Both the position numbers and the translations under genes were made by a program. 64,000 nt of DNA from Alphaproteobacteria bacterium (GTDB lineage Bacteria > Pseudomonadota > Alphaproteobacteria > Caulobacterales > Aquidulcibacteraceae), in assembly GCA_018969015.1 (NCBI GenBank), contig JAGWZE010000020.1, positions 1 through 64,000 of the forward strand, read 5' to 3'. The notes below the pieces were generated by a model. The model made no database searches, had not been told where the DNA came from, and saw only the letters and a program-made list of their open reading frames with translations. Positions 1 through 64,000 of the stretch are shown here, piece after piece. Numbering within the stretch: position 1 is the first letter of the stretch; every line of letters starts with the position of its first letter.

Positions 1-5
1 AAAGA

Positions 6-1688
6 GTGACGGCGCCCTCCCATCCGGCCGCGCGCGCGTTCGCGCAGGCGCGCGGGCTCACCCCGCCCGTGGAAGCCGCGCCGGCGCAGGCGCGCGTGCG
101 CGCGATCGCCGTTCTGCTCGCGGTCGCGTTCGCGCTGATCGGCGCGCGTGCGGTTCAACTTGCACTCGTGGCGCCGCCGGAGGCCAGGCGCGCCGTCGCC
201 GCCGCGCCGGCCGTCAGCCGCGGCGACATCGTGGACCGCAACGGCGTGCTGCTCGCCTCCAGTGTGCCGGCCTTCGTGCTGACGGCCGCGCCGCGCGACG
301 TCGTCGATCCGCAGGCGGCGGCCACGAAGCTGGCGCGCGTGCTGCCCGACCTCGACGTGGCGCAGACGGCGCGTCGCCTCTCGCAGAAGAACCGCGCGCT
401 CGTTCAGTTGCGCCGCGGGCTGACGCCACGCCAGCGCGACGCCATCTTCGAGCTCGCGATCCCCGGCGTATCATTCGGGCCGGACCAGCGGCGGTTTTAT
501 CCGCAAGGCGATCTGGCGGCGCACGTGCTCGGCCAGGTCGACGGCGATCTCGCCGGCGTCGCCGGCGTCGAACACGCGCTCGACGACGCCATTCGCCGCG
601 CCGGCGCCGCGGACCGCGCCGTGCGCCTGTCGCTCGACGTGCGCGTGCAGCATGCGCTCGAAGTTGAACTGCGCCGCGCCGCCGTCACGGCGCGCGCGAA
701 AGGGGGCGCGGGGCTCGTCGTCGACGGCCGCACTGGCGAAGTTCTGGCGCTCGCCTCGTATCCGACGCCCGACGCCAACACGCCCTGGCGGCTCGACGAC
801 GCCTCCCGGTTCAACCGCGCCGCCGCCGCCGTCTACGAGATGGGCTCGACGATGAAGCCGTTCACCTATGCGCAGGCGCTCGATCTCGGCCTGACATCCG
901 CCGGCGCGCGCATCGAGACCACGCCGCTGACGGTGAACGACGTCACGCTCAAGGACCACCACCCGCTCCAGGGCCCCGTGACGCTCGAAGAGGCGCTGGC
1001 GAAATCCTCCAACGTCGCCGCGGCGCGCCTGGCGCTCGCCACCGGCGCGGTGCGCCAGAAGGCGATGTTCGACAAGCTGGGGCTCATGCGGCGCAGCGAA
1101 ATCGAGCTCACCGAAAGCGCCAAGCCGTTGGCCGCGCCGCCGGCCGGGCAGGTGACCGTCGCGGTGCTCGGCTACGGGCATGGTCTTGCGATCTCGGCCG
1201 CCGCGCTCGCGGGCGCCTACACCGTGTTCGCCAATCACGGCGCGCGGGCGCCGCTCACGCTGCTCGCCCGTGTCGACGCGCCCGCGCTGGAGCCGGTGTT
1301 TTCGCCGCGCGCCACCGCGTCCGTGGTGCAGATGATGCGCGCCGTCGTCGAAACCGGAACCGGAGCCGCCGCGCGCGCCGATGCCGGCGGGATCGACCTG
1401 ATCGGCAAGACCGGCACGGCGGAAAAACCGACCTCGCCGGGCGGCGAATACGACACGGATCGCATGCTCTCGTCGTTCGTGGGCATGTTTCCGGGCGCCG
1501 ATCCCCGCTATGTCGTGGTTCTGGCGCTTGACGAGCCCGAGCGGACGCCGGAAACGGGCGGCGAAGCGACGGGCGGCGCCGTCGCCGCGCCGGCCGTCGG
1601 GCGGCTCGTGACGCGCATTGCGCCGATGCTCGACCCGGCGGCGCCGAAGCCGGCGCCGGCCAAGGGCGCGGGAGTGACCACACCGTGA
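6..1688 (+). CDS. ftsI: Peptidoglycan D,D-transpeptidase FtsI (PBP3)
   Basis: Class B penicillin-binding protein that cross-links septal peptidoglycan in the periplasm as part of the divisome. The 560-residue product has a short cytoplasmic tail, one membrane segment at about residues 32-55, a dimerisation region, and a C-terminal transpeptidase domain with all three active-site motifs: S281-T-M-K284, S334-S-N336 and K468-T-G. It starts with GTG at base 6, and the TGA at 7-9 inside that start could be the stop of an upstream gene such as ftsL (inference). It is the first gene of the dcw run and overlaps murE by 4 bases. An earlier start outside the window cannot be excluded. Confidence 0.95.
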   Translation: MTAPSHPAARAFAQARGLTPPVEAAPAQARVRAIAVLLAVAFALIGARAVQLALVAPPEARRAVAAAPAVSRGDIVDRNGVLLASSVPAFVLTAAPRDVVDPQAAATKLARVLPDLDVAQTARRLSQKNRALVQLRRGLTPRQRDAIFELAIPGVSFGPDQRRFYPQGDLAAHVLGQVDGDLAGVAGVEHALDDAIRRAGAADRAVRLSLDVRVQHALEVELRRAAVTARAKGGAGLVVDGRTGEVLALASYPTPDANTPWRLDDASRFNRAAAAVYEMGSTMKPFTYAQALDLGLTSAGARIETTPLTVNDVTLKDHHPLQGPVTLEEALAKSSNVAAARLALATGAVRQKAMFDKLGLMRRSEIELTESAKPLAAPPAGQVTVAVLGYGHGLAISAAALAGAYTVFANHGARAPLTLLARVDAPALEPVFSPRATASVVQMMRAVVETGTGAAARADAGGIDLIGKTGTAEKPTSPGGEYDTDRMLSSFVGMFPGADPRYVVVLALDEPERTPETGGEATGGAVAAPAVGRLVTRIAPMLDPAAPKPAPAKGAGVTTP

Positions 1689-3142
1689 AGCTCAACGACC
1701 TGTTCCCCGAAGCCAATCTCGGCGCCGACGGCGCCCTCGAGATCACGGGCCTGACCGCCGACAGCCGCCGCGTGCAACCGGGCTTCGTGTTCGCCGCGCT
1801 CGCGGGCTCGGCCACGCATGGGCGCGACTACGTGGCCGCCGCCAAGGCCGCGGGCGCCATGGCCGTCCTCTCCGCCGGCGACCTTTCCGAAGCGCCGGGC
1901 GTCGCGCACGTCGTCGCCGCCGAGCCGCGCTTGGCGTTCGCCCACGCGGCGGCGCGCTTCTACCCGCGCCAGCCTGAACAGGTCGCCGCAGTCACCGGCA
2001 CCAACGGCAAAAGCTCGACGGTGGATTTCCTGCGCCAGATCTGGACGCATGCCGGCCTGCGCGCAGCGAGCCTCGGCACGCTCGGCGCCATCGGACCGCG
2101 CGGCGCCGTCGATCTCGGCCACACCACGCCCGATCCCGTCGCCATCCACGCCACGCTCCAGGCGCTCGCCGACGATGGCGTGACGCATGCGGCGATGGAG
2201 GCGTCGAGCCACGGCCTGCACCAGCATCGCCTCGACGGGGTGCGGCTCTCGGTGGGCGCGTTCACGAACCTCACGCAGGACCACCTCGACTATCACGGCA
2301 CGATGGACGCCTACCGCGCGGCCAAGCTACGCCTGTGGGACCTTCTGGCGCCGGGCGCGCCGGCCGTCGTCAACGCCGACGCCATCGAAGCCGCGAAGTT
2401 CGAAGCCGGCGCGCGTGCGCGCGGTCTCACGCTGATCGGCTGCGGGTGGCGTGCGGGCGCCGATGGGCTGAAGATCGCGGAAATCTGGCCGCGCGCGAAC
2501 GGCCAGCGCCTCGATCTGCACTGGCGCGGCACGAGCGTGCTCGTGGAGCTGCCGCTGATCGGCGAATTCCAGGCGCTCAACGCCGTCACCGCCGCCGCGA
2601 TGGCGCTTGCCGGCGGTGCTTCGCCCGATACCGTGTGGGCCGGGCTCGAGCGCCTCAAGCCGGTGAAAGGCCGCATCGAGCATGTCGGCGCCACGAAGGA
2701 CGGCGCGCACGTGTTCGTGGACTACGCCCACACCGCCGACGGCCTCGACGTGCTGCTGCGCGCTGCGCGCCCGCACGCGCCGGGCCGCATCGTGCTCGTA
2801 TTCGGCTGCGGCGGCGATCGCGACGCGGGCAAGCGTCCGAAGATGGGCGCCGTCGCGCAGCGGCACGCCGACATCGTCATCGTCACCGACGACAATCCGC
2901 GCTCGGAAGATCCCGCCGCGATCCGCGCCCAGGTGCTCGCCGGCTGCCCCGGCGCGCACGAGATCGGCGATCGCCGCGCGGCGATCGATCACGCGGTGGG
3001 CCTGCTGAAGCCCGGCGACGCGCTGCTGATCGCCGGTAAGGGCCACGAAACCGGCCAGATCATCAAGGGCGTCGTCCATCCGTTCTCGGATCAGGACGTC
3101 GCGCGCGCCGCGCTGACGGCGCTGGGAGGTCGTCATGAATGA
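1685..3142 (+). CDS. murE: UDP-MurNAc-L-Ala-D-Glu:meso-DAP ligase MurE
   Basis: Cytoplasmic ATP-dependent ligase that adds the third amino acid to the peptidoglycan stem peptide. The 485-residue protein shows the Mur-ligase order: N-terminal UDP-binding domain, central ATPase with P-loop GTNGKSST near residue 105, and C-terminal ligase domain. The specificity motif D403-N-P-R406 is the form associated with meso-diaminopimelate rather than lysine, so a DAP-type wall is expected. The GTG start overlaps the ftsI stop (GTGA), and the end overlaps murF by 8 bases, consistent with coupled translation. Confidence 0.95.
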   Translation: MKLNDLFPEANLGADGALEITGLTADSRRVQPGFVFAALAGSATHGRDYVAAAKAAGAMAVLSAGDLSEAPGVAHVVAAEPRLAFAHAAARFYPRQPEQVAAVTGTNGKSSTVDFLRQIWTHAGLRAASLGTLGAIGPRGAVDLGHTTPDPVAIHATLQALADDGVTHAAMEASSHGLHQHRLDGVRLSVGAFTNLTQDHLDYHGTMDAYRAAKLRLWDLLAPGAPAVVNADAIEAAKFEAGARARGLTLIGCGWRAGADGLKIAEIWPRANGQRLDLHWRGTSVLVELPLIGEFQALNAVTAAAMALAGGASPDTVWAGLERLKPVKGRIEHVGATKDGAHVFVDYAHTADGLDVLLRAARPHAPGRIVLVFGCGGDRDAGKRPKMGAVAQRHADIVIVTDDNPRSEDPAAIRAQVLAGCPGAHEIGDRRAAIDHAVGLLKPGDALLIAGKGHETGQIIKGVVHPFSDQDVARAALTALGGRHE

Positions 3143-4550
3143 CGGACTCGTCTCGCGCGCCCTGTGGTCCGCCGAGGATGCGGCGCTCGCGACCGGCGGG
3201 CGTCTCGTCGGCGCCGACAGCTGGATCGCCACGGGCGTGGCGATCGACACCCGCACGCTGCAGCCCGGCGATCTGTTCGTCGCCCTGAAGGACCAGCGCG
3301 ACGGCCATGACTTCCTCGCAGACGCCTTCGCCAAGGGGGCCGCCGCCGCGCTCGTCTCGCGGGGCGATCTCGCGGAGGGGGCGGGCGGACCGACGCTGGT
3401 GGTGGGCGACACGCTCGAAGGCCTGCGCGGGCTTGCGCGCAGCGCCCGCAACCGCACCACCGCGCGCTGCTGCGCCATCACCGGCTCGGTGGGCAAAACC
3501 AGCGTGAAGGAAGCGCTCGCCGCGTGCCTTGCGCCGTCGGGCCGCACGCACCACGCGGTGAAGAGTTTCAACAACCATATCGGCGTGCCGCTGACGCTCG
3601 CGCGCATGCCCGCCGACTCCGAGTTCGCGGTGTTCGAGATCGGCATGAACAATCGCGGCGAGATCGCGCCGCTGGTCGAACTCGCCGCGCCGCACGTGGC
3701 GATCATCACCACGGTTGCGCCGGTCCATATCGAAAACCTCGGCTCGCTCGAAGCGATCGCCGACGAGAAGGCCGACATCTACACCGGTCTCACGCGCGAC
3801 GGGGTCTCCCTCGTGCCGGCCGAGGCGCCGCATCTGGATCGGCTGCTGCGCGTCGCCGAGCGCTATGGCGCCGCGACGCTGCTGTTCGGTCGCAGCCCCG
3901 AGTGCGACTCGCGCTTGCTGTCGTTCGAGGTCGGGCCCAACGGCTCGGACGCGACCGCCGACATTCTCGGCAAGCCAATCAAGTACCGCGTCGGCGCGCC
4001 CGGCGCGCAGTGGGCCACGAACTCGCTCGCGGCCCTGACCGCCGCGGCCCTCATGGGCGGGGATCTCGACGCCGCGATCGAGGCGATGGCGCGCCTCGAA
4101 CCGGCCGAAGGGCGGGGGCGCGCGCGCCCCGTCCAGACGCCGGCCGGCGCCTTCACGCTCGTGGACGACGCCTACAACGCCAGCCCCGTCTCGGTGGCGG
4201 CCGCGCTCGACACCCTGTCGCGCCGCCCCGTGGGCGCGAACGGGCGGCGCATCGCTATGCTGGGCGACATGCTCGAACTCGGTCCGGACGAGGCCGCCTA
4301 CCATGCCGGACTTGCGGCGCCGATTGCGGCCGCGGGCGTCGATCTGGTGTTCTGCGCCGGGCCGCGCATGCGGGCTCTGTGGGACGCGCTTCCCGCCGAA
4401 CGTCGGGGCGGCTATGCCGAAGACGCCGACTCGTTGGCTCCAGTCGCCGCTGGGGCCGTGCGCGCCGGCGACGTGGTCTTGGTCAAGGGCTCGAACGGGT
4501 CCCGCATGGCGCGCGTCGTCGCTGCGCTTGCGGCGCTTGGCGCGGACTGA
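3135..4550 (+). CDS. murF: UDP-MurNAc-tripeptide D-Ala-D-Ala ligase MurF
   Basis: Adds the D-Ala-D-Ala dipeptide (made by Ddl, encoded downstream) to UDP-MurNAc-tripeptide in the cytoplasm. The 471-residue product has the Mur-ligase N-terminal domain, an ATP-binding P-loop [11 protein letters not shown] around residue 117, and a C-terminal Mur ligase domain containing the DDAYNASP motif. It starts with ATG inside the last codons of murE and is followed after 14 bases by mraY, preserving the usual murE-murF-mraY order. Confidence 0.95.
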
Positions 4551-4564
4551 AGGGAAGCCAGCTT

Positions 4565-5707
4565 ATGCTGCAGTTGCTGAGCCAGTTTAGCCACGAGTTC
4601 CAGCCCTTCAATCTGTTCACGTACATCACGTTCCGCACGTTCGGCGCGATGGTGACGTCGCTGTTCATCGCCTTCCTGATCGGCAAGCCGTTGATCGACT
4701 GGCTGCGCGTGAAGCAGGGCAAGGGCCAGCCGATCCGCGAGGACGGCCCGCAGACTCACCTTCTGACCAAGAAGGGCACTCCCACCATGGGGGGCTTCAT
4801 CATCCTGATCAGCCTCGCGATCTCGACGCTGCTCTGGGCCGATCTGACGAACCCGTATGTCTGGGCCGTCGCGCTCGTGACGTTCGGGTTCGGCGCCATC
4901 GGCTTCATCGACGATTTCGCGAAGGTGACGAAGCAGAAGGCCGACGGCCTCTCCGGCCGCATCCGCCTTGCGGGCGAGTTCGTGATCGCGCTGATCGCCG
5001 CGATCATCATGGTCTGGGCCCAGTGGGCGACCGATCCCGATCTGCGCGCCGTCGGCGCGCCGTTCTTCGACGTGCTGCGCCATGGCGGCGACATCACCTC
5101 CGTCGCCGTGCCGTTCGTGAAGAGCTTCATGATCCCGCTCGGCGCGTTCTTCTTCGTGTTCGCGATGCTGGTCATCGTCGGCGCCGGCAACGCCGTGAAC
5201 TTCACCGACGGCCTCGACGGCCTCGCGATCGTGCCGGTGATGATCGCGGGCGCGTCGTTCGGCTTCATCGCCTATCTCGTCGGCCATGTGAAATTCGCGG
5301 ACTATCTGCAGATCCACCATGTCCGCGGCGTGGCGGAGCTGTCCGTGATGCTCGGCGCGCTGCTCGGCTCGGCGCTGGGGTTCCTCTGGTACAACGCGCC
5401 GCCGGCGCGCGTGTTCATGGGCGACACCGGCTCGCTGGCGCTCGGCGGCATGCTCGGCGCCGTCGCGGTGGCGACGAAGCACGAGATCGTCCTTGCGATC
5501 ATCGGCGGCCTGTTCGTGGCCGAGGCGCTGTCCGTGATCATCCAGGTCCTGTGGTTCAAGGCGACCGGCAAACGCGTGTTCCTGATGGCGCCGATCCACC
5601 ACCATTTCGAGAAGCTCGGCTGGGCGGAGCCGACGATCGTGATCCGCTTCTGGATCGTGTCGACGATCTTCGCCCTGATGGGCCTCGCAACGCTGAAACT
5701 GCGCTAG
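4565..5707 (+). CDS. mraY: Phospho-MurNAc-pentapeptide transferase MraY
   Basis: Integral inner-membrane enzyme that transfers phospho-MurNAc-pentapeptide to undecaprenyl phosphate, forming lipid I. The 380-residue protein has about ten hydrophobic helices and the family's cytoplasmic motifs: KKGTPTMGG, an aspartate pair in [17 protein letters not shown], and APIHHHFE near the C terminus. The start was placed at ATG 4565, preceded by a GGGA-type ribosome site. The frame stays open well upstream across murF, but that stretch is an out-of-frame shadow. It is followed by a gap of about 100 bases before murD. Confidence 0.94.
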
Positions 5708-5808
5708 AGCAGGGCGCGCCGGCCCGTCGATTTCAGACGTGTCGGTGAATCGTGCTTTGCACGGCGGAACGATGGTTCGGCCATGGCGGCCGGCGGGGAG
5801 ACGCACGC

Positions 5809-7224
5809 GTGATTCGCATCACGGAATTCGCCGGACGCGACGTCGCGATCTTCGGGCTCGCGCGCACGGGCCTCGCCGCCGCCAAGGCGCTGTTGGCCGG
5901 CGGCGCCCGCGTGCATGCCTGGGACGACGGCGAGGCCGCCCGCGCCGCCGCCGAAGCCGAGGGCGTGCCGCTCTCCGACATCAACGCCCGCGATTGGCGC
6001 GCCTTCGCCGCGCTGATCCTTTCGCCGGGCATTCCGCTGCACTATCCGCGGCCGCATCGCGTCGTCGAACTCGCCCGCGCCGTCGGCGTGCCGGTGATGG
6101 GCGACGTGGAGTTGTTCGCGCGCGCGCTCGCCGCCTTGCCCGCCGCCGCCCGGCCGAAGGTCGTCGGCGTCACGGGCACGAACGGCAAGTCCACCACCAC
6201 CGCCCTGATCGGCCACATCCTCAAGGCCGGCGGCAAGGACACGCGCGTCGGCGGCAATATCGGCCATGCCGTGCTCGATCTTGCGCCGCTGCACGCGGGC
6301 GCGGTCTATGTGCTGGAGTTGTCCTCGTATCAGCTCGATCTGGTCGAGACGCTGCGCTGCGACGCCGCCGTGTTCTTGAACCTCACGCCCGACCATCTCG
6401 AGCGCCACGGGACGATGGCGAACTATCTCGCCGCCAAGAAGCGCATCTTCGCCAACCAGGGCGCGGGCGACTGGGCGGTGGTCGGCGTCGACACGCCCGA
6501 CACCGCCGCCACCTGCACGAGCCTCGTCGCCGCCGGCGCACGGCGCGTGGTGCCGATCTCGGCGAGCCAGGCGATCGGCCGCGGCGTATGCGCCCTCAAC
6601 GGCGTGATCTACGACGCGCTCGACGGTCGCGCGGAGCGCACCGTCGATCTCACCGGCGCGCCGGCGTTGCAGGGGCGGCACAACGGCCAGAACGCCGCCG
6701 CCGCCTATGCCGTCGCACGCGCGTTCGGGCTTTCGCCGCGCGAGATCGCCGAGGCGATGGCGACGTTCCCGGGCCTGCCGCACCGCATGGAGGCGGCGGG
6801 CGTCGTCGCCGGCGTGCGCTTCGTCAATGACAGCAAGGCCACGAACGCCGATTCTACCGCGCAGGCGCTTGCGGTCTATCCGCGCGTGCGCTGGATCGCG
6901 GGCGGCGTCGCCAAGTCCGGCGGGATCGAGAGCCTCGCGCCGTTCTTCCCGAAAATGGCCGGCGCCTATCTGTTCGGCGAAGCCGCGCCGATGTTCGCCG
7001 AGACGCTCGCCGGCGCCGTGCCGACGCAACGCTTCGACGATCTCGCCGGGGCCGTCGTCGCCGCATTCACCGACGCACGAACCAGCGGCGAAGCCGATCC
7101 CGTCGTGCTGTTCTCTCCGGCCTGCGCATCGTTCGACCAGTTCCGCGACTACGAACATCGGGGCGCGGTCTTCAAGCAGATCGTGGCGGCCCTCGGCGAG
7201 GCCGGCGAACGGGCCATCGCGTGA
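5809..7224 (+). CDS. murD: UDP-MurNAc-L-alanine:D-glutamate ligase MurD
   Basis: Cytoplasmic Mur ligase that adds D-glutamate to UDP-MurNAc-L-Ala. The 471-residue product begins with a Rossmann-like UDP-binding domain (FGLARTG), followed by the P-loop GVTGTNGKSTTT near residue 120 and the C-terminal ligase domain with the NDSKATN motif. The GTG at 5809 was chosen because CGGGGAG lies about eight bases upstream and family alignment begins there; an in-frame codon at 5752 would add 19 atypical residues. It ends in a GTGA overlap with ftsW. Confidence 0.93.
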   Translation: MIRITEFAGRDVAIFGLARTGLAAAKALLAGGARVHAWDDGEAARAAAEAEGVPLSDINARDWRAFAALILSPGIPLHYPRPHRVVELARAVGVPVMGDVELFARALAALPAAARPKVVGVTGTNGKSTTTALIGHILKAGGKDTRVGGNIGHAVLDLAPLHAGAVYVLELSSYQLDLVETLRCDAAVFLNLTPDHLERHGTMANYLAAKKRIFANQGAGDWAVVGVDTPDTAATCTSLVAAGARRVVPISASQAIGRGVCALNGVIYDALDGRAERTVDLTGAPALQGRHNGQNAAAAYAVARAFGLSPREIAEAMATFPGLPHRMEAAGVVAGVRFVNDSKATNADSTAQALAVYPRVRWIAGGVAKSGGIESLAPFFPKMAGAYLFGEAAPMFAETLAGAVPTQRFDDLAGAVVAAFTDARTSGEADPVVLFSPACASFDQFRDYEHRGAVFKQIVAALGEAGERAIA

Positions 7225-8345
7225 CGGCCGCGGGCGCGCTTCGCCGCCAGGGACTGGGCGGCTTTGATCGCCCGATGCTCGCCGCCGCGGGCGTCCTTCT
7301 CGCGGCGGGGCTCGTGCTCTCGCTGGCGGCAAGCCCCGCCATCGCCGACCGCATGCAGGCCGGCGGGGAGTTTTACTTCGTGTGGCGCCACGCGGCGTTC
7401 GCGGTCGCGGCCGTCGTGGCGTGCGCCGGCTGCGCGCTGCTTTCGCCCACGGGCGTGCGTCGCTTCGGCGTGGTTCTGTTCGCCATTGGCCTTCTGCTGC
7501 TGCTCGTTACGCCGCTGATTGGGGCGGAGGTGAAGGGCGCCCAGCGCTGGATCCGGGTGGGCGCGGTGGGGCTGCAGCCGTCCGAGTTCGTCAAGCCGGC
7601 GCTGATCGTCACGGCCGCCTGGATGCTCTCCGAGCGGCTGCGATCCCCGGGCTTCCCCGCGCTGCGCATCGTTGGCGCGCTTTATGCCGTATGCGCCGTG
7701 CTGCTCGTCGCCCAGCCCGACATCGGTCAGACGCTGCTGATCGGCGCGACGCTCGCCATCCTCGTCTTCATGGCCGGCGTGTCGTGGGTGTGGATCGTCG
7801 CCGCGGCGATCGTCGGCGCGTTGATCTTCGCCGCCGCCTATGCCGGCTTTCCGCATGTGCAGGCGCGCGTGGATGCGTTTCTCCATCCCGGCGGCCCGGG
7901 CTACCAGGTCGGGCGTGCGCTGGAGGCGATCCAGTCCGGCGGGCTGCTGGGGCGCGGTCCGGGCGAGGGGGTGGTGAAGGACCGGCTGCCCGACGCCCAT
8001 GCCGATTTCGTCTACGCCGTCGCCGCCGAAGAGTTCGGGATCCTCGCCTCCGTCGGGCTCGTGGCGCTGTATGGCGTCATCGTCTGGCGCGGTCTCGTGC
8101 GTGCGGCGCGGGTCGTCGATCCGTTCGCGCAATTGGCCGCCGCCGGACTTTTCGTCTTGTTCGGCCTGCAGGCTTTGGTGCATGTGGCGGTCAATCTGTC
8201 GCTCGCGCCGGCCAAAGGCATGACCTTGCCGCTGGTGTCTTATGGCGGATCGTCGATGATCGGGTCTGGCGTGACGCTCGGACTGGCCTTGGCGCTGGTG
8301 CGGGCGCGGCCAGGGGCGCTGCTCTACGAGAAGGACGCCGCATGA
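7221..8345 (+). CDS. ftsW: SEDS peptidoglycan glycosyltransferase FtsW
   Basis: Polytopic inner-membrane SEDS protein that polymerises septal glycan strands together with FtsI. The 374-residue protein has roughly ten membrane helices and family landmarks such as GAQRWIRVG, QPSEFVKPA, AQPDIGQT and a conserved C-terminal stretch with PLVSYGGSS. It overlaps murD (GTGA) and murG (ATGA) by 4 bases each, so it sits inside a translationally coupled string. The position in the dcw cluster supports FtsW rather than its elongation paralogue RodA. Confidence 0.94.
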   Translation: MTAAGALRRQGLGGFDRPMLAAAGVLLAAGLVLSLAASPAIADRMQAGGEFYFVWRHAAFAVAAVVACAGCALLSPTGVRRFGVVLFAIGLLLLLVTPLIGAEVKGAQRWIRVGAVGLQPSEFVKPALIVTAAWMLSERLRSPGFPALRIVGALYAVCAVLLVAQPDIGQTLLIGATLAILVFMAGVSWVWIVAAAIVGALIFAAAYAGFPHVQARVDAFLHPGGPGYQVGRALEAIQSGGLLGRGPGEGVVKDRLPDAHADFVYAVAAEEFGILASVGLVALYGVIVWRGLVRAARVVDPFAQLAAAGLFVLFGLQALVHVAVNLSLAPAKGMTLPLVSYGGSSMIGSGVTLGLALALVRARPGALLYEKDAA

Positions 8346-9448
8346 CCACGCCGCGCACCGTCTTGATCGCCGCTGGCGGCACGGGCGGGCACCTCTTTCC
8401 CGCCGCGGCCTTCGCGGAAGAGATGCGCGCGCGGGGCTGGCGCGTGGCGCTCATGACCGACGCGCGCGGCCGCATGTACGCCGCCAAATTCCCTGCCGAT
8501 ACGATCGAGGACGTGCCCGCCGCCACGTTCAGCGGCGTCAACCCGGTCAAGGCGCTCTCGGCGGCGATCAAGATCGCGCGCGGCGTGCGCGCGGCGCGGG
8601 CCCGGCTGAAGGTGCTGCAGCCGTCGATCGTCGCCGGCTTCGGCGGCTATCCGTCCCTGCCGGCGCTGTGGGCCGCGCGCGGGCTGGGCGTGCCGATCCT
8701 GATCCACGAACAGAACGCCGTGCTCGGCCGCGTGAACCGCTTCTTCGCCGGCTCGGCCGCCGTGATCGCGTGCGGCTTCGACCGGCTCGACCTGCTCCCC
8801 GCCAGCGCGGCGGAGCGCAAGGTCGTGGTCGGCAATCCCGTGCGCGCGCCGATCCGCGCCGTACGCGACCAGCCGTTCCCCACCGCCGCGCCGGGCGAGC
8901 CGCTGCGCGTGCTGATCATCGGCGGCAGCCAGGGCGCCCGCATCCTCGGCGATGTTGTGCCCGCCGCCGTTGCGCGGCTGCCGGACGATCTGCGCCGCCG
9001 TGTCATGATCGAGCAGCAGGTGCGGGAAGAGCAGGTCGCCGCGGTGACGCGCGCCTATGCGGCGCTCGACGTGCGGGCCGACATCGCGCCCTTCTTCACC
9101 GACATGGCCGACCGGTACGCGCGCGCGCATCTCGTCATCGCGCGCTCGGGCGCGTCGTCGGCCACCGAGATCGCCGTCGTCGGCCGGCCGGCGATCTTCG
9201 TGCCGCTGGCGATCGCTGCCGACGACCACCAGACCGCGAACGCCGAGGCGCTCACCGCCATTTCCGCCGCCGACGCCGTGCCCGAGAAAGAATTCACCGC
9301 CGACACGCTCGCGCATCTGCTCGCCGTGCGCCTCTCGGATCCGCACGATCTTGCGGTGCGCGGCGCCGCCGCCCGCGCGGCCGGCAAGCCCGACGCCGCC
9401 AAGACGCTGGCCGACATCGCCGAACAGGCCGCCTGGGCGGGGCGGTGA
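8342..9448 (+). CDS. murG: Lipid II synthase (GlcNAc transferase) MurG
   Basis: Peripheral membrane glycosyltransferase that adds GlcNAc to lipid I, giving lipid II. The 368-residue GT28 protein carries the N-terminal glycine loop GGTGGHLFPA, a second glycine-rich loop GGSQGAR in the C-terminal half, and the donor-binding region with RSGASSATE and DDHQTANA. It starts with ATG 8342 overlapping the ftsW stop. After its stop there is an 85-base gap, and the run is then broken by a DUF885 gene before murC. Confidence 0.95.
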   Translation: MTTPRTVLIAAGGTGGHLFPAAAFAEEMRARGWRVALMTDARGRMYAAKFPADTIEDVPAATFSGVNPVKALSAAIKIARGVRAARARLKVLQPSIVAGFGGYPSLPALWAARGLGVPILIHEQNAVLGRVNRFFAGSAAVIACGFDRLDLLPASAAERKVVVGNPVRAPIRAVRDQPFPTAAPGEPLRVLIIGGSQGARILGDVVPAAVARLPDDLRRRVMIEQQVREEQVAAVTRAYAALDVRADIAPFFTDMADRYARAHLVIARSGASSATEIAVVGRPAIFVPLAIAADDHQTANAEALTAISAADAVPEKEFTADTLAHLLAVRLSDPHDLAVRGAAARAAGKPDAAKTLADIAEQAAWAGR

Positions 9449-9533
9449 GCCGCCACGCGGCTCTCGCCAAGCCGCGCGCGCGCCAGTATCGTCCCGGCCG
9501 ATCCGGATCCGTCCCGACTTTTGGGGGTCAATC

Positions 9534-11393
9534 ATGTCCTTGTCCCGTCGTACGATTCTCGCCACTGGCGCCGCCGCGGCCGTGGTTGCGGCCTGCCAGC
9601 CGAAAGCGCCTGCGCCGGCCGCCGGCGACGCCGCGTCCAAGGCGCTCGCGACGCTGCTCGACGAGATCTCTACGGCGGCGCTGAAAGAGTCGCCCGAATA
9701 CGCCACCGCGCTCGCCGTGACCGAGGCCCAGGCCGGCGGACCCTACGCAAGCCGCCTCTCGGACCTCTCGATGGAAGGGCAGGTCCGGCGCGCGAAGATG
9801 GTGTCGGACTATCTCGCCAAGCTGAAGGCGGTGGACCGCACGAAGCTGACGTCCGCGGACGCCGTCTCGCTCGACGTGGTGACGACCGCGTTCGCCAACT
9901 ACGAGCGCGGCTCCGCGTTCGGCTACGGAAAGTTCGGCTTCGGCGAACCCGCGCCGTACGTCGTGACGCAGCTCGACGGCGGCTTCGTCAATATCCCGGA
10001 CTTCCTCGACTCCCAGCATGCGATAACGAGCAAGCCGCTCGCCGAGGCCTATGTCGCGCGCCTCGAGGCGTTCGGCACGATGCTCGACCAGGAAACCACG
10101 CGCGTCAAAGCCGACGCGGGCAACGGCGTCATCCCGCCGGACTTCATCCTCGACGGCGCGCTCAAGCAGCTGAAGGCCTTCGCGGCCCAGAAGCCCGCTG
10201 CGACCATCCTCGTCGCCTCGCTCGCGCGCCGCGTGAAGGATCTGAAGGACCTCGACGCCGCCGGCCAGGCCGCGCTCGTCGCGTCGGCCGAGAAGATCGT
10301 GAAGGAGAAGGTGCTTCCGGCCTATGGCCGCCAGATCGAAGCGCTCGCTGCGGTGCGCCCGAAGGCGGTGCACGATGCGGGCGTGTGGCGCCTGCCGCAG
10401 GGGGCGGCCTTCTACGAAGCCGCGCTCGCCGCCCAGACCACGACGACGCTGTCGCCCGACGAGATCCACCAGATGGGCCTCGACCTCGTCGCCTCGATCT
10501 CGGCCGAGATGGACGCGGTGTTGAAGTCGCAGGGGCTGACGAAAGGCTCGGTCGCCGAGCGCGTCCAGGCGCTGTCGAAGCGCCCCGACCAGCTCTATCC
10601 GAACACGGACAAAGGCCGCGCCGATCTCCTGGCCGCGCTCAATGCGCAGGTCGAGGCGGTCACCGCGCGTATGCCCGAGCAGTTCGGCGCGCTCGCGAAA
10701 GCAAAACTCGCGATCAAGCGCGTGCCGGAATACATCCAGGCCGGCGCGCCGGGCGGCTACTATCAAGGCGCCGCGCTCGATGGCTCGCGCCCCGGTTCGT
10801 ACTACATCAACCTGCGCGACACGGCCGAGTGGCCGAAATTCACGCTGCCCACGCTCACCTATCACGAGGGCGTGCCGGGCCATCACTGGCAGATTTCGAT
10901 CGCGCAGGAATCCACCGGGCTGCCGTTCATTCGCCGCGCCATTCTCGGCTTCAACGCCTACGCCGAAGGCTGGGGCCTTTACGCCGAGCAGCTCGCGGAC
11001 GAGATCGGCATGTACGCCAATGATCCGCTCGGCCGTCTCGGCTATCTGCAGTCGGCGGCGTTCCGCGCGACGCGCCTCGTCGTCGACACGGGCATGCACG
11101 CAAAGCAATGGTCGCGCGAGAAAGCGATCGACTACATGCTCGGCGTCACGGGCGATCAGCGCTCCTCCGTCGTCACCGAGATCGAACGCTACGCCGCTTG
11201 GCCGGGGCAGGCCTGCGGCTACATGGTGGGCCGTCAGGTCATCAATCGCCTGCGCGACGGCGCCAAGACCAAGCTCGGCGCCAAGTACGACCAGAAGGCG
11301 TTCCATGATGTCGTTTTGACGAACGGCTCGCTGCCCTTGTCGGTGCTCGAAGCCCTCGTGGCGGACTGGTCGGCGAAAGCCGGCGCGGCCTGA
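9534..11393 (+). CDS. DUF885 family lipoprotein, putative metallopeptidase
   Basis: 619-residue secreted protein. The N terminus SRRTIL followed by an alanine-rich hydrophobic stretch and VAAC looks like a Tat signal with a lipobox, so export and membrane anchoring are likely. The body matches the DUF885 family by its long helical composition and the HEGVPGHH signature near residue 446, a zinc-site-like motif characteristic of that family. Substrate is unknown; family members are generally treated as peptidases. It lies between murG and murC, which are adjacent in most dcw clusters, on the same strand and 18 bases before murC. A role in wall peptide turnover is possible, but rests on context only. 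Confidence 0.85.
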   Translation: MSLSRRTILATGAAAAVVAACQPKAPAPAAGDAASKALATLLDEISTAALKESPEYATALAVTEAQAGGPYASRLSDLSMEGQVRRAKMVSDYLAKLKAVDRTKLTSADAVSLDVVTTAFANYERGSAFGYGKFGFGEPAPYVVTQLDGGFVNIPDFLDSQHAITSKPLAEAYVARLEAFGTMLDQETTRVKADAGNGVIPPDFILDGALKQLKAFAAQKPAATILVASLARRVKDLKDLDAAGQAALVASAEKIVKEKVLPAYGRQIEALAAVRPKAVHDAGVWRLPQGAAFYEAALAAQTTTTLSPDEIHQMGLDLVASISAEMDAVLKSQGLTKGSVAERVQALSKRPDQLYPNTDKGRADLLAALNAQVEAVTARMPEQFGALAKAKLAIKRVPEYIQAGAPGGYYQGAALDGSRPGSYYINLRDTAEWPKFTLPTLTYHEGVPGHHWQISIAQESTGLPFIRRAILGFNAYAEGWGLYAEQLADEIGMYANDPLGRLGYLQSAAFRATRLVVDTGMHAKQWSREKAIDYMLGVTGDQRSSVVTEIERYAAWPGQACGYMVGRQVINRLRDGAKTKLGAKYDQKAFHDVVLTNGSLPLSVLEALVADWSAKAGAA

Positions 11394-11411
11394 TCGAAAG
11401 CGAGCATCGCC

Positions 11412-12815
11412 ATGGCGCGCCCCGCACCCTTCGACGTCGGCCCGGTCCATTTCGTCGGCATCGGCGGGATCGGCATGTCCGGCATCGCCGAAGTCATGCT
11501 CAATCTCGGTTACAAGGTGCAGGGGTCCGACGCGAAGGCGTCGGCCAACACCGAACGCCTCGCCGCAAAAGGCGCGACGATCCATATCGGCCACACCGCC
11601 GCCAACGCTGACGGCGCGGGCGTCGTGGTCATTTCTTCGGCGATCAAGTCCGGCAACCCGGAGGTCGATGCGGCGCGGGCGCGCGGCGTGCCGATCGTGC
11701 GCCGCGCCGACATGCTGGCCGAGCTGATGCGGCTGAAATGGACGGTCGCGATCGGCGGCACACACGGCAAGACGACGACGACGTCGATGGTCGCCGCGCT
11801 GCTCGTCGCCGGCGGGCTCGATCCCACGATCATCAATGGCGGCATCATCAACGCCTACGGCTCCAACGCCCGCGTCGGCGCCGGGGACTGGATGGTCGTC
11901 GAGGCCGACGAGAGCGACGGCACCTTCACGCGCCTGCGCGCCACGGCCGTGGTCGTCACCAACATCGATCCCGAACACCTCGACCACTACGGCACGGTCG
12001 AGGCGCTGCATCAGGGCTTCCAGACCTTCGTGGACTCGATCCCGTTCTACGGGTTCGCCGTTCTGTGTACGGATCATCCGCAGGTGCAGGCGCTCGCTGC
12101 GCGCACGCAGGACCGCCGCGTCATCACCTACGGCTTCAATCCGCAGGCCGACGTCTGCGCCGCCAACGTGCGCCCGGGCAAGGACGGCGTGACGTTCGAC
12201 GTCATCGCCCGGCGGCGGGGCGAGGGGCCGGGCGTCACGATGCACGATCTCTTCCTGCCGGTGGCAGGGCGCCACAACGTGCAGAACGCCGTCGGCGCCA
12301 TCGCCGTCGCGCGCGAACTCGGCGTCGGCGACGCCGCGATCCGCGCGGGCCTCAAGACGTTCGCCGGCGTGAAGCGCCGCTTCACCACCACCGGCGTCGT
12401 CGGCGGCGTGCGCGTCATCGACGACTACGGCCACCATCCCGTCGAGATCGCCGCGGTGCTCAAGGCCGCGCGCGAAGTGGCGGACGGGCGCATCATCGCC
12501 GTGGTGCAGCCGCACCGCTACACGCGCCTGCGCGATCTCTTCCAGGACTTCTCGACCTGCTTCAACGACGCCGACGTCGTCGCGGTCGCCGACGTCTACC
12601 CCGCCGGCGAGCAGCCGATTCCCGGCGTCGACGCCGATGGGCTCGTCGCAAGCCTCGTCAGCCACGGTCATCGTCGCGCGCTCAAACTCGGATCGCTCGA
12701 GGGCCTGACCGACCTCGTGCGCGCGGAAGCCAGGCCGGGCGACATGGTCGTCTGCCTCGGCGCCGGCGACATCACCGCCTACGCCAACGCCTTGCCGGGG
12801 AAACTTGCAGGATGA
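11412..12815 (+). CDS. murC: UDP-MurNAc:L-alanine ligase MurC
   Basis: First Mur ligase of the stem-peptide pathway, cytoplasmic and ATP-dependent. The 467-residue product starts with the Rossmann motif [13 protein letters not shown], has the P-loop [11 protein letters not shown] near residue 114 and the C-terminal domain motif [10 protein letters not shown]. The ATG at 11412 lies 18 bases after the DUF885 stop. The last codon overlaps the murB start (ATGA). Confidence 0.95.
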
Positions 12816-13723
12816 GCCCGACCCTTCCCGAGGTGCGCGGCCGCCTGCTGCGCGACGAGCCGCTCGCGCCCTACACCTGGTTTCGCGTCGGCGGGCCCGC
12901 GGACATCCTGTTCCTGCCGGCCGATCCGCAGGACCTGACGACCTTCCTCGCCCGCGTGCAGGATGATCCTGCACTGCGGTCCTTGCCCGTCACGGTGATC
13001 GGCGTCGGCTCCAACCTCATCGTCCGCGACGGCGGCGTGCGCGGGATCGTCATCCGCCTCGCCGGGCGCGCGTTCGCCGAGATCGAGGTTCTCGAGGGCC
13101 ACCGCATCCGCGCCGGGGCCGGCGCGCTCGACTCGATGGTGGCGAAGGCCGCCGCGAAGGCGGGCATCGCGGGGCTCGAGTTCTATGTCGGCGTGCCCGG
13201 AACCATCGGCGGGGCCTTGTGCATGAACGCCGGCTGCTACGGCCGCGAAACGAAGGACGTGCTCGTCGAGGCCACCGTCTTCGACCGCGGCGGCGTCCAG
13301 ACGATGATCTCGCCCGTGGGCGCGTTTGGCTACACCTATCGCCGCAACGCCATGCCCGACACGATGGTGTTCCTCGACGCGACGTTCCAGGGCGAACCGG
13401 GCGACGTCGCCGAGATCGAACAGAAGATGGCGCTCATCACCAGCCAGCGCGAGCAGAGCCAGCCGATCCGCGACAAGACGGGCGGCTCCACCTTCAAGAA
13501 CCCGCCCGGCGAGAACGCGTGGAAGCTGATCGACCGGGCCGGCTTCCGCGGCGCCCGTCGTGGCGGCGCGCAGGTCTCGGAGAAGCACTGCAACTTCCTG
13601 ATCAACACGGGAAGCGCGACGGCCGCCGACATCGAGGATCTGGGCGAGGAAGTGCGCGCCGGCGTCAAGGCGGCGTTCGACGTTCAGCTCGAATGGGAGA
13701 TCAAGCGGATCGGCGAGCGCTGA
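12812..13723 (+). CDS. murB: UDP-N-acetylenolpyruvoylglucosamine reductase MurB
   Basis: FAD-dependent reductase that converts UDP-GlcNAc-enolpyruvate to UDP-MurNAc using NADPH. The 303-residue protein shows the FAD-binding region with TWFRVGG and [12 protein letters not shown], the central PGTIGGAL stretch, the catalytic serine region [10 protein letters not shown], and the C-terminal conserved part [11 protein letters not shown]. It starts in a 4-base overlap with murC. It is the last gene of the first dcw block; the next two small genes run in the opposite direction and converge on its end. Confidence 0.95.
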
Positions 13724-13741
13724 GCCCGCCCGGCCTCCGCA

Positions 13742-13921
13742 TCAGGGCGTGAGAAGCGGGGCGGCGCCCATCGCGATCACGGCGCCCGCCGCAATCAGGC
13801 CGCCAAACCACAAGGCGAAGGCGACGCGTTTGCGCCGCGGCGGACGACTGGCCTCGGCTTCACGCGCCTCAGCCAAGTCCGCGAGCGGGCAGGGCGCTTC
13901 TTCGATCTGGTATTCGGACAT
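13742..13921 (-). CDS. Small single-pass membrane protein, unknown
   Basis: 59-residue product not recognised as a named family. It has an acidic N-terminal half, a basic patch RPPRRKR near residue 34, and one hydrophobic segment (about residues 38-57), suggesting a single-pass inner-membrane protein with the N terminus in the cytoplasm. The ATG at 13921 is preferred over a GTG at 13933 because GAAGG lies about six bases upstream. It is 28 bases downstream of the TIR-like gene on the same strand, so both are probably cotranscribed; its 3 prime end converges on murB with an 18-base gap. Confidence 0.6.
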   Translation of the reverse strand: MSEYQIEEAPCPLADLAEAREAEASRPPRRKRVAFALWFGGLIAAGAVIAMGAAPLLTP

Positions 13922-13949
13922 CGCTGCCTTCACGTTTACTTCGGCATGC

Positions 13950-14501
13950 TTACCGCAGCAGCAGCGCGGCGGCGAGGGCGCACAACACTAAAATCGCCGC
14001 CAGTACCCAGGGCAAAGCGGATGCGCGCTTGCGGGGTTCCGCCACAGCGGTGTTCGCAGCCGGCGCGAGCGACGCTGCGTCGCCTTTCGCCTTGGCGGGG
14101 GGCGCGGGCTTCACGACGAGCGGGGCGGCCACCACGGGTGTGGGCGTCGCCGGGGGGCGCAGGGCCGCAAGGAGGTCGTCGAGCCCGTCATGCGCGCTCA
14201 GATCGACGGCCGGCGCGCCCCGGCCGAGCGGCGGCGGCGTCACCTTGCCGAGCCGCGCGCCCACCAGCTTGCCGGCCTGACGCGCTTGGGCCGCTTGGCG
14301 CAGCACGCTCGGCGAGGCCGCCGCATGGCGCGACCACAGCACCACCACGGCATGAGCCTCCGCGGCCCGCTTGGCGAGGCGGGAACGGGCGGACGGCGGC
14401 GGATCGGCGCGCACGTCGAACCCCGCCGCGGCCAGCGCCTCCCCGACTGCGGCCCCCGCCGCGCCGTCCTGGGGCGCATACGCCAGCACGATGTCCGCCA
14501 T
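13950..14501 (-). CDS. TIR-like domain protein with C-terminal membrane anchor
   Basis: 183-residue protein. Residues 2-115 resemble bacterial TIR domains: a first strand DIVLAYAPQD, AGFDVRADP before the BB-loop region, the strand VVVLWS, then a helix and GKLV, and DLSAHDGLDDLLAAL at the end. A Pro/Ala-rich linker (116-158) leads to a basic patch and one membrane helix (about 162-182), so the domain would face the cytoplasm on a tail anchor. At the helix position where NADase-type TIRs carry the catalytic Glu, this protein has Q69 (in SPSVLRQAA). Enzymatic activity is therefore doubtful and a scaffold role more likely. GGAGA precedes the ATG. It interrupts the dcw cluster in reverse orientation. 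Confidence 0.75.
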   Translation of the reverse strand: MADIVLAYAPQDGAAGAAVGEALAAAGFDVRADPPPSARSRLAKRAAEAHAVVVLWSRHAAASPSVLRQAAQARQAGKLVGARLGKVTPPPLGRGAPAVDLSAHDGLDDLLAALRPPATPTPVVAAPLVVKPAPPAKAKGDAASLAPAANTAVAEPRKRASALPWVLAAILVLCALAAALLLR

Positions 14502-14785
14502 GTGATCGTCTCCTCACCCGCCTGCGCTCGGTAGCGGCCGCACCTGAGCCTGTGTCGGCGGCGGGGACGAGGCCGCGCCGGGCCGCGCGCGCGCGCCAGG
14601 CGCGCGGCGCCCAAAGGCGCGGCGCCCGGAGGTGAAGGATGGTTAACTGGCGGGCGCCAGGGAAATTCGCCACGCCGCCCTTCCGCCTCAGTCCTCCTTA
14701 ACCTTGGCGCGCTTTTCTCCAGGGCGAGCCAGAATGGCGGGGCACGGCGGTCTACCGGTCGACCGGGTCCAAAAGGAGGTGGGGT

Positions 14786-15697
14786 ATGGCGCGTGTTGCG
14801 GTCCTTCTCGGGGGATTGAGCCCTGAGCGTCCGGTCAGCCTCGTCTCGGGCGCGTCCTGCGCCGCCGCCGCCGAACGTCTGGGCCACACCGTCGCCCGCA
14901 TCGACCCCGCCGATCCGGACTGGATCGCCCAGCTCACGGCCTTCGCGCCCGACATCGCCTTCAATGGCCTGCATGGGGAGTGGGGGGAGGACGGCCGCAT
15001 CCAGGGGGTGCTCGACTATCTGCGCGTGCCGTACACGCATTCCGGCGTGCTCGCCTCCGCGCTTGCCGCCGACAAGGACAAGGCCAAGGCCGTCTTTGCC
15101 CAGGCGGGCCTGCCGCTGGCGAAGGGCCGGCTGATGCACCGACTCGAGGCGGCCAAGGCGCACCCGATGGAGCCGCCTTACGTCGTCAAGCCGAACGGCG
15201 GCGGATCGTCCCAGGGCGTGTTCATCGTTCGGAAAGGCGCCAACCGGCCGCCCGAGCAGCTGCTCGATCCGGACTGGGCCTTCGGCGATCTCGTCCTCGT
15301 CGAGGAATTCATCGCCGGGAAAGAATTGACCGTCGCGGTCATGGCCGGCCGCGCGCTCGCCGTCACCGAGATCGTGCCCGCGGGCGAATGGTACGATTTC
15401 GACGCCAAATACGCCGAAGGCGGATCACATCACGTCCTGCCCGCGAAGATCGAACCGCGCATCACCGAGGCCTGCCTGCGCATCGCCGAGCAGGCCCACG
15501 AGGCTTTGGGCTGCCGCGGCGCGACGAGAAGCGATTTTAGATACGATCCGGAAACGGATCATCTGGTTCTGTTGGAAGTCAATACGCAGCCGGGCATGAC
15601 GCCCACCTCGCTCGTGCCCGAGCAGGCGGCGCATTCCGGCATGACGTTCGACGAATTGGTGGGCTGGATCTTGGAGGACGCGTCATGGCCGCGATGA
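14786..15697 (+). CDS. ddl: D-alanine-D-alanine ligase Ddl
   Basis: Cytoplasmic ATP-grasp enzyme joining two D-alanines for MurF. The 303-residue product opens with [16 protein letters not shown] (substrate-binding Glu loop), has the ATP-grasp lysine and glycine-rich loop [12 protein letters not shown], and ends with the metal-binding region [18 protein letters not shown]. The ATG is preceded by a near-perfect AAAGGAGGT. The 284 bases upstream likely hold the promoter for the second dcw block. Its end overlaps ftsQ by 13 bases. Confidence 0.95.
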
Positions 15698-16623
15698 AAG
15701 CGCGCCGGAGCGTAGGCGCGGGGCGGGGCGGCGCGTCGTCGCAGGCGCGGCAGAAGCCGCTGCCGCGGCTCGCTGTCCTGCAGATGAAGACGGCCGAGCT
15801 CGCCGAGAGCATGAAGGCGCCGCGCGAACGCTCCGGAGCCGGACTGATCGCGAGCGGCGTCCTGATCGCGGGCGCGCTGATCGCCGGCGCCACGTTCGCG
15901 GGCGGGTCGCTCGTGGATGCGCGAGATCGCGTGGCCGAGATCGCCGATCACGCCGCGGCGGGCGCGGGGTTCAAGGTCACGAAGATTCACGTGGACGGCG
16001 TCGACGGCGCGCGCCGCGCCGAGGTCGAGGCCGCCGTGCTCGCGGGCGGCCAGGCGTCGCTCTTCTCCGCGTCCCCGCAGGACGTGAAGGCGCGCGTCGA
16101 GAAGCTCGATTGGGTTCAGCGCGCGAGCGTTGCGCGCTACTGGCCGGGCTCGGTGCGCGTGCAGGTGGAGCGCCGCCGCGCCGTCGCACTGTGGGATGAC
16201 GGGCGCAAGCTCGCGACCGTGGACGATCACGGCGCCGCCATCGCGCCGATCAAGCCGGGCGCAGGCCTGCCGCGCATCGTCGGCGCCGGCGCGGGGCCTG
16301 CCGTCTCGGTCGTGCTCGCCCAGCTCGAGAACCGGCCCGCGCTGCGCGCGCGGCTCGATGCGCTCGTGCGCGTCAATGACCGCCGCTGGGACCTGCGCCT
16401 CAAGGACGGCGCGGTGATCGCACTGCCGGCGAGCGATCTTGCCGGGGCCTTCGCGCGCTTCGATCGCGCCGACACCGCGTGGCGCCTGCTCGAGCGGCCG
16501 ATCGCACGCATCGATCTGCGCGACCCGCGCCGCATCATCGTGCTGCCCGGCGACGTGCTCGCCGGCGGTCCCGGCCTGCCCGACGCCCGCCCGGTCTCCG
16601 CGGCCCGCGGCGCTGACGTCTGA
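15685..16623 (+). CDS. ftsQ: Cell division protein FtsQ
   Basis: Bitopic divisome protein linking early and late division proteins. The 312-residue product has a basic N-terminal cytoplasmic tail, one membrane helix at about residues 50-75, a POTRA domain ([13 protein letters not shown] onward, about residues 92-165) and a beta-rich FtsQ domain with [19 protein letters not shown]. The ATG at 15685 sits 13 bases inside ddl with GGAGG upstream; another ATG at 15694 is possible. Gene order ddl-ftsQ-ftsA supports the call. Confidence 0.92.
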
Positions 16624-16633
16624 AGGGCTCGCA

Positions 16634-17932
16634 ATGACCGCTTCGCCGTCATTCCTGAAAACCCTGTCGGGCCGCGTGTCCGAGCTGTCGCCCGTGGCGG
16701 CGCTCGACGTCGGCTCCGCGCGCGTGCTCGCCCTGGTCGGCGCGCGCATGCCGACCCGGGATCTGGCGCTGCGCGGCATCGGGGCGCAATCCACGCGCCG
16801 CGGCGAGGATCTCGATGTCGATCCGGAGGCGGCCTATCGCTTCGCGCGCATCGCGCTCGACCGCGCCGAGCGCATGGCGGGCCTCTCCGTGCCGGCGGCC
16901 GTGGGCGTGCTTGCGGCGCCGGGCGTGGAGTCCGTGCGGATGCGCGCCCATGTCGCGCCCGTGCGCGGCGTCGTGGGTGAACAGGACGTGCGTCGCGTCA
17001 TCGCGGCCGTCACGAGCAAGGCCGAAACCGCCGATCACGTCGTCCTGCACGTCGCGCCGCTGGGCTATGCGCTCGATGACGGCGCGCTGATCGACGATCC
17101 CCGCGGCCGCGCCGCCGCCCGGCTCAGCCTGGAGGCCTGCGTCGTCGTCGCCCCGCGTGACGCCGCCGAGGACGTCGCCGCCTGCGCCGACATGGCGGGC
17201 GTGGCGCTCAGCGATCTCGTCGCCGCGCCCTACATGGCCGGGCTCGCCGTTCTGACCGAAGACGACCGCCGGGAAGGGGCGATCGCCCTCGATATCGGCG
17301 CGACGACGACGGGCGTTGCGGCGTTCGTGGATGACGGCCTCGTGCACTGCGCGACCCTGCCGATCGGCGGCGATCTCATCACCGACACGCTGGCCCGCCG
17401 CCTCGGCACCAGCTTCGCCGCCGCCGAGCGGCTCAAGCTCACGGTGCCCGTCTATGGCGCGCCGAACGCCGAGCAGGTGTGCGTCCCGCGGTTCGGGCCG
17501 GATGGCCGCCTCGGCGAAACGCGCCTGGCCCGCGGGGTGCTGCTCGATGGCGTCGATCCCGCCGTGATCGAAATCCTGAAGTCCGTCGCGGTGTCGCTCG
17601 CCGGCGCCAAACTGCCCGCCATCGCCGCCGAATGGCCGATCGTCATCACCGGCGGCGGCGCCGAACTGGCCGGCCTCGCCCAACGCGCGGGCGAACTCCT
17701 CAAGGCCGACGTGCGCATCGGCCGCCCGCTCGGCTTCCCCGAACTCGACGCCGGGGCCGCCAGCGGCTCGCTCGCCGCCGCCGCGGGTGCACTGCGCTGG
17801 AAGCATGGCCCCGCGTCCGAATCCCGCGTCGCCCGGCCGATCGGCCCGTCGCCCGCGCCCGTCGCGCCGTCGCCCTGGACGCCCCCGCGCGCCGCCGCCC
17901 GGGCCTGGGACTGGCTCAAGGCGAATTTTTGA
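16634..17932 (+). CDS. ftsA: Cell division protein FtsA
   Basis: Actin-fold ATPase that tethers FtsZ filaments to the inner membrane. The 432-residue product shows the phosphate-binding segments AALDVGSARVLALVG at the N terminus and ALDIGATTTGVAAF in the middle, plus the adenosine-site glycines ITGGGAELAG. After a Pro-rich linker it ends in an amphipathic helix containing RAWDWLKANF, the membrane-targeting sequence expected for FtsA. The ATG lies 10 bases after ftsQ with GAAGGG upstream. Confidence 0.94.
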   Translation: MTASPSFLKTLSGRVSELSPVAALDVGSARVLALVGARMPTRDLALRGIGAQSTRRGEDLDVDPEAAYRFARIALDRAERMAGLSVPAAVGVLAAPGVESVRMRAHVAPVRGVVGEQDVRRVIAAVTSKAETADHVVLHVAPLGYALDDGALIDDPRGRAAARLSLEACVVVAPRDAAEDVAACADMAGVALSDLVAAPYMAGLAVLTEDDRREGAIALDIGATTTGVAAFVDDGLVHCATLPIGGDLITDTLARRLGTSFAAAERLKLTVPVYGAPNAEQVCVPRFGPDGRLGETRLARGVLLDGVDPAVIEILKSVAVSLAGAKLPAIAAEWPIVITGGGAELAGLAQRAGELLKADVRIGRPLGFPELDAGAASGSLAAAAGALRWKHGPASESRVARPIGPSPAPVAPSPWTPPRAAARAWDWLKANF

Positions 17933-17955
17933 GCGGCCGCTGGCATCCGGCGTAG

Positions 17956-17970
17956 TTTACCCCGGCTTAA
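17956..17970. promoter_or_regulatory. Candidate CtrA-like box upstream of ftsZ
   Basis: The 105-base ftsA-ftsZ gap contains TTTA, seven bases, then TTAA, one mismatch from the CtrA consensus TTAA-N7-TTAA. It lies about 68 bases before the ftsZ start and overlaps an imperfect inverted repeat (GTTTA at 17955 against TAAAC at 17975). In Caulobacter CtrA represses ftsZ, so the position makes sense, but one mismatched 8-base match in a short gap is weak evidence. Confidence 0.35.
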
Positions 17971-18037
17971 GGGGCTAAACTGGAAATGGGGGAGCGAACG
18001 GGCCGAAATAACGCCTGGACCAGGAGCCCAGTCGTCC

Positions 18038-19357
18038 ATGATCCACACCAGCGGCGCCACATTACACGAGCTTAAGCCGCGAATCGTCGTCTTCGGCGTC
18101 GGGGGCGCCGGCGGCAACGCCGTGAACAACATGATCGACGCCCGTCTTCAGGGCGTCGAGTTCGTCGTCGCCAACACCGATGCGCAGGCGCTCGCGCGGG
18201 CCAAGACGCCCAGCCGCCTGCAACTCGGCGTGTCGATCACCGAAGGGCTCGGCGCTGGCGCGCGGCCCGAGGTCGGCCAGGCGGCGGCGCAGGAAAGCTT
18301 CAACGAGATCGTCGAATTCCTCGACGGCGCGCACATGGTGTTCGTCGCCGCCGGCATGGGCGGCGGAACCGGCACGGGCGCCGCGCCCGTCATCGCCCGC
18401 GCCGCCCGCGAACGCGGCATCCTCACCGTCGCGGTCGTCACCAAGCCGTTCCACTTCGAAGGCCAGCGCCGGATGCTGCTGGCCGAAGGCGGCGTGCAGG
18501 AGCTGCGCAAGCACGTCGACACGCTGATCGTGATCCCGAACCAGAACCTGTTCCGGATTGCCAACGATCGCACGACCTTCGCCGAAGCGTTCTCGATGGC
18601 GGACCAGGTGCTCTATTCGGGCGTGCGCGGCGTGACCGATCTCATGGTCATGCCCGGTCTGATCAATCTCGACTTCGCCGACGTGCGCACCGTAATGGCC
18701 GAGATGGGCACCGCGATGATGGGCACGGGCGAGGGCGAAGGCGTCAATCGCGCGCTCGACGCCGCCCACGGCGCCATCACCAACCCGCTGCTCGACATCG
18801 TCTCGATGAAGGGCGCGAAGGGCGTGCTCATCAACATCACCGGCGGCTACGACATGACCCTCTACGAGGTCGACGCCGCAGCCAACGAGATCCGCGCCGA
18901 AGTCGACCCCGCCGCCAACATCATTCTCGGCTCCACATTCGACGAGAGCATGGACGGGCGGATGCGCGTGTCCGTTGTCGCTACCGGCATCGACGACGAC
19001 CATGTCGTCAGCCAGCAAACGACCGTGCCGCCCGCCCGCCGCGCCGCCGAGGGCTATGCCGGTCCGGCCGCGCCGCGTCGTCCGCCGGTGCTCGATCCGG
19101 TCCGCCGCGACGTCGAGGCGAGCCACGATGAGCCGCGTCCGCAATTCCGCGGCGGGGACATGGAGCCGGCGCAGCCGCGTCGCCAGGGCGGCGGGTTCTC
19201 GCTGTTCGGCTTCCGTCTCGGCGGCGAGGAGGCCCCGCGGCCCGCGCCGGCCCCCGAGCCGCGGCGCGCCGAAGCCGAGCCTGCGGGCGAGGCGCCGATC
19301 GACGAGGATCTGGAGATCCCGGCGTTCCTGCGTCGCCAAATCCAGCCGCCGCGCTAA
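18038..19357 (+). CDS. ftsZ: Cell division protein FtsZ
   Basis: Tubulin-like GTPase that forms the Z-ring. The 439-residue protein has the nucleotide-binding loops [12 protein letters not shown] and the tubulin signature G108-GGTGTG, the T7 loop NLDFADV, and a Pro/Arg-rich disordered linker from about residue 320. It ends with the conserved peptide [11 protein letters not shown], the alphaproteobacterial docking tail for FtsA and other partners. A 105-base upstream gap probably carries its own promoter. lpxC follows 44 bases later. Confidence 0.96.
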
Positions 19358-19401
19358 GAGGACGCATCCGGCGTCCGCGCCGGGGCGAATGTGAGGACGT
19401 C

Positions 19402-20262
19402 GTGCCGACGCAAACCACCATCGCCGCGCCGGCGCGTGTCGCCGGCATCGGGGTGCACAGCGCTGCGCCGGTGGACGTTCGCCTGCTGCCTGCCGCGCCG
19501 GGGACGGGGATCGTGTTCGTCCGCACCGATCTCGCGGGCGACGCCGCAATTCCCGCGCGCGCCGGGTTCGTTTCGGCCACGGCCAACGCCACGGTCCTGC
19601 GCAACGCCGCCGGCGCCGAGGTTTCGACCGTCGAACATCTCCTGGCGGCCGCCTTCGGGCTCGCCATCGACAATCTCCGTGTCGAGATCGACGGGCCGGA
19701 GATGCCGATCCTCGACGGGTCGGCCGCGCCCTTCGCCGCCGCGCTCGAGGCGGCCGGCCGCGTCGCCCAGGACGGCGAACGGCCGGTTCTGCGCATCGTG
19801 CGCCGCGTCGAGGTGAGCCAGGGCGACAAGACCGCCGCGCTCGAGCCGTTCGACGACGGGTTCGAGATCGACGTGACGATCCGGTACCAGGACGCCGCCA
19901 TCGGCGTGCAGCGGCGCGCCCTCCGCGTCACCCCCGAAAGCTTCGCCCGCGAGATCGCGCCTGCGCGCACGTTCGGCCTTTATCGCGATCTCGATGCGCT
20001 GCACGCGCGGGGGCTGGCCCGCGGCGCGTCGCTGGACAACACCGTCGCCGTGGACGGGGACCGAGTGGTCAATCCGGACGGCCTGCGCTGGCCGGACGAA
20101 TTCGTCCGCCACAAGATCCTCGACGTGGTCGGCGATCTGGCGCTGCTGGGCGCCCCGATTCGGGGGCGGTTCGTCGGCGACCAATGCGGGCACGGGCTCA
20201 ACGCCCGCCTCACAGCGGCCGTCCTCGCGACGCCGGATTGCTACGAGATGAGCGCCCGCTAG
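19402..20262 (+). CDS. lpxC: UDP-3-O-acyl-GlcNAc deacetylase LpxC
   Basis: Zinc-dependent cytoplasmic deacetylase for the first committed step of lipid A synthesis, indicating a lipid A-containing outer membrane. The 286-residue product carries STVEHLLAA (catalytic Glu and zinc His) and the second zinc site H-K-I-L-D in FVRHKILDVVGDL, followed by the C-terminal GHGLNARL histidine. It starts with GTG at 19402 with a GAGGA site upstream. The ftsZ-lpxC order is standard for proteobacteria. Confidence 0.95.
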   Translation: MPTQTTIAAPARVAGIGVHSAAPVDVRLLPAAPGTGIVFVRTDLAGDAAIPARAGFVSATANATVLRNAAGAEVSTVEHLLAAAFGLAIDNLRVEIDGPEMPILDGSAAPFAAALEAAGRVAQDGERPVLRIVRRVEVSQGDKTAALEPFDDGFEIDVTIRYQDAAIGVQRRALRVTPESFAREIAPARTFGLYRDLDALHARGLARGASLDNTVAVDGDRVVNPDGLRWPDEFVRHKILDVVGDLALLGAPIRGRFVGDQCGHGLNARLTAAVLATPDCYEMSAR

Positions 20263-20283
20263 ACGCTTCGGGCGGCCTGGCCG

Positions 20284-20817
20284 TCAGCCGGCGCCGCCTT
20301 CCGGGGAGCCGCCGCCCTGGCCATTCGACCCGTTGGAGCCGTTCGACCCATTCGACCCATTGGAGCCGCCGCCGTTGCGGGAGGAGGCGACGTCATGGGC
20401 CGCCGCCGCGAGCGCCTGGGCGCCGCTGTCGCCGCTGGAGAGGGCCTTCACCAGAGACGCCACGGCATTGCGGATGCCGCCGTCGGCGATCTGGTTGAAA
20501 TTGCGAACGAGTTCGATGGTCGCGCGGTTCGAGCCGGAGGCGTTCGCCTCGCCGGTCTCGTCGAAGTCGACGCCGAGCCCTTCGAAGAAATAGCTGATCG
20601 GCGCTTCGAGGCGTTGGGCGATCTGGTACAGGCGCCCGGCGCTGACCCGGTTCGCGCCCGTCTCGTACTTCTGGATCTGCTGGTAGGAGATGTCCAAAGC
20701 CTCAGCCAATTGCTCTTGGGTATAGCCCAAGAGGGTGCGCCGACGTCGAATTCGGTCGCCCACCTGCTGGTCAATTTTCGCGGCGTGGCGCGCCCCTTTG
20801 AAACGGAACGTATCCAC
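20284..20817 (-). CDS. XRE-family transcriptional regulator with GSN-repeat tail
   Basis: 177-residue DNA-binding protein. A Cro/CI-type helix-turn-helix spans about residues 15-75 (TQEQLAEALDISYQQIQKYE), followed by LEAPISYFFEGL, a helical segment, and a low-complexity tail with five GSN units. The GTG at 20817 was chosen because AAGGAG lies eight bases upstream; a GTG at 20859 would add 14 residues without such a site. It is divergent from bamD and convergent on lpxC. No adjacent target is obvious; autoregulation through the 185-base divergent gap is plausible. Confidence 0.85.
   Translation of the reverse strand: MDTFRFKGARHAAKIDQQVGDRIRRRRTLLGYTQEQLAEALDISYQQIQKYETGANRVSAGRLYQIAQRLEAPISYFFEGLGVDFDETGEANASGSNRATIELVRNFNQIADGGIRNAVASLVKALSSGDSGAQALAAAAHDVASSRNGGGSNGSNGSNGSNGSNGQGGGSPEGGAG
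20322..20366. repeat. Five-unit 9-base tandem repeat inside the XRE gene
   Basis: Five imperfect 9-base units (cattcgacc/cgttggagc type) encode the Gly-Ser-Asn tail on the minus strand. Because the unit is a multiple of three, slippage would change tail length without a frameshift. The region is followed by a glycine-rich end. Confidence 0.8.
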
Positions 20818-21002
20818 CCTGGGATCTCCTTGTGCGCCGTCGAGGCCAACATCGGGCACGGCGCACTGCCTCAGTCCTGCAATCTATGTCGGTTTTTGTG
20901 TTCGTCAACGGCAGTGTATCGCACGGTGGTCACCGTCATCCGCGCTTTGCCCGGGGGGCGGGCTCATGTAGGAAAGCGGCGGAGCACGCAACAAGGACGC
21001 CC

Positions 21003-21848
21003 ATGCCCCGCCTGTCCGGATCCCATGCCTCGCTGATCACCGCCATGATCCTGGCGGCGAGCCTGTCCGCCTGCGGCGGCCGCGCCCCGAAAGAGAAGGC
21101 GCAGTTCGTCGAGCAGCCCGTGGAGCAGCTCTATACCAAGGCCGCCGATCTGATGGACGAGCGCCGGTGGTCGGAAGCCGCCACCGCCTTCGAGGAGGTC
21201 GAGCGCCAGCACCCCTATTCGTCCTGGGCCCGCCGCTCGATGCTGATGCAGGCCTACGTGAAGTACCAGTCGAACGCCTATGACGACGCGATCGACGCCG
21301 CCAACCGCTTCATCTCCCTGCACCCGGGCAACGCCAGCGCGCCTTACGCCTACTACCTGATCGGCATCTGCTACTTCGAACAGATCCTCGACGTCGGCCG
21401 GGACCAGAAAACGACCGAGCAGGCGCTGCAGGCGCTGCAGGAAGTCGTGCGGCGGTATCCGGAGTCGGAATACGCGCGCGACGCCCGCCTCAAGATCGAA
21501 ATGACCTACGATCAGCTGGCCGGCAAAGAGATGGACGTCGGCCGCTTCTATCTCAGCCGCGACCAGCACCTCGCCGCGATCAACCGCTTCAAGACGGTGA
21601 TCGACAACCCGAACTACCAACGCACCACCCACACGCCGGAAGCGCTGCATCGCCTCGTCGAGGCCTATCTCTCCGTCGGCATGACGGAAGAGGCGCAAAA
21701 GACGGCCGCGGTGCTGGGCTACAATTTCCCCGGCAATCCCTGGTACGCGCGCACCTTCGCGCTGCTTCAGGGCAAGGGCGTTCAGCCGGTGAGCGAAGGC
21801 GATGCCAAGAAGCGCGGCTGGCTGTCGCGCGCGTTCGGTCGCCTCTGA
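21003..21848 (+). CDS. bamD: Outer membrane assembly lipoprotein BamD
   Basis: Essential lipoprotein of the BAM complex that folds beta-barrel proteins into the outer membrane. The 281-residue product has a lipoprotein signal ending in LSAC, then TPR-like helical repeats starting with PVEQLYTKAADLMDERRWSEAA and the family landmarks HPYSSWA and AYYLIGICYFEQI. The ATG at 21003 follows AAGGACGCC. An open frame upstream is a shadow. It is divergent from the XRE gene and followed 6 bases later by ligA. Confidence 0.93.
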   Translation: MPRLSGSHASLITAMILAASLSACGGRAPKEKAQFVEQPVEQLYTKAADLMDERRWSEAATAFEEVERQHPYSSWARRSMLMQAYVKYQSNAYDDAIDAANRFISLHPGNASAPYAYYLIGICYFEQILDVGRDQKTTEQALQALQEVVRRYPESEYARDARLKIEMTYDQLAGKEMDVGRFYLSRDQHLAAINRFKTVIDNPNYQRTTHTPEALHRLVEAYLSVGMTEEAQKTAAVLGYNFPGNPWYARTFALLQGKGVQPVSEGDAKKRGWLSRAFGRL

Positions 21849-24242
<2,394 letters not shown>

Positions 24243-24276
24243 GCTCGAGAGGGCTGAGGTTACCGCCAGCGCCGAC

Positions 24277-24441
24277 ACCCCTCATCCGTCTCGCGAGCTT
24301 CGCTCGCGATCCACCTTCTCCCACAAGGGGAGAAGGACCACTGCGGCGACCTTCTCCCCTTGTGGGTTCGAGCCGTAAGCAATCGATCCGGGGGATCGAT
24401 TGCAGGCGAGAAGGTGGCGCGGAACGCGCCGGATGAGGGGT
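24277..24441. repeat. Composite palindromic intergenic repeat (type A)
   Basis: The ligA/hemerythrin gap is filled by nested inverted repeats: a 12-base outer pair (24277-24288 with 24430-24441), a perfect 17-base pair (24320-24336 with 24350-24366, loop 13) and a perfect 10-base hairpin with 3-base loop (24380-24402). Between convergent genes it could fold in RNA from either strand and act as a terminator or RNA-stabilising element. It resembles the dispersed palindromic elements common in alphaproteobacterial genomes. Confidence 0.85.
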
Positions 24442-24471
24442 GAACCGCAGCGTTCCTCGCGCCTCTCGGCG

Positions 24472-25116
24472 CTACGCCAGCTTCATCCCTTCCTTGTGCA
24501 GCAGCATCGTCAGGCGCTTGTTGTCGGCGCGGGAGAGGCGGTCGCGCAACTGCGGGAGGACGTCCTGCTCCTCTTCGCGCACGTGCTGAAGGACGAGTTC
24601 CTGCAGTGCGCGCAGCATCTGGATCCAGCGCGGGTCGTCCTTGCGCATCTGATCCAGTTCGTGGAGGTAGGTCTTCATGTCGCCGTGGTCGGCGCCGAGC
24701 TGGCGCGCGCGCGCGCCGTCGTCGTGCATGCGCAGTTCGGGATAGATCACGTTCTCTTCTTCGTGGGCGTGCTTCTGCAGCGCGGCGGTGAGCTGCTTCA
24801 AGAGGGCCGCGCGCTTGCCGGTGTCACGCGGCGTGGTCGCGTGGACCTGATGGAACAACGCCTCGACGGCGCGGTGCTCGGCCTTCAGCGCATCGAGCCA
24901 GTCGCCCTGCACGGCGGTGACGCTCTCGACCGCGACCTTGCGCACCATCGAGGCCGCGAGGCCCGCGACGAAGCCCGCCGCCGCCGCGCCCACGATCGCG
25001 CCGACGCCGCTGTCGCGCCAGGTGTCGAACGCGCCGTTCGTCTCGGCGCCGAACGCGCCGGTGCGCCGCGCGCGCTCCGAATAGGAGGTCTCGTCGGGAT
25101 CGTTGCGCTCTGCCAT
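24472..25116 (-). CDS. Hemerythrin HHE-domain protein
   Basis: 214-residue protein with a short Gly/Ala-rich hydrophobic stretch (about residues 37-58) and a C-terminal hemerythrin four-helix domain. Metal-ligand motifs are visible in order: EHRAVEALFHQ, HAHEEENVIYPEL, DHGDMKTYLHE and HVREEEQDVLPQL, the pattern for a di-iron site. Such proteins bind oxygen, nitric oxide or act in iron and redox stress handling; the ligand is not predictable here. It stands alone, convergent with ligA, with no clear partner. Confidence 0.88.
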   Translation of the reverse strand: MAERNDPDETSYSERARRTGAFGAETNGAFDTWRDSGVGAIVGAAAAGFVAGLAASMVRKVAVESVTAVQGDWLDALKAEHRAVEALFHQVHATTPRDTGKRAALLKQLTAALQKHAHEEENVIYPELRMHDDGARARQLGADHGDMKTYLHELDQMRKDDPRWIQMLRALQELVLQHVREEEQDVLPQLRDRLSRADNKRLTMLLHKEGMKLA

Positions 25117-25194
25117 GGGTCGTTCCTTCGCCGTCAGGGGCCTTCGCCGTCAGGGCACGGCAGTCGAACGCCCAGCGGCGCCGGACGTTCCGGC

Positions 25195-25809
25195 CTAGAC
25201 GGCGCGGCGCGACGCCAGCGCGGCGAGAAGGGTGCCGTCGTCGAGAAGCTCGAGTTCGCCGCCCACCGGCACACCCTGCGAAAGCCGGCTCACGGTGACG
25301 CCGATGGCGGACAGATGCTCGCTCACGAAGTGCGCCGTCGCCTGGCCGTCGACGGTCGCGGCGAGCGCCAGGATCACCTCCCGCACGCCCGGGCGGCGCG
25401 CACGCTCGACGAGTTTGGCGATCCGCAGATCCTCGGGCCGCACGCCGTCCAGCGCGGAGAGGACGCCGCCGAGCACGTGGTAGCGCCCGCGGAAGGCGCC
25501 CGCGCGCTCCAGCGCCCAGACGTCGCCCACCTCGGCGACGACGCAGATCAGGCCGTCATCGCGGCTCGACGCGCTGCAAAGCGCGCACGGATCGGCGGTG
25601 TCGAGCGAGCCGCACTCGCCGCAGGTGCGCACGTGCGCGGCGGCGTCCGCCAGCGATTGCGCCAGCGGCTCGAGCAGCGCTTCGCGCTTTTTCAGGAGAT
25701 GCAGCGCCGCGCGCCGGGCCGAACGCGGTCCGAGCCCCGGCAGCTTGCCGAGCAGCTCGATCATGCGCTCGATCTCGGGCGAGGCAGTGGGCGTGCGCGG
25801 CGTTCGCAC
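25195..25809 (-). CDS. recR: Recombination mediator RecR
   Basis: Toroidal DNA-binding protein that works with RecO and RecF to load RecA at gaps. The 204-residue product has the N-terminal helix-hairpin-helix [15 protein letters not shown], a four-cysteine zinc finger ([16 protein letters not shown]) and a TOPRIM domain ([14 protein letters not shown] onward). GTG 25809 was chosen because it follows the ybaB stop by two bases and gives the usual RecR length. It is the last gene of the dnaX-ybaB-recR operon, a widely conserved trio. Confidence 0.93.
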
Positions 25810-25811
25810 GA

Positions 25812-26135
25812 TCAGAACGGCAGCTTGAAGCCGGGCAGTACGCCCATGCCGGAGGCGGCGTTCTTGAACTCGTCCTGCTGGGCTTCGTCGAGCTTGCGGC
25901 GTGCGTCCTCGTGCGCGGCCTTGACGAGGTCCTCGACGATCTCGGCCTCTTCCGGCTTGAGCAGCGACGGATCGATCTGGATCGACACCAGCGCATTCTT
26001 GCCGGTCATGCGCAGCTTCACGAGGCCGCCGCCCGCCGCGCCTTCGACCTCCATGGCCTCCAGCTTCTTCTGCGCCTCGGCGATCTTGGCCTGCATGGCC
26101 TGCGCCTGGCGCATGATCTGGGAAATGTCCTTCAT
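25812..26135 (-). CDS. YbaB/EbfC nucleoid-associated protein
   Basis: 107-residue small dimeric DNA-binding protein. It begins with the coiled helix [20 protein letters not shown] and continues with the family's [13 protein letters not shown] strand region and [18 protein letters not shown]. The start ATG overlaps the dnaX stop (ATGA), and recR begins two bases after its own stop, so all three are probably translated from one message. The role of YbaB within this operon is not settled in the family. Confidence 0.93.
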
Positions 26136-27898
26136 GACGCGCCTTCCTTCCGATTGGGGCCGCCACGCGCGGGCGGCGGACGTTTGAACGGCGTGACGTC
26201 GCCCGCGGCGCCCTCGGGCGGCTTGGGCTTGCGCACGTCGACGATCTCCGCGCCGTTGAACGCGCGCAGCGCATCGGCGACGACGGGGATCTTGCGGATC
26301 GCGTCGAGCTCGGCTTCGCGTTCGCGGGCGCGCCGTTCCTCGAGGCTCTCGATCCCGGCGGCGCCGGCGTCGGCGGTGACGATCCAGACGTCGTCGGTCC
26401 AGTCTTTCAGGAAGCGGGCGAGGCGGCCGGCCAACTCGGGCGGGGCGCCGGGCGCCGGCTGGTAACGGATGCGGCCCGGCGCGAACTCGACGAGGCGCAC
26501 GTAGCGCTCGACGTCGATCTCGAGCTCGACTTCGCGGCGCTCGCCGATGAGCGCGACGACATCCTCGAAATTGCGCAGGCGTGGGCCGTCGCCCGGCGCG
26601 TCGCCGCCGCCAGGGGCGCCGTCGGATCGTCCGGATCCGGAGGGCTCGCCGCCGCGCTGCGCCAGCATCCGCGCGGCCTCTTCCGGGGGCGGCAGGCCGG
26701 CGGCGGCGCACAGGCGCACCATCGCCATCTCCGCGGCCGCGATCGGCTCGGGCGCGCGGCCGGTTTCTTCCAGCGCCTTGAGCAGCATCTGCCACAGGCG
26801 CGACACCTGCGCCGGCGTCAGCGCGCGCGCCATGGCGGCGATACGCGCGGCCTGATCGGCGGCGCCGGAATAGGCGTAGCTGTCACCCAGCGCCTGCGCG
26901 CGCGCGACTTCGTGCGCGGCCTCCAGGAGATCGCGCAGGATCAGCGCAGGGTCGGCGCCGGCGTCGTATTGGTCGCGCACGTCCGTCACGGCGGCCTTGG
27001 CGTTCGCCGCGGTGATCGCCTCGAACAGGTCGAGTACGCGGCCGCGATCGGCAAGGCCAAGCATGTCGCGGATCTCGGCGGCGGTGACTGCGCCCGCGCC
27101 GTCGCCGCCGCGCTGCACCAGCGCCTGATCGAGCAACGACAACGCGTCGCGCACCGAACCTTCCGCCGCCCGCGACACCAGCGCGAGCCCATCCGGCTCC
27201 ACCGCGACCTGCTCCGCCGCGCAGATGCGCGCGAGATGCTGAGCGAGGCGATCGGGCGGCACGCGCTTGAGATCGAAGCGCTGGCAGCGCGACAGCACCG
27301 TCACCGGCACCTTGCGGATTTCGGTGGTCGCGAAGATGAACTTCACGTGCGGCGGCGGCTCTTCGAGCGTCTTCAGCAAGCCGTTGAAGGCCTGCACCGA
27401 CAGCATGTGCACTTCGTCAATGATGTAGACCTTCGTGCGCGCCATGACGGGCGCGTAGCGCACGCTGTCGAGGATTTCGCGGATGTCGTTGATGCCCGTG
27501 CGCGAGGCGGCGTCCATTTCGAACACGTCGGGATGGCGGCTCTCCATGATCGCCTGGCAGTGAACGCCGAGCGGGGAGAGCTGCACCGAAGGCGCGTCGA
27601 CGGTGTCGGTCCGGTAATTCAGCGCCCGCGCGAGCAGCCGCGCCGTGGTCGTCTTGCCGACGCCCCGCACCCCGGTGAGCACGTAGGCGTGCGGAATGCG
27701 GCCCAGCGCAAACGAATTGGCGATGGTGCGCACCATCGCTTCCTGGCCGATCAGGTCGTCGAACGTCCGCGGCCGGTACTTCCGCGCGAGCACCAGGTAG
27801 CCGCCCTTGGCGGCCGCCGGCGCGTCGCCGAACAGGCCCGGCCCGTCAGGGGCGTCCTCGAGGCCTCCGTGGCCGACCGTCAGGGATTCGTCACTCAC
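26132..27898 (-). CDS. dnaX: DNA polymerase III subunits gamma/tau DnaX
   Basis: Clamp-loader ATPase. The 588-residue product has the AAA+ domain with Walker [12 protein letters not shown], Walker B region IIDEVHML and sensor-1 TTEIRKVP, then domains II/III and a C-terminal tau-like part. Of the four zinc cysteines usual between Walker A and B, only one is obvious (GVHCQAI). From memory, such loss is common in alphaproteobacterial DnaX, so it is probably lineage-typical. The start is GTG at 27898. No slippery A-rich frameshift site was noticed, so both forms may not be made. Confidence 0.94.
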
Positions 27899-28041
27899 CG
27901 GTTCACCATACCGTCTCGCGTGACATGGGCGCCACAGGGCTCACAGGAAAGAAAATTCGTGCGTCCACGGCGCAACCGAACGGTCCGTTCACTGCATTCA
28001 TGCCAAGAGACTCGCGTCACAGAGAGCGCGGGGAGGCGACA

Positions 28042-28146
28042 ATGACGACGTTCAAGAACCTGTTGCGCGGATTGACCCGGCTGTTCCGGCGCCCCGACGA
28101 TGATTTCGGCGACCGCCTGCTCGCCGATCTCGGCCTGAAGCGCTGA
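28042..28146 (+). CDS. Small basic protein, 34 residues, unknown
   Basis: Candidate short gene preceded by a strong GGGGAGG site six bases before the ATG. The peptide starts MTTFKNLLRGLTRLF, has an RRPDDD stretch and ends DRLLADLGLKR; the ending recalls the tail of DUF1127-type mini-proteins but is too short to assign. Its start lies 143 bases upstream of dnaX's start on the opposite strand, so this gap should hold divergent promoters. The stop lies in a 12-base direct duplication (28136-28147 and 28148-28159). Confidence 0.5.
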   Translation: MTTFKNLLRGLTRLFRRPDDDFGDRLLADLGLKR

Positions 28147-28179
28147 CTGAAGCGCTGACGCGCGCCGCCTTCGACGGCG

Positions 28180-28283
28180 AAGGCGCAGACAGGACGACGA
28201 CCCGACCGTAACCCGTTGCGGCTGCTTCCTTCCGGACCTGACCGGGTTGGCGGGGCGACCGTCCGCCGCCTGCCTGCGCCCCC
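28180..28283 (-). ncRNA. ffs: Signal recognition particle RNA (4.5S-type)
   Basis: The minus strand contains the universally conserved SRP apical loop CAGGTCCGGAAGGAAGCAGCC (core at about 28229-28249), the binding site for Ffh. The ends pair: GGCGCAGGCA at 28280-28271 matches TGTCTGCGCC at 28191-28182 in ten pairs including one wobble, closing one long hairpin of about 100 nt typical of the small bacterial SRP RNA. Ends are estimated from this stem. It lies between the 34-residue gene and def, convergent on the former. Confidence 0.93.
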
Positions 28284-28413
28284 TATATCGCGGGGCGGCG
28301 GCGGCAGGGCAAGGGGGGACCTCATCCTTGCGCCGCCGCCCGGCGCCGCGCCTCCATGACCGTCCGCGGACATGTTTCTTGACGGCCCGGGCGGGCGTCC
28401 ATAGCTACTGATC

Positions 28414-28932
28414 ATGGCCATCCGCCCGATCCTCACCGTCCCTGATCCCGTGCTCAAGCAGGTCTCCAAGCCCGTAGAGGGCCCTGTGACCGACGAATTG
28501 CGCCGTCTCATGGATGACATGCTCGAGACCATGTACGACGCGCCCGGCATCGGCCTGGCCGCGGTGCAGATCGGCGTGCCGCTGCGCATCATCGTCATGG
28601 ACCTGGCGAAAAAGGGCGAGCCGCCGGCGCCCCGCTACTTCGTCAATCCCGAGATCCTGTGGGCCTCGGAAGAGAAGAAGGGTTGGGAAGAGGGCTGCCT
28701 CTCCGTTCCCGAGATCTACGACGAGATCGAGCGGCCGGCCCGCATCCGCGTGCGCTACATGGACTATGACGGCACAACCATCGAGGAGGAGGCCGAGGGC
28801 CTCTACGCCGTCTGCCTCCAGCACGAGATGGACCACCTCGAAGGCACGCTGTTCATCGATTATCTCTCGCGCCTGAAGCGCGACAGCGCGATCCGCAAGG
28901 TCAAAAAGGCGACCCGCGACGCCGCGCTCTGA
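28414..28932 (+). CDS. def: Peptide deformylase
   Basis: Metalloenzyme that removes the formyl group from nascent N-termini. The 172-residue product has all three family motifs: [18 protein letters not shown] with the metal cysteine, and HEMDHLEG with two metal histidines and the catalytic glutamate. The ATG at 28414 opens the conserved [12 protein letters not shown] start. fmt, often downstream, is absent; a palindromic repeat follows instead. Confidence 0.95.
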
Positions 28933-28957
28933 GGCGCATTCGGATCGCAGCCCCACA

Positions 28958-29108
28958 CCTCCGTCATTCCGGGGCGCGCGAGGCGCGAACCCGGAACCAA
29001 GGGGACCGGGCACGAACAGCGACGTTACCCGCCCCAACGCTCTGAGGTCCGTTCCCTTTGAGCCCTGGGTTCCGGGCTCGGCCTTCGGCCGCCCCGGAAT
29101 GACGGAGG
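28958..29108. repeat. Palindromic intergenic repeat (type B)
   Basis: An 18-base perfect inverted repeat closes this element: 28958-28975 (CCTCCGTCATTCCGGGGC) pairs with 29091-29108. Inner arms also pair (AACCCGGAACC near 28988 with GGGTTCCGGG near 29067). It fills the gap between convergent def and the DUF465 gene. No gene is seen in it. Confidence 0.85.
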
Positions 29109-29136
29109 GGCGAGCGTGCGCGCCCGCCCTACAACG

Positions 29137-29376
29137 TCAGGCCGCCGCCAACGCCGCCGCGATCTGATCCAGCACCGCCAGCCTCTGCTTTTCCAGCGTT
29201 TCCCACGCGTCGTCGTCGGCCGGTTTCAGGCCCTTCTGGATCTGCTGGATCTCCTTCCAGAGCAGGTGGTTGCGCTCCAGCAAGGCGCGAAAATGGGCGT
29301 CGCGCGCCTTCAGCGCGTGGATCGCGTCGGCCCGGTCGCCGAACTCCTCGACGAGATCCTGTGAAAGGTCGGTCAT
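29137..29376 (-). CDS. DUF465 (YdcH-like) protein
   Basis: 79-residue, largely helical protein. The sequence MTDLSQDLVEEFGDRADAIH followed by RDAHFRALLERNHLLWKEI is the layout of the DUF465/YdcH family, small coiled proteins of unknown function widespread in proteobacteria. The ATG at 29376 was chosen over upstream frames because it begins the family core and follows a GGAGG-like site (GGAGGACCTACGC). Stands alone on the minus strand. Confidence 0.78.
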   Translation of the reverse strand: MTDLSQDLVEEFGDRADAIHALKARDAHFRALLERNHLLWKEIQQIQKGLKPADDDAWETLEKQRLAVLDQIAAALAAA

Positions 29377-29511
29377 GCGTAGGTCCTCCCTGTGCGCCGG
29401 CGTGCGCCGAACGCGCCAGGGATGCCGCGCCGCGTCGCCGTCCGGCGCCCTGCACGACGCCGCAGGGGTGAAACGCCGCAAAGGCCTGCGACGTTCGGCT
29501 GAGGCGGGCCG

Positions 29512-30588
29512 TCAGGCCGCGTAGCGCGCCACGCCGTCCTCGCCGACGGTCCGCGTCGCCCGGCCGCGGGCGACGAGGCAGTTCAGGTGCGCGAGGGTTT
29601 CGCCCGTCGCCATGTTCAGCACGTCCGGCCCGATCTGGCGCGCGAACAGCGCGCCGAACAGGTCGACGACCCGCCGCGGCTCCTGCTGCAGCCGGCGCTC
29701 GACGCGCGACAGCGCCCGCTCGTGGCCGTCGATCAGGTTCTGCAGGCGCGCATGCAGGCCGTAGAACGGCTCGTTGTGGGCCGGCAGGACCAGCGTGTCC
29801 TGGGGCAGCGCGGCCTTCAGTTTGGCGCAGGAATTGAGCCAGTCGGAAAGGGGATCAGCCTGCGGCTCCGTTGGGAAAACCGAGACGTTCGAGGAGATCC
29901 GCGGCAGCACCTGATCGCCCGAGATGAGCAGCTTGAGTTCGGGCTGCCAGAGGCAGGCGTGTTCCGGGCTGTGGCCCGAGCCGGTGACGACCCGCCAGTC
30001 CCGTGGGCCGATCCGGACGGTGTCGCCATCGGTCAAGCGGCGATAGGCGTCCGGAAGACGCGACACCGCCTTGCCGAACCCGCCGAACCGCACCCGGTAG
30101 GCGTCCAGCGCGTCCTCGTCCCAGCCGGCTTCGCGGTAGAAGCGCACGCCCTCGTCGGGCGCCTCGCGCCCCGTATCGGCCACCAGCATACGGCAGGTCA
30201 CGTACTCGAGCCGCGACATCCATAGCGGGCAGTTGAACTTGCGCGTGATCCAGCCGGCGAGGCCGAGATGGTCGGGATGCATGTGGGTCACGAACACCCG
30301 CGTGATCGGCTTGCCGCCGAGCGGCCCCGCGAAGATCGCCCGCCAGTTCTCGCGCGAGACCTCGCTGCCGATTCCGGTGTCCACGATCGCCCAGCCGGGG
30401 CCGTCCTCGATCAGCCAGACATTGATCCATTTGAGCGCGAACGGCAGGGGCAGGCGGGCCCACAGGACGCCCGGCGCGATCTCGATCACCTCGCCGGCGC
30501 CCGGCGTGATCTCGCCCCAGGGGTAGTCGAGCTTGGGGCGGGGCGTCGTGTCGCGCGCCGCGTCGTCCAGGCCGTCCATCGTGCTCAT
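29512..30588 (-). CDS. MBL-fold metallo-hydrolase
   Basis: 358-residue cytoplasmic hydrolase of the metallo-beta-lactamase superfamily. The metal motif T101-H-M-H-P-D-H107 is complete, with a further histidine in GSGHSPEH, an aspartate in ISGDQVLP, and a late histidine in LPAHNEPF, giving a plausible binuclear zinc site. The C-terminal part (about 290-358) resembles the winged helical extension found in LACTB2-like members. Substrate unknown. It is divergent from the DUF2235 gene with a 128-base gap. Confidence 0.88.
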   Translation of the reverse strand: MSTMDGLDDAARDTTPRPKLDYPWGEITPGAGEVIEIAPGVLWARLPLPFALKWINVWLIEDGPGWAIVDTGIGSEVSRENWRAIFAGPLGGKPITRVFVTHMHPDHLGLAGWITRKFNCPLWMSRLEYVTCRMLVADTGREAPDEGVRFYREAGWDEDALDAYRVRFGGFGKAVSRLPDAYRRLTDGDTVRIGPRDWRVVTGSGHSPEHACLWQPELKLLISGDQVLPRISSNVSVFPTEPQADPLSDWLNSCAKLKAALPQDTLVLPAHNEPFYGLHARLQNLIDGHERALSRVERRLQQEPRRVVDLFGALFARQIGPDVLNMATGETLAHLNCLVARGRATRTVGEDGVARYAA

Positions 30589-30716
30589 GCGTCGATCTCC
30601 TCGGTCCGCACCGTGGCGCCTGAACTGGCGCGGGTCAAAGCCGCGTCTGGCGCCGGGGGAGGCCGTCCGGTATCCTGCCGCGGCGTCGCGGGGGCGGCGC
30701 GTGGGGAAAACAGCGC

Positions 30717-31886
30717 ATGAAAAAGCGCATCGCCATCTGCATCGACGGCACCTGGTCCCGGCTGAACCAGAAGGCGCCGACCAACATCGCCAAGATCGCC
30801 CGCAGCGTGGAGCACGAGTCGAAAGACGGCGCGAAGCAGATCGTCGTCTACACGCCCGGCGTCGGCGCCGCGGACGACCTCAAGGCCGGCGCGTCCGGCG
30901 CCCTGGCCGGCGGGCTGTTCGGGGAGGGCCTCGAGCGCGACATCGTCCAGACCTATGTCCGGCTGTCCCTCAACTATCAGGCCGGGGACGACATTTTCAT
31001 TTTCGGCTATTCGCGCGGCGCGTTCTCGGCCCGTAGCCTCGCGGCCATGATCCGCCGCTGCGGGGTATTGCGCCGCCGCCACGTCGATCAGGCCAGCGCG
31101 GCGTTCGAGCTGTATCGTAGCGGCAAGCCCGCCGATCACCCCGATTGCGTGGCGTTCCGCAACCAGTTCGGCAAATCCGCCCATGGCGGCCCGGACGGGA
31201 AGGCCCCAAAGCCGGACGTCGAGATCGCCTACACGGGCCTGTTCGACACCGTCGGCCAGCGCGGCCTTCCGTCCGGCCTCGGGCCGCTGACCGATTGGAT
31301 GAACAGGCGCTACGAGTTCCATGACGTGAAGCTCGGCGCCCACGTGAAATCCGCGCGCCACGCCTGCGCGATCGACGAGGCGCGATTCGCGTTTCCTCCC
31401 ACGCTCTGGACCAACATCGACGAGCTCAACGCGCCGTTCAAAGCGCAGGGCGTCGCGCCGCTCGACCTCCCGTATCAGCAGCGCTGGTTCCCCGGCACGC
31501 ACGGCGACATCGGCGGCGGCGCGGAGGGCGCAAAGCTCGCCAACTTCGCGCTCCAGTGGATCGTCGAAGGCGCCGAGCGCGTGGGGCTTGCGTTCGACCG
31601 CTCGGAGGGATCGCCGCTGGCCGTCGCCACTTCCCCGGAAGAGCTCGATCCGCTGGCCAAGCTCGTGGCGCCGAACGGCCCCTCCGGCGTGCGTCCGCGG
31701 ACCATCGTCCAGCTCGACAAGGGGCAGCGCGAAGTGCCCGCCGACGTCGCCGCGATCGTGTTGCACGAAGTCACGGCCATCCGCGCCGTGCTCTCCAAAA
31801 AGCCCCCCTATCGGCCCCGCGCCCTCAAGCGATTCCGGGACGCGTTGAAATCAATCGGAAACCGACTGGTGGATGGGGGCGCCTGA
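30717..31886 (+). CDS. DUF2235 alpha/beta hydrolase
   Basis: 389-residue protein with the DUF2235 layout: an N-terminal strand and IDGTWSRL motif, then a nucleophile elbow G97-Y-S99-R-G101 in FIFGYSRGAFSAR, AYTGLFDTVGQ (likely acid region) and a histidine in WFPGTHGDIGGG. The family includes type VI secretion phospholipase effectors (Tle1 type) but also many uncharacterised cytoplasmic proteins. No vgrG, hcp, immunity-like gene or signal peptide is seen, so an effector role is not supported. A terminator-like hairpin follows. Confidence 0.85.
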   Translation: MKKRIAICIDGTWSRLNQKAPTNIAKIARSVEHESKDGAKQIVVYTPGVGAADDLKAGASGALAGGLFGEGLERDIVQTYVRLSLNYQAGDDIFIFGYSRGAFSARSLAAMIRRCGVLRRRHVDQASAAFELYRSGKPADHPDCVAFRNQFGKSAHGGPDGKAPKPDVEIAYTGLFDTVGQRGLPSGLGPLTDWMNRRYEFHDVKLGAHVKSARHACAIDEARFAFPPTLWTNIDELNAPFKAQGVAPLDLPYQQRWFPGTHGDIGGGAEGAKLANFALQWIVEGAERVGLAFDRSEGSPLAVATSPEELDPLAKLVAPNGPSGVRPRTIVQLDKGQREVPADVAAIVLHEVTAIRAVLSKKPPYRPRALKRFRDALKSIGNRLVDGGA

Positions 31887-31925
31887 TCGCTGCGCCGATA
31901 GGCGCCTCCGTCGGCAAAAGCGCCC

Positions 31926-31953
31926 AAAACACGCCCATTCTGGGTGTTTTTTT
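31926..31953 (+). terminator. Intrinsic terminator after the DUF2235 gene
   Basis: Stem ACACGCCCA/TGGGTGT type with a TTC loop, one wobble and one mismatch, followed by a run of seven T. It lies 40 bases after the DUF2235 stop in a locally AT-richer stretch and 82 bases before the next gene. Confidence 0.75.
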
Positions 31954-32034
31954 CCGAGGATTTGGATCGAAGGCGATGACAATTTGATTCGGCGCCGATA
32001 AAACCTCACCGGGGGCGAGAGGCAGGGGGACGAC

Positions 32035-33477
32035 GTGACTGGCGTCATGCTGACAATCGGACTCGGCCCGACGGCCGAAGCGATCGCGTTTTCCCAGCGC
32101 GCCGGAGCGCCCAAGCTCGACGGGGTTTTTCTGTCCGACGCGTCTGAAGGCGCAAGCCTCCGCCTCGACATTCCCGTTCTTGGCCAACTCAATGACGCTG
32201 AACGGGAAATTGCGCGGCTTGATCCCGCCTGTGTCGCCACGCTCGTGTGGCTCGATCGCGCCGCCGCGCCGCCGCGCTATGCCGGCATGCTTCTCCGGCT
32301 CGCAGCGACTGGCCGTCGCATCGTGCGCGCCGCCGCCGAAGGCGAGCTCGTCGATGTGCTCGACACGATCCGCGGCAAAGGCCGCGCTCTCGCCCTGTCC
32401 CACCTGCTGCGCCGCGAAACCGCTGATCTCGCCGGAATTGACCCCAGCGCCCTGGTGCGCGGCGCGAATGTGCTTGTGACGGGCGCGGGCGGCAGCATCG
32501 GGTCTGAAATCTGTCTCACGCTCGCCCGCTTCGGCTGCGCGCGCCTGACCATGCTGGACGCGAGCGAGCACAATCTTTTCACGATCGATCGTCGCATCGC
32601 CGCCGCCGCCCCGCACCTCGAGCGCCGGCTGCTCCTCTGCGACATCCGCGACCGCAAGCGCATTGTGAGCGCCATCGCCCGCGAACAGCCGACGATCGTG
32701 TTCCATGCTGCGGCCCTCAAGCACGTGCCGATGGTGGAGGCCCATCCCAGCGAAGGCGTGCTGACCAACCTCGTCGGCACGCGCAACGTCGTCGACGCCT
32801 GCGTCGTCGCGGGCGTGCAATCGATGCTGTTCGTCTCCACCGACAAGGCGGTTCAGCCCACGAGCGTGATGGGTCTGACCAAACGTCTCGCGGAGGATTA
32901 TGTCCGTGCGCGGGATCTCGACTGCCTCGAAACGGGCGGTCCCCGTTTCGTGTCCGTGCGGTTCGGCAATGTGTTCGGCACCAGTGGCTCGGTGGCGCCC
33001 ATCTTCGCCGAGCAGATCGAGCGCGGCGGCCCCGTGACCGTAACGCACCAGGATATGGAGCGCTTCTTCATGACGCCGCAGGAGGCCGTCCTCCTGACGC
33101 TGCGGGCCATGATGCTCGGCCTCGACGACGCCGAGCGCGCGTGCGGGCTTTACGTCCTCGAGATGGGCGAACCGATCCGGATCGTCGAATTCGCCGAGCG
33201 CATGATCGAAGCCTACGGCCTCAAGCCTGGCGTCGACGTCAAGATTTCGGTCGTGGGCGCGCGTCCGGGCGAGAAGCTGACCGAGGCGCTCGTCGACGAC
33301 GACGAGTCCGGCGGACCCAGCGCCGCCGAGGGCGTCACGCGCGTGCACGCCACGCCGCTGGCGTTGCCCCGCGATCTCTTGGCGCAGTTCGAGGCCGCGG
33401 CGCGCGACCACGACGACACCCTCGTGCGCCGTCTTCTGGCGGACATCCGCGCCCGGCGCTCCACCGCCGTCGCCTAG
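32035..33477 (+). CDS. CapD/WbpM-like NDP-sugar dehydratase or epimerase, soluble form
   Basis: 480-residue SDR enzyme of surface-polysaccharide synthesis, probably acting on UDP-GlcNAc (4,6-dehydration). Residues 1-130 keep a Rossmann-like remnant (TIGLGPTAEAI); residues 140-450 hold the NAD motif GAGGSIGSE, HAAALKHVPMVE, and STDKAVQPTSVMGLTK. In the YxxxK position it has Met (MGLTK), as in long WbpM/CapD-type enzymes, not Tyr as in short PseB types. The four-helix membrane domain normally preceding such enzymes is absent. It is an orphan: no glycosyltransferase or transporter is nearby. Start GTG 32035 follows AGGGGG. Confidence 0.85.
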   Translation: MTGVMLTIGLGPTAEAIAFSQRAGAPKLDGVFLSDASEGASLRLDIPVLGQLNDAEREIARLDPACVATLVWLDRAAAPPRYAGMLLRLAATGRRIVRAAAEGELVDVLDTIRGKGRALALSHLLRRETADLAGIDPSALVRGANVLVTGAGGSIGSEICLTLARFGCARLTMLDASEHNLFTIDRRIAAAAPHLERRLLLCDIRDRKRIVSAIAREQPTIVFHAAALKHVPMVEAHPSEGVLTNLVGTRNVVDACVVAGVQSMLFVSTDKAVQPTSVMGLTKRLAEDYVRARDLDCLETGGPRFVSVRFGNVFGTSGSVAPIFAEQIERGGPVTVTHQDMERFFMTPQEAVLLTLRAMMLGLDDAERACGLYVLEMGEPIRIVEFAERMIEAYGLKPGVDVKISVVGARPGEKLTEALVDDDESGGPSAAEGVTRVHATPLALPRDLLAQFEAAARDHDDTLVRRLLADIRARRSTAVA

Positions 33478-33702
33478 ACGGCCGCGAAGCGCCAGCTTCA
33501 CGGCGCTCCTCCATGCTTGCCGTCGTTCGAAGGCAGCGCCGCGACCGCCGTATCCCTTCGTGGCGGGCACGAAGTCACGCGAAGCATGGGTTCGGTCATC
33601 GAGGACGCCGCCCTCGCGATTGGAACAGAGGCAGAGGAAAAAAGGGGGCGGTCGCGCCGTCGACGTCGGTCATCGGCGCGCCGCATCTCACAGCGCTGCG
33701 GT

Positions 33703-34386
33703 TCAGCTGCGGTTGACGTTCTTGCGCACCGCTTCGGCCTGATCCTTGTGCTTGCGCAGGGTAGGGAGCGTTTTCGTCGCCCACGCCTTGAGCTTCGCGT
33801 CCTTGCCGTTCTTGGCGTAGGCCTCGAAGTCGCTGATCGCGGCCTCGTGCCCGTCGATGATCGTATCGAGGTACTTGTCGTCGAAGCCGGCGGCGTCGGC
33901 GTTCTGCAGGTTCGTCACCTTCGCCTGCATGTCGCCGTCGAGCGCGGCCGGCACCGTCAGGCTTGCGCCCTGGGCGAGACCCGTGAGGTCCTGCGTCGTT
34001 TTCGTGTGGTCCGCGATCATCATCTGCGCGAACTTCCGAACTTCGGCGTTCTGCGTCTTCTGCAGCGCGGCGCGGCTGGCTTCGATCTCCAGCATGTCGC
34101 TCATCGCGACACGCGTGAAGAACGTCTGCGGCACGGCGGGATCGAGCGCCGCCGTCGGGCCGCCGCCGCCCGTGCCTGTGGTGGAGCCGGTTCCAGTGCC
34201 CATGCCGGTTCCCACGTCACCCGAACCCGTTCCGGTTCCGGCGCCATAGCCGCTGGTGTCGGCCGTTCCCGAGCCCGTGGCGCCTTTGGTGGAGGGCGAC
34301 GTCGAGGACTGATCGTTGGCTCCCCGCGAGCAGGCCGCGGTGGACAAACCGGCGACGAGCGCGGCGACGAGTAACGTTTTCTGCAT
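33703..34386 (-). CDS. DUF4142 lipoprotein
   Basis: 227-residue periplasmic lipoprotein with signal peptide ending STAAC. After a Ser/Gly/Thr-rich linker (about residues 24-82, with repeated GTG and GSG units) comes a ferritin-like four-helix DUF4142 domain: FFTRVAMSDMLEIEASR, AEVRKFAQMMIADHTKTT and KYLDTIIDGHEAAISDFEAYA. Family function is unknown. The ATG at 34386 follows GGGAG seven bases upstream; the frame continues upstream but that part is not signal-like. The 225 bases between its end and the sugar dehydratase show nothing clear. Confidence 0.88.
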   Translation of the reverse strand: MQKTLLVAALVAGLSTAACSRGANDQSSTSPSTKGATGSGTADTSGYGAGTGTGSGDVGTGMGTGTGSTTGTGGGGPTAALDPAVPQTFFTRVAMSDMLEIEASRAALQKTQNAEVRKFAQMMIADHTKTTQDLTGLAQGASLTVPAALDGDMQAKVTNLQNADAAGFDDKYLDTIIDGHEAAISDFEAYAKNGKDAKLKAWATKTLPTLRKHKDQAEAVRKNVNRS

Positions 34387-34803
34387 GGACTGACTCCCAA
34401 ACGCGCCACAGAGGGCTGGCGGGTCGGCGAAGTGAACGCGCCTCCATCTTCCGTGTTCCGGCGACGGTCCGGCGAAGACGGACGCGCGCACATTCCGCGC
34501 GCGTCCGCACCTCGAAGCGGAGATTGCGCCGCCGTGCGATCTAGCTCGGCTTTTTCGAGCTTTCGTCTTGGCCGCCGCCCGCCCCGCCGCGACGCGTGGA
34601 GGACGAGGCGCCGTATCCGCCTTGGCCCTGGCCCTACTGGCCCTGGCCGGACGGTGCTTGGCCGGACAGGGCTTGGCCATATTGTCCGAATCCGGACGAA
34701 CGGCTGATGTCCTATCCGCCCGAGGACTCACACGGCGCGCGGCATGCGCGCTGGCGCGGCGAGAAGAGCCAGCGAAACTTGACGGTTCCGGTGCGGAAAC
34801 CGT
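34387..34803. other. Gene-free stretch with GGCCCTGGCC-rich direct repeats
   Basis: No convincing gene in 417 bases. Bases 34621-34678 are built from repeated TGGCCCTGG/TTGGCCGGA units. Read on the plus strand from GTG 34596 these give a Trp/Pro-rich peptide, and on the minus strand a Lys/Arg/Ala-rich one. The plus frame continues into the TspO-like gene on the opposite strand and has no clear ribosome site, so I do not call it. The promoter of the DUF4142 gene should lie here. Confidence 0.5.
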
Positions 34804-35355
34804 TCAGCCGCGCCCGTGCGCGGCGATCATGTCGACGAACAGCGTGCAGACGAGCCATGCGGTATAGGGCGCGGCGATCAAGGCGGCGCTCGGCTGATCG
34901 CGCCCGAGGCGCGCCGTCGCGGCGATGGCGGTTGCCGCCATCGCGGCGAGCCAGACGCCGGCGACCTGCGGCCACTTCAAAACGATCAACGTCCAGGGGG
35001 CGTGCAGGAGCAGTGCGGCGACGCCGATGCACGCCGCGTCACGCGCGCCCGGAATGTGGCGACTGCGCGCTCCGGCCTGTGCGACGGCGCTGACGAACAG
35101 GAGAAGGAAGGCGCCGCGCATGAGCATCGTCACCGCGAGGGACGGCGCCAGCGTTGGCATGTCCGCGCGCCAGTGCAGCCAGCCCCAGGCTGCGAGCGCC
35201 TCCAGCGCGACGTAGACCAAGCCTGCGCGCGCAAGGCATGCGCGATCATACGCCATCGCGCGCGGGGCAGCGGGGGCAGCGAGCGGCGCGCTTGGCGTCA
35301 GCGCCGTCGCGATGGACAGCGAGGCGAGCGTGGTGTCGAGGGGCGCCGTTGTCAT
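34804..35355 (-). CDS. TspO/MBR-like integral membrane protein, divergent
   Basis: 183-residue protein with five hydrophobic segments (about residues 43-62, 70-95, 107-126, 133-149 and 158-177). The C-terminal part, HAPWTLIVLKWP then AAMAATAIAATARL and IAAPYTAWLVCTLFVD, follows the spacing of TspO/MBR proteins, where a Trp-containing helix is followed by PYxAW near the end. TspO proteins bind tetrapyrroles and related ligands in the membrane. The match is by eye and several family residues differ, so the family is tentative. It precedes the NHEJ genes' end by 27 bases on the same strand. Confidence 0.5.
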   Translation of the reverse strand: MTTAPLDTTLASLSIATALTPSAPLAAPAAPRAMAYDRACLARAGLVYVALEALAAWGWLHWRADMPTLAPSLAVTMLMRGAFLLLFVSAVAQAGARSRHIPGARDAACIGVAALLLHAPWTLIVLKWPQVAGVWLAAMAATAIAATARLGRDQPSAALIAAPYTAWLVCTLFVDMIAAHGRG

Positions 35356-35382
35356 GGCCCGCTCAACGGGTTCGCCGGGCCG

Positions 35383-37890
35383 TCAGTTCCGCGGCGGAGC
35401 CGAAAGTCCGAGCGCGCGAAACGCCGCGCGCGAGAGACTCTGGCGAACGTCGCCATAGCCGGCCCACGGATCGGGCTCGGCCAGGACGCGCGCCTGCAGG
35501 CGCGCGAGATCGAACGCCGCCGCGCTCGGCGCCGTTTCAAGCTCGCGCCACGTCACCGGCGCAGCTGCGGGCGCGCCTTGCCGGGCGCGCGGCGAGTAGG
35601 GCGCAATCGCCGTCGCGCCGCGACGATTGCGCAGATGATCGACGAAGATTTTGCCGCGACGCTTCGCCTTGCTCATGGTGGCGACGAAACGATCCGGCGC
35701 GATCTGCTCCAGCGTGCGCGCGAGCCCCTCGGCGAACGCCGCCGCCACCGGCCAGCTCTGGCGCCGCGCGAGCGGCGCGACGACGTGCACGCCCTTGCCG
35801 CCCGTCAACAGGGGAAACGTCGCCAACCCGGCGTGGTCCAACAGGCCGCGCAGCTCGAGCGCCGCGCTGCGCACGGCGTCGAACGCCAGCGCCTCGTCCG
35901 GATCGAGATCGATGACGAGCCGATCCGGCTTGTCGAGCGCGTCGATGCGGGCGCCCCAGATGTGCACCTCGATCGCGCCGATCTGCGCGCACGCCACGAT
36001 CGCATCCGCGTCGGGTGCGGTGAGATAGCGTTTCCGCGCGCCGTCGCTTTCCTCGATTTCGACGGCGCCGAACGCCGCGGGAAAGCCCGCCGTCGCGTGC
36101 TTTTGAAAGAAGCAGCCCTTGCCGCGGCCCTCCGGGCACCGCACGAGGCTGATCGGGCGACCGACGACGAACGGGGCCATGCGCGGCGCGACGGCGGTGA
36201 GATAGGCGGCGAGCGCGCCCTTGGTGAGGCCGCTCTCGGGAAACAGGACCTTCTCGGGATGCGTCAATCGCGGCGAGGCGGCGGCAGCCCGCTTGAGGGG
36301 CGCCGCAGCCTGGAGCGATCGCGATATCTGCTGCGCCATGCGCACCTCCCGGGCCGGTTTGTCTTCGCGGACGCCGAGGAACACGCCATGCCGCACCGCG
36401 CCCGTATCGGTCAGTTCGGTCAAGCGCGCCTCGATGACGAGCTCCGGCGTCGCGAATTTCGCGCCGCGCGCGATGGCGGCGGGCAAGTCGATGAAGGGCG
36501 ACGTCGCCCGTCGTAATCGGGCGAGGCGCGCGCCGATCTCCTGAAGCGCACGCGCATCGAAGCCCGCGCCCACGCGGCCGCGATAAGCGAGGCCTTCGTC
36601 GGTCCACTCGCCCAGCAGCAGCGACGCGAACGCGCGGCGGCGCGTCGAGGGCGTCGCGCCGCCAACGACGAACTCGCGCCGGTCGGTGCATTTGGTCTTG
36701 ATCCAGCTCGGCGATCGGCCGGCCTGGTAGGCCGCATCCGCGCGCTTCGAAACGACGCCCTCGAGCCCGCGCGCACACACCTGCGCCAGCATCGCCGCGC
36801 CGTCGCCTCTTACATGATCGCTGAAATAGAGGGGCCCTGCGGCGTCCGCCGCGGCGAGCGCCGTGCGCAGCCGCGCCTTGCGCAGCGTGAGCGGGGTCGC
36901 GGTGAGATCCTCGCCGGCGTACGCCAAGAGATCGAATGCGAAGTACGTCACGCCGCGCCCCTTCGCATCGCGCAGCACAGCCTGCAGCGCCGAAAAGGAC
37001 GTGCGCCCCGCCGCGTCGACCACCACAGCCTCGCCATCGAGCAGCGCGCGATCGAGCGAGAGGCGCGCCACCGCGTCCGCCAGCGGCTTGAACTTCGCCG
37101 TCCAGTCCAGGCCGGTGCGCGTGAAGATGCGCACCGCATCGCGATCCGCCGCGATCTGCAGGCGGTAGCCGTCGTACTTGATCTCGTGCAGCCAGGCCGC
37201 GCCCTTCGGCGGCGCCGCGGCGAGCGTGGCGAGCGTCGGCGGTCGGAACGGGGGCAGGCGACCGGCGGTCGCCGGCGCACGCGCGGCAATCTCCGCCAGG
37301 TTGCGTCCGCTCACGACCGAGACCACCGGCGCTTCGGCGTCAGGCGTCGGCCGCGTCGCTGCAGCGGCCGCGCGATCGCCACGCGCCCGGATCACGAGCC
37401 ACGGCTCGCCGCGGTCGCCGGGGCGCGGCTTGATGCGCACCAGATGCCACTCGCCGCTCAGGCGCGCGCCGTCGAGCCGGATCTCCAGCTTCCCGGCGCG
37501 CAGCCCCGCATCCGGATCGGCGAGCCAGCGCAGGCGGCCGCGATCGAAAATCATCATCGCGCCGGCGCCGTATTCGCCTTCGGGGATCGCGCCCTCGAAA
37601 TCCGCGTAGCGCAGCGGGTGATCCTCCGTGCGCATCGCGAGGCGGCGTTCGCCCGGCGTCGTGCTCAAGCCGTGCGGCACGGCCCAGCTGAGCAGGGCGC
37701 CGCCATGCTCCAGGCGCAGATCGTAATGAAGCCGTCGCGCCGCGTGCATCTGGACGACGAAGACGCCCTCCGCCCGCGCCGTCGATACGGGCGGCGTCGC
37801 CGCCGGCGGAGAGGGCGCAGGCTCGGGCGTGCGGGTGAAATCGCGCTTGGCGGCGTAGCGGGACAGGCCGGACGCAGGGCGTCGCGTCAT
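35383..37890 (-). CDS. ligD: Multifunctional ATP-dependent DNA ligase LigD (NHEJ)
   Basis: 835-residue end-joining enzyme with the order phosphoesterase, ligase, polymerase. The PE domain (about residues 38-170) has RRLHYDLRLEHGG; the ligase domain (about 215-520) has active-site K238 in EIKYDGYR and LLDGEAVV; the primase-polymerase domain (about 545-830) has LTHPEKVLFPESGLTKG and the catalytic LVIDLDPDE. The start overlaps the ku stop by 4 bases (ATGA), so the pair is cotranslated. Together they repair double-strand breaks without a template, typically in non-dividing cells. Confidence 0.95.
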   Translation of the reverse strand: MTRRPASGLSRYAAKRDFTRTPEPAPSPPAATPPVSTARAEGVFVVQMHAARRLHYDLRLEHGGALLSWAVPHGLSTTPGERRLAMRTEDHPLRYADFEGAIPEGEYGAGAMMIFDRGRLRWLADPDAGLRAGKLEIRLDGARLSGEWHLVRIKPRPGDRGEPWLVIRARGDRAAAAATRPTPDAEAPVVSVVSGRNLAEIAARAPATAGRLPPFRPPTLATLAAAPPKGAAWLHEIKYDGYRLQIAADRDAVRIFTRTGLDWTAKFKPLADAVARLSLDRALLDGEAVVVDAAGRTSFSALQAVLRDAKGRGVTYFAFDLLAYAGEDLTATPLTLRKARLRTALAAADAAGPLYFSDHVRGDGAAMLAQVCARGLEGVVSKRADAAYQAGRSPSWIKTKCTDRREFVVGGATPSTRRRAFASLLLGEWTDEGLAYRGRVGAGFDARALQEIGARLARLRRATSPFIDLPAAIARGAKFATPELVIEARLTELTDTGAVRHGVFLGVREDKPAREVRMAQQISRSLQAAAPLKRAAAASPRLTHPEKVLFPESGLTKGALAAYLTAVAPRMAPFVVGRPISLVRCPEGRGKGCFFQKHATAGFPAAFGAVEIEESDGARKRYLTAPDADAIVACAQIGAIEVHIWGARIDALDKPDRLVIDLDPDEALAFDAVRSAALELRGLLDHAGLATFPLLTGGKGVHVVAPLARRQSWPVAAAFAEGLARTLEQIAPDRFVATMSKAKRRGKIFVDHLRNRRGATAIAPYSPRARQGAPAAAPVTWRELETAPSAAAFDLARLQARVLAEPDPWAGYGDVRQSLSRAAFRALGLSAPPRN

Positions 37891-38771
37891 GCCTTGCGGC
37901 GCGGCTTCGCCGGCGGCCGCCGCTGCGGCGCCGGGCGCGCCGGCGTCTCAGGCCGTCCGCGCGCAGCAGGCGGCCGATCCGCGCCGAGCGAGCGCTTGAG
38001 CGCGTCGACGAGGCTCACGATCTCGGCGCCGCGGTCCTTCGCCGCCGGCTCGGCGTCCTCGATGATGGTTTCGCCGTGCGTCGCGACCTTCGCCGCGACG
38101 AGACGCTCCACCGCCTCGGCATAGTCGTCGTGGAAGCGGGCGGGATCGAAGGGCGCCGCCTTGCGCGCGATCAGCTCGCGCGCCAGCGCGACGAGATCCT
38201 CGTCGGCGGGCGCGGCGTCGAGCTCTTCGAAATAGGCGTCCGGCCGGCGCAGCTCCTCGGCGAAGCGCAACGTCTCGACGAGCAGTCCCTTGTCGTAGGG
38301 CTTCACCGCCGCGACGTGCGCGCGGCCGCGCATCGCGAACTGCCCGACGCCGTAGGTCTTCGAGGCCGCGAGCGCATCGCGCACGAGGCGGAAACTGTCC
38401 TGCGCGAGCTTGCCGTCGGGCGCGGCGAAATAGGGCGTGTCGTAGAACATCGGATCGATGTCGGCCGGGCTGACGAACTGCACGAGATCGAGCGTCCGTT
38501 TGCCCTCCACCTTCACTCCGGCGATCTCCGCGTCCGACAGGAGGACGTAGCGTCCCTTCTGCACCTCGACGCCTTTCGCGATCTCCTCCGCCGGCACAGG
38601 ACCGACGCCCGGCGCGACCTTCTCGTAGCGGATGCGTTGGCCGCTGGGCTCGTGGATCTGGTGGAAGGTCACGCGCGCGGTCGATTGCGCCGCGGCATAG
38701 AGCTTGATCGGCACGGTGACGAGCGCCAGACGGAGCTGGCCCGTCCAGACGGGGCGGAGAGCGGCGGGCAT
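37887..38771 (-). CDS. ku: Non-homologous end-joining protein Ku
   Basis: 294-residue bacterial Ku that rings DNA ends and recruits LigD. The conserved opening RPVWTGQLRLALVTVPIKLY, the core HQIHEPSGQRIRYEKV and the region VQFVSPADIDPMFYDTPYF are present. A Lys/Arg/Pro/Ala-rich C-terminal tail follows, as in many Ku proteins. ATG 38771 was preferred because the family core starts at once; an ATG at 38828 would add 19 residues unlike Ku. Upstream ribosome sites are weak for both. Confidence 0.94.
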   Translation of the reverse strand: MPAALRPVWTGQLRLALVTVPIKLYAAAQSTARVTFHQIHEPSGQRIRYEKVAPGVGPVPAEEIAKGVEVQKGRYVLLSDAEIAGVKVEGKRTLDLVQFVSPADIDPMFYDTPYFAAPDGKLAQDSFRLVRDALAASKTYGVGQFAMRGRAHVAAVKPYDKGLLVETLRFAEELRRPDAYFEELDAAPADEDLVALARELIARKAAPFDPARFHDDYAEAVERLVAAKVATHGETIIEDAEPAAKDRGAEIVSLVDALKRSLGADRPPAARGRPETPARPAPQRRPPAKPRRKA

Positions 38772-38891
38772 GAAGCGCGAACGAGGGCCGCACGGCGCGG
38801 GTTCCCCCTCGGCGCGCGCGACACGCATACGATCAGAGCGCAGCCGATCAGAGCAAGGCAGGCGAACAGCGCGCTTGAGCTGCGCGCCGCG

Positions 38892-39263
38892 TCAGGCGGC
38901 GGAGGCCTTCGAGGCGACCATCGGCGCCAGCGCGCGCTCCACGTCGGCGAACGTGAACGGTTTGTCCAGACACGGCGTATCCTGCAGGTCCGGCGGCAGC
39001 ATGCCGCAGGCCTTGTGCCCGCTTCCGAACACGATCGCTACGCCGCGCGCGCGCAGCGCCCGCGCCACCGGCGTGACGAGCTCGCGACCGAGCTGGACGT
39101 CGAGCAGCGCCGCGTCGGGCGTATCGTGCTGAATGAGGGCGAGCGCTTCCGCGATGCGGCTCGCGGGACCCATGACGTCCCAGCCCGCGTCACGCGCCTG
39201 CAGCTCGAGATCCATCGCGACGAGCGCGACATCTTCCACGATCAGAATGCGCCGCACCAACAT
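38892..39263 (-). CDS. Single-domain response regulator (receiver only)
   Basis: 123-residue stand-alone receiver domain. It has the acidic pocket (ILIVED), the phospho-accepting aspartate in AALLDVQLG, and the conserved lysine in CLDKPF. There is no output domain, so it would act by protein contact, phosphorelay or as a phosphate sink. No histidine kinase is nearby. ATG 39263 follows AGAGG five bases upstream; a GTG at 39269 is also in frame. It is upstream of ku on the same strand, but with a 120-base gap, so cotranscription is unclear. Confidence 0.88.
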   Translation of the reverse strand: MLVRRILIVEDVALVAMDLELQARDAGWDVMGPASRIAEALALIQHDTPDAALLDVQLGRELVTPVARALRARGVAIVFGSGHKACGMLPPDLQDTPCLDKPFTFADVERALAPMVASKASAA

Positions 39264-39347
39264 ACCCACCTCTTCGCAGCGATTGATGCGCGTCCCGCGG
39301 CGGGCAAGTCAATCGCATAAGTCGTTCATGATCGACATGCGCGCGAA

Positions 39348-39378
39348 AAGGCGGCGTTTCGCCGCGAAACGCCGCCTT
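39348..39378 (-). terminator. Perfect 14-base-pair hairpin, likely terminator
   Basis: AAGGCGGCGTTTCG pairs perfectly with CGAAACGCCGCCTT around a 3-base loop. On the minus strand it ends in CCTTTT, 31 bases after the stop of the glycine-zipper lipoprotein gene. This position suits an intrinsic terminator with a short U-tract. Confidence 0.65.
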
Positions 39379-39409
39379 CGTCATGAGTCCTTCGTATGAT
39401 CTCGACGCC

Positions 39410-39733
39410 TCAAGGATAGGGCGCGCCGTTCTCGTAGTAGTATCTGTTCGTACTCGGATCATAGAAATAATACCGGCCCGACCGCTGGTCGTAGTATTGC
39501 TGGCGGTTCATGGGCGCAGGCGCCGATCGCGAAGCCGCATTGGCGCCAACAGCCGCGCCGAGCACGCCGCCGATCGCGGCGCCGGTCCCTGCATCTCCGT
39601 TGCCGACATTGTTGCCGATCGCGGCGCCGGCCGCCGCGCCAAGCGCGCCGCCCGTGACGGCGCCGCGCGTCGCTTCATTGGAGGCGCAGGCCGTGAGCGC
39701 AAGCGCGGCCGCACCGATCATCAAGGCTTTCAT
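39410..39733 (-). CDS. Glycine-zipper lipoprotein
   Basis: 107-residue lipoprotein: signal peptide ending LTAC, then a glycine-zipper segment (about residues 25-66) with repeated GGALGAAAGAAIG-like units of the 17-kDa surface antigen type, and a Tyr-rich C terminus (RYYFYDPSTNRYYYENG). Such proteins are usually outer-membrane anchored; exact role unknown. The ATG at 39733 follows GGAGACCCGCG. It is followed by the hairpin at 39348-39378. Confidence 0.85.
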   Translation of the reverse strand: MKALMIGAAALALTACASNEATRGAVTGGALGAAAGAAIGNNVGNGDAGTGAAIGGVLGAAVGANAASRSAPAPMNRQQYYDQRSGRYYFYDPSTNRYYYENGAPYP

Positions 39734-39854
39734 CGCGGGTCTCCTGTCGTTCCAGGCGAGGCGAACGAGGGGCGGCGCCGCAGGGTTCCGGCGCGGGGCG
39801 CCATTGCCTGGAACCGGCCGATGCGGCGCGATTTGGTCACGCGGAGGCCTGACG

Positions 39855-40196
39855 ATGGACGCATTCGAACGCCTCGCGCGCGCAAACGAGACGCAATTGT
39901 CCCACGCGGCGCTGCGGCTCGCATGGCTCACGCCGCCGCCGCCGCGCATCGGCATGTGCGTGCGCGACGCCGATGGCGCGCGGCTCGGCGCGGTGTGCGA
40001 CGTCATCGTCGGCGAAAGCGGCGGCGTGGTCGCGGTGGGGCTTGCCTGCAGCGACCGGCGCCTGGGCCAGCGTCGCCTTCAGGCGGCGGCGCTGCGCGCC
40101 TATGGCGACGGTCTCGTCTGCCTTTATTTCCGCCGCGATCTGCCGGCGTTGCCGGTTGCCGGGCCGGCGCCTCGTGAAGCTCCGGCTTCGGTCTAG
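39855..40196 (+). CDS. Small PRC-barrel-like protein, hypothetical
   Basis: 113-residue cytoplasmic protein. The middle part, GMCVRDADGARLGAVCDVIVGESGGVVAVGL, has the beta-rich rhythm of a PRC-barrel (DxxGxxLGxVxDV...), a fold found in RNA-processing and electron-transfer proteins; the match is suggestive only. ATG 39855 has GGAGG eight bases upstream. Its end overlaps the end of the metallophosphoesterase gene on the other strand by four bases. Confidence 0.55.
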   Translation: MDAFERLARANETQLSHAALRLAWLTPPPPRIGMCVRDADGARLGAVCDVIVGESGGVVAVGLACSDRRLGQRRLQAAALRAYGDGLVCLYFRRDLPALPVAGPAPREAPASV

Positions 40197-40984
40197 CTCG
40201 ATCGGCGCGGGCGCAGCTTCCGCCGTTTCGTCCAGCGCGGCGAAGGTTCGGCGCCGGAGCAATCGATGCACGTCGCGGCAAGCCAATCGCCATCGGAGTC
40301 GAGCGTCAGCATCGAGGGCGGCGTGCCGCGCAGCCGCTCCGAGAGCGTGCCGCACCCGGTCGCGTAGGTAAGGCCATCGCCGTACGGCGCGGCTTCGACG
40401 AACGGCATGTGCAGATGCCCGGTCACGATCACGTCCACGCCCGCCTCCACGCACAGGCGCATCGCCCTCTCACCGCGGCGCGTGCGCCCCGAGAGCGGCG
40501 AGGCGTCCGGCGTCACGAACGGGTGGTGGGCGACGATGAGGCGCACGCCGTACGGCGCAGCGCGCGCCAGGAGCGTCGCGGCGTCATGGATTTCGCGCAG
40601 ATCGATCGAGCCGAGCGCCCAGTTCCTCCGCAGCTGCATGCCGCGCGCCGTCGTCACCGCGCAGGCGGCGAAGCTCGGCCGGACGAGGGCGCCCGTCGCG
40701 AACCCGCCGACGAAGCCGGCGTAACGCGCGAACGGCGCGCGCGCCCGCGCCACGATGTCCCAGAACGGCGTGTCGTGATTGCCCGGCGTGCAAACGATCG
40801 GCGCGCCGAGCGACTGCAGCCAGTCCGCCGCCGCCTCGAGCTCGCGCCGCCGGCCATACATCGACAGGTCGCCCGCCATCAGGATCGCCTCCGGCCGGTA
40901 GGCGCCGACGAAACGCGCCGCGGTGGCGATCGCGCAGCGGTCCTCGTCGCCGAAATGCAGATCGGAAAGCACGGCCACCCGCAT
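40193..40984 (-). CDS. Metallophosphoesterase (calcineurin-like)
   Basis: 263-residue hydrolase with the five metallophosphoesterase blocks in order: LSDLHFG, MAGDLSMYG, TPGNHDTPF, a histidine in VAHHPF, and VTGHLHMPF. These supply the two-metal centre for phosphomonoester or diester cleavage. The ATG at 40984 overlaps the stop of the preceding diacylglycerol kinase-family gene, so a lipid or phosphoester role in the same pathway is a reasonable guess. No signal peptide is seen. Confidence 0.9.
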   Translation of the reverse strand: MRVAVLSDLHFGDEDRCAIATAARFVGAYRPEAILMAGDLSMYGRRRELEAAADWLQSLGAPIVCTPGNHDTPFWDIVARARAPFARYAGFVGGFATGALVRPSFAACAVTTARGMQLRRNWALGSIDLREIHDAATLLARAAPYGVRLIVAHHPFVTPDASPLSGRTRRGERAMRLCVEAGVDVIVTGHLHMPFVEAAPYGDGLTYATGCGTLSERLRGTPPSMLTLDSDGDWLAATCIDCSGAEPSPRWTKRRKLRPRRSS

Positions 40985-41865
40985 CAGAGCGTCTCGGGCA
41001 GGCGCAGCACGCGGACCGGATTGCGGCGAAGCGTGACGCGCACGCGGCGATCGAAGCGCTCCGCCTCGCCGTCGAGTGTCGCCGGGATCGGACGCAACGA
41101 GACGAGATCGACGCTCGCTGCTTCGGTGATCGCGGTCGCCTCGTCGGCGCGCCAATCCCCGAACAGCGCGCGAAAGCCGAGCCGGGCGCCGTCCGCGAGC
41201 GACTGCGCCGAGACCGCGGCGATCTCCAGCTTGCGCGCATGCTCGAGCGCCGACACCGCCGGCGCCAGCACCGCGACGGCCTCGGCGCGGCGCAGAACCT
41301 TGTAGCGCGTGCGCGCGGCGATCTTCACGCGGAACGCCCGCGCCATGGCGCGACGCAGCCGCGCCGCGGCGAGGCCGAATCGCCCGTCGCGCGCCGCCTC
41401 GCGTGCGGGCTGCGCGAGCGCCGGTGTGCCGAAAATCGCCGCGACGAAGAACGCGCGCCCATCGGCCTCCGCGCCATGCAGCGTGGTCGCGACGCCGCGC
41501 GCCGCAACGGCCTCAATCACCTCGGGCCAGGCAAGATCGCCATAGAGCGCGCGCGGCAGCATGTTCATCGTCCCGCCCGGCAGCAGCAGAAGCGGTGGCG
41601 CGCGGCCATCGACCGCCTGCGCAGCGCAGCGCGCCGTGCCGTCGCCGCCGAGAATCGCGATCGCATCGGGCGCGCGCGACGCTGCGGCCCGCACGGCCGA
41701 CGCCCAATCCCGCTCGACGATGCGCGCCTCGACGAGCAGGCCGGCCGACGACGCGCGTGCGCGCAGCGTATCGAGCGCGCCGGCTCCGACCGATCCCGAT
41801 TTCGGATTGACCAGCGCGACGATCGAACGGAGCCGCGCGGCGGCAGGCGGGTCGACGATGGCCAT
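40984..41865 (-). CDS. Diacylglycerol kinase-family lipid kinase
   Basis: 293-residue kinase of the DAGK/YegS type. The N-terminal VNPKSGS loop, the nucleotide motif ILGGDGTARCAAQ and the LPGGTMNMLPR block are clear, with a beta-sandwich C-terminal half. It probably phosphorylates a membrane lipid such as diacylglycerol or a sphingoid base, using ATP. It is coupled to a metallophosphoesterase by ATGA overlap. A perfect CtrA-like site lies 141 bases upstream of its start, and a perfect hairpin at 41932-41953 lies between. Confidence 0.88.
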   Translation of the reverse strand: MAIVDPPAAARLRSIVALVNPKSGSVGAGALDTLRARASSAGLLVEARIVERDWASAVRAAASRAPDAIAILGGDGTARCAAQAVDGRAPPLLLLPGGTMNMLPRALYGDLAWPEVIEAVAARGVATTLHGAEADGRAFFVAAIFGTPALAQPAREAARDGRFGLAAARLRRAMARAFRVKIAARTRYKVLRRAEAVAVLAPAVSALEHARKLEIAAVSAQSLADGARLGFRALFGDWRADEATAITEAASVDLVSLRPIPATLDGEAERFDRRVRVTLRRNPVRVLRLPETL

Positions 41866-41931
41866 AGGCGGGCGAACGAGATCGCGCGCACGCAGGTTCC
41901 GCTTCGCGTTGAGCCACGGCGGAAGCGAAGC

Positions 41932-41953
41932 GGCCGGACCTTTCGGTCCGGCC
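41932..41953 (-). terminator. Perfect 9-base-pair hairpin after phoH
   Basis: GGCCGGACC and GGTCCGGCC pair around TTTC. It lies 72 bases beyond the phoH stop on the minus strand and 67 bases before the lipid-kinase start. There is no T-run, so it may be a Rho-linked terminator, an RNA 3 prime end stabiliser, or a leader hairpin of the kinase transcript. Confidence 0.45.
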
Positions 41954-42005
41954 GTTCCGCCTTTCGTCGCGCCGTTGGTGATGAACGATGTTCAGCCGAA
42001 CATGG

Positions 42006-42020
42006 TTAATGCGGGGTTAA
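42006..42020 (-). promoter_or_regulatory. Candidate CtrA box upstream of the lipid-kinase operon
   Basis: TTAA-TGCGGGG-TTAA is an exact match to the CtrA consensus TTAA-N7-TTAA. It is just past the phoH stop and 141 bases before the lipid-kinase start on the same strand. The site is in GC-rich DNA where such a match by chance is uncommon. Function is inferred. Confidence 0.45.
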
Positions 42021-42024
42021 AGCG

Positions 42025-42792
42025 TCACAGAACCGTCAGCATGCTGGCGACGAGCGGGTGGCGCACGATGTCCTTGTCGGCGAGGCGCACCACGGCGACG
42101 TCCTTGAGCGCTTCGAGCTTGGCGGCGGCTTCGGCGAGGCCGGACAGTTCGGGCAGAAGGTCCGTCTGCGCCGGATCGCCGGTGACCACCATCGTCGAGT
42201 GCCAGCCCAGGCGCGTGAGCAGCATCTTGATCTGGCCGAAGGTGCAGTTCTGCGCCTCGTCGATCACGACGAATGCGTTGTTGAGCGTGCGCCCGCGCAT
42301 GAAGCCCACGGGCGCGATCTCGATCAGCCCTTCGGCCATCATCGCTTTCAGCCGCTTCGGCGAGAGGCGATCCGACAGCGCGTCGTAGAGCGGGCGCAGA
42401 TACGGCGCGAGCTTGTCCTCCATCGCGCCCGGCAGAAAGCCGAGCGATTCGCCCGCCTCCACCGCTGGCCGCGACAATACGATTCGCCCGACGCGCCCGG
42501 CCTCGAGCGCTTCGACTGCTTTGGAGATTGCGAGATAGGTCTTGCCGGTTCCCGCCGGTCCCAGCGCGACGACGAGATGGTGATCGTCGATCGCGCGCAG
42601 CAGCGTCTCCTGGCCTTTGCTCTTGGCCTTGATGGTTTTCAGATAGGTCTGCTCACGCTCGGCGCCGGGCGCGATGTCGTTCGCCGGATCCCAGCCGCCC
42701 GCGACGACCTGCAGCGTTCGCCGCCCGCGTTGCTGACGCCCCTCGGCCGCTTCGCTCCGCGTCGTCTGTCTCTTGAGCGCACGTTTGGCCAT
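42025..42792 (-). CDS. phoH: PhoH-family ATPase
   Basis: 255-residue P-loop ATPase of the PhoH group. A basic N-terminal segment precedes the ATPase domain: Walker A GPAGTGKTYLA, RPAVEAGESLGFLPG, GRTLNNAFVVIDEAQN (Walker B) and VVTGDPAQTDL. PhoH proteins are RNA-associated ATPases, phosphate-regulated in some bacteria. ATG 42792 follows AAGGAGACGACC. A possible short upstream ORF ends just before this site. Confidence 0.92.
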   Translation of the reverse strand: MAKRALKRQTTRSEAAEGRQQRGRRTLQVVAGGWDPANDIAPGAEREQTYLKTIKAKSKGQETLLRAIDDHHLVVALGPAGTGKTYLAISKAVEALEAGRVGRIVLSRPAVEAGESLGFLPGAMEDKLAPYLRPLYDALSDRLSPKRLKAMMAEGLIEIAPVGFMRGRTLNNAFVVIDEAQNCTFGQIKMLLTRLGWHSTMVVTGDPAQTDLLPELSGLAEAAAKLEALKDVAVVRLADKDIVRHPLVASMLTVL

Positions 42793-42803
42793 GGTCGTCT
42801 CCT

Positions 42804-42950
42804 TCAGGGATGCAACGCGAAAACGCCGCCGACCAGGGGTCGACGGCGGCGAACGGAACAACGAAGAAAGCTGCAGGGCGGCGCCGCGGATCCCGCAGCG
42901 AGGACGCTTCGACCTGAGACGCGGCACGAAGACCGCAGGCGGAGCGACAC
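42804..42950 (-). CDS. Possible upstream ORF in the phoH leader, 48 residues
   Basis: Starts with GTG at 42950 after a strong AAGGAGG and ends with a TGA that merges into the phoH ribosome site (TGAAGGAG). The peptide is Arg/Ser/Cys-rich (MSLRLRSSCRVSGRS at the start) and matches no family I know. The arrangement would couple or attenuate phoH translation. Base composition is not strongly coding, so this is a candidate only. Confidence 0.3.
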   Translation of the reverse strand: MSLRLRSSCRVSGRSVLAAGSAAPPCSFLRCSVRRRRPLVGGVFALHP

Positions 42951-43025
42951 GCACGCCCTCCTTTCTGGATTGACGGGCAGCTTTCACACCGACCGCTTCC
43001 TGATTAAGAGAATGGACCATACCGG

Positions 43026-43040
43026 TTAACGACAGCTTGA
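43026..43040 (+). promoter_or_regulatory. Near-consensus CtrA-like site before the gamma-CA gene
   Basis: TTAA-CGACAGC-TTGA, one mismatch from TTAA-N7-TTAA, 29 bases before the gamma-carbonic anhydrase-like start and 234 bases before phoH on the other strand. The close position would block or overlap a promoter. Weak evidence on its own. Confidence 0.25.
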
Positions 43041-43068
43041 TGCTGCGAATGCGAAAGGGGCTGCGCAG

Positions 43069-43608
43069 ATGCCGATCTACCGCTTGGCCGACGCCGATCT
43101 CGAGGTCGAGGATCCTGAAGCCTGGTGGGTCGCGCCGGGCGCGGTGCTGATCGGGCGCGTCGTTCTCAAGCGCAACGCGTCGGTGTGGTTCGGCGCGGTG
43201 CTGCGCGGCGACAACGAGCCGATCGTCGTGGGCGAAAACTCCAACGTGCAGGACGGCTCGGTGCTGCATACCGACATGGGGGCGCCGCTCACCATCGGCG
43301 CGAACGTCACGATCGGGCACCAGGTGATGCTGCACGGCTGCACCATCGGCGACAACGCGCTCATCGGCATCAAGGCGACGGTATTGAACCACGCCGTCGT
43401 CGCGCCCGAAACGCTCGTCGGCGCGCACGCGCTCGTCACCGAGCGCAAGACCTTCCCGACGCGCTCGCTCGTCACGGGCGCGCCCGCGCAGGTGGCGCGC
43501 GCGCTCGACGATCGGCAGGTGCAGATCATCGCCGGATCGGCGTTGCACTACGTGGAGAATTGGCGGCGCTACCGGCGCGATCTCGCGCCGAGCCGCATTG
43601 CGCCCTGA
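43069..43608 (+). CDS. Gamma-carbonic anhydrase-like hexapeptide protein
   Basis: 179-residue left-handed beta-helix protein of the YrdA/PaaY type. Hexapeptide repeats run through the middle (for example VVLKRNASVWFGAVLRGDNEP and IGANVTIGHQVMLHGCTIGDN), with the metal-site histidines in LHTDMG, IGHQVMLHG preserved. A C-terminal helix (SALHYVENWRRYRRDL) completes the trimer layout. Some members have carbonic anhydrase activity, many do not. It stands alone, convergent with the GYF gene. Confidence 0.9.
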   Translation: MPIYRLADADLEVEDPEAWWVAPGAVLIGRVVLKRNASVWFGAVLRGDNEPIVVGENSNVQDGSVLHTDMGAPLTIGANVTIGHQVMLHGCTIGDNALIGIKATVLNHAVVAPETLVGAHALVTERKTFPTRSLVTGAPAQVARALDDRQVQIIAGSALHYVENWRRYRRDLAPSRIAP

Positions 43609-43617
43609 GGTTGGATC

Positions 43618-44160
43618 TCAGTCGTTCGCGGGCGAGAGCGCAGCAACGGCGCGGAAGAGGTCGCGCAGGCGCGCCTCCGTCGTCGGGCCGAGATTGCGCC
43701 AGCCAACGAGACGATCCGAAACCGGAGCAATGAAGAACTTGTCGGCCGTGGTCAGCGACGCCGACAGCCGCTTGCGCGCTTCCGCGACGGGCTTGGCCGT
43801 GCGCACGATCCACATGCCCGGCTCGATCTCCACGACCTGTCCGAGCGCGGTGAGCGCCGCGAGGAAATCGAGATCGACGAACCCGGACAGCTTCGCCCAG
43901 ACGACGAACGCCGTCTCGGGCGTCGTCGGCGCGTCGATACGGATGGTCGACGACGGAATGACGTCGGTCAGCGCGCGCGCCAGAAACGACACGTGCTCGG
44001 CCCTGCGCCAATCCTCGCCCGCGCGACACACGCGCGTCTCCGCAACAATGCGGCCCTCGGTGACGAAATCGATCATGCGGACAGCGGGAAAGGGTCCATA
44101 GCGTCGCCCGGCCGTTTCGACCCACCACAGCTCGTCGCCGCGAAAAGTGCCGTCTTGCAT
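43618..44160 (-). CDS. GYF_2-domain protein, hypothetical
   Basis: 180-residue cytoplasmic protein. The N-terminal 60 residues fit the bacterial GYF_2 pattern: LWWVETAGRRYGPFPAVRMIDFV-EGRI followed by AGEDWRRAEHV. The C-terminal 100 residues are mixed alpha/beta with no family recognised. GYF-type domains bind proline-rich peptides. ATG 44160 begins the domain directly; the upstream frame is Arg/Pro-rich and unlikely. Partner unknown. Confidence 0.65.
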   Translation of the reverse strand: MQDGTFRGDELWWVETAGRRYGPFPAVRMIDFVTEGRIVAETRVCRAGEDWRRAEHVSFLARALTDVIPSSTIRIDAPTTPETAFVVWAKLSGFVDLDFLAALTALGQVVEIEPGMWIVRTAKPVAEARKRLSASLTTADKFFIAPVSDRLVGWRNLGPTTEARLRDLFRAVAALSPAND

Positions 44161-44255
44161 CGTTTTGGCGCCTCTGCCTCGCCGGGGAGCCGGCCAGGGG
44201 GCGACGAGCAAGAGACGCGCCACGCGGCGCGATGAACCTTAACGCGGGCGTGGGC

Positions 44256-44894
44256 TCAATCGAGCGGCGCGGCGACGACGGCGGGACGGGGGCCGAAGTC
44301 CACCGCGAAGCCGCCCTCGAAGAAGCGCGCCACCCGGCCGCGGGTCGCGCCGATCTTGACGTTGGCGCCCAGCGGCGGGCGCAGGCCCTGGCTGCGGACG
44401 GCGACGCCGAACAGCGAGAAGTCGAGAATTTCGCAGCGGAGCGTGCGGCCGTCGTCGAGTTCGACGACCGCCGTCTGTCCGTCGCCGGTGAAACGCGGCG
44501 CGGCGCGGCGGGCGCTGTCGATCTCGGGCGCGGCCTGCGCCTGGGGATTGGCCTTCAGGGTCAGGATCTCGGCCAGGCGTTCGCGCTTGTAGGGGCCGAT
44601 CTCGAACCGCATGCCAACGCCGCGCTCGGGCACGTGGCGCACGACCTCACCGGCCACGCGGCCGATGTCGCGTGCATAAAGCACGACGGGATCGCCGATC
44701 GGGGGCCAGTCGAGCACCTCGACGAGCGCGCCCCCGCAGGACAGGTCGAGCGTGCGGCAGGGCGCCTCTTCACCCTGGACGAGAAGCCGCGCCCCCATCG
44801 CCAGCGGCACGCGCCGGTGCCGGCGGCGGTCGACCGCGCGCGTGGCGGCGCGCAGGCCCAATCCGGATCTGGCGATGGTGGAGGCGAACGACAC
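44256..44894 (-). CDS. PilZ-domain protein, likely tandem PilZ
   Basis: 212-residue protein. The first PilZ domain has the c-di-GMP motifs RRRHRR (about residue 23) and DLSCGG. A second PilZ-like half follows a linker (APRFTGDGQTAVVELDDGR then ILDFSLFGVAV), with a weaker version of the same pattern. It probably senses c-di-GMP and controls motility or adhesion. GTG 44894 was chosen because GGAAGGAG lies nine bases upstream; an earlier start at 44993 adds a basic 33-residue stretch without such a site. Confidence 0.8.
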   Translation of the reverse strand: MSFASTIARSGLGLRAATRAVDRRRHRRVPLAMGARLLVQGEEAPCRTLDLSCGGALVEVLDWPPIGDPVVLYARDIGRVAGEVVRHVPERGVGMRFEIGPYKRERLAEILTLKANPQAQAAPEIDSARRAAPRFTGDGQTAVVELDDGRTLRCEILDFSLFGVAVRSQGLRPPLGANVKIGATRGRVARFFEGGFAVDFGPRPAVVAAPLD

Positions 44895-45055
44895 CGGGCG
44901 AAACTCCTTCCGGAGCGTTAACCCTGCGACGGTGAAGGAAGTCTTGACGCACCGCCTTGCCCCCGGCCGCATGCGTCGCCACCATGTCGCCAAGAGCGAC
45001 GAACCGCGATCAAGAACGCCCCCGAGAATTTCCAGGGGGCGCCAGGAGGAACACC

Positions 45056-46723
45056 GTGCCGACCCAGACCGCCACTTTCGATTACGTCATCGTCGGGGCC
45101 GGCAGCGCCGGGTGCGTTCTGGCCAACCGCCTCAGCGCCGATCCGGGCGTGCGCGTGGCGCTGCTCGAAGCCGGCGGCAAGGACACCAGCCTCCTGATCA
45201 AGATGCCCGCCGGCGCCGGGGAGCTGTTCAAGAACAAGGGCCCGCACAACTGGGGTTTCGAGACCGCGCCGCAGACCCACATGGATGGCCGGCGCCTGTG
45301 GTGGCCGCGCGGCAAGGGCTGGGGCGGCTCCTCCTCGATCAACGGCATGATCTACATTCGCGGCCACGCCCGCGACTACGACCAGTGGCGCCAACTCGGC
45401 CTCGCCGGGTGGGGCTACCGGGACGTGCTGCCCTATTTCAAACGCTCCGAGCATCTCGAGAGCGGCGATGACGCCTGGCACGGCGGCGACGGCCCCCTGT
45501 GGGTCTCGCACGCGCGCTCCGGCCATCCGCTCTACCGCGCGTTCGTCAAGGCGGGGCGCGAGGCCGGCCATCCGTACACGAAGGACTTCAACGGCCATCA
45601 GCAGGAAGGCGTCGGCCCCTACCAGCTCACCATCCGCGACGGCGAGCGCTGGAGCGCGTCGGCCGGCTATCTGCGCCCGATCGTCGGCGTGCGCCCGAAC
45701 CTCACCGTGATCTCCAGCGCCCACACGACGAAAGTGCTGTTCGACAAGGGTCGGGCCGTGGGCGTCCAGTACGCCGCCGGTCGCGGCAAGCCCGCGATGG
45801 AAGTGCGCGCCGAGCGCGAGGTGATCGTCTGCGCCGGCGCGGTGCAGAGCCCGCAGATCCTGATGCTCTCGGGCATCGGCCCGGCCGAGCAGCTGCGCGC
45901 CAACGGCATCCCCGTCATCGTCGACCGCGCCGATGTCGGCCGCAACCTGCAGGACCATCTCGACGTCTGCGTCATCCACGAGTGCACGCAGCCGATCACC
46001 GTCTATTCCGGCCAGCGCGGCTGGCGCCGCCCGCTCGTGGGCCTCGACTACATGCTGCGCAAGCAGGGCATCGGCCGCCTCAATCACCTGGAGGCCGGCG
46101 GCTTCCTGAAAACGCGCCCCGAACTCGATCGCCCTGACGTCCAGCTGCACTTCGTCAACGCGATCATGATGGATCACGCGCGCGTCACCGTGGAGAAGGA
46201 CGGCTTCACCGTGCACGCCTGCCAGCTGCGCCCGGAAAGCCGCGGCGAGGTGCGCCTCGCCAGCGCCGATCCGTTCGCCGATCCGATCATCGATCCGAAC
46301 TATCTCGCCACCGAGCTCGACCGCCGCACGATGCGCGACTCGGTGCGGATGGTGCGCGATATCCTCGGCCAGCCGGCGATGGACCCCTATCGCGGGCCCG
46401 AGATGCGCCCCGGTCCGGAGCTCAAGTCCGACGCCGAACTCGACGCCTTCATCCGCCGCACCGGCGAGACGATCTATCACCCCGTCGGTTCGTGCCGCAT
46501 GGGCGCAGACGAGGGCGCGGTGCTCGATGCGGAGCTGCGCGTGCGCGGCGTGACGGGCCTGCGCGTCGTCGACGCCTCGGCGATGCCGCTGCTCGTCGGC
46601 GGCAACACGAATGCACCCACGATCATGATGGCGGAAAAGGCGTCCGACATGATCCTCGGCCGTCCGGCGCTCGCACCCGACGATGCGCCGATCGCGGAGG
46701 ATTCGCCGTCGCGCGCGGCGTAG
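45056..46723 (+). CDS. GMC-family FAD oxidoreductase (choline/alcohol dehydrogenase-like)
   Basis: 555-residue FAD enzyme of the glucose-methanol-choline family. The dinucleotide fold VIVGAGSAGCVLANRL (about residues 11-26) and GMC signature 1 (GKGWGGSSSINGMIY) and signature 2 (GAVQSPQILMLSGIGP) are all present. The active-site histidine lies in YHPVGSCRMG and the C-terminal NTNAPTIMMAEKA supplies the second site residue. It oxidises a primary alcohol, but the substrate (choline, glycol or alkanol) cannot be told: no betaine aldehyde dehydrogenase or transporter is adjacent. GTG 45056 follows AGGAGGAACACC. Confidence 0.92.
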   Translation: MPTQTATFDYVIVGAGSAGCVLANRLSADPGVRVALLEAGGKDTSLLIKMPAGAGELFKNKGPHNWGFETAPQTHMDGRRLWWPRGKGWGGSSSINGMIYIRGHARDYDQWRQLGLAGWGYRDVLPYFKRSEHLESGDDAWHGGDGPLWVSHARSGHPLYRAFVKAGREAGHPYTKDFNGHQQEGVGPYQLTIRDGERWSASAGYLRPIVGVRPNLTVISSAHTTKVLFDKGRAVGVQYAAGRGKPAMEVRAEREVIVCAGAVQSPQILMLSGIGPAEQLRANGIPVIVDRADVGRNLQDHLDVCVIHECTQPITVYSGQRGWRRPLVGLDYMLRKQGIGRLNHLEAGGFLKTRPELDRPDVQLHFVNAIMMDHARVTVEKDGFTVHACQLRPESRGEVRLASADPFADPIIDPNYLATELDRRTMRDSVRMVRDILGQPAMDPYRGPEMRPGPELKSDAELDAFIRRTGETIYHPVGSCRMGADEGAVLDAELRVRGVTGLRVVDASAMPLLVGGNTNAPTIMMAEKASDMILGRPALAPDDAPIAEDSPSRAA

Positions 46724-46747
46724 GGCGGCACGTTCCACTTCCACCTC

Positions 46748-46839
46748 CGTCATCCTCATCGCCGAAGGCGATGGGGATCCAGAAGCCGCAGCCCAAACGC
46801 CTGGATCCCCGGCCTCGCTCCGCGCGGCCGAGGATGACG
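46748..46839. repeat. Palindromic intergenic repeat (type C), copy 1
   Basis: CGTCATCCTC at one end pairs with GAGGATGACG at the other, with inner GGGGATCCAG against CTGGATCCCC. It shares this layout, including AACGCCTGGATCCCC, with the copy at 50671-50769, so it is a dispersed family. It lies between convergent GMC and PAS genes. Confidence 0.88.
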
Positions 46840-46886
46840 CCAGTACGTAATCCGCATGCTGTGAAAGGTCGTGCGCGCGCCGCGTC

Positions 46887-47414
46887 TCAGGGATTGCTCA
46901 CCACCAGCCGCAGCTGCGGCTTCGGCTTGGGCCGCGGGGTTTCCGGGGTGAGCAGCGCGCCGATCGTGAGGCGGCCCGCAAGAAGCTTCGGATCGGCGCC
47001 GAGCGCGATCGCGTGGCCGAGGAAACGGTCGCCGCGGCTCCAGAACGCCGGCAGGCCGCCGAGCATCAACTCCACGTCGACGCGTGTGCCGTCGAACGCC
47101 AGCCCGTGCGCCCGGATCACGCCCGGTTCGCCCGAGGCCGCGACCGCATCGAGCAGCGCGAGCACGAGGCGGCGGTCCGGCGGGCTGAACAGACGGCCGA
47201 GATCACCGGCGCGGTCGTGCGGGGCAAACAGCGCGTCGAGGCCGTCGCCGACCGCCGGTAGGCTGTCATCCGGGCGGCGATTGACCACGAAAATGCGGTC
47301 GGCCGCGCCGAGACCCTCCGAGCCGAGGCGGGGCGTGTCGTCGCCGCGCACGAGGCCGCGGGCGTAGGCGAGCATGGCGCGGGTGGCGCTGCAGCAGGTT
47401 TCTTCACCGATCAT
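46887..47414 (-). CDS. PAS_5-like domain protein
   Basis: 175-residue protein resembling the alphaproteobacterial PAS_5 family: LDALFAPHDRAGDLGRLFSP, a helix, then ELMLGGLPAFWSRGDRFLGHAIALG and a Pro/Lys-rich tail ending QLRLVVS. The first conserved block of that family is poorly matched, so the domain may be degenerate. Such proteins are usually of unknown function, and no output domain is attached. ATG 47414 begins the gene. Confidence 0.6.
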   Translation of the reverse strand: MIGEETCCSATRAMLAYARGLVRGDDTPRLGSEGLGAADRIFVVNRRPDDSLPAVGDGLDALFAPHDRAGDLGRLFSPPDRRLVLALLDAVAASGEPGVIRAHGLAFDGTRVDVELMLGGLPAFWSRGDRFLGHAIALGADPKLLAGRLTIGALLTPETPRPKPKPQLRLVVSNP

Positions 47415-47599
47415 GGACGGGGCCTACGCACGGCCCGTGCCGCCCCTCCGTTCGCCTCTGGGGGCGTCCGGTTCGCCCACGCCGCCGCCGAGGGGCGCCC
47501 GCGTTCGCCTGTCAGGGCAGGTTCCGCGCCGGATTGCGCCACCGCCGACCGGGACGGTGATCTCGTTCAGGACATTGTGATCGGTTCAGTCGGGCGGGC

Positions 47600-48877
47600 T
47601 CAGGCGGACAACGCGCGCCAGCCAATGTCCCGCCTGCAAAATCCACCCGGCCAGTCGATCCGGTCGACGCCCGCATAGGCCCGGTCGACGGCTTCGGCGA
47701 GCGTCGGCCCCGTGGCGGTCACGTTGAGCACCCGCCCGCCGGCGGCCCGCAGCGCGCCGTCGTCATCCGCCCGCGTCCCGGCATGGAACACGGCAACGCC
47801 GGGCGCCGCCGCGGCCTCCTTGACCCCGCGGATGACCGAGCCGGTCAGGGGCGTGTCGGGATAGCCCTGCGCCGCCATGACGATCGTCGCGCAGGGCCCC
47901 GGCCCGAACGTCGGCGCGTCCGCGGCGGACAACCGGCCCTCGGCGCAGGCGAGAAGCAGCGGGGCGAGGTCGCTCGTCAGCCGCCGCATCAGCGTCTGGC
48001 ACTCCGGATCGCCGAAGCGGACGTTGAATTCGATCAGTTTCGGGCCGTTCGGCGAGATCATCAGCCCGGCGAAGAGCACGCCCCGGAACGGCCGACCCTC
48101 GGCGGCCAGCCCGCGCACGGTGGGGAGGATGATCTCCTCCATGACCTGGCGTTCGATGGCAGGCGTGACGATCGGCGCCGGCGAATAGGCGCCCATGCCG
48201 CCGGTGTTGGGGCCCTTGTCCCCGTCATAGGCGCGCTTGTGGTCCTGCGCGGCGCCGAACGCGACGGCGGTCTCGCCGTCGCACAGCGCGAAGAAGCTCG
48301 CCTCCTCGCCGGGCAGAAACTCCTCGATCACGATGCGCTGCCCGGCTGAGCCGAATTTCTTCAGGAACAGGATCTCGTCGACGGCCGCGTCCGCCTCGCG
48401 CCGCGTCTGCGCGATGATCACGCCCTTGCCGGCCGCAAGACCATCGGCCTTCACCACGAACGGCGCTTCGCGCTCACCCAGATAGGCCTTGGCGGTCACC
48501 GCATCATCGAACACGCGATAGGCGGCGGTAGGGATGCCGTGCCGCTGGCAGAAATCCTTGGTGAAGGCCTTCGAGGCCTCGAGCTCGGCGGCGGCTTTCG
48601 ACGGCCCGAAGCACGCGATGCCGGCCGCCGCGAGCGCATCCGCAAGCCCCGCCGCCAGCGCCGCTTCCGGCCCGACCACGACGAGCCCGACGCCTTCGGC
48701 CTTCGCGAGCGCCACCAGCCCGTCCACGTCCTCGGCCTTCACCGCCACGCAGCGCCCGATTTCGGCGATGCCGGGATTGCCCGGCGCGGCCAGCACCTCG
48801 CGCACCAGCGGGCTTTGCTTGAGCTTCCAGGCGAGCGCGTGCTCGCGACCGCCCGATCCGACGACGAGGAGTTTCAT
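47600..48877 (-). CDS. purD: Phosphoribosylamine-glycine ligase PurD
   Basis: ATP-grasp enzyme for the second step of de novo purine synthesis (GAR synthesis). The 425-residue protein opens with MKLLVVGSGGREHALAWKL, has VGPEAALAAGLAD, the ATP-grasp core VVKADGLAAGKGV and the metal region PNTGGMGAYSPAP and IEFNVRFGDPECQ. The ATG at 48877 starts the family core. A separate 37-residue small gene lies 79 bases upstream on the same strand; xseA is divergent. Confidence 0.95.
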   Translation of the reverse strand: MKLLVVGSGGREHALAWKLKQSPLVREVLAAPGNPGIAEIGRCVAVKAEDVDGLVALAKAEGVGLVVVGPEAALAAGLADALAAAGIACFGPSKAAAELEASKAFTKDFCQRHGIPTAAYRVFDDAVTAKAYLGEREAPFVVKADGLAAGKGVIIAQTRREADAAVDEILFLKKFGSAGQRIVIEEFLPGEEASFFALCDGETAVAFGAAQDHKRAYDGDKGPNTGGMGAYSPAPIVTPAIERQVMEEIILPTVRGLAAEGRPFRGVLFAGLMISPNGPKLIEFNVRFGDPECQTLMRRLTSDLAPLLLACAEGRLSAADAPTFGPGPCATIVMAAQGYPDTPLTGSVIRGVKEAAAAPGVAVFHAGTRADDDGALRAAGGRVLNVTATGPTLAEAVDRAYAGVDRIDWPGGFCRRDIGWRALSA

Positions 48878-48956
48878 GCGTGAGGGTTGGCCCGCGCCGG
48901 GCGCCAGCGTCAAGCGTCCGCCGCCGGTTTGCGCCGCTGCCGGCCCCGAACGCCCC

Positions 48957-49070
48957 TCAGTCGATCCCCAGCCACACGGCGAGGCCCAACAGGATCAGCA
49001 CGGCGCAGGCGATCAGCAGCATCTGCGTCGTCAGCCGTGCACGGCGAGGCGGCGAGGGAGCGTTCGGCAT
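48957..49070 (-). CDS. Small single-pass membrane protein, 37 residues
   Basis: Candidate short gene: a basic N terminus (MPNAPSPPRRARLTTQ) followed by one hydrophobic segment MLLIACAVLILLGLAVWLGI that fits a membrane helix. No named family is recognised, and no strong ribosome site is visible before the ATG. It is upstream of purD on the same strand, 79 bases apart, and divergent from xseA. Confidence 0.45.
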   Translation of the reverse strand: MPNAPSPPRRARLTTQMLLIACAVLILLGLAVWLGID

Positions 49071-49149
49071 GGGCGGCGAACGGCCACGGCGCGGAGCTGT
49101 TCCGCGCCGCCGGTTTCCTCTCCCGCGCCGAACCGCCTAGAATGACGCC

Positions 49150-50583
49150 ATGCCCGACTCAACCGGCCAGACCAATCTGCCCGAGCTTTCCGTCTCGGAA
49201 CTCGCCTTCGCCGTGAAGCGCACGATGGAGACGACGTTCGACCGCGTGCGCGTGCGCGGCGAACTCGGCCGCGTCGTGATCGCCAAGTCCGGCCACATGT
49301 ACGTGGACCTGAAGGACGAAAACGCCACCATCAACACGGTGATGTGGAAGGGCCAGGTCGCCGCGCTCAAGTTCCGGCCCGAGGAAGGCCTCGAAGTCAT
49401 CGCGGAGGGCAAGCTCTCCACCTTTCCCGGCAAAAGCCAGTATCAGCTGATCTGCGACCGGCTCGAACCCGCCGGCGTCGGCGCGCTGCTGGCGCAGCTC
49501 GAAAAACTCAAGGCGAAGCTCGCGGCGGAAGGGCTGTTCGCCCAGGAGCGCAAGCGACCGATCCCATTCCTGCCGGACGTCATCGGCGTCGTCACGTCGC
49601 CGTCCGGCGCGGTGATCCGCGACATTCTCCATCGCCTGTCCGATCGCTTCCCGCGGCGCGTGCTCCTGTGGCCGGTGCTGGTGCAGGGCGATCAGGCGCC
49701 CGGCCAGATCGTCGCGGCCATCAAGGGCTTCAACGCGATCGCGCCCGGCGGTCCCGTGCCGCGGCCCGACGTGCTGATCGTCGCCCGCGGCGGCGGCTCG
49801 ATAGAGGATCTCTGGGCCTTCAATGACGAGCAGGTCGTGCGCGCCGCGGCGGCGAGCCAGATCCCGCTCATCTCCGCGGTCGGCCACGAGACCGACACCA
49901 CGCTGATCGACTATGCCTCGGATTTGCGCGCGCCGACGCCGACGGGCGCTGCGGAAAAGGCCGTGCCCGTGCGCGCCGAACTCATCGAGCGCGTCGAGAC
50001 GCTGGGCGCCCGCCTGGGCGCCGGCCTCCTGCGGGGCCAGGACCGTCGCCGCGCCGATCTGCGCGCCGCAGCCGCGCGCCTGCCGCGCACCGACGCGCTG
50101 CTTGGCCTTGCGCAGCAGAAGTTCGATCGCGCCGCCGACAAGCTCGGCCGCGCGCTGCAGGCCAATACGCTCGCCGCGCAGAGCCGATACGGCCGCATCG
50201 CCGCGCGGCTGCGCCCCGAAGCGCTGGCGCGCGACGTCGATCGGCGCGCCGAGCGCGTCGCCGAACGCGCGGAGCGCCTCGCCGTCGTGGTGAAACGCCG
50301 CCTCGCCGACGAGGCCAAGCACGTCGCGCACGCGTCGCGCCTCCTCGAAACGCTCTCGCACAAAAGCGCATTGGCGCGCGGCTTCGCCCTCGTGCAGCGC
50401 CCCGACGGCGCGCTCGTGCGCCGCGCGGGCGATCTCGCCTCCGGCGACTCCTTGCGCCTCACCTTCGTCGACGGCGCCGTCGGCGCCGTGGTCGGAACAG
50501 CCGGCGGCGCGGGCGGCGACCCCGCCAAACCCAAACCCAAATCCCGCAAAGACGAAGACGGCGGGCAGGGCGCGCTGTTCTGA
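49150..50583 (+). CDS. xseA: Exodeoxyribonuclease VII large subunit XseA
   Basis: Catalytic subunit of exonuclease VII, which degrades single-stranded DNA. The 477-residue product begins with an OB-fold region (ELSVSELAFAVKRTMETTFD onward), then the nuclease core with GVVTSPSGAVIRDI and ARGGGSIEDLWAFN, and a long coiled-coil region rich in Arg/Ala (about 280-400). The C-terminal KPKPKSRK tail is basic. Its partner xseB is not in this window. Divergent from purD. Confidence 0.93.
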   Translation: MPDSTGQTNLPELSVSELAFAVKRTMETTFDRVRVRGELGRVVIAKSGHMYVDLKDENATINTVMWKGQVAALKFRPEEGLEVIAEGKLSTFPGKSQYQLICDRLEPAGVGALLAQLEKLKAKLAAEGLFAQERKRPIPFLPDVIGVVTSPSGAVIRDILHRLSDRFPRRVLLWPVLVQGDQAPGQIVAAIKGFNAIAPGGPVPRPDVLIVARGGGSIEDLWAFNDEQVVRAAAASQIPLISAVGHETDTTLIDYASDLRAPTPTGAAEKAVPVRAELIERVETLGARLGAGLLRGQDRRRADLRAAAARLPRTDALLGLAQQKFDRAADKLGRALQANTLAAQSRYGRIAARLRPEALARDVDRRAERVAERAERLAVVVKRRLADEAKHVAHASRLLETLSHKSALARGFALVQRPDGALVRRAGDLASGDSLRLTFVDGAVGAVVGTAGGAGGDPAKPKPKSRKDEDGGQGALF

Positions 50584-50615
50584 ACGAAGCGTGCGCAGCG
50601 CTCCACCGCCCAAAG

Positions 50616-50636
50616 CCCTCCCCCAGCGGGGGAGGG
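50616..50636 (+). terminator. GC-rich hairpin after xseA
   Basis: CCCTCCCCC pairs perfectly with GGGGGAGGG around AGC, 33 bases after the xseA stop. No T-run follows, so it is terminator-like rather than a classical intrinsic terminator. The sequence resembles dispersed palindromic units. Confidence 0.45.
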
Positions 50637-50670
50637 TTGGGAGGGGGAGACGTGCGCCCACCTACCTCTC

Positions 50671-50769
50671 CGTCATCCTCGCCTCGCACCCCGTGCGAGG
50701 CGGGGATCCAGAATCCGCCGAACCAAACGCCTGGATCCCCGCCGCGCCTCCGGCGCGCCGAGGATGACG
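50671..50769. repeat. Palindromic intergenic repeat (type C), copy 2
   Basis: CGTCATCCTCG at one end pairs with CGAGGATGACG at the other; inner arms GGGGATCCAG and CTGGATCCCC match those of copy 1 at 46748-46839. It lies in the gene-free stretch after xseA. Confidence 0.88.
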
Positions 50770-50828
50770 CCGCGCGGATGTGGGATAGACAAAAACTAAT
50801 CCGCCCCCGGACGATCCCGCCGCATACT

Positions 50829-51210
50829 CGCCCCGTCGCTGCGACAGGGCGGTCTAGAACGTCGAGAACGCGCAGCGGATCGGTGAACGGGCTCGGAGAG
50901 GGTGACGCCTCGAAGAGTTGCGGTCAGGACCCGGGAAAACCTGCCTCGAGAGCAGGGTCGCCCCCGTGTGGGTGTGCGCGCCTATCTCAAGCCGGGTGAG
51001 GGCGAGCTCCGGCCTCGGGTCTCAAGGAGGAACGCGAACGCTGACGTACGCGCCGAAAACGTAGGCGACCAAATCAGCCAGTTGCCCCTCGCCGGGTTGA
51101 CCAAACCGGCGCGCCGAACGCGGCGGAGAGGCCGAAAGCCACTCCCCCCAAAGCATGCAAACCAGGGTCGGCCGACCCAGGCTCACGCCTCTCCGCCGCG
51201 TCCCTTTTTT
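50829..51210 (+). ncRNA. Candidate structured RNA ending at an intrinsic terminator
   Basis: The 749 bases between xseA and the thiolase hold no credible gene: third-position GC is far below that of neighbouring genes. From about 50829 the plus strand is rich in hairpins: CGCCC-c-GTCGC-t-GCGAC-a-GGGCG (50829-50851) and CCTGC/GCAGG (50940-50956), and it ends at a strong terminator (51118-51210). I see no tmRNA tag, RNase P core, T-box or known riboswitch motif. It could be a free-standing RNA or a long leader for the thiolase, but the terminator lies 122 bases before that start. A poor promoter-like CATACT lies at 50823. The 5 prime end is a guess. Confidence 0.45.
51118..51210 (+). terminator. 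Long-stem intrinsic terminator
   Basis: ACGCGGCGGAGAGGC (51118-51132) pairs perfectly over 15 bases with GCCTCTCCGCCGCGT (51187-51201), and is followed by CCC and six T (51205-51210). The 54-base loop contains a perfect 14-base palindrome, GGGTCGGCCGACCC (51165-51178). It would stop transcription arriving from upstream, before the thiolase gene. Confidence 0.75.
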
Positions 51211-51332
51211 CAGCTGAACCCGCAGGCGCGTGCAGCGCCGTGCGGCCAAACGTGTTTCCCGCCCCAGATGACGCCGCCCCGCGAGATCGCTATGTTCCGC
51301 CCCGGCTACGCGCACGAGAACGGAGAACGCTG

Positions 51333-52526
51333 ATGCCTACGTCCAAAGAAGATCCCATCGTCATCGTCGGTATGGCCCGCACGCCCATGGGCGGTTTGCT
51401 GGGCGAACTCAGCGGCTTCAGCGCCGCCGAGCTTGGCGCGGTCGCCATCCGCGCCGCCATGGCCGAGGCCAAACTGGATGGCGACGCCGTCGATCAGGTC
51501 ATCATGGGCAACGTGCTCATGGCCGGGCAGGGCCAGGCCCCCGCGCGCCAGGCGGCCATCACGGCCGGCCTCTCCAAGCACGCGCAGGCGACGACGCTCA
51601 ACAAGATGTGCGGCTCCGGCATGCAGGCCGCGATCATGGCGCGCGCGCTCCTCACGTCGGGCGAGATCGACGTCGCGGTCGCCGGCGGCATGGAGAGCAT
51701 GACGAACGCGCCGTTCCTGCTGCCGCACATGCGCGGCGGCCACAAATACGGGCACGACAAGGTCCTCGACCACATGGCCCGCGATGGCCTCGAGGACGCC
51801 TACGAGGGCCTGCCGATGGGCTTCTACGCCGATCGCATCGCCAAGGAATACCAGCTCACGCGCGAAGCGCAGGACGCCTACGCGCTCGAAACGCTTAAGC
51901 GCGCGCAGGCCGCCACGGCCGAAGGCCGCTTCGCCCGCGAGATCGCGCCGCTCGAAACGCTCGCCAAGGGCCAGACGCTTCGAACGGACACGGACGAACT
52001 CCCCCGCAAGGCGCGGCCAGACAAAATCCCCTCGCTCAAGCCCGCCTTCACCGCCGACGGCACCGTGACGGCGGCGAACGCCTCGGCGATTTCCGATGGC
52101 GCCGCCGCGCTCGTGATGATGCGCCAGTCCGACGCCGAGAAGCGTGGTCTTGCGCCGCTCGCGCGGATCGTCGCCACGGCGGCGCACGCCCACGAGCCCG
52201 CGTACTTCACCACCGCGCCGGTGCCGGCCATGCGCAAGGCCCTCGCGAAAGCGGGCTGGAGCGTGGCCGACGTCGACCTCTTCGAGATCAACGAGGCCTT
52301 CGCCGTCGTGCCGATGATCGCCATGCGCGACCTCGACATCCCGCGCGAGAAGATCAACGTGAACGGTGGCGCCTGCGCGCTGGGCCACCCGATCGGCGCC
52401 AGCGGCGCGCGCGTGCTCGTCACGCTCATCGCCGCGCTGGAGCAGGCGGGTCTCACGCGCGGCGTCGCCTCGCTCTGCATCGGCGGCGGCGAAGCCACGG
52501 CGGTCGCGGTCGAGCGTCTCGTCTGA
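51333..52526 (+). CDS. Acetyl-CoA acetyltransferase (thiolase)
   Basis: 397-residue thiolase that joins or splits two acyl-CoA units. The nucleophilic cysteine lies in TTLNKMCGSGMQA, the conserved region NEAFAVVPM follows, the histidine lies in GGACALGHPIGASGARV and the second cysteine in CIGGGEATA. ATG 51333 has GGAG ten bases upstream. Residues from an earlier in-frame start are unlike thiolase. Degradative or biosynthetic direction cannot be told; no phbB or fad genes are adjacent. Confidence 0.94.
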   Translation: MPTSKEDPIVIVGMARTPMGGLLGELSGFSAAELGAVAIRAAMAEAKLDGDAVDQVIMGNVLMAGQGQAPARQAAITAGLSKHAQATTLNKMCGSGMQAAIMARALLTSGEIDVAVAGGMESMTNAPFLLPHMRGGHKYGHDKVLDHMARDGLEDAYEGLPMGFYADRIAKEYQLTREAQDAYALETLKRAQAATAEGRFAREIAPLETLAKGQTLRTDTDELPRKARPDKIPSLKPAFTADGTVTAANASAISDGAAALVMMRQSDAEKRGLAPLARIVATAAHAHEPAYFTTAPVPAMRKALAKAGWSVADVDLFEINEAFAVVPMIAMRDLDIPREKINVNGGACALGHPIGASGARVLVTLIAALEQAGLTRGVASLCIGGGEATAVAVERLV

Positions 52527-52618
52527 TCCGCCGCCCGGCGCCGGCCGGCGCCGGGCGGCAACGGCCTGTTTCGGTTCGGGCGCTTCCGCTGCGCCGCGGA
52601 AGCGCCCACCTTTCCGGC

Positions 52619-53398
52619 ATGACCATGCCCGCTCTCTTCGTCAGCCATGGCGCGCCGACGATCGTCATCGATCCGTCCCCCGCGCGGGACTTCCTCCTCG
52701 CGCTCGCCGAGACGCTGCCGCGGCCGCGCGCGATCCTCGTCGCCTCGGCGCATTTCGAGCGCCCGACACCGACGCTGACCGGCGCCTTGCGCCCGCCCAC
52801 GATCCACGATTTCGGCGGCTTCCCGCGCGCGCTTTACGAAATGCGCTACCCCGCGGCGGGCGATCCGGCGCTGGCCGCGCGCGCGGCGGCGCTCATCGCC
52901 GACGCCGGTTTGCCCGTCTCGATCGATCCCGCGTACGGCTTCGATCACGGCGTCTGGACGCCGCTGAAGCTGATCTATCCGGACGCGGACATCCCCACCG
53001 TCGCGCTCTCCGTCGCCCCGCAGGCCTCGCCGGCGGCCCATGTCGCCCTCGGCGCGGCGCTCGCCCCGCTGCGGGACGAGGGCGTGCTGATCATCGGCTC
53101 GGGCGCGGCCACGCACGATCTCAGCGCCGTGTTCCGCCCGGGTGTCGGTCCGGACGATCCGATGCCCGACTGGGTGTCGCGATTTTCCGAATGGCTCGCT
53201 GCCGCGATCGAGGCGGGCCATGTGGACGACCTCGTCGCCTATCGCGAGCGCGCGCCCGAAGGCCGGCGCAATCATCCCACGCCCGAGCACCTGTTGCCGC
53301 TGTTCGTGGCGCTCGGCGCCGGCGGCGGCGGGCCGGGGCGGCGTGTCCACACCAGCGCCGCGTTTGGCGCTTTGGCGATGGATGCGTACGTATTCTAG
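52619..53398 (+). CDS. DODA-type extradiol aromatic ring-opening dioxygenase
   Basis: 259-residue non-heme dioxygenase of the LigB/DODA (YgiD) class. Likely metal ligands are visible in FVSHGAPT, SAHFERP, GFDHGVW and ATHDLS. The family opens catechol rings such as DOPA, but activity in many bacterial members is unproven. It stands on the same strand as thiolase and DUF2332 with short gaps (92 and 56 bases), so a small transcription unit is possible. Confidence 0.88.
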   Translation: MTMPALFVSHGAPTIVIDPSPARDFLLALAETLPRPRAILVASAHFERPTPTLTGALRPPTIHDFGGFPRALYEMRYPAAGDPALAARAAALIADAGLPVSIDPAYGFDHGVWTPLKLIYPDADIPTVALSVAPQASPAAHVALGAALAPLRDEGVLIIGSGAATHDLSAVFRPGVGPDDPMPDWVSRFSEWLAAAIEAGHVDDLVAYRERAPEGRRNHPTPEHLLPLFVALGAGGGGPGRRVHTSAAFGALAMDAYVF

Positions 53399-53454
53399 CG
53401 ATCTCGGCTTTTCCTCGCGCCCGCATCGGGCCATGGTGCGGCGACGAGGAGACG

Positions 53455-54513
53455 ATGGGCGCCGACGCCGACCGCGAGCGATTCCATGAGCAGGCCCGGT
53501 GGTGCCGCGAGTTCGGCTCGCCGTTCACCGCCGCGCTGCTCGACGCGTTGGCGGAGGACGTCGCCGCCTATGGCCCCACCGCCGCCATCCTCGCCGACAT
53601 GCCCGATCTGCGCCGGGCCGACGCCGTGCCGTTGCGCGTGGCCGGCGCGCTCAACGCGCTTGCCTTGTCCGGCCGCGATCCCGCGCTTGCCGCGCAGTAC
53701 CCGCCGCAGCGGCGCGGGTTCGACATGGCCGAGCTCGTGCCGCTGGCGCTGGCCGCGATGGAGCGGGAGCCGGCGTGGTTCGCCGATTTCCTGAAATATC
53801 CGCCGCAAACCAACGAGACGCGCCGCGCGATCGCGCTGTTTCCGGCCTTCGCGCGCGCCGCCGCCGAGGGCGGCCCGCTGCACATGCTCGAGATCGGCGC
53901 CAGCGCCGGGCTCAATCTCTCCTGGGACCAGTTCGCCTATCGCACCCGCGACTGGGCGTGGGGGCGCGTCGGCGACGAGCGCCCCCTGATCGACACCGAA
54001 TGGCGCGGGCCGGCGCCGATGCTGCGCCTTGGCCTTTCGATCGCCAGCCGCGCCGGATGCGATCAGCATCCGCTCGACATCCGCAATCCCGACGAGGTCC
54101 TGCGCCTCAAGGCCTTCATCTGGCCGGACCAGCGCGACCGCGTGCAGCGGTTCGAGCGCGCCGTCGCGCTCGCGCTCGCCAACGACGTCCGCGTCGCGCA
54201 GGCCGACGCCGGAGATTGGCTGCGCGCGCGGCTCGTCGGCCGCCTGCCGGAGGGCGTCACGATCCTCTACCATTCGATCGCGTGGCAGTATTTCTCCCCC
54301 GAAACGCGCGGCGCCCTGTTCTCCACGATCGAGCGCACGGGCGCGATCGCCGAGCCGCGGCGACGTTTCGCCTGGGTCCGGTTCGAGCACGATCGCGTGC
54401 TGGGCTACGCCGAGAACGGATACTCCGTGGACGTCACGATGTGGCCAGGCGGCGAGCGGCGGCGGATCGCACGGACCGATCCGCACGCGCGCTGGGTCGA
54501 GACACTGGCCTAG
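53455..54513 (+). CDS. DUF2332 family protein
   Basis: 352-residue protein matching DUF2332: helical N terminus (FHEQARWCREFGSPFTAALLDALA), YPPQTNETRR, and a methyltransferase-like LLEIGASAG motif (here MLEIGASAGLNL), then YHSIAWQYF and a C-terminal WPGGERR. The glycine-rich strand hints at an S-adenosylmethionine-type Rossmann fold, but function is unknown. ATG 53455 follows GAGGAGACG. It converges on the DUF3754 gene with one base between the stops. Confidence 0.85.
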   Translation: MGADADRERFHEQARWCREFGSPFTAALLDALAEDVAAYGPTAAILADMPDLRRADAVPLRVAGALNALALSGRDPALAAQYPPQRRGFDMAELVPLALAAMEREPAWFADFLKYPPQTNETRRAIALFPAFARAAAEGGPLHMLEIGASAGLNLSWDQFAYRTRDWAWGRVGDERPLIDTEWRGPAPMLRLGLSIASRAGCDQHPLDIRNPDEVLRLKAFIWPDQRDRVQRFERAVALALANDVRVAQADAGDWLRARLVGRLPEGVTILYHSIAWQYFSPETRGALFSTIERTGAIAEPRRRFAWVRFEHDRVLGYAENGYSVDVTMWPGGERRRIARTDPHARWVETLA

Positions 54514-54514
54514 G

Positions 54515-55750
54515 CTAGGCGACCGCGTAGGCGAATGCCGCGTCCCACGCCTTGTCCAGCGCGGCGAGCGCCTCTTCGGCGCTGACGGCCGTCAGCACGC
54601 CGTCACGCTCGGTCACCAGCCCGTAGCGCAAGAGCTTGCCGAGCGCGTCGCCGATCTCGAAATCGATGTCGAGCGCGAAGGTCTCGCGCAGCGTGGCTTC
54701 GCACGCGGCGTCGAGATCGGCTTTCGATCGCGGGCCGAGCGCGCGCAGCGTGCGCCAGGCGAGGATCGCCTCCTTCACGTCCTGCGCTTCCGCCGCGCCG
54801 ACGAGGCCGTCCAGCACGCCCGCATTGTTGGCGATCGTGTGGAAATAGACCGTCTCGGCGAGGCGGCGCTGATAGACGAGGCGCTGGCGGTCGAACTTCA
54901 GTCGCTGGCGCATCAGGAACGCGCCGAGCGCCACCACCCCCGAAAGCGCGGCCAGCGCGCGCTGCAGCGCGTCGTTCGTCACCACGCCCTGCACGCCGAA
55001 ATAGGCCGCGATCACCGCGAAAATGACGGGCAGGGCGTTCGCGAGCTGCAGGAGCAGCGGCGCGCCGCCGGCGATCGCGGGCACGCCGAGCACGACGCGA
55101 TCGGTGGTCTTCATCGTCGGCGTGGCGCCCGGATGCAGGCTCGGTAGATCGACGCGCGGCACGTGGCCGAAATGCTTGATCAGCACCGCGCCGGGACGCG
55201 CGCCCCGCCGCAGCCGCGTGAATGCGCGCGCCTCGCCCTTTTCGAGCGCGTCCGCGCTTTTCAGCGCCACGACTACCACCACGTCGTCGAAAATCTCCGT
55301 CGCGACCTCGCGCTTCACGAGGCCCCAGAAGCGCCGGGCCGTGACCTTTTCAGGCGCGCCGCCGCGCGTGAAGAAGCGGATCGCGGCGATGCCGTCCTGC
55401 TTCATCCGCACGCGCACGTCGTTGAGCGTGTCGACATCGGTAGTTTCGAGCAGCGCGCTCGCGGAGATCTCCACGAAGTTGCCGCGCGCCAGCATCGCCT
55501 CGAACGCCGTGGCGAACGCCGCCTGATCCGCGAGCGCGCGCCCGGCGGCCGCCGGCGCCTCCGGATCGAGCGGGGCGTAGAGATCCTTCAGCCGCTCCAG
55601 GCCTTCGAAGGCTTCGTAGTGGATGACGGCGGCGAGCATCTTCGCCACCTCGAGGAACCGCGTGCGGTCCTTCTCTGCGAGGCCCGACCCCGCGCCGAGG
55701 GCGGCGATGAGCTCGGACTTCGCAACCGGAATATAGCTCTCGCGCGCCAT
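54515..55750 (-). CDS. DUF3754 membrane protein
   Basis: 411-residue protein resembling DUF3754 (the TMEM143-related family). Soluble alpha/beta N-terminal half (AAIRFFTRGGAPEKV, then LIKHFGHVPRVDLPSLHPG) is followed by two adjacent membrane helices (about residues 228-252 and 268-285) and a soluble C-terminal part (QRRLAETVYFHTIANNAGVL) predicted to be helical. Function unknown. It is divergent from the C13 peptidase gene, 117 bases apart. Confidence 0.78.
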   Translation of the reverse strand: MARESYIPVAKSELIAALGAGSGLAEKDRTRFLEVAKMLAAVIHYEAFEGLERLKDLYAPLDPEAPAAAGRALADQAAFATAFEAMLARGNFVEISASALLETTDVDTLNDVRVRMKQDGIAAIRFFTRGGAPEKVTARRFWGLVKREVATEIFDDVVVVVALKSADALEKGEARAFTRLRRGARPGAVLIKHFGHVPRVDLPSLHPGATPTMKTTDRVVLGVPAIAGGAPLLLQLANALPVIFAVIAAYFGVQGVVTNDALQRALAALSGVVALGAFLMRQRLKFDRQRLVYQRRLAETVYFHTIANNAGVLDGLVGAAEAQDVKEAILAWRTLRALGPRSKADLDAACEATLRETFALDIDFEIGDALGKLLRYGLVTERDGVLTAVSAEEALAALDKAWDAAFAYAVA

Positions 55751-55857
55751 GGCCGCCTCCGGCGCTAGGCGTAGCGGCGGGGCGCGCCGGGCTCAAGCGG
55801 CCCGGATTGGCGATCGCTACCGCGGCCGGGCATTGACGCTGCGCGCCGGCGCTTTCA

Positions 55858-55877
55858 GGGTCATCACGTGATGACCC
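55858..55877. promoter_or_regulatory. Perfect 20-base palindrome over the C13 peptidase start
   Basis: GGGTCATCAC is followed directly by its reverse complement GTGATGACCC, with CACGTG at the centre. It spans the start codons (GTG 55868, ATG 55871) of the C13 peptidase gene. Such a symmetric site could be a regulator-binding operator, for example for one of the nearby TetR proteins, or an RNA hairpin that hides the start codon. Confidence 0.55.
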
Positions 55878-56755
55878 GCACCCTCCGCTCCGTCTGCCTC
55901 GCCGCCCTCAGCGCGGCGCTCGCTTTTGCCGCCGCCGCCCAGACCCCGGCCCAGCGCGACCCGACCGCCGGCGTCCCGCCGACCGCGTTCGCCGCGGGCG
56001 AAGTCGCGTGGCTGCCGAAAGAGGCCGCCCGCCAGCAGGCGATGCTCGCCGCCGCCCTCGACAAGCTTGCGCCCCAGCGCCCCGGCGTGCGCGACGTCTA
56101 CGTGCTCTCCGCCGGCCTCTGGAGCGATCCGGTGTTCGCCAACGAGGCCACCAAGGCCGGCGACATCCTGCGCAAGCGCTACAAGGCCGACGGGCGCACT
56201 GTTGTTCTCGCCAACACCGAGCCGTCGGCGCCGTTGACGATCCCGGCCGCTTCGCCCGGCGCCATCACCGCCGCGCTCGGCCGCATCGCCCAGAAGATGG
56301 ATCCCAAAGAGGACGTCCTGCTCGTGTTCCTCACCTCGCACGGGGACAAGAACGGGGTGGCGGTGTTCGAAAACAACCGCCTGCGCGCCAATCTGTCCCC
56401 GCTGGCGCTGCGCGCCGCGCTCGACGATACGGGCGTCACGAACCGCATCGTCATCATCTCGGCGTGCCACGGCGGCGTGTTCATTCCTGCGCTGCAATCC
56501 CCGACGACCGTCGTCGCCACCGCGGCGTCGAGCGAAAAGACCTCGTTCGGCTGCCAGCCCGAAAACGAATGGACCTATTTCGGCGACGCGCTCTTCAACC
56601 AGTCGATGAGCCGCGGGCGCGGGCTGATCCAGGCGTTCGCGGAGGCGAAGGCGTATGTCTCGATGTGGGAGACGCGGGATCGCCTGATCCCGTCCGAGCC
56701 GCAATTGTCGGTCGGCGCACAAGCCGCGCCGATCCTGGCGCAGATCGAGAAATGA
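55868..56755 (+). CDS. Secreted C13 (legumain-like) cysteine peptidase
   Basis: 295-residue exported protein. A signal peptide (about residues 1-24, cleavage after AAAAQ region) precedes a caspase/legumain-like domain with strand LLVFLTSHGDKNG and strand RIVIISACHGG. The catalytic pair is H158 and C200, the usual C13 spacing. C13 peptidases cleave after Asn or Asp. Periplasmic location is inferred from the signal. GTG 55868 and ATG 55871 are both possible, and a perfect palindrome overlaps them. No substrate or inhibitor gene is adjacent; a TetR gene converges on it. Confidence 0.85.
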   Translation: MMTRTLRSVCLAALSAALAFAAAAQTPAQRDPTAGVPPTAFAAGEVAWLPKEAARQQAMLAAALDKLAPQRPGVRDVYVLSAGLWSDPVFANEATKAGDILRKRYKADGRTVVLANTEPSAPLTIPAASPGAITAALGRIAQKMDPKEDVLLVFLTSHGDKNGVAVFENNRLRANLSPLALRAALDDTGVTNRIVIISACHGGVFIPALQSPTTVVATAASSEKTSFGCQPENEWTYFGDALFNQSMSRGRGLIQAFAEAKAYVSMWETRDRLIPSEPQLSVGAQAAPILAQIEK

Positions 56756-56783
56756 GCGCGCCGCCCCGAACGGGGGCGGGCGG

Positions 56784-57335
56784 TCAGATGAGTTGCGCGA
56801 TGCGATCCTGGATGCCGGCGAGCACCTCTTCGCGCGCGGCTTTCGTGACACAGCCGCTGCGGAAGCCCGCGAAATAGGCCTCCCTGACCGCGCGGATCTC
56901 TGCCGAGTCTCCGGTCTGGCCGCTCGCGGTCAGCGAGGCGCGTATGGCTTCGTCGCGCGGGCGGAAAACTTCGGCGACGCGCGCCTCGTCCGCCGGCGAC
57001 CACCACCACGACAGCGCCATCAGATCGCGGATGATGTGGCTGATCGCCCAATCGGCCGTGAAGAACATCTCCAAGACATCGGCGAGCGCGGTGGGTGGCG
57101 TGGCGGCCAGGCGCGCCGCGAGGTCAGCGTTGACGGCGTCCAGGCGCCGCAGCGCCGCTTCGAACACGAGCTCATTTTTCGAGTTGAAATACTGAATGAT
57201 GAGCGAGGCCGAGACGCCGGCCACGCGGGCCACGTCGCGGATCTGGAAGTCCTGGGCCGAATTCCGATCGAGGAGGCTCTGGGTCGAGAGCAGGATGCGC
57301 TCGCGCGTTTCCTGTCGACTACGGATGATGCGCAC
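56784..57335 (-). CDS. TetR-family regulator, copy A
   Basis: 183-residue regulator. The N-terminal helix-turn-helix reads ILLSTQSLLDRN, IRDVARVAGVSASLIIQYFNSK; the ligand domain has LMALSWWWSPADE. GTG 57335 follows GGAG about eight bases upstream; an upstream GTG at 57377 lacks such a site. It equals copy B (57509-58060) in length and in the motif order SxLVxQYFxSK, then SWWW, so the two are paralogues. Ligand and target unknown; the adjacent C13 peptidase gene converges on it. Confidence 0.85.
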   Translation of the reverse strand: MRIIRSRQETRERILLSTQSLLDRNSAQDFQIRDVARVAGVSASLIIQYFNSKNELVFEAALRRLDAVNADLAARLAATPPTALADVLEMFFTADWAISHIIRDLMALSWWWSPADEARVAEVFRPRDEAIRASLTASGQTGDSAEIRAVREAYFAGFRSGCVTKAAREEVLAGIQDRIAQLI

Positions 57336-57508
57336 GGACTTCTCCAAAACCGCGCGCCGATCGCAGTTGAACGTCACGGTTGAGTCCGCGTAAGGCTGAA
57401 CGGATGCAGTTCAAACGGTTTTTTGGGGCAAAGCCCCCGCATTTTCGTGAACAAATTAAAGTAATTACGCTCGGCCCCAAATGTGCTCTCGCGATGCGCA
57501 GCACTTTC

Positions 57509-58060
57509 TCAAAATTCAGGCGCAGCTGTCTTTGGTTCGAGTACGGCAATTACCCCAGTCGTCATCGATGCGAGGCAGTCGTGAATGCTCTTTGTTTCGA
57601 TGAGGCACTTACGTAGTCCTTCGAAGTATGCGGAAAGCGCAGCTTCGACTTGACCGGAAGGTGCGGCGGGACAGGCAGCGCGCAACGCCTTTCGCCGTGG
57701 CTCCAGCGCGGCCTGGAACGCGGTTTCCGCCTCCTTGGGCCACCACCAGGATTGCCGGAGAACTTCCCGAACGAGCGACGCGTTGGCGGCGTCGGCCTCC
57801 AACATCGCGGCCACCACGGCCTTCGGATCGCTCGGCGGCGGCGGCGGCGAGAACTCCGCCATCCGTCGCAGGCCGACATCGAGCACGAGCGCGTCTTTTG
57901 ACAGGAAATACTGCACGACCAGCGACGCCGAGACGCCCGCATGGGCCGCGACTTCGCGCACTTTGAGCTCGCGCGCGGACCGGGCGGACAACAGGTCTTC
58001 TGCCGCCGCGAGGATCCGCTCGCGCGTTCGGACCCGGTCCCGCATCTGATCTTCGCTCAC
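57509..58060 (-). CDS. TetR-family regulator, copy B
   Basis: 183-residue regulator with the helix-turn-helix ILAAAEDLLSARSARELKVREVAAHAGVSAS split over two helices, LVVQYFLSK, and the ligand-domain motif RQSWWWPKEA that mirrors copy A. GTG 58060 follows GGAGGG closely. It is upstream of copy A on the same strand with a 173-base gap, so both could be made from one region. That gap holds TTGAAC/GTTCAA-like half-sites and a GGGGC hairpin (57425-57437), possible operator or terminator elements. Confidence 0.85.
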   Translation of the reverse strand: MSEDQMRDRVRTRERILAAAEDLLSARSARELKVREVAAHAGVSASLVVQYFLSKDALVLDVGLRRMAEFSPPPPPSDPKAVVAAMLEADAANASLVREVLRQSWWWPKEAETAFQAALEPRRKALRAACPAAPSGQVEAALSAYFEGLRKCLIETKSIHDCLASMTTGVIAVLEPKTAAPEF

Positions 58061-58167
58061 CCATTCCCTCCGCGGGCGGCGAGGACATGCCGCCGCGGCA
58101 TCGGGCATAGGGGCCGTTCAGATGGCCTTATACTTATTTACTCAGCGCTTCAGCTTTACTTGGGGCC

Positions 58168-58674
58168 TCAGCGGTCCTGCACGCCGGCATGGACGAGGCC
58201 CAGCGGCGCCGCCGTGGTGCGCTTGGCGACGCGGATGACGATGCGGGACTGCACGTCCGAGACGAGGCCAAGGCTCAGGATCTTGTCCCGCAGGAAATCG
58301 TCGTAGGCGTGCATGTCGGTCGTCACCACGCGCAGCATGTAGTCGACCGCGCCGGTGACGGTCGCGCAGTCGACGACCTCCGGCCAATGCGTTACGGCGG
58401 CTTCGAAGCGTTCGAGGTTTTCGCGCGTCGGCAATTGCAGCTTCACGCTGGCGATCACCTCGAACGTCAGGCCCAGCCGCTCGCGGTCGAGCAGGGTGAC
58501 GCGCCCGGTGATGACGCCCAGCTCCTCGAGCCTCTTGATCCGGCGCCAGCACGGCGAGGACGACAGGCCGACCCGATCGGCGATTTCCGCGACCGACAGC
58601 GCGGCGTCGGCCTGGATCAGGTCGAGAATCTTGGCGTCGACCGAGTCGAGATCGAGGGGCGGCTTCGTGGACAA
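58168..58674 (-). CDS. Lrp/AsnC-family transcriptional regulator
   Basis: 168-residue regulator: N-terminal helix-turn-helix (LDSVDAKILDLIQADAALS, then EIADRVGLSSSPCWRRIKRL) and a C-terminal RAM (ligand) domain (GAVDYMLRVVTTDMHAYDDFL). The start appears to be TTG at 58674, with GGGGA about six bases upstream. It is divergent from the indolepyruvate oxidoreductase gene, the classic layout for an Lrp-type activator or repressor of amino-acid catabolism controlled by its substrate. Confidence 0.92.
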   Translation of the reverse strand: MSTKPPLDLDSVDAKILDLIQADAALSVAEIADRVGLSSSPCWRRIKRLEELGVITGRVTLLDRERLGLTFEVIASVKLQLPTRENLERFEAAVTHWPEVVDCATVTGAVDYMLRVVTTDMHAYDDFLRDKILSLGLVSDVQSRIVIRVAKRTTAAPLGLVHAGVQDR

Positions 58675-58856
58675 ATTATTTCCCCGCGCGGCATGAAAAC
58701 TTCATTCGCATGCCCCGTATTCTGGGGTAGGCGGGCAAAAAAGGCAAACAATTTCGAGCGGAATGGGGCAAATTCTTGCGCGGAACGCCGCGGGCTGGTC
58801 GCGCGGCGGCCGGGCTGTCTCGTCGCCTTCCGGGCGGCGGCGCGCGTGGAGGCGAC
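58675..58856. promoter_or_regulatory. Divergent regulatory region of lrp and the oxidoreductase
   Basis: 182 bases separate two divergent starts. It contains an imperfect inverted repeat from 58691 (GCATGAA) to 58713 (TTCGCATGC), and CCCC-gtattct-GGGG (58713-58727), AT-rich spots near 58674-58681 and 58735-58755. These are plausible Lrp-type binding sites and promoters; nothing more precise can be read. Confidence 0.4.
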
Positions 58857-61800
58857 ATGAGTAAGCGGATCGTTTCGCTCGAAGACAAGTACGGTCTGCT
58901 CGAGGGGCGCGTTTTCGCCACCGGAATCCAGGCGCTCGTGCGCCTTCCGCTCGATCAGAAGCGGCTCGATGCGCGCCGCGGCCTCAACACCGCCGGCTTC
59001 ATCAGCGGCTATCGCGGCTCCCCGCTCGGCGGCTACGACCAGCAGCTGCTGCGCGCCAAGAAATTCCTCGACGCGCACGACATCTCGTTCTGGGAAGGCC
59101 TCAACGAGGACCTCGGCGCCACGGCCGTATGGGGCTCGCAGCAGGTCGGTCTGTTCCCCGGCGCCAAGTTCGATGGCGTGTTCGGGCTCTGGTACGGCAA
59201 GGCGCCCGGCGTCGACCGGACCGGCGACGTCTTCAAGCACGCCAACTTCGCCGGCGTCGCGCGCCACGGCGGCGTCCTCGCGATCGCCGGCGACGACCAC
59301 GCCTGCAAAAGCTCGACGCTCCCGTCGCAATCGGAGTTCGCGTTCCAGGATGCGGAAATGCCGGTCCTGTCGCCGGCGAGCGTGCAGGACGTGCTGGACA
59401 TGGGTCTGCTCGGCCTCGCGATGAGCCGCTACTCCGGCGCTTGGGTCGGCATGATCGCGCTCGCCGACACGATGGACAGCGGCGCCGTGATCGACATCGG
59501 CCTCGATCGCCTCGACATCGTCGATCCGAGCGCGCCGCTCGACGTGCATATCCGTCCCGGCGACAAGCCGATGGACAAGGAGGCGCGCCTGCGTCTCCTC
59601 AAACTTCCGGCCGCGCAGGCCTTCGCGCGCGCGAACCACATCGACAAGGTGGTGCTCGGCGCGCCGCGCCCGCGTCTCGGCGTCATCACCACCGGGCAGG
59701 CCACGCGCGACGTGCTCGAGGCGCTGGACTGTCTGGGGCTTTCGCCGGAGCGCGCCGCCGCCGCCGGGCTTGCCGTGTTCAAGGTCGGCATGCCGTGGCC
59801 GCTCGAGCCGCAGGCCGTGCGCGCGTTCTGCGACGGCCTGGAGGAGGTGATCGTCGTCGAGCACAAGCGCGACCTCGTCGAGCATCAGCTCAAGGCGGTG
59901 CTGTACGATCTGCCCGATGCGCGCCGTCCGCGAATCGTCGGCAAGCGCGACGAGGCCGGCGCGCCGCTCTTGTCGCAGCTCGGCGGCCTGCCGATCCCGG
60001 TGATCGCGCAGACGATCCATGATCGTCTGCCTGCGGAGCATCGGCCGGAGCAGGCGCGGCAGTATTTCGCGCGCGTGCAATCGAGCATCGACGCGGCGAA
60101 GGCGCTCGAAGCCAACGTGCACCGCAAGGCGCATTTCTGCTCGGGCTGCCCGCACAACACCTCGACGGTCGTGCCGGAAGGCTCGCGCGCGCTCGCCGGC
60201 ATCGGCTGCCACTACATGGCGACGTTCATCGGTCGCGCCGACATGACCTCGCAGATGGGCGGCGAAGGCCTTGCCTGGGTCGGCCAGGCGCCGTTCACGA
60301 CCGAGAAGCACGTGTTCGTCAATCTCGGCGACGGCACCTATTCGCACTCCGGGTCGCTTGCGATCCGCGCGGCCGTGTCGTCGGGCGTGAACGTCACCTA
60401 CAAGATCCTCTACAATGGCGCCGTCGCGATGACCGGCGGCCAGGACGTGGAATCCGGACAAACCGTCGCCCAGCTGGTGAACCAGCTGCGGGGCGAGGGC
60501 GTCGCGGAAGTGGTCGTCGTGGCCGACGATCCCGAGCGCCATGTGCAGTCCGGCGAGATCGGCCCGCTCGTGAAGATCTATGGCCGCGAACGTCTCGGCG
60601 AGGTGCAGACGCGCCTGCGCGACGTGCCGGGCGTCACCGTCATCATCTACGACCAGGTCTGCGCCACCGAGCGCCGCCGCAAGGTGAAGCGCGGCCTCGC
60701 CAAGCCCGCGACCAAACGCGCCTTCATCAACACCGCGGTCTGCGAAGGCTGCGGCGACTGCTCCGTGCAATCGAACTGCCTCTCGGTCGAGCCCGTCGAA
60801 ACGGAGCTCGGCGTGAAGCGGCGCGTGAACCAGTCGACGTGCAACCAGGACACGCGCTGCGTCGACGGGTTCTGCCCCAGCTTCGTCACCGTGGACGGCG
60901 CCACCAACGCGCAGCGCACGCGCACGCGGCCGACATTCGACGCCGCAAATCTTCCGGAGCCTGCGCTTCCCGATCTCGCTGCGCCGTGGAGCATCATCTT
61001 CACGGGCGTCGGCGGCACCGGCGTCACCACCGTCGCGGCGATCCTTGGCATGGCCGCGCACATCGACGGCAAGGCCGCGACCACGCTCGACATGACGGGC
61101 CTCGCGCAGAAGGGCGGGCCGGTGGTGTCGCACGTGCGCATCGCGCGCGATCCCGCCGACATCCGCTCCGGCCGCACGCCAACGGCGAGCGCGAGCGCGC
61201 TCTTGGCGGGCGATCTCATCGTCGCTGCGAGCGCGGAGGCGCTGCCGCTGTTCGATCCGGCCCGCACGCGCGCCGTCGCCAATCAGGACGTCGCGCCGAC
61301 CTCGGAATTCATCGTCGATCGCACGGCGCGCTTCGAGCCGGCGCACCTGCGCCGCAAGCTCGCCAAGGCCGTCGCGGATCTCGCCGGCGTCGACGCCGAA
61401 GGCCTTTCGGAGCGCTATTTCTTCGATCAGGTGTTCGCCAACATGATCATGCTCGGCTTCGCGTGGGGCAAGGGGCTCGTGCCCGTCGCGCGCGACGCCA
61501 TCGTTGCCGCGATCGAGCTCAACGGCGCGGCCGTGAAGGACAACCTCGCGGCCTTCGATCTCGGCCGCACCGCCGCGCTGGCGCCGGACCGTATCGAGAG
61601 CGCGCCCGCGCGCCCCGCGCCGGCCGAGCTCACGCTCGACGCGTTGATCGCCGATCGCACCGCGCGTCTCGAAGCGTATCAAGACGCCGCGTACGCCGCC
61701 CGCTACCGCGCCCTCGTCGACCACGTGCGCACGCGGGAAAGCGCAGCCGGCCTCGGCGATCGCCTCACGCGCGCCGTCGCGCGCAACGCCTACAAGCTCA

Positions 61801-62327
61801 TGGCCTACAAGGACGAGTACGAGGTTGCGCGGCTCTATACCGATGGCGCGTGGGAAAAGGCGATGAAGGAGACGTTCGCGGGTGACTACAAGCTCGCGTT
61901 CCACCTCGCGCCGCCGTTGTTCGCGCCGCGCGATCCGGTCACCGGTCTGCCGCGCAAGATCAAGATGGGCCGCTGGACGTTTACCGCCTTCACGGTGCTG
62001 GCGAAGCTCAAGGGCCTGCGCGGCACCTGGGCCGACGTGTTCGGCCGCACGGAAGAGCGCGCGATGGAGCGGCGCCTGCGCGACGCGTACGAGGCCGACA
62101 TGCGCGCGCTCGCCGATCGTCTTGCGCCCGGCTTTGCGGCGCACGATCTCGCCGTGCGCCTCGCCGACATCCCCGACATGATCCGCGGGTTCGGTCACGT
62201 GAAGCTCGCGTCGGTCGAGAAGGCTGCGGCGGAAGCCGCGTCGCTGAAGACCGCGTTGGAGGAGGCCGGACGTCACGGCGTCGTTGCGGCCACGGGCGCG
62301 ACGCTGGCGCCGGCGGCGGCGGAGTAG
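58857..62327 (+). CDS. Indolepyruvate ferredoxin oxidoreductase, fused alpha-beta
   Basis: 1156-residue thiamine-diphosphate enzyme that oxidatively decarboxylates aryl or branched 2-oxo acids to acyl-CoA, passing electrons to ferredoxin. The N-terminal pyrimidine-binding domain has SGYRGSPLGGYD; the TPP/PP region has CSGCPHNTS and GGEGLAWVG with NLGDGTYSHSG; an iron-sulfur region with EGCGDCSVQSNC and CNQDTRC, then the gamma domain with FTGVGGTGVTT. The length fits the fused form. ATG 58857 follows GGAGG. Probably used in aromatic amino-acid breakdown under the neighbouring Lrp. Confidence 0.94.
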   Translation: MSKRIVSLEDKYGLLEGRVFATGIQALVRLPLDQKRLDARRGLNTAGFISGYRGSPLGGYDQQLLRAKKFLDAHDISFWEGLNEDLGATAVWGSQQVGLFPGAKFDGVFGLWYGKAPGVDRTGDVFKHANFAGVARHGGVLAIAGDDHACKSSTLPSQSEFAFQDAEMPVLSPASVQDVLDMGLLGLAMSRYSGAWVGMIALADTMDSGAVIDIGLDRLDIVDPSAPLDVHIRPGDKPMDKEARLRLLKLPAAQAFARANHIDKVVLGAPRPRLGVITTGQATRDVLEALDCLGLSPERAAAAGLAVFKVGMPWPLEPQAVRAFCDGLEEVIVVEHKRDLVEHQLKAVLYDLPDARRPRIVGKRDEAGAPLLSQLGGLPIPVIAQTIHDRLPAEHRPEQARQYFARVQSSIDAAKALEANVHRKAHFCSGCPHNTSTVVPEGSRALAGIGCHYMATFIGRADMTSQMGGEGLAWVGQAPFTTEKHVFVNLGDGTYSHSGSLAIRAAVSSGVNVTYKILYNGAVAMTGGQDVESGQTVAQLVNQLRGEGVAEVVVVADDPERHVQSGEIGPLVKIYGRERLGEVQTRLRDVPGVTVIIYDQVCATERRRKVKRGLAKPATKRAFINTAVCEGCGDCSVQSNCLSVEPVETELGVKRRVNQSTCNQDTRCVDGFCPSFVTVDGATNAQRTRTRPTFDAANLPEPALPDLAAPWSIIFTGVGGTGVTTVAAILGMAAHIDGKAATTLDMTGLAQKGGPVVSHVRIARDPADIRSGRTPTASASALLAGDLIVAASAEALPLFDPARTRAVANQDVAPTSEFIVDRTARFEPAHLRRKLAKAVADLAGVDAEGLSERYFFDQVFANMIMLGFAWGKGLVPVARDAIVAAIELNGAAVKDNLAAFDLGRTAALAPDRIESAPARPAPAELTLDALIADRTARLEAYQDAAYAARYRALVDHVRTRESAAGLGDRLTRAVARNAYKLMAYKDEYEVARLYTDGAWEKAMKETFAGDYKLAFHLAPPLFAPRDPVTGLPRKIKMGRWTFTAFTVLAKLKGLRGTWADVFGRTEERAMERRLRDAYEADMRALADRLAPGFAAHDLAVRLADIPDMIRGFGHVKLASVEKAAAEAASLKTALEEAGRHGVVAATGATLAPAAAE

Positions 62328-62361
62328 GCGAGAGCCGCGCCATAGCGGCGCGGCGGGGACG

Positions 62362-63279
62362 TCAGGCGTCGAGCAGATCGAGCGCGAGGAGCGCCGCGCC
62401 CTTGACGCCCGCGTCGTCGCCGAGGCTTGCGCGCACGATCAGTGTGTCCGCGTCGGCGGCGCTGAATCCCGTATAGCCCGCCATGAGGCGCACGGCTTCG
62501 CGCCGGATCGCGGCGGTGAGGCCCGGCGCCAGCATCACGCCGCCGCCCAGCACGATGCGCTGCGGGCGCAGCATCAGATGCAGCGTCACGCAGGCCTGCG
62601 CCAGATAGTCGGCGGCGAGCGCCCATCCGTCATGTTCGGCGGGCAGATCGGCGAGCGGGCCGAACCGCGCCTCAAGCGCCGGCGCCGACGCCAGCCCCTC
62701 GAGACAGTCGCCGTGGAAGCGGCACACGCCCGCGAAGGCGTCGTCCGCGCGCCGCGCGATGCGGACATGGCCGAACTCCGGGTGGCCCGGCGCGCCGATC
62801 CATGCGTCGTCATGGCGTGCGCCGACGCCGATCCCCGTGCCGATGGTCATATAGGCGGCGGTTCGCGCGCCGCGCGCCGCGCCCCAGCGGGCTTCCGCGC
62901 GCAGTGCGGCGTTGACGTCGGTGTCGAGCGCGAAGGGGACGCCGAGCGCGCGTTCGAGGATCGTGCGCACGGGCGCGCCGGACCATCCCGGTTTCGGCGT
63001 CTCGAGAATTTCGCCGTAGCGGGGCGATGTCGGATCGCGCGCGACGGGGCCGAAGCACGCGACGCCGCCCGCCGCGATCGGGCGGCCAAGGTCCGCCGCG
63101 GCGTCCCGGAAAAAGCGGGCGCAGGAGGCGAGCGCGGACGCGGGATCGGCGCCGGTGGGGACGCGGGTCTGCTCCAGCAGCGTGCCTTCGCGGTCCGCCA
63201 GCGCGCACTTCAGCGTCGTTCCCCCGGCGTCCAGGGCGCAGACCAGAGCCTCATCCATCGTGCGCGCCCACGACGTCAT
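62362..63279 (-). CDS. ROK-family sugar kinase
   Basis: 305-residue kinase with the phosphate-binding loop DAGGTTLKCAL, the GTGIGVG block and the ROK zinc motif spread over HPEFGHVRI and CRFHGDCLEG. Such a zinc site occurs in bacterial fructokinases and related enzymes, so fructokinase is the best guess over glucokinase. The start overlaps the 6-phosphogluconolactonase stop (ATGA); another ATG at 63258 would shorten it by seven residues. The pairing suggests hexose use via the Entner-Doudoroff or pentose-phosphate route. Confidence 0.85.
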   Translation of the reverse strand: MTSWARTMDEALVCALDAGGTTLKCALADREGTLLEQTRVPTGADPASALASCARFFRDAAADLGRPIAAGGVACFGPVARDPTSPRYGEILETPKPGWSGAPVRTILERALGVPFALDTDVNAALRAEARWGAARGARTAAYMTIGTGIGVGARHDDAWIGAPGHPEFGHVRIARRADDAFAGVCRFHGDCLEGLASAPALEARFGPLADLPAEHDGWALAADYLAQACVTLHLMLRPQRIVLGGGVMLAPGLTAAIRREAVRLMAGYTGFSAADADTLIVRASLGDDAGVKGAALLALDLLDA

Positions 63280-63956
63280 GCGGGGAGTGCGCCGTCGTCA
63301 CGCCTGTCCGTCGCGAACCACGCCTGCGTGGCGCGGCCAGCGCGGCGGCGGGCGTCGAGGAGCAGGGCGAGCGGGGACTGCGGCGGCGCCTCGGCGCAGG
63401 CGGCGTCGAACACTGCGCGCTTGGCGTCGCCGCGCGCGGCGATGAAGACCGTCTCGGCGGCGGCGAGCGCCGCCAACGAGAACGTCAGCCGCGGCGCCGG
63501 CGCCTCGGGCGGCAAAGGATCCGGCGTTGCGCGCACGAGGCCCGGCGCGGCCGCATCCAGGCGGCGCGCAGCGCTCATGCCGGGGCCCGCGGAAAAGACC
63601 GACGCCACGTGCCGATCGGCGCCGAAGCCGACCAGGGCGACGTCCGGGCGCGTCGTATCCGGAAGATCAGCGAGATCCTCGACGAATTGGCCCGGCAGCG
63701 CGCGTGCGACGCCGGCGCGGTTCCATAACTCCGCGCGATCCGTCACGCGTTCGTCCGTCACGGTGAGGCGCACGCGCGCCCAATCCACACGCGGCGCAAG
63801 ATGCGGCAGGACGGGCGCCGGCGTCGTTCCGCCTGCGACGGCGAGGAGGATCCGCGCATGCCCGCCGCGGGCCTGGAGGGCGGCTTCGATCGCCGTGGCG
63901 AGCGCAGCGGCGAGCCCTTCGGCCCAGTCCCGATCGTTGCGCGTCTCGATCTGCAT
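63276..63956 (-). CDS. pgl: 6-phosphogluconolactonase
   Basis: 226-residue lactonase of the DevB/NagB-like fold: LLAVAGGTTPAPVLPHL, VTDERVTDRAELWN, and a C-terminal FIAARGDAKRAV match the family. The catalytic loop reads GFGADRHVASVF, where the usual form is GMGxDGHTASLF, so Gly before His is Arg and Thr is Val. That is an unusual change at the active site. Coupled by ATGA overlap to the ROK kinase. Glucose-6-phosphate dehydrogenase would be expected upstream, beyond the window. Confidence 0.85.
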   Translation of the reverse strand: MQIETRNDRDWAEGLAAALATAIEAALQARGGHARILLAVAGGTTPAPVLPHLAPRVDWARVRLTVTDERVTDRAELWNRAGVARALPGQFVEDLADLPDTTRPDVALVGFGADRHVASVFSAGPGMSAARRLDAAAPGLVRATPDPLPPEAPAPRLTFSLAALAAAETVFIAARGDAKRAVFDAACAEAPPQSPLALLLDARRRAGRATQAWFATDRRDDGALPA

Positions 63957-64000
63957 GGCGTCTCCGAATGTCGCGCCGGCGCGGCGCGCGCTCAGCCCGC
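63957..64000. other. Short tail of window, nothing called
   Basis: 44 bases upstream of pgl. Probably the end or spacer of a further upstream gene, but too short to judge. Confidence 0.3.

What the first reader, a model, noticed from the sequence alone, without database searches (positions are those of the whole stretch)
50829..51210. Candidate structured RNA with a strong intrinsic terminator in an otherwise gene-free 749-base stretch
Seen: no frame has coding-like third-position GC; hairpins at 50829-50851 and 50940-50956; a perfect 15-base-pair stem (51118-51132 with 51187-51201) followed by six T, with a 14-base palindrome in its loop. Known: such a stem plus U-run marks an RNA 3 prime end. 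Inference: a free-standing RNA, or a leader that stops before the thiolase. It does not show the tmRNA tag, RNase P core or an obvious riboswitch.
Basis: partly seen in the sequence, partly recalled or inferred. Interest (0 to 1): 0.75.

Follow-up and report, generated by a model that had tools for sequence, protein, structure and literature searches.

The report
Sixteen-copy structured RNA repeat element
The gene-free stretch is one of about sixteen very similar copies, scattered through this one genome, of a non-coding repeat whose RNA folds into a large structure kept by matching base changes; no relative was found in the genomes and RNA libraries searched, and its function is not shown.

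Summary
The window's genome holds 16 copies of its 3' end, 15 of the core and 13 of the 5' end. Compared with each other, the copies show compensatory changes in six helices, G-U wobbles that point to the + strand, a 68-column invariant core, and 1-base indels that leave no shared reading frame over the unit. So it is a structured RNA of about 375 nt ending in a long stem and U-run. It has no Rfam match and no accepted match in genomes sampled from its order, class and phylum. It sits beside a CGTC-type REP palindrome; in 12 of 13 copies the called upstream gene runs the same way; the neighbours are unrelated. Best reading: a lineage-specific, non-autonomous repeat cassette carrying a structured RNA, probably made as a 3' extension of upstream transcripts and ended at its own stem. 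Transcription, termination and mobility are inferred.

The parts
50671..50769 (.). CGTC-tagged REP-type inverted palindrome pair (CGTCATCC...GGATGACG) just upstream of the RNA unit
   Evidence: Inverted repeats I1, I2, I6; its right arm has 105 hits in the genome at up to 2 mismatches, some of them two arms of one pair; a like pair stands at 46748-46839, where no RNA copy was found
50782..50816 (+). Conserved tract GGGATAGNCAAAAACTAATCCGCCCCCGGACGATC upstream of the fold; role unknown (promoter, junction or 5' RNA)
   Evidence: Nearly invariant in 13 copies; 14 genome hits to its last 27 bases, 13 of them joined to the RNA
50837..50877 (+). 5' domain: helix 50837-50843/50871-50877 enclosing hairpin 50853-50867
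   Evidence: One hairpin pair is UA in 8 and GC in 5 of 13 copies
50891..50918 (+). Hairpin P_a, two stacked helices
   Evidence: Two pairs with double changes in each helix, all cells with letters paired
50921..51116 (+). Central domain closed by 50921-50924/51113-51116; holds the 68-column invariant core 50955-51022
   Evidence: Model R1; 15 full-length hits at 227-240 bits in the own genome; invariant run reached by 0 of 20000 shuffles
50940..50956 (+).
   Evidence: CCTGC/GCAGG in 10 copies, CCCAC/GTGGG in 5
51040..51078 (+). Hairpin P_c, the most variable arm
   Evidence: Two strong pairs switched on both sides in 7 of 15 copies; three further pairs added by eye are weak
51118..51210 (+). 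3' stem (15 bp plus inner helices, palindrome 51165-51178 inside), CCC, then T6: likely RNA 3' end
   Evidence: the 15 outer pairs kept in 15 of 15 copies, T-run 5-7 long
51216..51250 (.). 3' terminal tract of the repeat unit, GAACCCGC-AGGCGC...GCGCC-GTGCGGCCAAA
   Evidence: Shared by 16 copies, sequences diverge after it

Best explanation
It is one copy of a lineage-specific, non-autonomous, non-coding repeat of about 470 bp (50782-51250), usually attached to a CGTC-type REP palindrome, that encodes a structured RNA of about 375 nt on the + strand. SHOWN by sequence: about 16 dispersed copies, compensatory changes that fit the + strand, no reading frame shared over the unit, mosaic exchange between copies, placement mostly behind a co-oriented gene. 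INFERRED: the element spread within the genome as a passenger (REP-linked duplication or recombination, kept alike by gene conversion); the RNA is made mainly by read-through from the upstream gene, folds, and is ended at its stem/U-run, so that each copy acts as a portable 3' end (termination or protection of the upstream transcript, insulation from the downstream or convergent gene).
For: 16 copies by 3' end, 15 by core, 13 by 5' end. 13 of 102 pairs with double changes, in 6 of 18 helices, against a shuffle mean of 7.7 (1 of 500 shuffles reached 13) and 1-2 for slid structures; RNAalifold's own structure gave 7 of 90. G-U/A-U and U-G/C-G variants would be A-C mismatches on the other strand. 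450 of 977 informative column pairs show all four allele combinations, so copies exchange pieces. Upstream gene co-oriented in 12 of 13 copies, its stop 203-363 nt before the RNA; a T-run of 4 or more lies upstream of the conserved tract in only 1 of those 12. No Rfam match at gathering scores.
Against: No expression data. No mobilising enzyme was identified (only PF01797 and PF00078 were searched); no terminal inverted repeats or target duplications were seen by eye; no empty site could be compared, because xseA-thiolase is not a conserved neighbourhood. The terminator has a 3-nt CCC gap before the U-run. In convergent sites either orientation looks co-oriented, so only co-directional cases are informative: 3 complete copies, all in the genes' direction, while one 5' part (L037) has an opposed upstream gene. 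The 50% null for 12 of 13 is assumed, not measured, and the gene calls rest on ORF length and third-position GC, with Pfam support for most. Compensatory blocks could partly come from hairpin-templated mutation spread by gene conversion. The count 'further standard pair types' is not above shuffles (468 of 500 at least as high). Three of the 13 double-change pairs (columns 220-222/248-250) I added by eye; they are unpaired in 5, 7 and 12 of 15 copies.
Confidence: 0.5

Rival explanations
1. A family of paralogous, independently transcribed trans-acting small RNAs, each with its own promoter in the conserved tract 50782-50825.
For: The tract is nearly invariant in 13 copies although it lies outside the fold; the core is far more constant than chance; a stem plus U-run fits an RNA end.
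Against: No sigma-70-like promoter found by the simple scan, and the best -10-like stretch by eye (CATACT) differs in one of 13 copies. The 12 of 13 upstream bias is not expected of free sRNAs. About sixteen very similar copies are unusual for a trans-acting sRNA (general knowledge).
Confidence: 0.22
2. A DNA-level repeat (like REP/BIME elements) with no RNA function: hairpins matter as DNA, or the element is simply selfish, and paired changes come from hairpin-templated mutation plus gene conversion.
For: It sits with REP palindromes; REPs are said to lie predominantly downstream of coding regions (PMC3733652 passages); copies exchange alleles; whole-stretch folding energy is ordinary.
Against: G-U wobble variants keep pairing only as + strand RNA. 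The 68-column invariant core is not one simple hairpin in the predicted fold.
Confidence: 0.2
3. The RNA serves the element's own movement, for example as a guide or scaffold for a recombinase or reverse transcriptase acting in trans.
For: Multi-copy, no shared frame, strongly conserved RNA core with variable arms; the host has one reverse transcriptase match.
Against: That reverse transcriptase scores best as a retron type XII RT-TIR in a defence library. No copy with a gene inside was seen, although copies cut by contig ends cannot be checked. No Y1 transposase match at E <= 1e-5. IS110-type recombinases were not searched.
Confidence: 0.07
4. A cis-regulatory leader of the thiolase gene.
For: It lies upstream of the thiolase in this copy.
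Against: Other copies precede unrelated or convergent genes.
Confidence: 0.01

Closest known systems
CGTC-tagged REP palindromes (PMC3733652; start of abstract and passages seen)
   Same: The upstream module has the CGTC tag, AT at the stem start and a CCA tail as described there (read by eye). As there, copies lie mainly between convergent or co-directional genes, and that paper knows no dedicated transposase for them.
   Different: REPs are described there as 20-40 bp; the stem here is longer than the 8-9 bp given, and the RNA unit (about 470 bp, 18 helices in my structure) is a different sequence attached to it.
Bacillus cereus group repeats bcr1-bcr18 (passages of PMC3446304; the original papers were not read)
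   Same: Families of intergenic repeated elements; in two strains 50.9% and 40.0% of the copies were seen in mRNA, in UTRs among other places; bcr10 and bcr18 have conserved RNA structure.
   Different: No sequence link was tested. The present unit is found so far in one genome only.
Bacterial MITEs such as ERIC, NEMIS and CIR (passages of PMC2229807)
   Same: Small dispersed repeats with structured transcripts; RNA effects on neighbouring mRNAs are proposed for NEMIS and ERIC.
   Different: Those are given as about 100-200 bp, most of the tabulated ones with terminal inverted repeats; this unit is longer, multi-branched, and shows no terminal inverted repeats by eye.
IS110 bridge RNAs (title and start of abstract only, PMC11208160)
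   Same: Structured non-coding RNA linked to mobile DNA.
   Different: No recombinase gene in the complete copies; the 3' stem/U-run does not belong to that design as I recall it. Not tested further.

Membership tests
Any Rfam 15 family | Score at or above the family's gathering score | tested here: not met
   None at this locus; best sub-threshold match overlapping the RNA is 17.4 bits against 42.5 (COG3860)
CGTC REP (upstream module only) | CGTC tag, palindromic stem, CCA-like tail, many dispersed copies | tested here: met
   Read by eye at 50671-50769; 105 hits in the genome to its right arm
CGTC REP (upstream module only) | Stem of 8-9 bp with a loop of 4-5 | tested here: not met
   Stem of 15 (93% complementary), 3 nt between the arms (I6); a longer-stem variant at best
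MITE / transposon-mobilised repeat | Terminal inverted repeats and target-site duplication | tested here: inconclusive
   None seen by eye in the alignments with flanks; the 5' border is blurred by the REP module and no empty site was available
RAYT-mobilised REP / REPIN | Y1 transposase (PF01797) in the genome | tested here: not met
   0 matches at E <= 1e-5; the control rang in 5 of 14 known genomes
Group II intron or intron relic | Match to a group II intron RNA model or an intron reverse transcriptase | tested here: not met
   No Rfam match; the only RVT_1 match scores best as retron XII RT-TIR
IS110-type element with bridge RNA | IS110 recombinase gene in the element or the genome | not tested
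   No gene inside the complete copies; the genome was not searched for the recombinase
Intrinsic terminator | GC-rich stem followed at once by a U-run | tested here: inconclusive
   15-bp stem, z -5.81, but CCC before T6 and 54 nt between the arms
Intrinsic terminator | RNA 3' end at the U-run | not testable with these tools
   Needs 3'-end mapping
Protein-coding repeat | Common open frame across copies | tested here: not met
   Each of six frames holds a stop in all 15 copies; the same span is read in different frames in different copies because of 1-base indels. A short minus-strand block between the indels reads alike in the listed segments of 14 of 15 copies but joins different ends

The most novel reading that the evidence does not exclude
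A new class of large, ribozyme-like structured RNA that multiplies inside a bacterial genome as a mobile cassette, using REP palindromes as landing sites, with its RNA needed for its own spread or for control of the roughly 16 host transcripts it ends.
Probability: 0.12. Interest if true: 0.85.

Novelty: new variant of a known kind. Interest (0 to 1): 0.5.

Why it matters
The dispersed bacterial repeats in the papers seen here are short: REPs of 20-40 bp and MITEs of about 100-200 bp. Here a REP-linked repeat carries a multi-branched RNA of about 375 nt, and its paralogous copies give covariation evidence within a single genome. That makes it testable whether such repeats act as RNA, for instance as portable transcript ends. 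It also shows that an apparent single-copy orphan RNA can be a repeat that breaks assemblies: in this 69-contig genome 17 pieces of it end at contig ends.

Tried and rejected
Rfam at gathering and relaxed thresholds: one SRP RNA elsewhere in the window, and only sub-threshold matches here. ARAGORN: no tRNA or tmRNA in the window. Thiolase leader: rejected by the neighbours of other copies. Protein-coding: rejected. On the minus strand, open segments of 73-75 codons occur in 13 of 15 copies, which looked like a conserved gene, but they are the same span read in different frames and give different peptides; a block reading about ...SARRFGQPGEGLL..IVAYVFGA... is open in the listed segments of 14 of 15 copies, between indels, with no shared ends; I take it as the reverse of arm P_c and did not test it further. 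Weak model hits in 4 of 397 other genomes of the order at E <= 0.01 (23.4-24.6 bits against 227-240): not accepted; three cover only model positions 113-166 and read like the DNVGDNVGDC stretch of membrane pyrophosphatase genes (motif recalled); the fourth (L046) covers the model with many gaps and was not followed up. A weak 18.1-bit hit in the own genome (C55, E 0.18) covers the same model part. The 37-nt BLAST hit in G054 looks like coding DNA by eye. An exact 20-mer of the core in the GTDB species set gave 2 hits; the model gives their loci 5.7 bits at best, and both look like coding DNA by eye. Autonomous partner: all 14 exact matches to the 3' motif are known RNA units; the two 1-mismatch matches are a 16th copy's end (C33) and an unrelated place (C12); the 5' motif has one RNA-less remnant, C65.

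Full report
What is there. First comes a CTCCCC-type palindrome (about 50617-50657, by eye). Then comes a CGTC-tagged inverted palindrome pair, 50671-50769, whose right arm has 105 hits in the genome at up to two mismatches, some being two arms of one pair. Searched as DNA, 50780-51215 gives 11 strong matches in the window's own genome, the ten others 91-98% identical to this one (only 11 candidates were scored), and one weak match among 60 relatives. With patterns and a covariance model I count 17 exact core hits; 15 of them are full-length for the model and two (C13, C23) are cut by contig ends. There are 13 copies of the 5' part plus one remnant without RNA, C65, and 16 copies of the 3' end: 14 exact, C20 with a changed end, and C33. 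Six copies are complete (C3, C24, C42, C52, C60, C67). The rest are cut by contig ends, so 'about 16' is a count of 3' ends; a few may be missing or collapsed.

Is it an RNA? Fifteen copies were aligned (A1; C13, C23 and C33 were left out as too short). RNAalifold found 90 pairs, 7 of them with double changes. I removed its pairs with the U-run and added helices seen by eye, which biases the count in my favour: 102 pairs, 97.9% of 1398 cells paired, 13 pairs with double changes in 6 of 18 helices. Shuffles average 7.7 (1 of 500 as high), and structures slid by 1-3 columns give 1-2. The measure 'further pair types' is not above shuffles (468 of 500 at least as high). Helix 13 is only 75.2% paired, because three of its pairs, added by me, are weak. 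Thirteen 5' parts counted apart (A3) give 99.6% of 247 cells paired, 5 pairs with double changes (26 of 500 shuffles reach that) and a covariation score no shuffle reached. G-U variants such as GU/AU and CG/UG pair only on the + strand. Twelve of 18 helices show no double change, so the core fold (for example 50959-51022) is a prediction only.

Selection or recency? In columns 95-389 of A1, 55 of 295 columns vary (gaps counted as a state), yet 68 in a row (50955-51022) do not; 0 of 20000 shuffles reach that. Alleles of the arms are reassorted: 450 of 977 informative column pairs show all four combinations, so copies exchange sequence. Gene conversion could therefore spread one compensated allele to many copies; cells are not independent events. 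By eye I estimate at least six independent compensated changes.

Coding. In the 15 copies every one of the six frames holds a stop. The longest shared open spans, 73-75 codons on the minus strand in 13 of 15 copies, are read in different frames in different copies and give different peptides, because of 1-base indels. A short minus-strand block between indels reads alike in the listed segments of 14 of 15 copies; it has no shared ends, and I do not take it for a gene.

Where it sits. Genes were called by ORF length and third-position GC. For 13 copies with a 5' flank, the nearest called upstream gene runs the same way in 12; L037 is the exception, and the C65 remnant is left out. Of 12 upstream ORFs sent to Pfam (L039, which is xseA, was not sent), 11 matched and L035 did not: CMAS, TerC, SecA, PQQ dehydrogenase, MFS transporter, SAH hydrolase, GST (the opposed gene of L037), peroxidase, ribonucleotide reductase, alanine dehydrogenase/PNT and fatty-acid hydroxylase. 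Downstream, 15 flanks were examined: the nearest called gene is convergent in 9, co-directional in 4 and not called in 2 (C33 was not examined); 12 of the 13 matched Pfam and are unrelated in function. The stop-to-RNA distance is 203-363 nt for the 12, with a T-run of 4 or more before the conserved tract in 1 of them. Under an assumed 50% chance, 12 or more of 13 has probability 0.0017 (worked by hand). Convergent sites cannot show the orientation, so the informative cases are few.

Distribution. Outside the window's genome the model found no match at E <= 0.001 in 384 other genomes of the class and 397 of the phylum, and at E <= 0.01 four weak ones in 397 of the order, which I reject; the samples overlap and only 6 candidates per genome were scored. 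BLAST of plasmids and phages found nothing at E <= 1e-5, nor did exact strings in viral contigs. In the GTDB species set an exact 20-mer gave 2 hits that I take for chance. Of 27 relatives' xseA loci none carries the thiolase within the DNA held, and the RNA and its flanks give only chance alignments of 21-30 nt there. The tool may leave the window's own record and near ones out of the public collections, so restriction to one lineage holds only at this depth.

How it likely works. Shown: a repeated, structured, non-coding unit whose pairing fits the + strand, mostly behind co-oriented genes. Inferred: read-through transcription gives a folded 3' extension that ends at 51118-51210. The stem is strong (z -5.81), but CCC separates it from the T-run, so efficiency is uncertain. 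The conserved tract 50782-50816 is not explained; it might be a promoter of an unrecognised type, the junction used in spreading, or 5' RNA.

Compared with what is known. The upstream palindrome fits the CGTC REP family of PMC3733652 (passages seen) in tag, AT start, tail and gene context, but not in stem length. [quoted passage not shown] The RNA unit resembles the structured intergenic repeats of the Bacillus cereus group (passages of PMC3446304) without being shown to be one. Full-text searches with five sets of terms showed, in their listings, no title or abstract start on such a REP-linked RNA unit; that is a narrow search.

Noticed in passing
L068 529-2403 (-), own genome C48 (RVT_1 match 94656-95279): The genome's only RVT_1 match at E <= 1e-5 is a 624-aa reverse transcriptase-TIR fusion that scores best as retron type XII in PADLOC (E 1e-157).
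   Followed up: partly
window 46748-46839: Another CGTCATCC...GGATGACG palindrome pair in the same window, with no copy of the RNA unit found there.
   Followed up: no
L043 (own genome C65, about 59597): A remnant of the upstream tract without the RNA, flanked on both sides by the same sequence in inverted orientation (looks like insertion-sequence ends).
   Followed up: no
window 28181-28278 (-): Bacterial small SRP RNA (RF00169, 63.1 bits), the only Rfam hit in the window at gathering scores.
   Followed up: no
window 50617-50657: CTCCCCC/GGGGGAGG palindrome, found also just upstream of several other copies of the unit; a further repeat family in the mosaic.
   Followed up: no
L034, L037, L041 upstream flanks: A nested CGTCATCCTGGCCCGC...GCGGGCCGGGA palindrome lies inside the REP pair in these three copies.
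   Followed up: no
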